Positions 1 to 27,071 of a DNA stretch of 27,071 nucleotides are shown here, piece after piece; position 1 is the stretch's first letter, and each line of letters begins with the position of its first letter. This DNA is from a virus. The notes beneath the pieces were generated by a model. The model did no database searches. It was given only the letters and a program-made list of their open reading frames with translations, and had not been told where the DNA came from. The stretch spans positions 1 through 27,071 of IMG/VR virus record IMGVR_UViG_3300045135_000870; one strand, given 5' to 3'. Made by a program: the position numbers and the translations under genes.

Positions 1-2
1 CT

Positions 3-1229
3 GGCACTGATGTTATTAGCCAGGGATCAGTCCGTCGAGGCGCATTTGCTGCTTATCTCAACATTGATCATCCTGATATCGATGAATTTCTAGAGATTCG
101 TGAACCGGGTGCTACTATCCAGAACATCTCGATCGGTGTGACTATTACCGATGAGTGGATGGAAGCTATGATCACTGGTGATAAAGCAAAGCGTGAGGTA
201 TGGGCAAAGGTTCTTCGTAAGCGTAAGGAAACTGGTTACCCATATTTGTTCTTTACTGACACGGTGAATAATAACAAACCGAAGGTGCTGAAGGATCACA
301 ACTATCCAATCTATGCATCTAATCTCTGTTCTGAGATTGCACTGCCAAGCAGTAAAGACTGGACATTCGTTTGTAACCTATCATCTATGAACCTGGTTAC
401 TTGGGACGAATGGAAAGATACTGATGCAGTAGAAACCATGACTTACTTCTTGGATGCTGTCATGGAAGAGTACATTAAGAAGACCAAAGGCGTACGCTTT
501 ATGGAAACTGCGCACAACTTTGCTAAGACATGGCGTGCACTTGGTATCGGTCAACTTGGTTGGCACTCTCTGCTGCATTCCAAGATGATTCCGTTTGAAT
601 CGTTTGATGCTCTGGAGCTGGCTGAAGAGATCAGTCAATTCATCGATGAACGTTCGCTTGCGGCATCGAAAGAGATGGCAGAGATCTATGGTGAACCAGA
701 AGGAATGAAAGGCTATGGAGAACGTAACCTTACTCGTTGTGCTATTGCTCCTACTACTTCCAGTAGTTTTATTCTGGGGCAAGTAAGTCCGTCGATTGAA
801 CCGCTTGCATCTAACTATTTTGTTAAGGATCTGGCGAAAGGTGTCTTTACATATAAGAATCCATGGCTGGTAGAAGTATTAGAAAAGCATGGTAAGAACG
901 ATGACGAAACTTGGGATAACATCCTGATGCGCAAAGGTTCGGTACAGCATCTGGATTTCCTTACAGAGAACGAAAAGAATGTATTTAAAACATTCTCTGA
1001 AATCTCTCCGCTGAACGTTGTACAACAGGCAGCAGCTCGACAGGCATATATAGACCAGAGCCAGAGCTTAAACCTGATGATTCCACATGAAGCTCCGGTA
1101 AAAGATATTAACGCATTAATTATCGAAGGATGGAGACTCGGCGTGAAAACATTCTACTACCAACGTTCATCGAACCCCGCACAAGAACTCGTACGTGATA
1201 TCATGACTTGCGTATCCTGTGAGGCGTAA
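3..1229 (+). CDS. nrdA: Ribonucleoside-diphosphate reductase large (alpha) subunit, class I, 5'-truncated
   Basis: This is the C-terminal part of the RNR alpha subunit, which reduces ribonucleotides to deoxyribonucleotides for phage DNA synthesis. The reading frame is open from base 3, so the gene starts upstream of the window. The motif SNLCSEIALP carries the active-site Asn-x-Cys-x-Glu (E. coli N437/C439/E441, thiyl radical cysteine). VCNLSSMNL carries the partner redox cysteine, FYYQRS the stacked tyrosine pair of the radical path typical of class I enzymes, and the C-terminus CVSCEA the swinging cysteine pair that is re-reduced by thioredoxin or glutaredoxin. The ATP-cone and the first active-site cysteine would lie upstream. 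The stop codon directly abuts a GTG-started small gene. Phage alpha subunits normally pair with an NrdB, which is not in this window. Confidence 0.97.
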   Translation, partial: GTDVISQGSVRRGAFAAYLNIDHPDIDEFLEIREPGATIQNISIGVTITDEWMEAMITGDKAKREVWAKVLRKRKETGYPYLFFTDTVNNNKPKVLKDHNYPIYASNLCSEIALPSSKDWTFVCNLSSMNLVTWDEWKDTDAVETMTYFLDAVMEEYIKKTKGVRFMETAHNFAKTWRALGIGQLGWHSLLHSKMIPFESFDALELAEEISQFIDERSLAASKEMAEIYGEPEGMKGYGERNLTRCAIAPTTSSSFILGQVSPSIEPLASNYFVKDLAKGVFTYKNPWLVEVLEKHGKNDDETWDNILMRKGSVQHLDFLTENEKNVFKTFSEISPLNVVQQAAARQAYIDQSQSLNLMIPHEAPVKDINALIIEGWRLGVKTFYYQRSSNPAQELVRDIMTCVSCEA

Positions 1230-1388
1230 GTGAGATTAGCAGAGTACTTAATAGAGTGCGATCACTGTGGCGTGGAAACCCGCGTCACAGTGATTAATAA
1301 TACAAGAGAAGAACCTTATCACTGTCCAATGTGCGGATATGAATCATATTCCTCATTCTTAGATGCTGAGGAAGATAGCGATGCTTGA
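1230..1388 (+). CDS. Small zinc-ribbon protein (52 aa)
   Basis: A 52-residue reading frame starts with GTG immediately after the nrdA stop and ends 8 nt inside the next gene. Two CxxC knuckles, CDHC near residues 10-13 and CPMC near residues 32-35, give a compact zinc ribbon, followed by an acidic tail (LDAEEDSDA). It fills the whole gap between nrdA and the oxygenase gene, which supports it being real despite its size and GTG start. Small zinc ribbons next to nucleotide-metabolism genes are common in T4-like phages, but no specific function can be assigned. It could act as a DNA- or protein-binding adaptor; that is inference only. Confidence 0.7.
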   Translation: MRLAEYLIECDHCGVETRVTVINNTREEPYHCPMCGYESYSSFLDAEEDSDA

Positions 1389-1986
1389 TCCTAACTTTAC
1401 ACATATAAAATTTAATAATTTTGCCGAGCATTACATCCAGCAAATTCGTGAGATATCAGACGATTATCTTCCCGAAGGGTTTCTCGGTGTTGATACTGAA
1501 GAGGTTGACGAAGAACTAGTCCTTATGATACAAAAGGACAAGATTGGCAAGTATAGTATTAACATCGAAGGCATTCACTTCGGAGTAAATGTTTACATCT
1601 CCCCTCCTGCTAAAAAAATGTTCGATGTTCATATCGACCGAGATCGAAAGATTGGATTTAACTTTCCCATCCAAGTAGATCCGGAAAAAGGTTATCTTTT
1701 GGTAATGAAAGATGACAATTATGATGCACTTGGGGAATATATCTCTGAGACCAGTAATATTAAATGGGGTGATAAATTTCTTTCTAAGGATCTTCCCGGA
1801 CATAAGAAATGGATAAACGCGAAAGAATCCGATTTCCGGAAAATAAAATTTGATAAGCCTATTCTATTGAACACGCAACGTCCACATTCTTACGTTAATT
1901 ACAGTAATCAATTTAGAATTATAGCTTCTCTTAATACCAATAAAGAGCCTGATGAAGTCTATCAAGCATTAAGTCAGTTTGTATAG
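1381..1986 (+). CDS. 2OG-Fe(II) oxygenase-like protein (paralogue A)
   Basis: This 201-residue protein has the signature of the 2-oxoglutarate/Fe(II)-dependent oxygenase double-stranded beta-helix: HID at residues 84-86 (proximal His and Asp), His169 in RPHSYVN (distal His) and Arg179 in FRIIASL (2OG binding). ATG 1381 is chosen rather than the in-frame ATG at 1363. The next gene is a paralogue that begins at the same point (both have IKFNNF near residue 10), and GAGGAAG lies just upstream of 1381. The start overlaps the zinc-ribbon gene by 8 nt. Phage members of this fold are often annotated as prolyl- or aspartyl-hydroxylase-like, but the substrate cannot be read here. All metal and cosubstrate residues are present, so activity is plausible. 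Confidence 0.8.
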   Translation: MLDPNFTHIKFNNFAEHYIQQIREISDDYLPEGFLGVDTEEVDEELVLMIQKDKIGKYSINIEGIHFGVNVYISPPAKKMFDVHIDRDRKIGFNFPIQVDPEKGYLLVMKDDNYDALGEYISETSNIKWGDKFLSKDLPGHKKWINAKESDFRKIKFDKPILLNTQRPHSYVNYSNQFRIIASLNTNKEPDEVYQALSQFV

Positions 1987-1997
1987 GAGACTGAACT

Positions 1998-2678
1998 GTG
2001 ATTGACACGAATTACAACTATATAAAATTTAATAATTTTCCCGAGGAATATGTTCAACGCTTAAGAGCACTTGCTGAAGAAGTACTCGATGAAGGTATTT
2101 TAGGCGACAATCCGACTTATAAAGATCCCAGTGAGAATCTCCGTTTTATTAGTAGAAATTACAGTCATGTGCCGTTCGAAATTAACGGCATTAATTTTTT
2201 CTTGAACTTTTTAATTACTTTACCTAATGCAGGAATGTGGTATACCCACGTCGATCTAGGACGAACATTTGCTCTAAACGTACCTCTTCAGGTTAACCTT
2301 GAAAAAGGCTATGTGTTAGTTTATGGTGGGGATGATCACGACGACAAGACATATCCAAAGCTAGGAAAAATTCTAGATGATGTTAGTGAGGTTACTCCGG
2401 AAATTGAAGAGATCTCTAAAGATCGATATGCGGAGAAGTATGGTATTAAGACTGACGAAGATTTTGCGGAATATGTAAAATCCGGAAAGATTATGAAGAT
2501 ATGGATCAATGCAAAAGAATCTGATTTTGAAAAGATCTACCTAGATAAGCCTATGGTATTAAATGCTAAGATCCCTCATAGTTGGGTAAACCATGATGAT
2601 AAGTTTAGAGTCGTAGCTTCCCTTACAGCTTACGATGATCCGGATAAGATCTGGGAAGCATTAACTCCATTCCTATAA
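1998..2678 (+). CDS. 2OG-Fe(II) oxygenase-like protein (paralogue B)
   Basis: This 226-residue protein is a tandem duplicate of the preceding gene. The shared start IKFNNF, HVD at residues 84-86, His194 in IPHSWVN and Arg204 in FRVVASL keep the Fe(II)/2OG ligand set. It carries about 25 extra residues (roughly 115-165, rich in D, E and K) between the two halves of the beta-helix. That segment is where substrate specificity often varies in this superfamily. The start is GTG at 1998, with AGGAGA ending 7 nt upstream. The two paralogues have diverged well beyond a recent duplication, so each probably has its own substrate. The substrate is unknown. Confidence 0.8.
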   Translation: MIDTNYNYIKFNNFPEEYVQRLRALAEEVLDEGILGDNPTYKDPSENLRFISRNYSHVPFEINGINFFLNFLITLPNAGMWYTHVDLGRTFALNVPLQVNLEKGYVLVYGGDDHDDKTYPKLGKILDDVSEVTPEIEEISKDRYAEKYGIKTDEDFAEYVKSGKIMKIWINAKESDFEKIYLDKPMVLNAKIPHSWVNHDDKFRVVASLTAYDDPDKIWEALTPFL

Positions 2679-2697
2679 CGTCTCATATATAAGACGT
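2678..2697. repeat. Inverted repeat ACGTCT-N8-AGACGT
   Basis: A perfect 6-bp inverted repeat with an 8-bp AT-rich centre sits at the end of the oxygenase gene and 40 bp before the HTH gene. There is no T-run after it, so it is a weak candidate for a terminator. Its place between a gene end and a late-type promoter before a DNA-binding protein makes an operator for that protein possible, though this is only inference. Confidence 0.35.
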
Positions 2698-2703
2698 AAG
2701 TAT

Positions 2704-2711
2704 TATAAATA
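2704..2711 (+). promoter_or_regulatory. T4-type late promoter core TATAAATA
   Basis: The exact octamer TATAAATA, the core of T4 late promoters recognised by the gp55 sigma factor, lies 26 bp before the HTH gene start. It is the only exact copy I found on the + strand of this window. No -35 element is visible, as expected for this class. Related imperfect strings occur near 5092 and 24541 but are not called. Confidence 0.5.
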
Positions 2712-2737
2712 AGAAGGAAACGAAAGGAGTACTTCTT

Positions 2738-3091
2738 ATGAATATAGAACAATTTATCCCGTCCGATGAGGACCTTGCTGAATATTCTTCTTACGAAGCT
2801 AAGTCAGATTTAATACCACCAGATCAAAAATCTATTGAAGATTATGCTGCTTCAATAGGTAAGTTAATAGTAAAAACCAGAAAAAGAAAAAACATAGCAC
2901 AAGAAGAATTAGCCTTAGCTTGTGGGGTTTCTAGATCTACCATGGGTCGTCTCGAAACGAATCCCTCTAAAGTATCATTCGATTTAATAATAAAAGTCTG
3001 TATTATCTTAGAAATAAATCTTTTTAAAGCAGCTAGATATAATGACATTATAGATAGTTTGAAAGATTTAATAGAAGATCATGACGAATAA
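2738..3091 (+). CDS. XRE/Cro-family helix-turn-helix regulator
   Basis: This 117-residue protein has an acidic N-terminal extension (residues 1-37) and a Cro/C1-type HTH domain at about residues 38-95. The recognition region reads QEELALACGVSRSTMGRLE, which fits the XRE pattern of helix 2, turn and helix 3. AAAGGAG 8 nt before the ATG is a strong ribosome-binding site. It is preceded by a late-type promoter core and an inverted repeat that could be its operator. Its last 11 nt overlap the endonuclease gene, so the two are probably co-translated. It likely regulates phage or host transcription. It could also be the antitoxin of a pair, but no toxin-like partner is adjacent. Confidence 0.75.
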   Translation: MNIEQFIPSDEDLAEYSSYEAKSDLIPPDQKSIEDYAASIGKLIVKTRKRKNIAQEELALACGVSRSTMGRLETNPSKVSFDLIIKVCIILEINLFKAARYNDIIDSLKDLIEDHDE

Positions 3092-3527
3092 TATGTGGTA
3101 CTATAAAAATGAGGCTTACGAGCCAACTGAAGAAGAACTGAAAGAGTGGGTAGGGTTTGTCTATGTCATTACGGATAAATCCAACGACAAGATGTATGTT
3201 GGGAAAAAGACATTCTGGTCAAAGAAAACCTTACCCCCACTCAAAGGTAAAACCAGAAAGCGAAGAAAGATTGTCGAGTCAGATTGGCGATCCTACTATG
3301 GATCCAGCGATCTCGTCAAACAACTGCTCCTCGAACACGGAGAGCAGAACTTTCATCGTGAGATATTATATTTCGGCAAATCGAAAGGTGAGCTTGGTTA
3401 CCTCGAAGCCAAAGAACAGTTCGATAGAAATGTATTGCTAGACGACCGTTATTATAACGGTATTATCAACTGTCGCATCCACAGAAATCATGTAAGGGGT
3501 TTACGAGGCTCCGAACATGATGTATAA
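3081..3527 (+). CDS. GIY-YIG family endonuclease (Seg-like)
   Basis: This 148-residue protein belongs to the GIY-YIG nuclease group widespread in T4-like phages. VGFVYVITD (residues 24-32) and MYVGKKTF are the two halves of the GIY-YIG signature. A basic segment follows, then SDWRSYYGSSD with the conserved Arg, and LEAKEQF with the metal-binding Glu. The start at 3081 overlaps the HTH gene. A later ATG at 3093 (MWYYKNEAY) matches the usual N-terminus of this group and is an equally good start. Such proteins act as free-standing homing endonucleases or DNA-repair nucleases. No intron is visible around it, so a free-standing enzyme is likely. Its 3' end contains the promoter for the RNase H gene. 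Confidence 0.8.
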   Translation: MTNNMWYYKNEAYEPTEEELKEWVGFVYVITDKSNDKMYVGKKTFWSKKTLPPLKGKTRKRRKIVESDWRSYYGSSDLVKQLLLEHGEQNFHREILYFGKSKGELGYLEAKEQFDRNVLLDDRYYNGIINCRIHRNHVRGLRGSEHDV

Positions 3528-3528
3528 T
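3496..3528 (+). promoter_or_regulatory. Early-type sigma70-like promoter (GGGG-TTTACG-17-TATAAT)
   Basis: GGGG followed by TTTACG (3500-3505), a 17-bp spacer and a perfect TATAAT (3523-3528) lie inside the end of the endonuclease gene, 25 bp before the RNase H ATG. It matches the promoter family seen six more times in this window and resembles T4 early promoters (GTTTAC/TATAAT). Confidence 0.7.
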
Positions 3529-3553
3529 AGTGGAGAATTAACAGGAGTATACT

Positions 3554-4405
3554 ATGATTTTACTTGACTTCAGCGGCATTGCCATTGCACCTATCGTAAT
3601 GGGTCAGGCCAAATATGATGACGAGAACCTTATCCGTCACATGATTCTAAACTCAATCCGTATGTACAAGCAGAAGTTCAAGGACTACGGTGACATGGTT
3701 ATCGTTGCTGATGGCGGTGGTAACTGGCGTAAAGACGTCTATCCTGAATATAAGGGTAAACGTAAGCAGAACCGTGATGAATCCAAGATCGACTGGGATA
3801 AGGCATTCCAGAATATCAACATGGTGCTTGAAGAGATCAAAGTAAATATGCCCTGGAAGGTTATTCACCAGTGGGGATGCGAGGCAGACGATACTATTGC
3901 AGAACTTGTTAAGTGGACACAGGAGTTTGGTAACTATGAAAAGGTTATGATCGTGTCTGCTGACCATGACTTTATCCAGCTGCAGAAATATGACAACGTG
4001 CAGCAGTTCTCTCCGAACACTAAGAAGTTCGTTAAAGATCCTAATCCGCGTCTGTACCAGCTGGAACATATCCTAAAAGGTTGTTCTGGTGATGGTGTAC
4101 CGAATGTGCTATCTGACGATGATACGTTCCTTGTAGAAGGTAAGCGTCAGAATGTTCTTTCGAAGAAAAAGAAAGAAGCATTACTCGAAGATCCACATGC
4201 ACTTGGTGAACAAGTGTACCGTAACTATCTCCGTAACAAAAAGATGATTGTTCTTACAGAAGAGTCAGAATGTCCTGATTCTGTAAAGCAAGAAATCATA
4301 AATAAATTTGAATCATATGAGACGCCTGCTCGTAACAAGGTGTTACCTTATCTTATCTCGAAGCAGTGTCGTTTGCTAGTTGAAGTAGTAGAGGAATTCT
4401 TTTAA
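3554..4405 (+). CDS. rnh: RNase H / 5'-3' exonuclease (T4 Rnh-like)
   Basis: This 283-residue protein aligns along its length with T4 RNase H, a FEN/PIN-fold 5' nuclease that removes RNA primers and adjacent DNA from lagging-strand fragments. Acidic metal ligands are visible: Asp5 in LLDFSG, Asp53 in VADGGGNW, GCEADDTIAEL (E110, D112, D113), SADHDF (D137, D139) and GCSGDGVPNV (D180). The arrangement LQKYDNVQQFSPNTKKFVK is shared with the T4 enzyme. An early-type promoter precedes it. The next gene follows after 1 nt. It would work with the phage replisome and a single-strand-binding protein encoded elsewhere. Confidence 0.93.
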   Translation: MILLDFSGIAIAPIVMGQAKYDDENLIRHMILNSIRMYKQKFKDYGDMVIVADGGGNWRKDVYPEYKGKRKQNRDESKIDWDKAFQNINMVLEEIKVNMPWKVIHQWGCEADDTIAELVKWTQEFGNYEKVMIVSADHDFIQLQKYDNVQQFSPNTKKFVKDPNPRLYQLEHILKGCSGDGVPNVLSDDDTFLVEGKRQNVLSKKKKEALLEDPHALGEQVYRNYLRNKKMIVLTEESECPDSVKQEIINKFESYETPARNKVLPYLISKQCRLLVEVVEEFF

Positions 4406-4406
4406 G

Positions 4407-4826
4407 ATGGCTAGAACATTAGACGTATTTGAGGTTTTTGAATTATTTGAAAAAGCAGGTACACGTAAAGATAAAATTGAAGTGTTGAAGAAGCACGAAT
4501 CTTGGGCGCTCAAAGATATCCTCAAAGGTGCATTAGATCCAAAAATTGAATGGCTGCTTCCGAAGGGTGAAGTTCCATATACGCCCTGTGAAGCTCACAA
4601 TGCACCATCATCACTTCTCAGAAAAAATAGAGATTTTCGTTATGTCGTGAAAGGCGGTACTGGAGGACAGATGCCGGCTATCAAACGTGAAAAGATCTTC
4701 CTTGGGATTGTAGAATCGATTCATCCCAAAGATGCTGAGCTGGTGTGCGCTATGATCAATAAGAAGCTGCCAGTGAAGGGTTTAACTGTAAAAATTGTAG
4801 AGGAGGCATTCCCTGGACTTTTATGA
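4407..4826 (+). CDS. Conserved phage protein (DUF6433-like)
   Basis: This 139-residue protein begins one nucleotide after rnh and is evidently co-transcribed with it. The pattern DVFELFEKAGTRKDKIEVL followed by WALKDILKGALDP and WLLPKG occurs in a family of T4-like phage proteins of unknown function that I recall as DUF6433. The family label is from memory. It has no catalytic motif, signal or membrane segment. It is mixed alpha/beta in character, with a helical N-terminal third. Its steady position beside replication genes suggests a replication or nuclease accessory role, which is inference. Confidence 0.65.
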   Translation: MARTLDVFEVFELFEKAGTRKDKIEVLKKHESWALKDILKGALDPKIEWLLPKGEVPYTPCEAHNAPSSLLRKNRDFRYVVKGGTGGQMPAIKREKIFLGIVESIHPKDAELVCAMINKKLPVKGLTVKIVEEAFPGLL

Positions 4827-4866
4827 CAATCAGTAATACTACTCATAATCAACAACAATAACAATC

Positions 4867-4897
4867 AGGTGCACGCCTTCGGGTGACGCACCTTTTT
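4867..4897 (+). terminator. Rho-independent terminator with UUCG tetraloop
   Basis: AGGTGC (4867-4872) pairs with GCACCT (4888-4893), an inner CGCC/GGTG helix closes a TTCG tetraloop, and TTTTT follows. It ends the rnh transcription unit. The 4827-4866 stretch before it holds no credible gene. Confidence 0.8.
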
Positions 4898-4915
4898 CTT
4901 TGGGAGAAAAGTAAT

Positions 4916-5095
4916 ATGGTTTCAGCAACTATCGAGCGCTTAAAAAAAGATTCCAGACAACTAGGTTGGTACGCAGATCGATATAGAAAACAAGGCAAAA
5001 CAGATCGACTTCGAAAGGTTCTTACCAAAAAGGCCTACCTAGATGATCACATCGCTGAAATCGAAGAAACACTAACATTAGAAAAGGCAGCATAA
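4916..5095 (+). CDS. Small helical basic protein (59 aa)
   Basis: A 59-residue, charged, helix-rich protein with no recognised family. The reading frame opens at 4883 inside the preceding terminator, but ATG 4916 has GGGAGA 8-13 nt upstream and gives a sensible start (MVSATIERLKKD). Two amphipathic segments, residues 3-28 and 32-57, could form a helical hairpin. The gene is boxed in by terminators on both sides with no clear promoter of its own. It is therefore expressed either by read-through of the first hairpin or from an unrecognised promoter. Confidence 0.65.
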   Translation: MVSATIERLKKDSRQLGWYADRYRKQGKTDRLRKVLTKKAYLDDHIAEIEETLTLEKAA

Positions 5096-5101
5096 ATATG
5101 G

Positions 5102-5129
5102 AGGTGGGAATGGAAGTTCCCACCTTTTT
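5102..5129 (+). terminator. Rho-independent terminator, 9-bp stem
   Basis: AGGTGGGAA (5102-5110) and TTCCCACCT (5117-5125) form a perfect 9-bp stem with a 6-nt loop, followed by a T-run to 5129. It separates the 59-residue protein gene from the radical SAM gene. Confidence 0.9.
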
Positions 5130-5147
5130 ACATTAGAGGAATATAGA

Positions 5148-6557
5148 ATGAAAGTAGCTTTAATCTCACCACCTAGTCATGACCCAAATGTGCCTGCACC
5201 TGGTATTGCGTATATCAAGGGGGTTTTGAATAAGGAAGGTATAGAATCAAGATGCTTTGATTTAAATCATGAGTTTATTAGAAAGTTTGGGGAAGGTTGC
5301 ACTATGTGGTGCGAACACCGGACAACTGTTATTCAACCTAAACCGGAATATGAACAATTCTTCTTTGACTATTGTGAGAAGCTTAAAGGATACGACTGGA
5401 TTGGCGTATCCCTATTCTCATTCAACTCCCAAATCCCAGCGGAACTATTACTTCGCTGCATAAAAGACTATGGACTAGAAAGTAAGATTGTTTTGGGTGG
5501 ATCTGGTATCTCAAGAGGTCCCGAGAGCTTACACAGAGGACCAGAGAATCTTGACAATAGCACTGATTGGGCTGATCGAATGGTAGCTGAAGGATTGGCA
5601 GATCATTATATCATGGGTGAAGGTGATAGAGCATTACCCGCACTACTAAGGGGGAAACCATATCAGTTTGCACAGATGGCAGACCTATCCGGGTTACCAT
5701 ATCCGGATTATACAGACTTTGATCTAAGCAATTACGAAGGAAATAAGGTTACTATTACTAGCTCCAGAGGATGCGTTAGAAAGTGCACATTCTGTAGTGT
5801 TGGTAATATCTGGGGCAAATATAAGTTTAGACCTGGTGAAGAAGTTGCTGCTGAAATGGCTTATCAGTATGAGAAGCATGGTGTAGATCTGTTTTATTTC
5901 AGTGACAGCTTAGTAAATGGATCACTCAAGGAATTTAGAAAATTCTGTAGGATTATGACCGAAAATGATCTACCCGTACAATGGATGGGTCAATTCATCT
6001 TCCGTAGTGGTATGACTGAAGAGGATTGGGATTACGTAAAAGGTAGTGGGTGTAAGTCAATATGGGTTGGTATCGAATCCGGATCGGAGAAGGTACGCTG
6101 GCATATGAAAAAGAAATTTGACAACCGTGCACTCTATAGCAGCATTAAAGCTGCCGGTGAACGCGGAATCCATATGATATACCAGACTATTGTAGGATAT
6201 CCGACAGAGACTGAGGAGGACTTCCAAGAAACTCTTAAGATGATTTATAAGTCAGAACCATATGCAAACAACATCATCTTGAGATGTCATATCGCCCTCC
6301 TTATTCCTGGTACACCTCTGTTTGCGAATACAGATTGGCATGGTGAACACGTATCAACCTGGGAGATTACCCTCGAGAATGGCGAGGAGATCGATCTAAG
6401 AACTAGAATCGAAAGATGGACACGAATGATCAAAGCAGCTAAGGAAGTCGGCATGGGTATGGATCCGTATTTCGAGACTGTTAGAAGAGATCACATCGGG
6501 AAACTGAAAGAGATTGGTGGTTGCGAAGATTTAATTGAAGTTGTGAAAAATATCTAA
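5148..6557 (+). CDS. B12-binding-domain radical SAM protein
   Basis: This 469-residue protein has a Rossmann-like N-terminal domain of the B12-binding type (KVALISPPS, then VLGGSGIS and IMGEGDRALPALL) and a radical SAM TIM-barrel core. The [4Fe-4S] ligands are the CxxxCxxC of RGCVRKCTFC (C209, C213, C216), preceded by LPYPDY. Features such as WVGIESGSEKV and the C-terminal ELP/radical-SAM-like IVGYPTETEEDF follow. The classic cobalamin DxHxxG motif is not evident, so cobalamin binding is uncertain. Family members methylate or rearrange unactivated carbons in lipids, natural products or RNA. The substrate here is unknown. AGAGGAAT lies before the ATG, and a terminator sits just upstream, so the unit should have its own promoter, which I could not pick out. 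Confidence 0.88.
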   Translation: MKVALISPPSHDPNVPAPGIAYIKGVLNKEGIESRCFDLNHEFIRKFGEGCTMWCEHRTTVIQPKPEYEQFFFDYCEKLKGYDWIGVSLFSFNSQIPAELLLRCIKDYGLESKIVLGGSGISRGPESLHRGPENLDNSTDWADRMVAEGLADHYIMGEGDRALPALLRGKPYQFAQMADLSGLPYPDYTDFDLSNYEGNKVTITSSRGCVRKCTFCSVGNIWGKYKFRPGEEVAAEMAYQYEKHGVDLFYFSDSLVNGSLKEFRKFCRIMTENDLPVQWMGQFIFRSGMTEEDWDYVKGSGCKSIWVGIESGSEKVRWHMKKKFDNRALYSSIKAAGERGIHMIYQTIVGYPTETEEDFQETLKMIYKSEPYANNIILRCHIALLIPGTPLFANTDWHGEHVSTWEITLENGEEIDLRTRIERWTRMIKAAKEVGMGMDPYFETVRRDHIGKLKEIGGCEDLIEVVKNI

Positions 6558-6561
6558 AAAA

Positions 6562-6595
6562 GGGGATATACATACCTAATGTCCTTCGGTATAAT
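6562..6595 (+). promoter_or_regulatory. Early-type promoter (GGGG-a-TATACA-17-TATAAT)
   Basis: GGGG, TATACA (6567-6572), a 17-bp spacer and TATAAT (6590-6595), preceded by A-tracts at 6546-6561. It differs from the main family only in the -35 hexamer (TATACA for TTTACA). It would drive the gene starting at 6629. Confidence 0.6.
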
Positions 6596-6628
6596 ATTAT
6601 TGTCATTACTAGGACGGGATAATATACC

Positions 6629-7186
6629 ATGAACCTCTTCATACTTGATAAAGATCCAGTTAAAGCAGCACAGCTCCAGTGCGATAAACATATCGTAAAG
6701 ATGGTGCTAGAGTCTGCACAGATGCTATCAACTGCACATCGTGTGCTTGATGGTAAGCTTACTAAGATTCCTTCTAAGTCTGGTAAGACTATGGTCAAGC
6801 ATTGGGAATTAGATCATCATGATGATGTTATCTATAAGGCAGTACACGTTGGCCATCCGTGCACCGTCTGGACTATGGAATCCAACAACAACTACAATTG
6901 GCACTACGTACACTTTGTAGCTCTGCATGACGAGTTTATGTATCGTTATGGTAAGACGCACAAATCGTTCGATGATCTTGGCGAGATCCTTAAGTCACCT
7001 CCACGCAATATTCCTGTTGGTCCGCTTACACCGTTTAAGCTTGCAATGGGTGCTGCACCAGAGTGCATCAATCCTAACGATCCAGTTGGTTCCTATCGTG
7101 CATTCTATCAGACCAAACAAGATCGCTTCTCTATGGATTGGACCAAGCGTGATATCCCAGAGTGGTTCGAGAAAAAGTGTGCGTAA
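6629..7186 (+). CDS. Conserved T4-like marine phage protein, unknown function
   Basis: This 185-residue protein starts MNLFILDKDPVKAAQLQCDK and continues with HIVKMVLESAQMLSTAHR. I recognise this pattern as recurrent in T4-like marine phages, but its function is not known to me. His-rich and aromatic patches (HWELDHHDD, VHVGHPCTVW, WHYVHFVALHDEF) and two Cys could form a metal site, though no named catalytic motif fits. There is no signal peptide or membrane segment. It is led by an early-type promoter and overlaps the next gene by 8 nt. The overlap makes co-translation with the sulfotransferase-like protein likely. Confidence 0.75.
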   Translation: MNLFILDKDPVKAAQLQCDKHIVKMVLESAQMLSTAHRVLDGKLTKIPSKSGKTMVKHWELDHHDDVIYKAVHVGHPCTVWTMESNNNYNWHYVHFVALHDEFMYRYGKTHKSFDDLGEILKSPPRNIPVGPLTPFKLAMGAAPECINPNDPVGSYRAFYQTKQDRFSMDWTKRDIPEWFEKKCA

Positions 7187-7847
7187 GAAGTTCATAATAT
7201 CATCATTACCTCGGACAGGATCTGAGGCATTAGTTCATTCTCTTGCAAATGCTGGATTGAACATATGTCCCAGTGAACCTTTCAATATTGATAGTACTAC
7301 AATCAGTGGCGTAGACCGCTACGATCATCTGGCTTTTACCCGTAAGATATTTGAGAGCTACGATGGGTTTAAGATCATCATACACCATACTATGCAGCTA
7401 CTCGATATGTGTGAGAAGAACGATGCTAAACTTATTCTGATAAAAAGGAATAATTATCTTTCTTCGATTGCTAGCTACATCGGCTTACTTAGAGGGAAGA
7501 TAGGAATCGATGATGATTCATCTAAACATGAAACTTGGACCTCGGCCGGTAAAGGTATGGTATACGAGCCAATTCCGTTTATCAATCACACACTTGACCG
7601 ATTCCTATATCACAACTACCTGATCGACCACGTATACAATCAGCATGAATGCTATCTGACTACCATACACTATGAAGATCCGTCTAGGGGTATCTCTGAC
7701 TTGGAGAACTACTTTGAATGCGATATCGATCTTAATCTTAAGCAGAATACGCCTCTTTCCGAGTATTTTGTGAACCATGAAGAGTTCAAGGACGACATTG
7801 AAAAAAGATTGAAAAAAATGCAAGGTAGGGGTTTACATTTGATTTGA
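7179..7847 (+). CDS. Sulfotransferase-like P-loop protein
   Basis: This 222-residue protein starts at GTG 7179, just inside the previous gene, so that FIISSLPRTGSEALVHSL (residues 5-22) forms the 5'-phosphosulfate-binding loop of the PAPS sulfotransferase fold. LILIKRNNYLSSIASY (about 85-100) matches the 3'-phosphate-binding region with Arg90 and Ser95/96. An in-frame ATG at 6927 would give a 306-residue version, but that extension lies wholly within the upstream gene and looks like shadow sequence. The substrate is unknown. This is one of two sulfotransferase-like genes in the window. An early-type promoter is embedded in its last 25 bases. Confidence 0.72.
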   Translation: MRKKFIISSLPRTGSEALVHSLANAGLNICPSEPFNIDSTTISGVDRYDHLAFTRKIFESYDGFKIIIHHTMQLLDMCEKNDAKLILIKRNNYLSSIASYIGLLRGKIGIDDDSSKHETWTSAGKGMVYEPIPFINHTLDRFLYHNYLIDHVYNQHECYLTTIHYEDPSRGISDLENYFECDIDLNLKQNTPLSEYFVNHEEFKDDIEKRLKKMQGRGLHLI

Positions 7848-7860
7848 AATAGCTTATATT
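7828..7860 (+). promoter_or_regulatory. Early-type promoter (GGGG-TTTACA-17-TATATT)
   Basis: GGGG, TTTACA (7832-7837), a 17-bp spacer and TATATT (7855-7860), with phased A-tracts just upstream (7801-7806, 7812-7818). It lies 25 bp before the gene at 7886 and shares the downstream string ATCAACAAGGAGAT with other members. Confidence 0.8.
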
Positions 7861-7885
7861 AGTTATATCAACAAGGAGATACCCG

Positions 7886-8296
7886 ATGACTTACACCTTC
7901 TCGAACGAACTTATCTCGGATCTGCACAAAGACGCTCGTGGCTTTCGTCCTATTGATGGTTGGTTGTATGTATGGGAAAACCAAACCGATGAAGCAAAAC
8001 AAGTTATCTGGGACATGCTCTGCGAAGAGTTGGAAGCTAGCATGGCAGCTCAGAAAGAAGCAGAAGAAAAAGCTTTGATCGAGTTCCGTGCAAGAATTCG
8101 TCAGATCATGGATCTGGTCTCGTGCAAATGGCACGATGCACTTCGCCACCTTATGGTTGCTGAAGGTCATGAGGTATTGTACAATACCCACGACGAAGAC
8201 CTCGAATACTTTCTTTGGGGTCAGGGGATTGGATACGAAGATCGGATTAAGATCCGCAACCTGTACAAGGAAGCATTTCAAAAGGAAGCAGCATAA
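7886..8296 (+). CDS. Hypothetical protein (136 aa), first gene of an early-type unit
   Basis: This 136-residue, mostly helical protein has no recognised family. A long charged helix spans about residues 40-75 (EELEASMAAQKEAEEKA), and the C-terminal half is rich in His, Asp and Glu. AAGGAGAT before the ATG is a strong ribosome-binding site directly after an early-type promoter. It overlaps the next gene by 1 nt (TAATG). Leading position behind an early promoter suggests early expression and perhaps a host-takeover role, which is inference only. Confidence 0.7.
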   Translation: MTYTFSNELISDLHKDARGFRPIDGWLYVWENQTDEAKQVIWDMLCEELEASMAAQKEAEEKALIEFRARIRQIMDLVSCKWHDALRHLMVAEGHEVLYNTHDEDLEYFLWGQGIGYEDRIKIRNLYKEAFQKEAA

Positions 8297-8592
8297 TGGA
8301 AAAGATCGTACGTGATGGTAAAGTTGCAGTAGCCGTCAGCGGTGGGTTTGGTGCTGGATGGTCAACCTGGAACGACGTAGATCCTATGGATGCACGTTTC
8401 AACCAGTTGTTTTTGGACGGAGCTGCCGACGAAGCTGCTGATCTGTGTGATGAGTTGGACCTAGGTTATGCTGGTGGCGCCGGTGATGTTAAGATCGTTT
8501 GGATACCAGTAGGAACAGAGTTTCAGATTACAGAATATGATGGTTCTGAGAGCATTGAGTACAAAGACGACATTGCATGGATGAAAGCATAA
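8296..8592 (+). CDS. Hypothetical protein (98 aa)
   Basis: A 98-residue acidic protein of unknown function, coupled by TAATG overlaps to both neighbours. It has a glycine-rich start (VAVSGGFGAGWSTW), an acidic helix (ADEAADLCDELDL) and a C-terminal beta-like segment (VKIVWIPVGTEFQITEY). The pattern resembles small cytoplasmic phage proteins found beside the preceding gene. No catalytic motif is seen. Confidence 0.7.
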   Translation: MEKIVRDGKVAVAVSGGFGAGWSTWNDVDPMDARFNQLFLDGAADEAADLCDELDLGYAGGAGDVKIVWIPVGTEFQITEYDGSESIEYKDDIAWMKA

Positions 8593-8759
8593 TGTGGGCG
8601 GTTGAGGCAAAGAACTTTGGTGACAATCCTGACTATTTCTATATCTCTGGATTGACCAAAGAAGAATCCCGTAAACTGCATTCTGACCTGGATCGATCAA
8701 AAGAATGGGCAATGGTTCGTTCTTGGGATAAACAAGTAGAATGGGCTAATGCTAGTTGA
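8592..8759 (+). CDS. Hypothetical protein (55 aa)
   Basis: A 55-residue protein beginning MWAVEAKNFGDN. ATG 8592 is chosen over an ATG at 8577 because it makes a TAATG junction with the upstream stop, as elsewhere in this block. It ends LDRSKEWAMVRSWDKQVEW, a helix rich in Trp and charged residues. It overlaps the next gene by 11 nt. No family is recognised. Confidence 0.65.
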   Translation: MWAVEAKNFGDNPDYFYISGLTKEESRKLHSDLDRSKEWAMVRSWDKQVEWANAS

Positions 8760-9282
8760 TATCAGAGGCTATCCTCTCTCTAACCTACAGAAAGAAATGA
8801 TCCAGAGTGCGGTTAGCCACGCTCTGGATTGTTTAGTATCGAAGCGTATGAAAAACACGCTAGAGATCAGTATAACGATAGAGAAAGATCTCTATAAAGT
8901 AACTTCTACATGGGGTGATATGTTTGTCGAAGATGATTCACGATCACCCAAACTTTTTGATATACGACTGAACTATTCTGGTGTACAATCGTTTGGTCAA
9001 CTAATAAAGGTGCTATGCCATGAACTCATACATGTTGCTCAGTTTGCTACTCGTCGGCTCCGTTATCTATCTGGGCCTTACCGAGTCGGATACGGTAGGG
9101 ACCACTATGTATCTTCAGAAATTGAATACGATGATCGGCCTTGGGAGATAGAAGCATATGCGCTCGAAGACGAAATCTTCGCCTACGTCAGAGAACAAGA
9201 CGAAGCGATCGAGAACTACATCCAAGCGAAAGCGTGCGACAGCTGGAGACCAAGATCTACTTTTCTCGCAAGCGAGCTTTAA
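8749..9282 (+). CDS. Zinc metallopeptidase, SprT/HExxH-like
   Basis: This 177-residue protein carries the zinc-protease motif HELIHVAQF (H91, E92, H95) preceded by FGQLIKVLC. PWEIEA (E133 or E135) could supply the third ligand, as in gluzincin and SprT-like enzymes. It has no signal peptide, so it acts in the cytoplasm. SprT-like proteases digest DNA-crosslinked proteins, and related phage proteins have been proposed to process structural proteins; neither role can be chosen from sequence. The last 125 nt overlap a second reading frame that starts at 9158, so its C-terminal tail may be constrained or dispensable. Confidence 0.75.
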   Translation: MLVDIRGYPLSNLQKEMIQSAVSHALDCLVSKRMKNTLEISITIEKDLYKVTSTWGDMFVEDDSRSPKLFDIRLNYSGVQSFGQLIKVLCHELIHVAQFATRRLRYLSGPYRVGYGRDHYVSSEIEYDDRPWEIEAYALEDEIFAYVREQDEAIENYIQAKACDSWRPRSTFLASEL

Positions 9283-9646
9283 GACACTCGAAGAGATCAA
9301 GTTTGGTGACAAAGGTACGCACCTACGATTGGTTGAAACTGAAAATGGTAAACGATATATACAATGTTGGTCCGGACTATCGAAGCAATGGAACAACATG
9401 CACATGTATAACGTGAATGAACAATGGTCTAAATGGAAACACACCTATGCCAGTATACACTCTGAAGGATCTCAAGAGCGGCGAGCACTACGACGTGACG
9501 TGCTCCTGGGACGAACTACAGACAATCCTAAACGAACAACCCGACGTAAAACACGTACTAAAAGCACCGAAGATCGTAAGCAGCCGAATGGGAAATCAGG
9601 ACATGAAAGTTCCCGACGGGTTCAAGGATCTACAAAAAAGAATTAA
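9158..9646 (+). CDS. Hypothetical protein in a long overlapping frame (possible frameshift)
   Basis: This 162-codon frame overlaps the metallopeptidase gene (9158-9282) and the next gene (9447-9646), each out of frame. Only its middle third (about residues 40-95, KTLEEIKFGDKGTHLRLVE through WNNMHMYNVNEQW) looks like ordinary protein. The two flanks are Arg/Lys/Thr-rich, as expected for shadow reading of neighbours. GGGAGA 9 nt before ATG 9158 is a fair ribosome-binding site. No other frame covers 9283-9446, so some gene must lie here. The real product may be shorter, or a single-base indel may have removed a stop near 9447. The function is unknown. Confidence 0.5.
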   Translation: MRSKTKSSPTSENKTKRSRTTSKRKRATAGDQDLLFSQASFKTLEEIKFGDKGTHLRLVETENGKRYIQCWSGLSKQWNNMHMYNVNEQWSKWKHTYASIHSEGSQERRALRRDVLLGRTTDNPKRTTRRKTRTKSTEDRKQPNGKSGHESSRRVQGSTKKN

Positions 9647-9683
9647 AAGCGGATCCGGAAGAGGCAACACAATTAATGTCTAG
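9447..9683 (+). CDS. Small FmdB-like conserved phage protein (78 aa)
   Basis: The start ATG 9447 (MPVYTLKDLKSGEHYDV) is preferred to ATG 9417 because proteins of this type begin MPxYxxKDxKTGE. The remainder (CSWDELQTILNEQPDVKHVLKAP) matches the FmdB-like small regulatory-protein group common in T4-like phages, although the usual paired cysteines are reduced to one. The C-terminus is basic (DLQKRIKSGSGRG). It overlaps PhoH by 8 nt and carries another frame across its first 200 nt. The FmdB relation is by pattern memory and moderate. Confidence 0.7.
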   Translation: MPVYTLKDLKSGEHYDVTCSWDELQTILNEQPDVKHVLKAPKIVSSRMGNQDMKVPDGFKDLQKRIKSGSGRGNTINV

Positions 9684-10365
9684 GTCTTACACCTCAAATA
9701 GTATTAAGTTAGAAAATCTACAGCCCTTCGAACCAAAAACCCAAAACCAAATGAATGCAAGGGAAGCCTGGAAAGATGGCTACAATCTTGTACTATCTGG
9801 TTCGGCTGGTACTGGTAAGACCTTTCTTGCACTACGTCTTGCACTCGAACTAGTTCTTGACCGTGAGTCAGAATACGATGAGCTCGTGATCGTGCGCTCG
9901 ATCGTGCCCACGCGAGACATTGGCTTTCTTCCCGGTGACGAAGAAGAGAAGAAACAAGCGTACGCTGCACCATACATTGGATTATTAAAAGAGATCCTTG
10001 GTGACGGTGAAGCATGGAATAAACTCATTGCAGCTAAGAAGCTACGCTTCGAGTCTACATCGTTTATCCGTGGTACGACATTCAACAATGCAATCATCCT
10101 GGTGGATGAAATGCAGAACTTAAACTTCCATGAACTCGATTCTGTAATTACCCGTGTTGGTCACCAGTGTCGATTTGTTATGTGTGGTGACTACTATCAG
10201 TCTGACTTCCAGAAGGACAACGATAAAAAAGGTATTTTACAGTTCATGAACATTGTGGTACAATTAAATCAATTCGATGTAGTTGAATTCACTTGGAAAG
10301 ATATCGTACGTTCAGATTTTGTACGTGACTACATCATGACGAAAGAAATGTTGGGCATTAAATAA
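9676..10365 (+). CDS. phoH: PhoH-like ATPase
   Basis: This 229-residue protein is a PhoH-family P-loop NTPase. Walker A is GSAGTGKT (residues 42-49), Walker B is ILVDEMQN (about 142-149), and VRSIVPTRDIGFLPG and MCGDYYQ are the family's other signatures. PhoH-like genes are near-universal in marine T4-like phages. The family contains predicted RNA helicases or ATPases, and a direct link to phosphate starvation is not assured. It starts 8 nt before the end of the preceding gene and is followed by small genes in the same unit. No Pho box is visible nearby. Confidence 0.92.
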   Translation: MSRSYTSNSIKLENLQPFEPKTQNQMNAREAWKDGYNLVLSGSAGTGKTFLALRLALELVLDRESEYDELVIVRSIVPTRDIGFLPGDEEEKKQAYAAPYIGLLKEILGDGEAWNKLIAAKKLRFESTSFIRGTTFNNAIILVDEMQNLNFHELDSVITRVGHQCRFVMCGDYYQSDFQKDNDKKGILQFMNIVVQLNQFDVVEFTWKDIVRSDFVRDYIMTKEMLGIK

Positions 10366-10376
10366 GGAAAGGTGTG

Positions 10377-10571
10377 ATGGCCAAATATACACGATTCGAC
10401 CCTCGTAACAAAAACAAAGGTCGTAACAAAACTCGTTCACTTGGAAAAGACTTTAAGATTCGTGATGCAGAAAACACAAAAAATATCCACAAGTACAAAG
10501 GTACAAAAATTAATTGGATCGTTGATGAGACAGTTGAGGTGGATGAAGATACGGACGCTCAACTATCTTGA
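10377..10571 (+). CDS. Small basic hypothetical protein (64 aa)
   Basis: A 64-residue protein with a very basic, Asn/Lys/Arg-rich N-terminal half (RFDPRNKNKGRNKTR) and an acidic C-terminus (DETVEVDEDTD). ATG 10377 is used in place of the adjacent GTG 10374, with GGAAAGG directly upstream. The charge split suggests a nucleic-acid or protein partner, but no family is recognised. It overlaps the next gene by 29 nt. Confidence 0.65.
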   Translation: MAKYTRFDPRNKNKGRNKTRSLGKDFKIRDAENTKNIHKYKGTKINWIVDETVEVDEDTDAQLS

Positions 10572-10857
10572 GCGAGTCGGTATTGCACTATCAGTTCTAA
10601 TCAACGTAGTTTTTGGTGGTCCATCAAACCAAACGTTCTCTGCTAGGAACTACGGTTGGAAGAAACAAAAACGCTTTCACCTTGTATGGCTTATTGACTT
10701 CTTTATCTTCTGGGATAAAGAGCATTGCCTGCACAGTTGGCTGTATTGGTACACCGGAAAAAATATCCGGAAGTACGGTAAAAAGTATTTACAACAATAC
10801 GAAATTGAGGTACAATCATCCGTGTATAAAGGAGAATATGATGAGAATTTTGACTGA
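10543..10857 (+). CDS. Small membrane-associated conserved phage protein
   Basis: A 104-residue protein with one hydrophobic segment, residues 11-23 (VGIALSVLINVVF), leading into FGGPSNQTFSARNYGWKK. The pattern LNVxxGGxxxxTxSAR is familiar from small proteins of many tailed phages whose function is unknown. A second aromatic stretch follows (LVWLIDFFIFWDKEHC, LHSWLYWY). Start ATG 10543 follows GAGGTGG and avoids the shadow extension from 10441. It overlaps the HAD gene by 17 nt. Possible roles include lysis-region or membrane remodelling, but nothing in the sequence settles this. Confidence 0.65.
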   Translation: MKIRTLNYLERVGIALSVLINVVFGGPSNQTFSARNYGWKKQKRFHLVWLIDFFIFWDKEHCLHSWLYWYTGKNIRKYGKKYLQQYEIEVQSSVYKGEYDENFD

Positions 10858-11413
10858 CTGCGACGGCGTACTTCTGAACTGGGAGTATGCTTTTAATACA
10901 TGGATGAAACGCCACGGTTATGGTGAAGTACAAGACGCCAGCTTTTATTATGATGTAGGAGATCGTTATGGAATCCCAACCGAAGAAAAGAAACGACTCG
11001 TCAAGTTCTTCAACGAAAGTTCGGCTATCGGTTTCTTACCTCCTCTTCGTGATGCTATGCACTACGTTGATAAGCTTCACCGTAAGCACGGCTGTGTATT
11101 TCACGTTATCACATCTTTATCCTTAGAGCCTACCGCTCAAGAACTTCGTATTGCAAACCTGAACAAACTGTTTGGTTCAACTGTGTTTGAGAAGTTTGTG
11201 TTCCTTGATACTGGTGCAGATAAGCACGAAGCATTGGAACCATACCGTAACTCATACGATGTATGGATCGAGGATAAAGTCGAGAACGCAGATCTTGGCT
11301 ATGATATGGGTCTCGATGCTATCATTATGGAACATGGTTTCAATATGGATTATGACGGCCCTTGCCCTCTGATGAAAAACTGGAAGGATGTATACCACTA
11401 TGTCGTCGGGTAA
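10841..11413 (+). CDS. HAD-superfamily phosphatase, deoxynucleotidase-like
   Basis: A 190-residue HAD hydrolase. Motif I is TDCDGVLLNW (D6 nucleophile, D8 acid), motif II is VITS (Thr91), motif III is likely Lys128 and motif IV WIEDKVENA (E144, D145). The helical cap between 15 and 75 and the overall size resemble 5'(3')-deoxyribonucleotidases, which would fit phage nucleotide control beside NrdA. Start ATG 10841 has GGAGA 5 nt upstream; ATG 10838 is an alternative. A 266-residue upstream frame is shadow sequence. Substrate specificity is inferred, not shown. Confidence 0.8.
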   Translation: MRILTDCDGVLLNWEYAFNTWMKRHGYGEVQDASFYYDVGDRYGIPTEEKKRLVKFFNESSAIGFLPPLRDAMHYVDKLHRKHGCVFHVITSLSLEPTAQELRIANLNKLFGSTVFEKFVFLDTGADKHEALEPYRNSYDVWIEDKVENADLGYDMGLDAIIMEHGFNMDYDGPCPLMKNWKDVYHYVVG

Positions 11414-11612
11414 AATGTCAGTATTCGAGATCCTAAATTTACGTAGTCAGTGGGAAGATCTGGTAAAAGACTTCCAACTGAACGACTATCAAAAGCATGG
11501 TACTATCCAAAATATTAAATACTTTTACGAGTACTGTGCTCCTGGTAATCGTTTCCGTAAGGGCTTCGATGAGGCCACGGAGATTGCGGAGACTATCTTA
11601 AGGAATGTATAA
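11400..11612 (+). CDS. Hypothetical protein (70 aa)
   Basis: A 70-residue helical protein (SVFEILNLRSQWEDLVKDF, then IKYFYEYCAPGNRFRKGFDEA) of no recognised family. It overlaps the HAD gene by 14 nt if ATG 11400 is the start; ATG 11415 (MSVFEI) would remove the overlap. Its stop overlaps the first glycosyltransferase ATG by one base (TAATG), so it may prime translation of the glycan island. Confidence 0.65.
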   Translation: MSSGKMSVFEILNLRSQWEDLVKDFQLNDYQKHGTIQNIKYFYEYCAPGNRFRKGFDEATEIAETILRNV

Positions 11613-12397
11613 TGAAGAAGTTAATCTATCAGGTCTATCTGGGTAAACGCTCGAAGCTGTACGATCATTGTACAGCAAGCGTAAAAGAATATGCCAAGAG
11701 AATTGGCGCGGAGTACGTTGTTCAGCGTACTCCTATTCTTATGATTAAGCCTGATGTATTCATGACAAACAGGAGCAAAGAAAGCTATGAGAAACACGGC
11801 GGTTTCCTACCGATCTACGAAAAGGAGAATGCGTTCGCCTATCTTAGAGAGTACGACCAAGTGGCGATTATCGATGCTGACTGTTATATCCGCAGCAGTG
11901 CTCCATCTATCTTTGATGAGCTATCTCCTGGTCATGACTTTGGGGCTGTTCTAGAAAGAGATATGCCGATCACGCCACAGTATAAGGCAAAGATTGCGAA
12001 CTACTCGAAGATGCAGTATGGTATGCAACCTCTGAACAAACTGTTTGACTGGGACGACCGCGGTGCTAACTTCTACAACATGGGCATCATGGTCATGAAC
12101 AAATCGTTCGACAAATACCTGAATGGTGAAACCCCATTACAGTTTCTCCGGCGCCCACAGTTTAAACCTTTTATCGATGGTATGGGCGCGTGGAAATGGT
12201 CTACCGATCAGACCTTGTTGAACGTCTTTGTAAAAGAATCAAAGATGAAAGTTAAGAATCTTGACTGGCGATTTAACGCTCTATATAAGGGTGTTCGAGA
12301 TGATCATATTAAGCAAGCACACTTTGTGCATTTCTTCTTAAAAGATAAGCTTCCTGCCAATGGCGAAAATGTTAAAGAACTAATGATGAATATCTAA
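11612..12397 (+). CDS. GT-A-type glycosyltransferase-like protein (island gene 1)
   Basis: A 261-residue protein with a nucleotide-sugar transferase pattern. The N-terminal strand IYQVYLG and YAKRIGAEY are followed by VAIIDADCYIR, whose DxD (D88, D90) binds metal and UDP-sugar in GT-A enzymes. KWSTDQTLLNVF and a C-terminal HFVHFFL resemble GT8-like acceptor and metal sites. Its N-terminus is clearly related to the island genes at 12397 and 14664 (IYQxWxG, YAxRIGAxY). It is cytoplasmic, without signal or membrane segments. The donor and acceptor are unknown. It opens a ten-gene run of overlapping genes for glycan modification. Confidence 0.78.
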   Translation: MKKLIYQVYLGKRSKLYDHCTASVKEYAKRIGAEYVVQRTPILMIKPDVFMTNRSKESYEKHGGFLPIYEKENAFAYLREYDQVAIIDADCYIRSSAPSIFDELSPGHDFGAVLERDMPITPQYKAKIANYSKMQYGMQPLNKLFDWDDRGANFYNMGIMVMNKSFDKYLNGETPLQFLRRPQFKPFIDGMGAWKWSTDQTLLNVFVKESKMKVKNLDWRFNALYKGVRDDHIKQAHFVHFFLKDKLPANGENVKELMMNI

Positions 12398-13065
12398 TGA
12401 AGAATATTATACTGCAACATTGGGAAGGACCAATAAATGAACTCACTAAACTATCTGTCTCTAATATTAGTTCTTATGCTAGTTCTCTTGGCGCTGAACA
12501 TAAGCTAATCACTGGTCCAGCTTTCTATAAAGGTCTTACAAGTCCTTGTCAGAAGCTAGTAATGCTGGATCCAAAGTTCGACGAGTATGATACAGTCGTA
12601 ATGATGGATCCTGATATGTTTGTACGTAAGAACATCGACAAAGATATCTTCCGTGACGAGGCCGGCATTGGTCGTCATTATGGCATACAAGAAACACTAG
12701 TGCGTAATCTTGCACGTAGATTTCCGCTACTTGGTGATCCGAACTATGCTTACTGGGGTGGATCAATTTATCGATTAGATCGTAATACTAGGATATTACT
12801 TCGTAAGCATATTCGTTATAATGAAGTATTACAATTCAGTGGGAACTATGAAGACGAAGGCATCATGCATCGATTAGCAGTTCTTGCTGGTATTAAGAAT
12901 CACAAAGCAAACTATTTAACCCGTGACATGTGGAACAAGAGCAGCTTTGAAGAGGATGTAGAAGACTCATACATAGTCCATATACGTACTAAAATTAAAC
13001 AAGGTGGACCAAAGCAACCCAAGATCGAAAACTACAAAGCTTTGGTAGAAAGAGGATTGATATGA
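12397..13065 (+). CDS. GT-A-type glycosyltransferase-like protein (island gene 2)
   Basis: A 222-residue paralogue of the preceding gene, joined to it by TAATG. It has IILQHWEG at the start, SSYASSLGAEH, and VVMMDPDMFVRKNI with DxD-like D71/D73. YAYWGGSIYRLDR and EGIMHRLAVLAG occupy the place of the acceptor-side motifs. It is shorter and lacks the long insert of gene 1. It overlaps the epimerase gene by 4 nt (ATGA). It probably transfers a different sugar or acts on the product of its neighbour, which is inference. Confidence 0.75.
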   Translation: MKNIILQHWEGPINELTKLSVSNISSYASSLGAEHKLITGPAFYKGLTSPCQKLVMLDPKFDEYDTVVMMDPDMFVRKNIDKDIFRDEAGIGRHYGIQETLVRNLARRFPLLGDPNYAYWGGSIYRLDRNTRILLRKHIRYNEVLQFSGNYEDEGIMHRLAVLAGIKNHKANYLTRDMWNKSSFEEDVEDSYIVHIRTKIKQGGPKQPKIENYKALVERGLI

Positions 13066-14000
13066 AAACGGTATTCATTACTGGTATTGCAGGATTCATT
13101 GGATTCCATACTGCACTTAAGTATAAAGCGAATGGTTGGGAAGTGTGGGGTGTCGATAACTTTAACGAATACTACGACCCAGATCTAAAAGAGTTCCGCG
13201 CATCCGTACTTTGGGATGAAGGTATTAACATTGGTCGTATGGATATCCGCTCAAAGGATATGACTAGCTATATGATGGAAGCTAAACCTGATGTAGTTAT
13301 CCATCTTGCTGCAAGCGCTGGCGTACGCGTATCTCTCGATGAGCCTGTACAGTACATTGACAACAATATCCACGGAACACAATGTGTTATTAATGCGTGT
13401 GAAACTGCCGGTGTAGAGAACGTAATCTATGCATCCACATCGTGTGTTATGGAAGGCAACCCGTTACCATGGAACGAAGTTGATAAGCCAGGACACCAGC
13501 TTAGTCCATATGGCTATACCAAGCTGACGAATGAACATCAGTTCCATGTATCGAAGATCCCAAATGCTGTTTGTCTACGTTTCTTTACCGTGTACGGTCC
13601 GTATGGTCGTCCAGATATGGCACTGTTCACATTCACCAAGAACATCATCGAAGGTAAGCCTATTACTGTTTACAATAACGGTGACATGAAGCGCGACTTT
13701 ACTTACGTCGATGATATCGTTCAAGGCATCTGGTTGGTGTCACAGAATATGACTCCGCGTGACACGTATTGCCTTGGTAATGGCAAACAGGTAGATCTGA
13801 TGGACTTTATCCGTGAGATCGAGAAGAACGTAGGCAACGGTCAAGCCACTTACGACTTCCAGCCAGCGCATCCAGCTGATGCGAAAGAGACCTGGAGCGA
13901 CACTACCAAGATCCAAAAACTCGGCTACGCATCTACCACTGACGTTGCTGATGGTGTACGTAACTTCGTAGACTGGTATAAAAAGTACTATGATATTTAA
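13062..14000 (+). CDS. NAD-dependent epimerase, UDP-glucuronate 4-epimerase-like
   Basis: A 312-residue extended SDR. GIAGFIG (residues 8-14) is the NAD-binding GxxGxxG, STS (125-127) and YGYTK (Y150, K154) give the catalytic triad, and RFFTVYGPYGRPDMA matches the UDP-glucuronate 4-epimerase group, which makes UDP-galacturonate. RDFTYVDDIV is another family signature. It would supply an activated uronic acid to the adjacent transferases. UDP-glucose or UDP-N-acetylhexosamine epimerase is an alternative. It overlaps genes on both sides (4 and 11 nt). Confidence 0.87.
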   Translation: MKTVFITGIAGFIGFHTALKYKANGWEVWGVDNFNEYYDPDLKEFRASVLWDEGINIGRMDIRSKDMTSYMMEAKPDVVIHLAASAGVRVSLDEPVQYIDNNIHGTQCVINACETAGVENVIYASTSCVMEGNPLPWNEVDKPGHQLSPYGYTKLTNEHQFHVSKIPNAVCLRFFTVYGPYGRPDMALFTFTKNIIEGKPITVYNNGDMKRDFTYVDDIVQGIWLVSQNMTPRDTYCLGNGKQVDLMDFIREIEKNVGNGQATYDFQPAHPADAKETWSDTTKIQKLGYASTTDVADGVRNFVDWYKKYYDI

Positions 14001-14667
14001 TAAAGACGGCATAGCATTCCCAGATTATCAAAAGCAGAGAGGTGCTATCTTTAGAGACACATCTAACCATGATCTAAGACAGTGGAGATATTGTCAAAAG
14101 CTATTCAAAAACACTAGGCTTTGTTTAGATTTCGGTGGACATGTTGGGACGTCAGCTATTCAATACTCGACATTATTTGATAACGTGTTTTCCTTTGAAC
14201 CAATCCCTGCCTTATATGAATGTCTAGAATATAATACTCGAGATATCGAGAACATCCTTATCAATAATATTGCTATTGGTAATAAGAATGAAGAAGTTAC
14301 CATATACATAAATCCCGAGAATAGCGGGGCAAATGTAGTTCAATCCGAGTCTACCCAGAAGATAATCGATACACGTTGGAACAATCAACTTAGACGAAAT
14401 TTCGTAAAAGAAAAGCCTATCAAAGTTGAATGTAGAACGATCGATTCATTTAATTTTAATCATGTCGATTTCATAAAGATCGATACTGAAGGCTATAACC
14501 TGGAACCACTAATTGGTATGCAGGAAACTCTTAAAAGATGCTCGCCTGTGATCCAGCTTGAAAGAGCTGTTCCACATATAGAAGAACCCCAGAGATTTCT
14601 AGAAGATTTTGGTTATAAATTAGTCAATACTATTGTACTTGATGATATATTTGTGAGAGAAGAATGA
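13990..14667 (+). CDS. FkbM-family SAM-dependent methyltransferase
   Basis: A 225-residue protein with the class I methyltransferase SAM loop CLDFGGHVGTSAIQ (D47-G53), an acidic strand VFSFEPIP and the FkbM signature FIKIDTEGYNLEPLIG (residues 161-176). FkbM enzymes O-methylate sugars or polyketides, so methylation of a sugar built by this island is the likely role. It overlaps the epimerase gene by 11 nt and the next transferase by 4 nt. Codon use is slightly more AT-rich than its neighbours, which may mark separate acquisition. Confidence 0.82.
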   Translation: MIFNKDGIAFPDYQKQRGAIFRDTSNHDLRQWRYCQKLFKNTRLCLDFGGHVGTSAIQYSTLFDNVFSFEPIPALYECLEYNTRDIENILINNIAIGNKNEEVTIYINPENSGANVVQSESTQKIIDTRWNNQLRRNFVKEKPIKVECRTIDSFNFNHVDFIKIDTEGYNLEPLIGMQETLKRCSPVIQLERAVPHIEEPQRFLEDFGYKLVNTIVLDDIFVREE

Positions 14668-15482
14668 AGACAGCAATCTACCAATATTGGGATGGTAATG
14701 TTCGCCCGAGCGTACACGCCGGCGTGAATAACATGAAAGCCTATGCCGAGCGTATCGGTGCAGACTATCGGTTCGAAGATAACCCACAGTGGCTTCGTAC
14801 AAGAATGAAGATGGACTTTGGTAACTACTCGCCACACTACGGCGCATTCAAACCATTGTTCGATTCACATTGGGATCAGTATGAAAAGATCTTATTCGTG
14901 GATACAGATGTATTTGCGGTCGACGGACTTGAAGAGAATATCTTCGAGGCTTTCCATGGCGAGATCGGTATCTGTGAAGAACCGTTCCAGCCAAAGCAAC
15001 GTACGATCACGCTAGGACGCATTACGTCTGAAGCAGATAATCTATGGGCAAACACCGTAGAGGCTGCCTACGGCGTGCCTATGCCACGTACAGAAGATGG
15101 TTTGGTCAAAGTCTATAACACTGGTATGGTGCTATACTCTGCAGCTGGTCGTAAGAAAGCCCAGCGTGACTTTGTTAAGTTTGATCAGTACGTAAAGCTT
15201 ATTCGTAATGCAGGTCTTGATAGTTTCTACACGTGCGACCAACCTTACTTACATGCAATGATGTTTGCTAAAGGCTTCGATGTACAGTTCATGGATGCTG
15301 GATGGAACAGCTATATCCATGGTACAAAAGATAAGATTAATCCAAAGCGTCGTATCATGGATTGGCGTGACGAGAATACTAAGTTCGTACATTGCCAGTT
15401 TCCTGGTGCAGATGATCTATCAGAAGAGCAATTGCTAAAGATTGTAAATCTACCACGTAAGGATTGGGGTTATGACATTTAA
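14664..15482 (+). CDS. GT-A-type glycosyltransferase-like protein (island gene 5)
   Basis: A 272-residue relative of island genes 1 and 2. IYQYWDGNVRPS and YAERIGADY mark the family start, ILFVDTDVFAVDGL contains DxD (D80, D82), and YNTGMVLYS followed by TCDQPYLHAMM matches the region after the catalytic centre in GT8/GT-A enzymes. The C-terminal FVHCQFPGADD resembles the metal-binding His segment of gene 1. It has no membrane segment. It overlaps the methyltransferase by 4 nt and the sulfotransferase by 11 nt. Confidence 0.78.
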   Translation: MKTAIYQYWDGNVRPSVHAGVNNMKAYAERIGADYRFEDNPQWLRTRMKMDFGNYSPHYGAFKPLFDSHWDQYEKILFVDTDVFAVDGLEENIFEAFHGEIGICEEPFQPKQRTITLGRITSEADNLWANTVEAAYGVPMPRTEDGLVKVYNTGMVLYSAAGRKKAQRDFVKFDQYVKLIRNAGLDSFYTCDQPYLHAMMFAKGFDVQFMDAGWNSYIHGTKDKINPKRRIMDWRDENTKFVHCQFPGADDLSEEQLLKIVNLPRKDWGYDI

Positions 15483-15981
15483 AGTATTTGGTATTGGTCT
15501 ATCCCGCACAGGTACAACCACACTGAATAATGTTTTGAATCAGTGGGGCTGGCAAACTATTCATTATCCCAACGACCAGCAGCTCTGGGATCCAAAGAGT
15601 CACGGCGCTACAGATATTCCTGCAGCGTTAAATTTTCGTGAGCTGGATCTAAAGTTTCCTGGATCGAAGTTCGTGTACACTGTACGCAACAAGGAGAAAT
15701 GGTTAGATTCTATTGTGCCGTATCTGGAGCGTAAGAAGCAATGGCAGCAATCACAGGGACAAGTAAACATACGCCGTATGCTATATGGTGCACCATTTCC
15801 AAATCGGCAGCAAGCGAGTAAAGCCTGGGATCGACATGACGCAGATGTACGTGCATGGTTTGGTGATCGTATGCTAGTCATAGATATCATTGCAGGCGAA
15901 TCACCACAGAAGCTTGCACAGTTCTTAGGCGTTAAGACTGATATGACTGAATTCCCACACTTGAATGAGTTAAAGAAATGA
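15472..15981 (+). CDS. Sulfotransferase family protein
   Basis: A 169-residue protein with the PAPS-binding loop FGIGLSRTGTTTLNNVL (residues 6-22) and KFVYTVRNKEKWLDSIV (66-82), the 3'-phosphate-binding motif with Arg72 and Ser80. This is a stronger match to the family than the gene at 7179. It is shorter than typical carbohydrate sulfotransferases, so it may be a minimal form. Placed among glycosyltransferases, it would be expected to sulfate a sugar made by them. It overlaps its neighbours by 11 and 4 nt. Confidence 0.85.
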   Translation: MTFKVFGIGLSRTGTTTLNNVLNQWGWQTIHYPNDQQLWDPKSHGATDIPAALNFRELDLKFPGSKFVYTVRNKEKWLDSIVPYLERKKQWQQSQGQVNIRRMLYGAPFPNRQQASKAWDRHDADVRAWFGDRMLVIDIIAGESPQKLAQFLGVKTDMTEFPHLNELKK

Positions 15982-16673
15982 AAGCATACGCGATTGTAAT
16001 GAAAGGTAATGATGTATCTGAACTTGGCTATGAGACTATGGTTAAGTCTTCAGAGGCAGTTGGTAACGACTTCGAAATACAACGTTACGATGCTGTTATT
16101 GCTAATGATGCTATTGCTACTCAGCGTGTTTTCGATTTAAATTGGAATTATCCATGGGATAAGCCAGTTCGTGATATTGCAACTGGTTTACTTAAAACAC
16201 CATACCCAACTCAAAACTATAAAGCTCGTATCGCTTGTGCATTATCTCACTATGCACTTTGGAAATACTGCGATTTAAATAATGAAACAATCATTATTCT
16301 CGAGCATGATGCTGTCTGGAAACAAAAGTTACCAGAGTGGGTTACAATCGATAGTAAGTATGATATAATTGGTATTAATGATCCACGTGGTGCTACACGT
16401 CGTTCTCGACAGTTCCATGAAGAGGTTCAGAAGAAAGAGCCGATGATACAGCGGCCACCCGTTATCGATGAAGAATATGTGCCACAAGGCATTGCTGGTA
16501 ACTCGGCATATATAATGAAACCATCAGGAGCTAAGAAGATGTTAGATCTGGTTGATCAATATGGACTATGGCCGAACGATGCTATTATGTGTCGTCAACT
16601 TGTACGTACACTTGGGGTAACTAAAATTTATTATACAGGAGTGCAGGGCTTACCCTCTACAACATCATCATGA
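15978..16673 (+). CDS. Glycosyltransferase family 25-like protein (copy A)
   Basis: A 231-residue protein with the GT25 (LPS galactosyltransferase-like) pattern. ARIACALSHYALWKYC is followed by IIILEHDAVW, in which ExD (E109, H110, D111) is the metal/donor site. GNSAYIMKPSGAKKML is the conserved segment toward the C-terminus. It is adjacent to a paralogue and overlaps it by 4 nt. GT25 enzymes act on lipo-oligosaccharide or on collagen-like hydroxylysine. Either acceptor could exist here, but neither is shown. Confidence 0.83.
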   Translation: MKAYAIVMKGNDVSELGYETMVKSSEAVGNDFEIQRYDAVIANDAIATQRVFDLNWNYPWDKPVRDIATGLLKTPYPTQNYKARIACALSHYALWKYCDLNNETIIILEHDAVWKQKLPEWVTIDSKYDIIGINDPRGATRRSRQFHEEVQKKEPMIQRPPVIDEEYVPQGIAGNSAYIMKPSGAKKMLDLVDQYGLWPNDAIMCRQLVRTLGVTKIYYTGVQGLPSTTSS

Positions 16674-17314
16674 AAGCATACGTAATTACTATTATGGATA
16701 ATCCTGATTCTGTAAAAGCAGCAGAACGGTGTATTAAATCTGCAGCAAAATACGGTCTTGAGGTTGAAAAGTTTGCGGCTGTCACCCCGGATAAAGATCC
16801 GCTCTGGTATGCCCGTAAAAAAGGTATTCCGGTAAAAGGATTTGAAGAGAAATATTCCCGCTTCGAGAATTGCGTATCAGCTTTCTTATCTCACTTTTCT
16901 CTATGGGAGAAGTGTGTAAAGGATAATTCGAATTATATGATTCTCGAGCACGATGCTTACTTTGTAGACTCCGTGAATATATTCGTGAACTACGATAAAG
17001 CTATGAATCTAGGTAAACCCAGCTACGGTAAAGCACAGCGCCCTATGAAGCTTGGTGTTAACCCTCTTACTTCGAAGCAATACTTTCCTGGTGCACATGC
17101 GTACATGATTAAACCAGCAGGTGCTAAAGCTTTCATTGAACGAGCTTACATTGATGCAGGTCCAACTGATGTCTTCTTACATCTAGGTAGATTCCCCTGG
17201 TTAGAAGAATATTATCCGTGGCCTGTCGAAGCACGTGATACATTCACCACTATCCAGAAAACTGAAGGGTGCTTAGCTAAGCATAATTATAATGACCAAT
17301 ACAAAATTATCTAA
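16670..17314 (+). CDS. Glycosyltransferase family 25-like protein (copy B)
   Basis: A 214-residue paralogue of the preceding gene: MKAYVITIMDNPDSV at the start, NCVSAFLSHFSLWEKC, MILEHDAYF (E93, H94, D95) and AHAYMIKPAGAKAFI. The two copies differ enough that they probably add different sugars or use different acceptors. It overlaps the next gene by 23 nt. Confidence 0.82.
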   Translation: MKAYVITIMDNPDSVKAAERCIKSAAKYGLEVEKFAAVTPDKDPLWYARKKGIPVKGFEEKYSRFENCVSAFLSHFSLWEKCVKDNSNYMILEHDAYFVDSVNIFVNYDKAMNLGKPSYGKAQRPMKLGVNPLTSKQYFPGAHAYMIKPAGAKAFIERAYIDAGPTDVFLHLGRFPWLEEYYPWPVEARDTFTTIQKTEGCLAKHNYNDQYKII

Positions 17315-17903
17315 GCTATTCATCACAGGGTTTGATAAGAATACCGTTTGGATGAAAGACTGGTTTATTGACAATTTCAATAAGCACAATCCTGGCGCAG
17401 AGCTAAAAGTCTATAACTTTGATATTAATTTTACGAATCAGATGGGCTGGTTCAAGAAGCCAGAAGCAATGCTAGCTGCTACTAAATTAGCTCATAAGGT
17501 TTGCTGGATTGATCTCGACTGTGAAGTCGTAGGTAACATCGAAGATATCTTCGATTTTACAGTACCAAACAAACTTGGAATGGTGGAAGATGCTCCTTGG
17601 AGCCAGCGGAATGGAACTACCTGGCATAATTCAGGAGTGGTTTGTTTCGAAGACAATGCACTACCAATTATTAACAAATGGCGTGGTGCATGTGTGAGAA
17701 CAAACCTACGAGGTGACCAAGAGGTTTTACATGATCTTATGAAAGATCCTCTTACTCGTCTTACTAACATCGAAAGTCTTCCAAATCGTTATAACGTTCT
17801 TCGTATTCAGCATATAGATAACACCGTACCAAAAAACCCATTGGTGTATCACTGGACGGGAATTAAAGGTAAAGATCATATTAGGAAATTGATAAATGGG
17901 TAG
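17292..17903 (+). CDS. GT-A-type glycosyltransferase-like protein (island gene 9)
   Basis: A 203-residue protein with VCWIDLDCEVVGNIED, carrying DxD (D74, D76), and WHNSGVVCFED and RGDQEVLHDLM in the positions occupied by NTG and DQ motifs in the other island transferases. PLVYHWTGIKGKDHI at the end provides the His-rich terminal strand. It is a compact GT-A enzyme and is probably capsular or GT8/GT32-like. It starts within the GT25 gene and overlaps the next gene by 8 nt. Confidence 0.72.
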   Translation: MTNTKLSKLFITGFDKNTVWMKDWFIDNFNKHNPGAELKVYNFDINFTNQMGWFKKPEAMLAATKLAHKVCWIDLDCEVVGNIEDIFDFTVPNKLGMVEDAPWSQRNGTTWHNSGVVCFEDNALPIINKWRGACVRTNLRGDQEVLHDLMKDPLTRLTNIESLPNRYNVLRIQHIDNTVPKNPLVYHWTGIKGKDHIRKLING

Positions 17904-18489
17904 AACAGTTCATATTATTGGAAATGGCGATAACGCAGCGATGTATAAACCTGCGAAAGGTGTTAAGATCACTTGCAATCTTCCTCCTTTCGCAGTAGAA
18001 AATGCCTATGCGACATGTATCGTAGATTTTAAGATGATGCGGGCGATGGCAGAAGGCAGCGTGTTTCCACCGGGCCAATGGATCTTAGGATTTCGACCAC
18101 AGAAGTTCCTTGAGATGAATCCCGACTTACGTTTGAAGTGGGCAAATCATATTAAAGAGTTCTATACGGCTCTTCCAGACTATGTCAATGGATATACCGA
18201 TTTCAATTGTGGCCACATGGCTACCCACTATGCATTGAATAAGGTTGATGCATCTGAAGTGCATCTCTATGGATTCGATTCTATGTTTGGTCCTAATCTT
18301 CGCAGCTGTACAGACTTCTACTTGAACTCCGATCGTGGTGACACCAACAACCATCGACTTGCTAATAACTGGCGTCCGATCTGGTCTAAGATGTTTGCAC
18401 AGTATGATGATGTGCAATTTAAGATCCACCATCCACATAAGAATATTAAGTTCCCGATTTCAAAAAATGTTGAAATAATTACAGAATAG
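17896..18489 (+). CDS. Unknown protein with DUF115/sialyltransferase-like start (island gene 10)
   Basis: A 197-residue protein closing the island. VHIIGNGDNAAMYKP (residues 5-19) looks like a Rossmann-type nucleotide-binding turn, followed by ITCNLPPFAVENAYATCIVDFKMM. This layout resembles DUF115/MAF-like and viral sialyltransferase-like proteins, which use CMP-linked acids. The similarity is weak and from pattern only. VHLYGFDSMFG is a second conserved-looking segment. No metal DxD is seen. Its position at the end of the run makes a sugar-transfer role reasonable, but the activity is not established. A promoter begins right after its stop. Confidence 0.65.
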   Translation: MGRTVHIIGNGDNAAMYKPAKGVKITCNLPPFAVENAYATCIVDFKMMRAMAEGSVFPPGQWILGFRPQKFLEMNPDLRLKWANHIKEFYTALPDYVNGYTDFNCGHMATHYALNKVDASEVHLYGFDSMFGPNLRSCTDFYLNSDRGDTNNHRLANNWRPIWSKMFAQYDDVQFKIHHPHKNIKFPISKNVEIITE

Positions 18490-18521
18490 GGGTTTACATA
18501 GGATCGTTTATGTCTTATAGT
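18489..18521 (+). promoter_or_regulatory. Early-type promoter (GGGG-TTTACA-17-TATAGT)
   Basis: GGGG, TTTACA (18493-18498), a 17-bp spacer and TATAGT (18516-18521), with an AAAAAA tract upstream at 18463-18468. It sits between the end of the glycan island and the gene at 18545, restarting transcription. Confidence 0.75.
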
Positions 18522-18544
18522 ACTCTTATCAAAAGGAGATAACG

Positions 18545-18748
18545 ATGAACATCGACGATAAGATCAAGAAGCGCATGGACGAGCTCGAGAATGCTATGAA
18601 GTCGAATGCTCACATCAATGAAACACTCTATGTGATGGATCTGTACTATTCTGTGCGTAAGCTCTGGTCTCGTCTGAGTGAAGAAGATCGTGACTTCCTA
18701 CATGGTGTGGAATACGCTCTTGAGCACAAGACGGAGTGGAATGTATGA
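18545..18748 (+). CDS. Hypothetical protein (67 aa), early-type unit
   Basis: A 67-residue acidic helical protein (DKIKKRMDELENAMKSN, then LYVMDLYYSVRKLWSRL). The ribosome-binding site AAAAGGAGATAAC is strong and follows an early-type promoter. No family is recognised. It shares ATGA with the next gene. Confidence 0.7.
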   Translation: MNIDDKIKKRMDELENAMKSNAHINETLYVMDLYYSVRKLWSRLSEEDRDFLHGVEYALEHKTEWNV

Positions 18749-18972
18749 CTGAAATGGAAATGGACTACGCTGGACAAATTGTAGATTATGCTTTTTCTAA
18801 AATTCAGCATTTTCCAACTAATGAGGATATGGTAAATAGTTTTTGGAATGAATACTTCCAAACGTGCACTATGAGCACACCAGAAACAGGCTTGGAGATG
18901 CCACATGAAGAAGATTTTTCTTACACCTATCATCCTAACGCTGATGAGTACAACAGCCGTAGCGGCTGGTGA
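18745..18972 (+). CDS. Hypothetical protein (75 aa)
   Basis: A 75-residue acidic protein (start MTEMEMDYAGQIVDYAFSKI). ATG 18745 makes the 4-nt ATGA overlap; an in-frame upstream start at 18736 is less likely. The last 68 nt overlap the exported glycine-zipper gene in another frame. No known motif. Confidence 0.6.
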   Translation: MTEMEMDYAGQIVDYAFSKIQHFPTNEDMVNSFWNEYFQTCTMSTPETGLEMPHEEDFSYTYHPNADEYNSRSGW

Positions 18973-19375
18973 ACGAGTCACCGGTAAAGTTAGGGATCAT
19001 TACACTACTGTATATGAGAACGTTCCCTATACCAAGCAGTACTGTAACATCGTAGACGTACCCATCTATGAGACACGCCAGCGTCAAGGTAATGCTGCTG
19101 GCAGTGCACTGCTTGGTATGATCATTGGTGGTGCAACTGGTAAAGCTCTTACTGGTAAAGATGATGGCGCTGCAGCTGGTGCTATTATGGGTGGAATCAT
19201 TGGTGCAGATCAAGGTAGCCGACCGAAGACCGAAAATGTGATCGTTGGTTACCGTAAAGAAAAATCATGTACTGACGAAGTGGTATATAGAGACATACCG
19301 AAAAAAGTTTATTCCCATTCAACTTTGGTGTTTACATTGGATGGGAAAAGATATAAAGTAGATTTTGTAAAATAA
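18905..19375 (+). CDS. Exported glycine-zipper protein
   Basis: A 156-residue protein with a clear Sec signal peptide (MKKIFLTPIILTLMSTTAVA, predicted cut after AVAA near residue 21) and no lipobox Cys. Residues 62-104 form a glycine-zipper 2TM-like domain: GSALLGMIIGGATG, then GAAAGAIMGGIIGAD with small residues every third or fourth position. Flanking beta-like segments each carry one Cys (QYC47 and SC122), which could form a disulfide in the periplasm. Similar domains occur in Gram-negative outer-membrane proteins. GGAGA lies 8-12 nt before the ATG. It could modify the host envelope or block superinfection; that is inference. Confidence 0.8.
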   Translation: MKKIFLTPIILTLMSTTAVAAGERVTGKVRDHYTTVYENVPYTKQYCNIVDVPIYETRQRQGNAAGSALLGMIIGGATGKALTGKDDGAAAGAIMGGIIGADQGSRPKTENVIVGYRKEKSCTDEVVYRDIPKKVYSHSTLVFTLDGKRYKVDFVK

Positions 19376-19381
19376 CAATAT

Positions 19382-19458
19382 GCTTCTGTAGCATAACTGG
19401 ATAATGCAACGGTCTTCTAAACCGTAGATTGTAGGTTCGAGTCCTACCAGGAGCGCCA
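19382..19458 (+). tRNA. tRNA-Arg (TCT)
   Basis: The cloverleaf is complete: acceptor GCTTCTG/CAGGAGC, anticodon loop CTTCTAA giving TCT (codon AGA), T-arm GTAGG-TTCGAGT-CCTAC, discriminator G and encoded CCA. AGA is rare in many proteobacterial hosts, a common reason for phages to carry this tRNA. Confidence 0.95.
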
Positions 19459-19475
19459 ATAATAAGGGGCAGAAC

Positions 19476-19733
19476 ATGGAACCAGTAACTATGGCATTTA
19501 TCTTCTTCATGGGCGTAGGTCTAGGAAGTGAGATCAATAACACAAACGATGACGTATCGATGCTGACCAAACAGCTGAACAAGCTTGAGGAAACGGTTCT
19601 ACGTCTGGCTGGTTCACATGCTTCTGTCTCTGCTCGTACTAAGACAAACGACGAAGTACAAAGGAAACAGATCGAAAATCTTCAGAGTGATGTGGATTTT
19701 CTCGATAAGAAGATCAATACTTTACATCCCTAA
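19476..19733 (+). CDS. Small membrane-anchored coiled-coil protein
   Basis: An 85-residue protein with an N-terminal hydrophobic segment (MAFIFFMGVGLGS, residues 6-18) and a heptad-like helix from about residue 28 to the end (LTKQLNKLEETVLRLAG, KQIENLQSDVDFLDKKI). It lies between two tRNA genes and follows AGGGGC/AGAAC rather than a strong ribosome-binding site. Possible holin- or spanin-like topology is noted, but nothing specific supports it. Confidence 0.65.
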   Translation: MEPVTMAFIFFMGVGLGSEINNTNDDVSMLTKQLNKLEETVLRLAGSHASVSARTKTNDEVQRKQIENLQSDVDFLDKKINTLHP

Positions 19734-19734
19734 T

Positions 19735-19818
19735 GCTCCCGTGGCGGAATGGTAGACGCACCAGACTTAAAATCTGTTGACTTCGGTCGTGCCGGTTCGA
19801 GTCCGGCCGGGAGTACCA
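19735..19818 (+). tRNA. tRNA-Leu (TAA)
   Basis: Type II tRNA with acceptor GCTCCCG/CGGGAGT, anticodon loop CTTAAAA giving TAA, a long variable arm (TGACTTCGGTCGT) and T-arm GCCGG-TTCGAGT-CCGGC, discriminator A and encoded CCA. It begins 1 nt after the upstream gene's stop. Confidence 0.95.
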
Positions 19819-19833
19819 ACAAAGGAATATATT

Positions 19834-20127
19834 ATGCAACAATACTTCAACTTCAGTGGAACAGCCAAACGTCAAGAATATTGGGCAGTTCTTATCATCT
19901 CAATTATGACGACAATCGTTGGCTTAGCATTGGTTGAAGGTGGTTCAGCAGTAGCAGCACTGGTTGCTTTAGTGTTACTAGTTGGTACACTCTGGGTTTT
20001 ACTCGCAACTACTGTTCGTCGTCTACGTGATGCTGGTCTGAACGTATGGTGGATTCTTCTGATCTTCGTACCATACATCTCGTTGGTAGCTCACATTGTG
20101 TTTGGTGTGATTGCATCAAAGGAATAA
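19834..20127 (+). CDS. DUF805 inner-membrane protein
   Basis: A 97-residue membrane protein of the DUF805 family: FNFSGTAKRQEYW at the start, hydrophobic segments at about residues 17-35, 37-60 and 70-93, and the family hallmark RRLRDAGLNVWW between the second and third. Start ATG 19834 follows AAAGGAAT. DUF805 proteins are usually bacterial and their function is unknown, so this may be a host-derived acquisition. It is packed directly between two tRNAs. Confidence 0.85.
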   Translation: MQQYFNFSGTAKRQEYWAVLIISIMTTIVGLALVEGGSAVAALVALVLLVGTLWVLLATTVRRLRDAGLNVWWILLIFVPYISLVAHIVFGVIASKE

Positions 20128-20202
20128 GGACCTATAGCTCAGCGGTAGAGCCGCCCGCTCATAACGGGTAGGTCACAGGTTCGAATCCTGTTGGGTCCAC
20201 CA
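20128..20202 (+). tRNA. tRNA-Met or tRNA-Ile2 (CAT)
   Basis: Acceptor GGACCTA/TGGGTCC, D-arm GCTCAGCGGTAGAGC, anticodon loop CTCATAA (CAT), T-arm ACAGG-TTCGAAT-CCTGT, A73 and encoded CCA. The acceptor top pair is normal G-C, so it is not an initiator. Elongator Met and lysidine-modified Ile2 cannot be separated with confidence; GGTCACAGGTTCGAAT resembles elongator Met. Confidence 0.92.
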
Positions 20203-20237
20203 AATTTTTTCAAAAAAAATCAAAAAAAGTTCATTTA

Positions 20238-20271
20238 GGGGGTTTACATCTGGGTGTGGATACATTATATT
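20238..20271 (+). promoter_or_regulatory. Early-type promoter (GGGGG-TTTACA-17-TATATT)
   Basis: TTTACA (20243-20248), a 17-bp spacer and TATATT (20266-20271), preceded by GGGGG and two A-tracts about one helical turn apart (20211-20218 and 20222-20228). This is the cleanest copy of the family. It drives the gene at 20303. Confidence 0.85.
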
Positions 20272-20302
20272 AATAATATAACAAACACACGGAGACACTC
20301 AC

Positions 20303-20509
20303 ATGCTACTTCCCAACGGCGAAATGATCAAGAACGACGTAATCGAAGCTTTCAACTTTGCTGTTAACGATCCTTCCAACCAGGTCAAAGGCGGCGGTAT
20401 TAACTGGGACTTCGTAGATGCAGATCTTGCTATGGATCTTGGCGATATCTACTCTTTCGAATACCTGAACGAATGCTTGGAAACTTTAGTAGATAACTAC
20501 TTCTCATAA
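20303..20509 (+). CDS. Hypothetical acidic protein (68 aa), early-type unit
   Basis: A 68-residue acidic protein (MLLPNGEMIKNDVIEAF, then GGINWDFVDADLAMDLGD) with no recognised family. It forms a monocistronic-looking unit between two early-type promoters. CACGGAGAC supplies the ribosome-binding site. Small acidic early proteins often bind host factors, but no such claim can be tested here. Confidence 0.7.
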   Translation: MLLPNGEMIKNDVIEAFNFAVNDPSNQVKGGGINWDFVDADLAMDLGDIYSFEYLNECLETLVDNYFS

Positions 20510-20531
20510 ATCTAGAAAAAAAGTTCGTCTA

Positions 20532-20565
20532 GGGGGTTTACAAACATACATATATAGCTTATATT
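20532..20565 (+). promoter_or_regulatory. Early-type promoter of the tRNA/structured-RNA array
   Basis: GGGGG, TTTACA (20537-20542), a 17-bp spacer and TATATT (20560-20565), with AAAAAAA upstream at 20516-20522. The expected start near 20572 lies just before the first structured RNA, so the array appears to be transcribed from here. Confidence 0.85.
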
Positions 20566-20579
20566 ACTACTATAACAAC

Positions 20580-20704
20580 AAGATCACTTAAGGCTGCACA
20601 CCATCAGCGACCAAACGTAAAAGGTAGGTATGCGCCGGCAGCAGAACCCGTAAAAGCCTGTGAGGGCGGAAGTGTTAAAGGGTGTGTTAGCTTTAAGTGA
20701 TCTT
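20580..20704 (+). ncRNA. Unidentified structured RNA E1 in the tRNA array (125 nt)
   Basis: The ends form a perfect 12-bp inverted repeat, AAGATCACTTAA (20580-20591) with TTAAGTGATCTT (20693-20704). It continues inward as GGCT/AGCT (one G-T) and, after one bulged T, GCACACC/GGTGTGT, giving about 23 pairs. The 78-nt core is non-coding and has no tRNA D- or T-arm. It starts about 8 nt after the predicted transcription start and ends 2 nt before tRNA-Asn, so it should be released by tRNA processing. T4 encodes two stable RNAs of unknown role (RNA C and D) in its tRNA cluster, a precedent by position and size only. Confidence 0.75.
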
Positions 20705-20706
20705 AT

Positions 20707-20781
20707 TCCGGATTAGCTCAGCGGTAGAGCAGTTGACTGTTAATCAATTGGTCGTAGGTTCGATCCCTACATCCGGAGCCA
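20707..20781 (+). tRNA. tRNA-Asn (GTT)
   Basis: Acceptor TCCGGAT/ATCCGGA, anticodon loop CTGTTAA giving GTT, T-arm GTAGG-TTCGATC-CCTAC, G73 and encoded CCA. Confidence 0.95.
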
Positions 20782-20786
20782 AAATT

Positions 20787-20876
20787 GGATGGGTGTCAGA
20801 GTGGTTTAATGTCCGGGTCTTGAAAACCCGTGTACGTGAAAGCGTACCGTGGGTTCGAATCCCACCCCATCCGCCA
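20787..20876 (+). tRNA. tRNA-Ser (TGA)
   Basis: Type II tRNA: acceptor GGATGGG/CCCATCC, anticodon loop CTTGAAA giving TGA, a long variable arm with GTACG...CGTAC pairing, T-arm GTGGG-TTCGAAT-CCCAC, G73 and encoded CCA. Confidence 0.95.
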
Positions 20877-20878
20877 AT

Positions 20879-20953
20879 GAGGGTGAAGTGTTAATGGTTG
20901 CACGTCGGTCTCCAAAACCGAAAGAAGGGGTTCGATTCCTCTCACCTTTGCCA
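20879..20953 (+). tRNA. tRNA-Trp (CCA)
   Basis: Acceptor GAGGGTG/CACCTTT with two G-T pairs, anticodon stem TCGGT/ACCGA with loop CTCCAAA giving CCA, T-arm AGGGG-TTCGATT-CCTCT, and G73 as expected for Trp, with encoded CCA. The last base is also the first base of structured RNA E2's outer repeat. Confidence 0.9.
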
Positions 20954-21087
20954 TTACTTTGGTGATACACTGCTCGGTAGCATAACTGAAACATAGGTGT
21001 TCAGACCCTTGTTAGCAAATTCCTGAGACCATTCCTAGGTTCACGTCTCATATTGACTAATAGTAAACAGTGTATCTCCAAAGTAAT
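20953..21087 (+). ncRNA. Unidentified structured RNA E2 in the tRNA array (135 nt)
   Basis: The ends form a 20-position inverted repeat with one T-T mismatch: ATTACTTTGG-T-GATACACTG (20953-20972) and CAGTGTATC-T-CCAAAGTAAT (21068-21087). Inside, TGAGAC/GTCTCA (21024-21029 with 21045-21050) and CTGAA/TTCAG (20986-20990 with 21000-21004) predict two further hairpins. If the RNA began at 20964, it would end GTGTATC-T-CCA, like a tRNA acceptor with a discriminator and CCA, but no D- or T-arm is present. It fills the whole gap between tRNA-Trp and tRNA-Ile. Confidence 0.72.
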
Positions 21088-21162
21088 GTCTCATAGCTCA
21101 GTTGGTAGAGCATTCCACTGATAAGGGAAAGGTCACTGGTTCGAGTCCAGTTGAGACAACCA
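21087..21162 (+). tRNA. tRNA-Ile (GAT)
   Basis: Acceptor TGTCTCA/TGAGACA, D-arm GCTCAGTTGGTAGAGC, anticodon loop CTGATAA giving GAT (the top stem pair is an A-G mismatch), T-arm ACTGG-TTCGAGT-CCAGT, A73 and encoded CCA. The first base overlaps the E2 repeat. Confidence 0.92.
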
Positions 21163-21169
21163 AAATAAT

Positions 21170-21245
21170 GGACCCGTAGCTGAGGTGGTTTTAGCACGTG
21201 ACTTTTAATCATGGGACGAAGGTTCGAGTCCTTCCGGGTTCACCA
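21170..21245 (+). tRNA. tRNA-Lys (TTT)
   Basis: Acceptor GGACCCG/CGGGTTC, anticodon stem CGTGA/TCATG with loop CTTTTAA giving TTT, T-arm GAAGG-TTCGAGT-CCTTC, A73 and encoded CCA. Confidence 0.93.
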
Positions 21246-21251
21246 AATTAT

Positions 21252-21357
21252 GCGAGATGCGGTACATTATAGGGCATGTCCTAAGATGTACTGGACTATT
21301 AGGGAAAGGCGCTAAGTACCGGTAGTAGAAACCATAAAGGTTTCCATGCTCGCTCCA
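21252..21357 (+). ncRNA. Unidentified tRNA-like structured RNA E3 (106 nt)
   Basis: GCGAGATG (21252-21259) pairs with CAT-g-CTCGC (21345-21353) with one bulged G, followed by T and CCA, which looks like an acceptor end. CGGTAC/GTACCG (21260-21265 with 21316-21321) stacks inward. GAAACC-ATAAA-GGTTTC (21328-21344) sits exactly where a T-arm would be but lacks the TTCRA loop. No anticodon arm is evident. It ends the tRNA array just before the next promoter. It may be a degenerate tRNA-like RNA or the third member of the same class as E1 and E2. Confidence 0.65.
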
Positions 21358-21365
21358 AATTAAAT

Positions 21366-21396
21366 GGTTTACATTGCTTTTTGTATGTGGTACAGT
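21366..21396 (+). promoter_or_regulatory. Early-type promoter, weaker copy (GG-TTTACA-17-TACAGT)
   Basis: TTTACA (21368-21373), a 17-bp spacer and TACAGT (21391-21396). Only two G precede the -35 and the upstream A-tract is short, so it is probably weaker. It lies 27 bp before the gene at 21423. Confidence 0.65.
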
Positions 21397-21422
21397 ACTA
21401 ACATCAAAAACGGAGATATATA

Positions 21423-21626
21423 ATGTACAGCTTCAATGAATCCGCTCGTGTAACTGGTGATCTTGCTTTCCACATTCTGTACCATGATCTGGACAAGATT
21501 GCACGTGACGAAGCAGAGGATAAGATTGCTTGTGATATTCTTGGTGGATTCCTTCCACCGTTGGTACAATCGCATGTCGATATGGCATTTGAACTTGTAA
21601 GTGATTTACGTAAGGAGCATAGTTAA
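21423..21626 (+). CDS. Hypothetical protein (67 aa), early-type unit
   Basis: A 67-residue helical acidic protein (MYSFNESARVTGDLAFHILY) with no recognised family. ACGGAGATATATA precedes the ATG. It overlaps the TauD-like gene by one base (TAATG), so both are likely expressed from the promoter just upstream. Confidence 0.7.
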   Translation: MYSFNESARVTGDLAFHILYHDLDKIARDEAEDKIACDILGGFLPPLVQSHVDMAFELVSDLRKEHS

Positions 21627-22447
21627 TGGACGCAGTTCGTTATGATATCGACTTTTCAAAAATGTCGATTGACGAGATTAAAGAGTTTGGTCGCAACATC
21701 TCTCGCGACAATGTAATCTTAGTACGTAATCAAAATCTTGACGAACCGGGTATTCTTCGCGTGTGCGAGAATATCGGGAAAGTCATGAAGCCAAAACGCT
21801 TCTTTATGCACCCCGATTACCCTGGTCTGTTCCGTGTTACGAATGAACGCAAAGAGGGTGAAAAGATCGGTATCTTTGCTGATAAAGAACTTGATTGGCA
21901 TAGTAATGGTAATGGTCGTCCAAGTGGTAAAGAATCTTGTGTAGCTCTTTACTGTGTTAAACCCGGTATCGATAGTGTTACTAGTTTCTGTGATACCCGT
22001 CAGGCTTATAATGATCTGCCCGATGATATTAAAGAGATCGTCAATGATGTAGATTGCACATTTCAATTTAAGAATAATACATTCTATAAACTTGAGCCTG
22101 ATGACAAAGAACTGATCATGTTCGAGAACAAGCGGATCTATCCTGAGGGTATTACTAAGCCTCTTGTTTACGAACATCCATATGATGGTCAAAAGGGTTT
22201 GTACTTTACCTTCCATTATATTCAGAATATGTGGCGTCGTAGTGGGGCTGATCTGGATCAGGAATGGCTAAAGCAATATCTGCTTGATCACGTATTCCAG
22301 GACAAGTACATCTTCCATCACGATGATTGGCAACCTGGCGACTTTATCTTTATGGATCAGTTCCATAGCATCCATAAGCGTAACGAAGTAAAAGGCGAAA
22401 GATTTTTGTATCGTATTAGCTTTGACTATGAAAACGCTTATACATAA
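21626..22447 (+). CDS. TauD/TfdA-like 2OG oxygenase with HxN in place of HxD
   Basis: A 273-residue protein of the TauD/TfdA fold. The proximal motif reads LDWHSNG (H92, N94), where the family has His-x-Asp/Glu. The distal part WQPGDFIFMDQFHSIHKR has His250, and LYRISF has Arg263 for 2OG. Loss of the acidic ligand recalls the iron-dependent halogenases (HxG/A), although those have Gly or Ala. Such proteins may still bind Fe and 2OG, or may use another reaction or none. The substrate is unknown. It is expressed with the small gene before it and followed by three tRNAs. Confidence 0.8.
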   Translation: MDAVRYDIDFSKMSIDEIKEFGRNISRDNVILVRNQNLDEPGILRVCENIGKVMKPKRFFMHPDYPGLFRVTNERKEGEKIGIFADKELDWHSNGNGRPSGKESCVALYCVKPGIDSVTSFCDTRQAYNDLPDDIKEIVNDVDCTFQFKNNTFYKLEPDDKELIMFENKRIYPEGITKPLVYEHPYDGQKGLYFTFHYIQNMWRRSGADLDQEWLKQYLLDHVFQDKYIFHHDDWQPGDFIFMDQFHSIHKRNEVKGERFLYRISFDYENAYT

Positions 22448-22455
22448 TAAGAATT

Positions 22456-22532
22456 CTCGGTATAGCACAGCCTGGTAGTGCGCTTGTTTTGGGTACAAGA
22501 GGTCGTTGGTTCGAATCCAGCTACCGAGACCA
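22456..22532 (+). tRNA. tRNA-Pro (TGG)
   Basis: Acceptor CTCGGTA/TACCGAG, anticodon stem CTTGT/ACAAG with loop TTTGGGT giving TGG, T-arm GTTGG-TTCGAAT-CCAGC, A73 and encoded CCA. Confidence 0.94.
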
Positions 22533-22536
22533 ATAT

Positions 22537-22609
22537 GCGGATGTTCTCCTGGGAGAGGACTCAGCCTTCCAAGCTGATGGAGTCGGTTCGAATCCGATCG
22601 TCCGCTCCA
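22537..22609 (+). tRNA. tRNA-Gly (TCC)
   Basis: Acceptor GCGGATG/CGTCCGC, anticodon stem CAGC/GCTG with loop CTTCCAA giving TCC, T-arm TCGG-TTCGAAT-CCGA, U73 typical for Gly, and encoded CCA. Confidence 0.93.
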
Positions 22610-22611
22610 AT

Positions 22612-22687
22612 GCCGGTCTAGCTCAGCTGGTAGAGCAACTGATTTGTAATCAGTGGGTCGGGGGTTCGAGTCCCTCGACCGGCACCA
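22612..22687 (+). tRNA. tRNA-Thr (TGT)
   Basis: Acceptor GCCGGTC/GACCGGC, D-arm GCTCAGCTGGTAGAGC, anticodon stem ACTGA/TCAGT with loop TTTGTAA giving TGT, T-arm CGGGGG-TTCGAGT-CCCTCG, A73 and encoded CCA. Confidence 0.95.
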
Positions 22688-22702
22688 TTATAGGACGTTG
22701 CC

Positions 22703-23338
22703 ATGTTTGAGATAATCTTATATAGTTTTATTTGGTGGCAGCTTTTGGCTGCCTTTATTGTTTCTGCGGGTTACCATCGTTACTTTGCCCATAGAGCATT
22801 TAAAGCAGGTGTATGGTACGAATACGTGGTATTGATCTTAGGACCACTGAGTGGTGCTGGTCATGTGTTAGGATGGGTAGGTGTACACCGTCTTCATCAC
22901 AATCATTCTGACACTCCAGAAGATCCGCATTCACCAAAGTACCAGCCTGTGTGGCGTGTGCTTACTTCTACATTTAAGGTTCCCCCGATCAAACACCGTC
23001 ATGTAATTGACTTACTTAAGAATCCTCGTGTCATGTGGTTCTATAAATGGCACCATGAAATTCGCTGTGCTACGTTTCTTTTGGGTTTACTTTTGCCTAT
23101 AGATTGGTTTATAATACTATTAGTGTTACCGATGTTCTGGGGTTACCTCGGCTTCGGTCTTTTGAATACGATCTGTCACTCAGGGGAAGGTGTACGTAAT
23201 TCTGCATTTGCTAATCTATTCACTGGCGGCGAAGGTTGGCATGCAAATCATCACGATAAGCCGAGAGACTGGCAGATTGGTAAGAAATGGTATGAATGGG
23301 ATCCGGCAGCATGGCTTATTCGATTAATCAAAAAGTAA
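22703..23338 (+). CDS. Fatty acid (acyl-lipid/acyl-CoA) desaturase, delta-9-like
   Basis: A 211-residue integral-membrane di-iron desaturase. All three histidine boxes are present: HRYFAH (residues 25-30), HRLHH (62-66) and HANHH (180-184, in GEGWHANHH). Hydrophobic segments near residues 5-22, 41-60 and 124-150 fit the desaturase topology. It is shorter than bacterial delta-9 desaturases but has the complete metal site. It would introduce a double bond into host membrane acyl chains, altering membrane fluidity during infection. It overlaps the next gene by 28 nt. Such genes are rare in phages and count as auxiliary metabolic genes. Confidence 0.92.
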   Translation: MFEIILYSFIWWQLLAAFIVSAGYHRYFAHRAFKAGVWYEYVVLILGPLSGAGHVLGWVGVHRLHHNHSDTPEDPHSPKYQPVWRVLTSTFKVPPIKHRHVIDLLKNPRVMWFYKWHHEIRCATFLLGLLLPIDWFIILLVLPMFWGYLGFGLLNTICHSGEGVRNSAFANLFTGGEGWHANHHDKPRDWQIGKKWYEWDPAAWLIRLIKK

Positions 23339-23913
23339 TAACTCTTGAAGAGTATGGTCTAGATAATTTCTGGACTGAACTGAAGCGTATTCGACAAGAA
23401 AATAAATTGTATGATAAACGTAATATCGAATGGTTTGATATTCTACCCGATACGTTTATGAACTATCCTGAATGGTTTTTTCTTTTTGACGGAGATAAAC
23501 CAGCAGCATTTGCCACAATCCAAAAATACTATGATGGATGTTATAGGGTATTAACCCGAACTTACATCTATCGCGACTATCGCCGATTCGTAAGTCCGAA
23601 ATCCGATAAGTCGCTTACATCTCCGATGATAAGATTGCTTCCATATCAGCTAGATTATATAAAAGGATATGATACTGCTTTTGTATCAATGCAACATCTT
23701 TCCCGCCGGCCCGCTATGCAAAGATTTGCTGATAAGATGGAATATAGTACTAACTTAGATTGGGATATGGCCCCAAACATGATGCTAACATGTGCCGAGG
23801 ACTATGGTAAGGATTGTTGGCAGAGTATCATATATAATGGTAACAAGCCAAAATTACCTGAAATTACTACAGAAGAGTGGAAACAGAGATATGGCAGAGC
23901 AGTGTCTGATTGA
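23311..23913 (+). CDS. GNAT acyltransferase-like protein
   Basis: A 200-residue protein, start ATG 23311 (MAYSINQKVITLEEYG) rather than 23296. EWFFLFDGDKPAAFATIQKYY and CYRVLTRTYIYRDYRR resemble the central beta-sheet and acetyl-CoA-binding arm of GNAT acyltransferases. The usual R/Q-x-x-G-x-G/A motif is not clear, so the assignment is tentative. It overlaps the desaturase and the following oxygenase, and may act on the same substrate as one of them. That is inference. Confidence 0.55.
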   Translation: MAYSINQKVITLEEYGLDNFWTELKRIRQENKLYDKRNIEWFDILPDTFMNYPEWFFLFDGDKPAAFATIQKYYDGCYRVLTRTYIYRDYRRFVSPKSDKSLTSPMIRLLPYQLDYIKGYDTAFVSMQHLSRRPAMQRFADKMEYSTNLDWDMAPNMMLTCAEDYGKDCWQSIIYNGNKPKLPEITTEEWKQRYGRAVSD

Positions 23914-24541
23914 GCAAACTAAACGAACCAGAGTGGGTGGTACTGGTCCAAGACGGAATAAGCTAAAGGTATTCCAGAAGATTTGCGACGTACCGCATCA
24001 GCTCGTCGACGAGCTTAACTATATCTTGGATACGAATAGCAGCAATGATATCGGTGGTGACAATTACGGTATTAGTCAAAACTGCAATTATAATGAGGTG
24101 TTTAACGTAGGCAACACCTGGCGCCAACTTCTCCTGCAGAAACGTATGGATTCAGAGTCAGATGATGTTGATGAATATTTGTATACGGATTGGGACACCA
24201 ATTACAAATTGCGCTACACCAAGCCAGTGCTGGATGATCACTTCCATAATGTCTATCGCTTCCGCATGAGCGAGATGAAGGGTGGCCACGAACTAAACTG
24301 GCATATCGATGCTGACACGAGCGTGATTTGTAGAGCACAGATCTGTTTAAATGAAAACGATTCAATATTCCAATTTCGTACCAAAGAAGGTGAGTATGAG
24401 TTTAAGATGAAACCTGGTGAGATGTGGTTCATTAATACTGGATGGAATCATAGAGTGGTTAATGGTGATTCTCTTAGAAGAACCGCGATCTTTGGATTTC
24501 ATTTTGACGACCTGAAGAACAATGATTTAATTCTACTTTAA
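23891..24541 (+). CDS. 2OG-Fe(II) oxygenase, aspartyl/asparaginyl beta-hydroxylase-like
   Basis: A 216-residue protein with a complete Fe/2OG site: HELNWHIDAD (H138, D140), NHRVVNGDS (His187) and LRRTAIFGF (Arg196 or Arg197). The order HxD, PGEMWFINTGWNHRVVN and RR matches the Asp/Asn beta-hydroxylase group of cupin-like oxygenases. ATG 23891 is chosen; the longer frame from 23792 is a shadow of the preceding gene. It overlaps that gene by 23 nt. It is the fourth oxygenase-like gene in the window. The substrate, possibly a virion or host protein, is unknown. Confidence 0.8.
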   Translation: MAEQCLIEQTKRTRVGGTGPRRNKLKVFQKICDVPHQLVDELNYILDTNSSNDIGGDNYGISQNCNYNEVFNVGNTWRQLLLQKRMDSESDDVDEYLYTDWDTNYKLRYTKPVLDDHFHNVYRFRMSEMKGGHELNWHIDADTSVICRAQICLNENDSIFQFRTKEGEYEFKMKPGEMWFINTGWNHRVVNGDSLRRTAIFGFHFDDLKNNDLILL

Positions 24542-24563
24542 TAAATACCTAAAAGGATCTACC

Positions 24564-24827
24564 ATGGACGATATTTTCGATTTCGGTTTTACAGCAGTCG
24601 ATGAAGACGAATTATCGTCTGTACAGCAGACTGTTGCTCTTGCTAATGATGCTGAGCAACTTGCACTTACTACCCAAGAGAGATTGGATAATCTCTACAA
24701 CGCAATCACGCCACTTTTAAATAACTTGAAAAAGAACCCAGAGAAGGAATATATTCTGTGGCCAAACAGACTCGCAAAGGTGGAGGAGTTTGAGACACAC
24801 CTCCAGAAAATTTATTCAGGAGGATAA
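24564..24827 (+). CDS. Conserved small T4-like phage protein (87 aa)
   Basis: An 87-residue acidic helical protein. MDDIFDFGFTAVDEDEL at the start and NPEKEYILWPNRLAKVEEF near the end match a small conserved protein of marine T4-like phages, recognised from memory. It has no known function. AAAAGGATC precedes the ATG, and AATAAATA at 24540-24547 is one mismatch from the late promoter core. It is followed 3 nt later by another small gene. Confidence 0.7.
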   Translation: MDDIFDFGFTAVDEDELSSVQQTVALANDAEQLALTTQERLDNLYNAITPLLNNLKKNPEKEYILWPNRLAKVEEFETHLQKIYSGG

Positions 24828-24830
24828 GAT

Positions 24831-25046
24831 ATGTTTTCAGCAATGATATTAGCTTGCGTTTTAAACGCAGACGGAACGGCAGATATAGAAAATTGTCGTG
24901 GATTTACTTCGCCATTTGTATGGCCAGACCTACAGATGTGCACCTTGGCACTTCAAGCTGGCATCCCAGCGGTTGAAGAACAGGGCTGGGCAGTTCAAGA
25001 CTATGAGTGCTACGATTGGAAAGGCAAGAGGGGCACTAAACTTTAA
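24831..25046 (+). CDS. Small Cys-containing protein, possibly exported (71 aa)
   Basis: A 71-residue protein with a short hydrophobic start (MFSAMILACVLNADG) and four Cys, followed by Trp-rich and acidic stretches (FVWPDLQMC, QDYECYDWKG). The start may be a weak signal or anchor, but it lacks positive residues. AGGAGGATAAG before the ATG is strong. No family is recognised. Confidence 0.6.
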   Translation: MFSAMILACVLNADGTADIENCRGFTSPFVWPDLQMCTLALQAGIPAVEEQGWAVQDYECYDWKGKRGTKL

Positions 25047-25060
25047 TATTGGAATAATTT

Positions 25061-25534
25061 ATGTTTACGCAGCGGCAAATTGAAGATATAGTAGACTTAT
25101 TGGTAACACTGAACAGCAACACGAAGATCTATCTTGGCTGTGACTCTGTTCGTTATTTTAAGAAGGATGATGCATACGCTCGATTTGCTACTGTGTTGAT
25201 CGTGCATAAGAATGGTAAGGAAGGTTGTAGGATCTTCTCGAACGTGTCGTACGAACGCGACTATGACCTACGTCAGGATCGACCGAAGATGCGGATGATT
25301 AACGAAGCACGTAAGGTCTGTGAGCTCTATACGCAGGTAGCACCATTCATTGACGAGTTCGATATCGAGATCCACCTCGATGTAAATACTGATCCAAAGT
25401 TTGGTTCAAACTGTGCTGCACAAGAAGCTGCTGGGTATATACTAGGTATGACCGGCATCGAACCAAAGCTGAAGCCACATGGCTTTGCAGCAAGTTACGG
25501 TGCTGATGGTGTAGCACACGGGAGAGCAGCATGA
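25061..25534 (+). CDS. YkuK/DUF458 RNase H-fold protein
   Basis: A 157-residue protein with KIYLGCDSVRY (Asp28), INEARKVCELY (Glu82) and IEIHLDVNTDPKFGSN (Asp107), the acidic set expected of the DUF458/YkuK family, which has an RNase H-like fold. VAHGRAA closes the protein. The family's activity is not known; a nuclease or RNA-binding role is likely from the fold. It overlaps the next gene by 4 nt. Confidence 0.8.
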   Translation: MFTQRQIEDIVDLLVTLNSNTKIYLGCDSVRYFKKDDAYARFATVLIVHKNGKEGCRIFSNVSYERDYDLRQDRPKMRMINEARKVCELYTQVAPFIDEFDIEIHLDVNTDPKFGSNCAAQEAAGYILGMTGIEPKLKPHGFAASYGADGVAHGRAA

Positions 25535-25743
25535 CTGAAGAGAAAGTCAGTTGGTTTAAAAGGGTCTTCGAGGATTACTTTGTAGTAACAATCTATTACA
25601 AAAATAATAAGACACGTACATTTCACATGAAGGAAATCAAGAAGATCAACAACAAACTATTGAAGGGGAAGAATATACATGGAGAAGCAATCGACTATTG
25701 TACATCAGAACCTTTTGATTATTACGTGAAGAAGATTTACTAA
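25531..25743 (+). CDS. Small basic hypothetical protein (70 aa)
   Basis: A 70-residue Lys-rich protein with beta-like strands (FVVTIYYKNNKTRTFHMKEI) and a C-terminal FDYYVKKIY. It is coupled by ATGA to the DUF458 gene and by TAATG to the next. No family is recognised. Confidence 0.65.
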   Translation: MTEEKVSWFKRVFEDYFVVTIYYKNNKTRTFHMKEIKKINNKLLKGKNIHGEAIDYCTSEPFDYYVKKIY

Positions 25744-25952
25744 TGAGTATGTGTGGAGAGTTAGAGAATCTCGAACGTGAGATTCAAATGAAGAAGGAAG
25801 AGTTGGCAGCCTTGCAGAGGCGATATGATGATTTGGCTTTGCTTATAAAAGAAGATAAAGAACCAACCCTATTTGATATGCACCTTGACCCAGACAAAAG
25901 GAAGTGGGAATATGACGGATTCGGCAACAGAGTACCAAGAGAGATACCATGA
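25743..25952 (+). CDS. Coiled-coil hypothetical protein (69 aa)
   Basis: A 69-residue protein whose residues 5-37 (ELENLEREIQMKKEELAALQRR onward) form a clear heptad helix. A short tail, LDPDKRKWEYDGFGNRVP, follows. It starts one base into the previous stop codon. The 3' end overlaps a micro-gene in another frame. Confidence 0.65.
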   Translation: MSMCGELENLEREIQMKKEELAALQRRYDDLALLIKEDKEPTLFDMHLDPDKRKWEYDGFGNRVPREIP

Positions 25953-26001
25953 ATGGATCCAGCGCATGCTCCGGGAAGAGCGTGAAAAAAATTCAAAATA
26001 A
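25912..26001 (+). CDS. Micro-gene, 29 aa helical peptide
   Basis: ATG 25912 opens a 29-residue highly charged frame (MTDSATEYQERYHEWIQRML and a basic tail) with AGGAAG about 8 nt upstream. It overlaps the coiled-coil gene by 41 nt and ends just before the A-tract of the next promoter. It is short, so it may not be real. Confidence 0.4.
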   Translation: MTDSATEYQERYHEWIQRMLREEREKNSK

Positions 26002-26019
26002 ATGAAAAAAAGTGATATA

Positions 26020-26053
26020 GGGGGTTTACATTCCTGTCTGTGTACCTTATATT
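26020..26053 (+). promoter_or_regulatory. Early-type promoter (GGGGG-TTTACA-17-TATATT)
   Basis: GGGGG, TTTACA (26025-26030), a 17-bp spacer and TATATT (26048-26053), with A-tracts at 25985-25990 and 26005-26011. The downstream string TAACAAAGGAGAT matches other members. It drives the small genes from 26079. Confidence 0.85.
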
Positions 26054-26078
26054 AGTAAGGTAACAAAGGAGATACATC

Positions 26079-26258
26079 ATGACTGGTTTCGACGTACAAT
26101 CCGCTCTCGAAGTTGCTAACAAGGTCCGCGGCATCGCCCGTCGCGCAGATACGTTCGGTTACGACCGCGCACGTCTGATCGAAGAGATCCTCTACTATGC
26201 CGAAAACATGGAAAAGGTCGCAGAGCGTATCGAAAAAGAGATGGAGAATGCACAATGA
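26079..26258 (+). CDS. Small helical protein (59 aa), early-type unit
   Basis: A 59-residue amphipathic helical protein (MTGFDVQSALEVANKVRGIA, then LIEEILYYAENMEKVAERI). AAAGGAGAT is a strong ribosome-binding site after an early-type promoter. It shares ATGA with the 27-residue membrane gene. No family is recognised. Confidence 0.7.
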   Translation: MTGFDVQSALEVANKVRGIARRADTFGYDRARLIEEILYYAENMEKVAERIEKEMENAQ

Positions 26259-26338
26259 GCTTCTTCATCTTTATCGGCATTTTCTTCATCCCCGTTGTAT
26301 TCCTTACGATCATCTTTGAGACCTTGGAGCTTATATAA
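26255..26338 (+). CDS. Micro-gene, 27 aa single-span membrane peptide
   Basis: A 27-residue frame, almost wholly hydrophobic through residue 20 (MSFFIFIGIFFIPVVFLTII), ending FETLELI. It is joined by ATGA to the upstream gene and by TAATG to the downstream gene. This tight fit on both sides supports it as a real gene. It would form one transmembrane helix. Its role is unknown. Confidence 0.6.
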   Translation: MSFFIFIGIFFIPVVFLTIIFETLELI

Positions 26339-26559
26339 TGGCTATCGTACCTAATGACTCGCCCAATCTTCCTAAGCATGGTTCACCTCAAGATCGTGGT
26401 AGCGCTGATCGCTACTACGGTCGCCGCTTTGATCCACACTGGTGGCCAGAAGGCACTGGTCATGGTAAACGGGTAGAGATGGAAGATATGACTCCTGAAC
26501 AAATCAAGGAGTATACATATGGATATGATAATGAAGAAGATCGAAAGGACTGGGGCTAA
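26338..26559 (+). CDS. Conserved small phage protein (73 aa)
   Basis: A 73-residue polar protein with HGSPQDRGSADRYYGRR and HWWPEGTGHGKR, a His/Gly/Arg-rich pattern I recall from small proteins of several large phages, without a known function. The acidic C-terminal third (EQIKEYTYGYDNEEDRKDW) may be helical. It is coupled on both sides, its stop being directly followed by the GTG of the radical SAM-like gene. Confidence 0.65.
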   Translation: MAIVPNDSPNLPKHGSPQDRGSADRYYGRRFDPHWWPEGTGHGKRVEMEDMTPEQIKEYTYGYDNEEDRKDWG

Positions 26560-27071
26560 GTGAACCACACTTTAATCTTCAATGTTACAGGTGCGACTTC
26601 TGTTTGGCAGCGAAATCATGGTGCCTACAGAATTGCACATTGGCTAAGATTAAACAATTGGGATGTTGAAGTTATAGACTATGCCCTGATGTGGGATTTC
26701 GACGACCTCGTAAATCTGGCGAAGACCCGTATCAATAAGAATACCAAATTCATCGGATTTTCATTCCTGTTTGATAGATGGTCCGACTCAGAGACATTTA
26801 CTAAATTTGCCATATGGTTAAGTACATATTATCCCGATATTGTTTTAATATCGGGATCAAACATGTATCCTGGGAAGGATAGCCCGGTAGACTATCATGT
26901 AAGAGGTTATGGCGAAGTCGCATTAGTAAAATTGCTCACATACCTATTTTCGAATGGCACCAAGCCTCGTATTATGGAGTATGGTGCGGTAAAGGTCGTA
27001 AATGCTGATATGTATCCGGCATATCCAATGGAGGATTATTCGGTAGAATATCAAGATCGAGACTTCTTACA
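26560..27071 (+). CDS. Probable second B12-binding radical SAM protein, 3'-truncated
   Basis: A GTG-started frame of at least 170 residues runs off the window end. The visible part matches the N-terminal half of the radical SAM protein at 5148: a Rossmann-like start (HTLIFNVTGATSVWQ), VIDYALMWD, FIGFSFLFD, VLISGSN, VRGYGEVALVKLL (counterpart of IMGEGDRALPALL) and MYPAYPMEDYSVEYQDRD (counterpart of LPYPDYTDFDLSNYEGN). The CxxxCxxC cluster would lie just beyond base 27071. The assignment therefore rests on the N-terminal domain only. Confidence 0.65.
   Translation, partial: MNHTLIFNVTGATSVWQRNHGAYRIAHWLRLNNWDVEVIDYALMWDFDDLVNLAKTRINKNTKFIGFSFLFDRWSDSETFTKFAIWLSTYYPDIVLISGSNMYPGKDSPVDYHVRGYGEVALVKLLTYLFSNGTKPRIMEYGAVKVVNADMYPAYPMEDYSVEYQDRDFL

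What the first reader, a model, noticed from the sequence alone, without database searches (positions are those of the whole stretch)
20580..20704. 125-nt structured RNA (E1) opening a tRNA array, with a 23-pair closing stem
A 12-bp perfect inverted repeat plus inner helices closes a non-coding 125-nt segment. It begins about 8 nt after a strong phage promoter and ends 2 nt before tRNA-Asn. It is one of three such elements alternating with five tRNAs (E1-Asn-Ser-Trp-E2-Ile-Lys-E3). Its stem is far longer than a tRNA acceptor, and it has no open reading frame or terminator T-run. T4 stable RNAs C and D are a positional precedent of unknown function; the manA RNA motif of marine phages is another candidate identity.
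Basis: partly seen in the sequence, partly recalled or inferred. Interest (0 to 1): 0.75.

Follow-up and report, generated by a model that had tools for sequence, protein, structure and literature searches.

The report
New stem-caged phage RNA beside tRNAs
Marine phages carry a small, previously unlisted folded RNA, locked inside a long double-stranded stem, that sits where tRNA and tmRNA processing would cut it free, and its sequence suggests that two copies pair with each other.

Summary
The 125-nt element E1 (20580-20704) is real and is a conserved RNA. It folds far better than shuffles (z -4.8) and is closed by a 23-pair stem starting about 7 nt after a sigma-70-like promoter. It matches no Rfam family and is not manA, T4 RNA C or T4 RNA D. 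Homologues were found on about 25 IMG/VR phage contigs (12 distinct sequences aligned), one copy per matching record, and none in GTDB genomes (pattern scan), isolate phages or plasmids. The inner core is nearly invariant, while the closing stem changes sequence but stays paired (12 of 16 stem pairs with two-sided changes). The inner hairpin loop holds a 6-8 nt palindrome in six of seven distinct loops, suggesting a homodimeric kissing loop. Homologues lie before tRNA-Asn, before tRNA-Trp, ahead of small genes and, in three phages, exactly in the intervening sequence of a permuted tmRNA. E1 belongs to a wider pattern: long-stem elements are about 8-fold enriched beside phage tRNA genes, and stems and cores are exchanged. 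Best explanation: an exchangeable sRNA cassette released by tRNA/tmRNA maturation, protected by its stem and probably dimerising. The target is unknown and no transcript was tested.

The parts
20537..20565 (+). sigma-70-like promoter TTTACA-17-TATATT
   Evidence: the extended form GGGGGTTTACA..TATATTA occurs 3 times in the window against 0 in shuffles
20580..20704 (+). E1 RNA, 125 nt
   Evidence: fold z -4.76; model R1 match 102.8 bits, by construction since the window is in the model
20580..20602 (+). P1 closing stem, 5' arm (23 nt)
20681..20704 (+). P1 closing stem, 3' arm, U20687 bulged
20614..20629 (+). near-invariant 5' core strand (includes 5' sides of P3 and P4)
   Evidence: alignment A1
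20631..20643 (+). P5 hairpin UGC-[GCCGGC]A-GCA; palindromic loop 20634-20639
   Evidence: P5 pairs covary; loop palindromes
20644..20667 (+). near-invariant 3' core strand GAACCCGUAAAA.CCUG.UGAGGG (3' side of P4; P3 with 20621-20624, or the alternative hairpin 20656-20659/20664-20667)
20707..20781 (+). tRNA-Asn(GTT); its 5' end is the RNase P site that would form the 3' end of E1
   Evidence: the processing is inferred
20952..21088 (+). E2, second stem-caged element between tRNA-Trp and tRNA-Ile (stem family A)
   Evidence: fold z -4.67; stem conserved in 14 scan hits (alignment A2)
21252..21353 (+). E3, third element after tRNA-Lys, weaker and without homologue
   Evidence: fold z -3.04; no homologue

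Best explanation
E1 is a member of a new phage RNA family: a ~75-nt conserved core inside an exchangeable closing stem. Shown: the structure, the family, the stem covariation, the palindromic loops and the placement. Inferred: the tRNA operon transcript starts with E1, RNase P cutting at tRNA-Asn frees its 3' end, the long stem protects the product from exonucleases, and two copies pair through the palindromic loop. The same placement logic holds for homologues in permuted tmRNA, where the core fills exactly the segment that maturation removes, and for E2-type elements that abut tRNAs. The released RNA then acts in trans; binding or decoying a host or phage protein or RNA is my preferred reading but is not shown.
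For: Homologues: an nhmmer profile of three sequences finds the family at E 1e-21 to 1e-13 for full-length members, and a covariance model gives 77-139 bits for members with no other match at E<5 in 668 kb; one copy in each of 18 records that match. Covariation: 93.5% of cells paired, 50 cells with two-sided changes, 0/500 shuffles; slid controls 34-43% paired. Loops GCCGGC, UCGCGA, UCCUAGGA, GCUAGC, CCAUGG, ACUAGU are palindromes; the seventh, GCUGGC, is one with G.U pairs; chance is 3-10% per loop; no other complement within the element. Placement: 2 nt before tRNA-Asn (window), about 4 nt before tRNA-Trp (L172 group), and between CCA and GGGG of permuted tmRNAs L180, L189, L190. Long stems are 2.2 per 10 kb near tRNAs against 0.29 elsewhere in loci not chosen for stems. 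Stem family A usually starts inside the CCA of the preceding tRNA.
Against: No expression data. In L171, L175, L182, L183 and L179 the element lies between protein genes with no adjacent tRNA, so release by tRNA processing cannot be general. In L057 and L169 the next tRNA is 100-140 nt away. P3 and an alternative hairpin (UCC/GGA) are mutually exclusive and the data do not decide between them. Dimerisation rests on loop sequence alone.
Confidence: 0.5

Rival explanations
1. E1 is a cis-acting 5' leader: a stable 5'-terminal structure (or ligand-sensing leader) that protects or tunes whatever transcript follows, tRNA operon or small gene.
For: E1 starts within about 8 nt of a promoter in the window and close to one in L183, which share TATATTACTA(C/G)TATAAC; in L171, L175 and L182 it precedes a conserved ~70-aa gene.
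Against: In L180, L189 and L190 it lies inside the permuted tmRNA gene, not at a 5' end; no terminator-like site was found; a leader does not require a palindromic loop.
Confidence: 0.25
2. The elements are processing or spacing stems only: long stems that recruit RNase III or keep neighbouring tRNAs from misfolding, with interiors free to drift.
For: Stem families are conserved around very different interiors (E2 family); stems abut tRNAs.
Against: The E1 core is near-invariant across unrelated stems and contexts, the opposite of a drifting filler.
Confidence: 0.12
3. A small self-cleaving or otherwise catalytic RNA that separates itself from tRNA or tmRNA.
For: Highly conserved unpaired residues (ACGURA, CGUAAAA, GUGAGGGA) in a compact core, and location at RNA boundaries.
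Against: No match to any ribozyme family in Rfam; RNase P would already provide cleavage at these sites; no conserved site at the element ends.
Confidence: 0.06
4. DNA-level element: the inverted repeat is a recombination or mobile-element end and the RNA fold is incidental.
For: Modules are exchanged at element boundaries: L005 keeps E1 at 99% but has a different tRNA-Asn.
Against: Helices P1 and P5 use G.U pairs and compensatory changes; one copy per record; no transposase context seen.
Confidence: 0.05

Closest known systems
Phage T4 stable RNAs C and D (rnaC, rnaD)
   Same: 119-139 nt non-coding RNAs encoded in a phage tRNA cluster
   Different: No sequence or model similarity to E1; T4 RNA C ends in a tRNA-like T-arm, E1 does not
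GOLLD and ROOL RNAs
   Same: Phage RNAs near tRNA islands that form homo-oligomers partly through kissing loops (PMC12286853)
   Different: Hundreds of nt long; no Rfam match to E1; E1 core is about 75 nt with one palindromic loop
Permuted tmRNA intervening sequence (RF04321 context)
   Same: In L180, L189 and L190 the E1 core is this segment
   Different: The window has no tmRNA at E1; other permuted tmRNAs (L011, L171) carry unrelated interiors
manA RNA motif
   Different: No match at E 10

Membership tests
Rfam families (4227, release 15) | covariance-model score at or above gathering | tested here: not met
   no credible match in E1 or the L057 homologue
manA RNA (Rfam) | covariance-model match | tested here: not met
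   none up to E 10
T4 RNA C/D | sequence or structural homology | tested here: not met
   nhmmer and R1 searches of the T4 tRNA region gave no hit
T4 RNA C/D | discrete stable RNA processed from a tRNA transcript | not testable with these tools
   needs RNA from infected cells
tRNA or tmRNA | cloverleaf or tRNA-like domain | tested here: not met
   ARAGORN and RF00005 miss E1
GOLLD/ROOL | Rfam model match | tested here: not met
E1 family (this work, model R1) | core GGUAGGU..GAACCCGUAAAA.CCUG, P4, P5, covarying closing stem | tested here: met
   the window sequence is part of model R1, so its score there is by construction
Homodimerising kissing-loop RNA | self-complementary hairpin loop kept through sequence change | tested here: met
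   six of seven distinct loops perfect, one with G.U
Homodimerising kissing-loop RNA | RNA dimer in solution or in cells | not testable with these tools
   needs native gel, SEC-MALS or structure

The most novel reading that the evidence does not exclude
A portable, homodimerising phage RNA domain of a new class is placed, within exchangeable stems, wherever tRNA or tmRNA maturation will excise it, so that phages use their tRNA arrays as a general expression and release platform for swappable small RNAs acting on the host.
Probability: 0.35. Interest if true: 0.85.

Novelty: new variant of a known kind. Interest (0 to 1): 0.66.

Why it matters
The untranslated spacers of phage tRNA arrays are usually left unannotated. 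Here they hold a conserved RNA family with covariation, absent from Rfam, whose core is shared by tRNA arrays, gene leaders and permuted tmRNA. This makes the old question of what T4-type RNAs C and D do more approachable: there is now a covariance model, a predicted dimer interface and predicted processing sites for an RNA in the same position.

Tried and rejected
manA and all other Rfam families: no match for E1. Homology to T4 RNA C or D: none. Isolate phages and plasmids by blastn: no credible match. The genome contigs pattern scan gave 18 hits, all judged chance by profile. A second, looser viral pattern added only chance hits. A search for the E1 stem letters found only L005's contig, because stems are not conserved in sequence; the core pattern worked instead. 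The syntenic locus L020 has a different structured sequence at the E1 position. Literature searches found no description of this family in the held papers; subscription papers were not covered.

Full report
What is there. The window is a 27-kb virus record with a PhoH-like protein closest to cyanophages (about 51% identity) and a phage exonuclease family member, so probably a T4-like marine phage (inference). ARAGORN finds 11 tRNAs. E1 lies between a sigma-70-like promoter and tRNA-Asn; its fold is z -4.76 below shuffles.

Finding relatives. Blastn of E1 against isolate phages gave nothing credible. Protein and promoter anchors gave related loci. L005 carries E1 at 99% identity, but its tRNA-Asn is a different sequence. 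A systematic stem search found, in L057, an element upstream of tRNA-Asn whose interior matches E1 while the stem is entirely different. A core pattern then gave 28 viral hits, of which all but L185 and L192 fit the profile. The covariance model R1 separates members (77-139 bits) from everything else and finds exactly one copy in each matching record, including records of 221 and 342 kb. Scans of GTDB genomes, plasmids and isolate phages gave only chance hits or none.

Structure. Alignment A1 has 12 distinct rows. P1 (10-23 pairs) changes sequence throughout but pairs: of 16 pairs counted, 12 have changes on both sides. Over the whole structure 93.5% of cells pair against 78.5% in shuffles and 34-43% in slid controls, and 50 cells change on both sides (0/500 shuffles). 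These rows are related, so the shuffle count is not a probability; the slid controls are the better guide. P4 (GGU/ACC) is invariant, and P5 shows two-sided changes at two of three pairs. P3 (CAGG/CCUG) is nearly invariant and competes with UCC/GGA, which has one two-sided change, so that part is unresolved.

The loop. P5 closes loops that hold GCCGGC, UCGCGA, UCCUAGGA, GCUAGC, CCAUGG, ACUAGU or GCUGGC. Six of these seven distinct loops contain a perfect palindrome of at least 6 nt; the seventh is self-complementary with G.U pairs. A random loop of these lengths does so 3-10% of the time. The complement occurs nowhere else in the element, so pairing between two molecules is the simplest reading. 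It is an inference from sequence; the 8-nt palindrome of L169 could instead form a short internal hairpin.

Context. E1 homologues precede tRNA-Asn (window, L005, L057, L169) and tRNA-Trp (L172 group), lie between protein genes (L171, L175, L182, L183, L179), or fill the intervening sequence of permuted tmRNAs confirmed by RF04321 (L180, L189, L190). In L179 the upstream gene is a homologue of the window's 68-aa ORF upstream of E1 (by inspection of the translations).

A wider class. E2's arms are conserved in 14 stretches from a viral scan, around very different interiors, and several interiors end in a T-arm stacked on the stem. A second stem family (TCTGTTTTCACATGCAC) and a third (ACTCCCC) occur in related arrays. 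The E1 cores of L057 and L169 carry stems of the TCTGTTTTCA type, so stems and cores are exchanged. In 145 loci not chosen for stems, long stems occur at 2.2 per 10 kb within 400 nt of tRNAs and at 0.29 per 10 kb elsewhere (14 against 32 elements).

Mechanism. The common denominator of the tRNA and tmRNA placements is that maturation cuts next to the element. I therefore infer release as a stem-protected small RNA, probably a dimer, acting in trans; the leader reading remains a serious rival because some members have no tRNA nearby. Precedents for oligomeric, tRNA-adjacent phage RNAs exist (GOLLD and ROOL, PMC12286853), but E1 is not a member of those families by any test made here.

Limits. 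No transcript data; only seven distinct loop variants; hosts unknown; all members are from metagenomic virus records.

Noticed in passing
L144:1713-1774; L167:1501-1561 (Rhodococcus phage Francesca); L168:1501-1535 (Sulfitobacter phage pCB2047-A): A second conserved core (ACUCG..GACCGUCCCGAUAGUAAGAGCRAAGGUC, pseudoknot-like) is shared by phages of very different hosts and is not annotated.
   Followed up: partly
L163:361-478, 599-764, 769-873: Three tandem E2-type elements with the same stem and different interiors.
   Followed up: no
L050 and L111, tRNA-Lys to tRNA-Val spacer and beyond: E2-type element apparently split within its T-loop-like sequence by an insertion carrying an ORF and tRNA-Val.
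   Followed up: no
upstream of the elements in L057, L165, L169: TTTGAAAATTT, resembling the rRNA boxA antitermination signal, precedes TCTGTTTTCA-type stems; an extra AAACAGA upstream could pair with the 5' arm instead. Recalled resemblance, not tested.
   Followed up: no
L044, L087, L102, L131 tRNA spacers: Two further conserved structured spacers: TTACGATGG..CCATCGTA (Asp-Val or Ala-Asp) and AGGATCG..CGATCCT (Ser-Ala or Pro-Pyl).
   Followed up: no
L020:3944-4015 and 4106-4455: Degenerate tRNA-like sequences with long stems between tRNA-Asn, Ser and Trp.
   Followed up: partly
L144:1942-2048: A tRNA-like gene with an insertion in the D-arm region that ARAGORN misses but RF00005 scores at 36 bits.
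   Followed up: no

Follow-up and report, generated by a model that had tools for sequence, protein, structure and literature searches.

A structured element in a viral tRNA cluster as a putative member of a family of small RNAs with a constant frame and exchangeable interiors

An inverted repeat that fills the gap between two tRNA genes

The stretch of DNA analyzed here (the window) is the virus record IMGVR_UViG_3300045135_000870, 27,071 bases long, in which ARAGORN called 11 tRNA genes and found no tmRNA. Between tRNA-Trp(CCA) and tRNA-Ile(GAT) lies a gap of 133 nt (20954-21086) that is filled by an inverted repeat, E2, running from 20953 to 21087. Its outermost pair joins A20953, the last base of tRNA-Trp and the end of its CCA, to U21087, the first base of tRNA-Ile. 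With these two tRNA-shared bases counted, the arms (20953-20972 and 21068-21087) pair at 19/20 positions, the sole mismatch being U20963.U21077. A preliminary description of this DNA, made from the letters alone, had reported a 20-position inverted repeat with one mismatch, two predicted hairpins inside it, and first and last bases shared with the flanking tRNAs, and all of this was confirmed, the hairpins being predicted with pair probabilities of about 0.8-0.9. G20964 and the letters GTGTATC-T-CCA at 21070-21080 also read as described. Below, the outer stem is called the frame (S1 for E2) and the interior the payload; features are collected in Table 1.

Table 1. Features around E2, in window positions
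Feature	Position	Strand	Remarks
Promoter-like block (GGTTTACAAAC..TATATTACTACTAT)	20539..20579	+	just upstream of E1
E1, same kind of element, frame S3	20577..20707	+	payload homologous to S2 payloads of L016 and L066
tRNA-Trp(CCA), 5' neighbor of E2	20879..20953	+	ARAGORN
E2 left arm of frame S1 (TTACTTTGGTGATACACTG)	20954..20972	+	
U of the conserved U.U mismatch, frame position 10	20963	+	partner 21077; unpaired in 47/47
E2 payload, 95 nt	20973..21067	+	singleton among 108 payloads; no T-arm by the census rule
Predicted hairpin 1, 5 bp	20974..20989	+	pair probability 0.85-0.94
Predicted hairpin 2, 6 bp	21024..21050	+	pair probability 0.77-0.84
E2 right arm of frame S1 (CAGTGTATCTCCAAAGTAA)	21068..21086	+	21077-21080 read T-CCA, unconserved in the family
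tRNA-Ile(GAT), 3' neighbor, flush with E2	21087..21162	+	ARAGORN
E3, structured spacer RNA after tRNA-Lys	21252..21356	+	stem GCGAG/CTCGC

E2 was the only inverted repeat in the window with at least 19/20 paired positions and a loop of 30-160 nt, and 0/30 dinucleotide-preserving shuffles contained one. The predicted RNA fold of E2 has an energy of -42.1 kcal/mol (z = -5.6), and 0/200 shuffles were equally good. Neither ARAGORN nor the Rfam model RF00005 called E2 as a tRNA. Rfam at its gathering threshold matched only tRNA, both in the window and in 8 related loci; sub-threshold Rfam matches were dismissed as chance. The fold and the lack of a tRNA call support the earlier view that E2 is a structured element and no ordinary tRNA. 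By base-pair probabilities, the interior outside hairpins 1 and 2 is less well determined, and for this payload, a singleton without a T-arm, the inner fold is a prediction from folding energy alone.

Other features of the cluster deserve mention. E3, a candidate element of this kind, has no relatives among the 108 payloads described below and is a singleton. The promoter-like pattern upstream of E1 occurs with the same 39-nt span in 10 viral stretches, with tRNA genes at 9/10 of the loci. Genes for a TauD-like dioxygenase, a fatty acid desaturase-like protein, and a weak Asp/Arg hydroxylase-like protein (21626-24541) sit among and after the last tRNA genes. The relatives of the TauD-like gene (L003-L009) are without tRNA genes in the stretches compared, and hence there is no E2 there.

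Frames, tRNA neighbors, and carriers

The nearest relative with a tRNA cluster (L002, from the same contig as L011) has the same outer stem around an unrelated interior. Pattern scans of IMG/VR found this stem, S1, in many contigs, and 58 elements were extracted, 47 of them distinct; L001 (a copy of the window), L002 (a copy of L011), and L089 (T4) were left out. This set of 47 preceded the last scan for a second frame, S2. A later set, made after that scan with different arm limits and from the majority tRNA strand of each locus only, holds 52 S1 and 53 S2 elements.

The S1 consensus arms are TTACTTTGATGATACACTR ... YAGTGTATCTTCTAAGTAA. Thirteen of the 19 positions are paired in 47/47 elements and four further positions in 46/47, the related contigs and elements behind these counts being phylogenetically non-independent. 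Position 10 is mismatched in every element (46 U.U, 1 C.U), position 7 is U.U in 39/47, and position 11, beside the unpaired position 10, is G-C in 47/47. Both-side changes were found at positions 3, 4, 6, 8, 9, 15, 17, 18, and 19 across the 47 elements. At position 3, 38 elements have A-U and 5 have G-C; at position 4, 23 have C-G and 8 have U-A; and at position 19, 21 have G-C, 20 have A-U, and one each has U-G and C-G. At position 9, A-U becomes G-C in 2 elements, one of which is the window's. When arms were mated with their own partners, 386/390 cells were paired (13 positions in 30 distinct arm pairs), compared with a maximum of 372 for random right arms. Because two mismatches are kept and covariation surrounds them, the stem does not behave as a DNA repeat free of pairing constraint. 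E2 fits the definition of S1, with arms near the consensus, the mismatch at position 10, and G-C at position 11. Retention of a complementary repeat in homologous phages had been set beforehand as a test that could refute the initial reading of E2; the repeat is kept, by compensatory change.

S1 elements abut tRNA genes. According to ARAGORN, 37/52 start 0 nt after a tRNA (Lys-UUU 31, Phe 3, and Leu, Arg, and Trp 1 each) and 13/52 have no called tRNA within 20 nt upstream, counts that describe the sample, as the loci were retrieved by frame sequence, which introduces partial ascertainment into both the prevalence of frames and the link to Lys-UUU. The letters CCA stand directly 5' of the element in 39/47, and its orientation is that of its own tRNAs in 47/47. 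Some clusters hold several S1 elements (four in tandem in L042, two in L051, and two in L064). The suggestion that E2 and its flanking tRNAs form a joint processing substrate fits these flush junctions, which appear to be a family rule. For a PrrC/Lys-UUU link, the position of the elements is at most suggestive.

Further recurrent frames came from a search for long stems near tRNAs. S2, with arms TCTGTTTTCACATGCAC ... GTGCAGTTGAAAACAGA, has both-side changes and keeps a 2x2 internal loop, as seen in a list covering both strands from which no element counts were drawn. In the later set, the end of 24/53 S2 elements, by a short arm definition, lies 3-6 nt ahead of a tRNA (Cys 9, Gln 5, Met 5, Tyr 2, Asn 2, Ile 1), and for 29/53 no tRNA was called in the 20 nt downstream. 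The scan for S3 returned, besides the E1 of the window, L019 only. In L067, a relative (77%) of the L082 payload lies in an apparent fourth frame.

Some smaller observations concern the surroundings of these elements. A candidate further frame, ATTCAGTACGTACT..AGTACCTACTGAAT, of about 111 nt is present in L015 (2811-2921), L017 (8309-8419), L020 (423-533), and L057 (678-788). Hairpins of 60-66 nt (GAGAACATGAAATGTA..TACATTTCATGTTCTA and variants) recur near tRNAs in L050 (8536-8597), L052 (3654-3713), L066 (3510-3571), and L013 (2204-2269). In L012, a reading frame that by eye resembles a GIY-YIG homing endonuclease (3263-3900, minus strand) lies directly 5' of an S1 element; the T4 tRNA cluster includes segB.

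The carriers appear to include large T4-like phages. Of 11 records tested, 5 had gp23 (5/10 without the window), including all five longer than 150 kb. The window record is a 27-kb fragment without gp23, and the gp23-phage setting of E2 rests on its relatives. The nearest cultured match to the gp23 of a 195-kb record is that of Sinorhizobium phage phiM12 (68%), and the nearest matches to the ribonucleotide reductase of the window are roseophage proteins (65%). These matches point to carriers that are relatives of alphaproteobacterial phages. With six blastn queries (window E2, L013 E2, the L042 tandem, L038 S2, L038 S1, and window E1) at E up to 10, no framed elements were found in cultured phages among 50,697 phage records; short matches in such records were dismissed as chance. 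The exact two-arm patterns of S1 and S2, which miss variants, matched 0 stretches of the GTDB genome set. A literature search whose coverage excluded most subscription papers returned no recognized description of such framed elements.

Payload families and their exchange

The payload set numbers 108, made up of 105 distinct elements (52 S1 and 53 S2), two S3 elements, and E3. Blast placed them in 55 clusters, 27 multi-member and 28 singletons, and 6 clusters contain more than one frame. There were 12 cross-frame payload pairs, with E from 5e-8 to 1e-30, while five shuffled payload sets gave 0 hits. For example, the S1 payload of L052 matches the S2 payload of L051 at 88% over 111 nt (E = 1e-30), that of L064 matches the S2 payload of L088 at 92% over 66 nt, and that of L053 matches the S2 payload of L090 at 92% over 83 nt; the E1 payload (S3) matches the S2 payload of L016 at 79% over 63 nt. 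Alignments between S1 and S2 payloads extend from base 1 or 3 of the S1 payload to its end or to one base short of it, and the S2-S3 alignments cover the middle part.

The L058 payload occurs in L085 at 98.5% identity, inside a frame with a compensated change. In the other direction, unrelated payloads occupy the same frame at one locus. L020 and L061 are 95% and 98% identical in their flanks (200 nt each side) and near-identical in their S1 arms, and their payloads, 54 and 73 nt long, are unrelated. L054 and L066 present the same picture for S2, with flanks at 89% and 94% and unrelated payloads. Such same-locus, different-payload pairs above a flank cutoff of 80% number four, these two included.

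Many payloads have a tRNA-like feature. A strict T-arm rule (T-loop signature, closing G-C, and at least 4/5 pairs) was satisfied by 46/108 payloads from 21/55 clusters, compared with a mean of 0.5 and a maximum of 4/108 over 200 rounds of shuffling; two T-arms were present in 6 payloads and three in 3. The T-arm often lies directly 5' of the 3' frame arm, a tRNA-like placement. A census of 3' hairpins under a narrower rule counted 14/47 S1 elements, where the null had a mean of 2.5 and a maximum of 9. Both-side pair changes were found within many payload clusters (for example, cluster 1 has six and cluster 13 has four), and none were seen in clusters 7, 8, 12, 14, 17, 18, 19, 20, and 22, several of which have two members.

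In S1 elements with a T-arm, the T-loop lies about 14-15 bp from the mismatch. The 7-bp acceptor stem and 5-bp T-stem of tRNA add up to 12 bp, as given in passages of PMC4919913. With this spacing of about 14-15 bp in place of 12 bp, the ruler rule does not predict cleavage at G20964 by RNase P. Cleavage by RNase P seemingly needs a T-loop or a similar loop and can dispense with the D-loop, according to the same passages (PMC4919913); this need fits payloads with T-arms but does not fit E2 itself.

Three stretches have the left arm of S1 together with the greater part of the L017 payload but lack a right arm (L015 1783-1828, L018 604-649, and L036 4360-4405). These are perhaps decaying elements.

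Interpretation and comparison with known systems

Taken together, we consider it likely that E2 belongs to a family of small structured RNAs encoded in the tRNA operons of uncultivated T4-like phages and built from a constant frame and an exchangeable payload. The frame would be a terminal helix, about 19 bp long, that contains a conserved mismatch motif internally and directly adjoins a tRNA gene. The payload would be a variable segment of about 40-130 nt, closed by the frame and often tRNA-like, with T-arms. This reading draws on what is seen in the sequences, namely, compensatory change in the frames, flush junctions, orientation with the tRNAs, payload families, and exchange in both directions. 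It adds two points that the preliminary description lacked, that the interior of E2 is probably the variable part and its stem the shared frame. E2 would be cotranscribed with the tRNAs; one of its ends would arise through 3' maturation of tRNA-Trp and the other through RNase P action at tRNA-Ile. An extra cut within the frame is possible, by RNase III or by RNase P at G20964, and the product would be a stable RNA of about 110-133 nt. Less securely, payloads may mimic tRNAs or bind proteins in the conflict between phage and host.

If the frame served only as a spacer, that is, as an RNase III or leader/trailer helix that splits tRNA precursors around neutral filler, flush tRNA junctions and long helices would be expected, but many adjacent tRNA genes in these clusters lie a few nt apart without any frame. 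Moreover, 27 multi-member interior families, many with both-side pair changes, are unexpected of filler, and we regard this explanation as unlikely.

An element acting at the DNA level is slightly less probable again. Integron attC sites have an imperfect inverted repeat, conserved mismatches, and a variable interior, and framed elements resemble them in all three respects. The arms would then be terminal inverted repeats or an attC-like folded site, and the interior would be the cargo of a recombinase. Tandem copies with different interiors (four in L042 and two in L051), the recurrence of an interior at different places, and the swapping of interiors at a single locus would all follow. However, the terminal repeats of one enzyme would tend to match, whereas S1 keeps its mismatch at position 10 throughout and U.U at position 7 in most elements. 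The arm sequence also differs from that of attC, orientation is tied to the tRNAs in all 47 elements, and interiors keep RNA-type changes on both sides of pairs as well as canonical T-arms. In addition, the same interior shifts between frames of unrelated sequence, and inspection of the flanks by eye showed no target duplication.

The preliminary description had proposed that cleavage at G20964 would leave an acceptor-like stem with an encoded CCA. The tetranucleotide that follows the inner helix is TTCT in 43 of the 52 S1 elements, TTCA in 4, TTTT in 2, and TTCC, TCTC, and TCCA in 1 each. The encoded CCA thus did not hold up: TCCA occurs in 1/52, the window only, and is, across this set, private to its E2, where it arose from an A-U to G-C change adjoining a U.U repaired to U-A. 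The acceptor-like boundary fared better, being compatible with the invariant G-C at that place, and a conserved G-C next to a never-paired position would suit an enzyme that reads the helix end there. A tRNA-like RNA with an acceptor stem and encoded CCA, possibly aminoacylated, is nonetheless very improbable, as this G-C and the T-arms that adjoin the acceptor-like strand in many relatives are set against a single TCCA and an E2 that itself has no T-arm and is called by neither ARAGORN nor Rfam.

Compared with tRNAs in general, the framed elements have in common the T-arm of many payloads and flush junctions within the same operon, and they differ in going uncalled as tRNA, in lacking a conserved CCA, and in having a 19-bp terminal helix. 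A likeness in place and build is seen to RNAC and RNAD of T4, also designated species 1 and species 2 RNA. These small RNAs, 139 and 119 nt long, are annotated within the tRNA cluster of a phage that is gp23 bearing, like the large carriers here, and E2 likewise belongs to a tRNA cluster. RNAD begins 1 nt beyond tRNA-Arg, comparable to the flush elements, and the T-arm of RNAC (CCGGGUUCGAAUCCCGG) adjoins the 3' terminal strand, as in many payloads. Species 1 RNA was reportedly cut by RNase III and RNase P, according to early work. RNAC is present in 718 and RNAD in 704 records of cultured T4 relatives, and passages of PMC3014915 and PMC9697503 give their role as unknown. Unlike the elements described here, RNAC and RNAD lack frames S1, S2, and S3, and blast gave no link between them and any of 89 other payloads; in view of this missing sequence link, we claim a resemblance and not membership. 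GOLLD and ROOL are phage RNAs of unknown role, often near tRNA islands, and GOLLD is often longer than 800 nt, according to passages of PMC12286853. Both are much longer than the elements here and share with them the tRNA-island setting; their Rfam covariance models matched neither the window nor 8 related loci.

Genes involved in host conflict typically turn over fast at a fixed locus, and a role in phage-host conflict would explain the fast turnover and exchange of payloads. Among such roles, mimicry of tRNAs against tRNA-targeting defenses is our leading guess, albeit a weak and doubtful one, drawn from the turnover, the T-arms, and the tRNA neighbors. A broader view, which we offer tentatively, is that T4-like phages carry modular RNA cassettes in which constant terminal frames (at least S1, S2, and S3) are read by proteins and structured payloads, often with T-arms, come from a large pool exchanged between phages and between frames. 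The cassettes would form a fast-evolving arsenal, for example, of decoys for tRNA-targeting immunity, made and excised with the tRNAs, of which T4 RNAC and RNAD would be domesticated remnants. According to PMC11555353, phage tRNAs are able to evade retrons as well as other defenses; if payloads are tRNA mimics, the contest over tRNAs between phages and bacterial immunity would gain a layer made of RNA. The natural variants and clear module boundaries make the functions of frame and payload separately testable, with built-in controls in the form of one frame with different payloads and one payload in different frames.

Two further kinds of RNA gene were observed in records of the collection. 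A 342-kb record (L056) has a tRNA with anticodon CTA at 990-1064, labeled Pyl by ARAGORN, which is a possible suppressor tRNA. ARAGORN also called a tmRNA with the tag ANNNYAPEMAKLAA in L035 (2104-2491) and L044 (4815-5202), and both of these records also have an S1 element.
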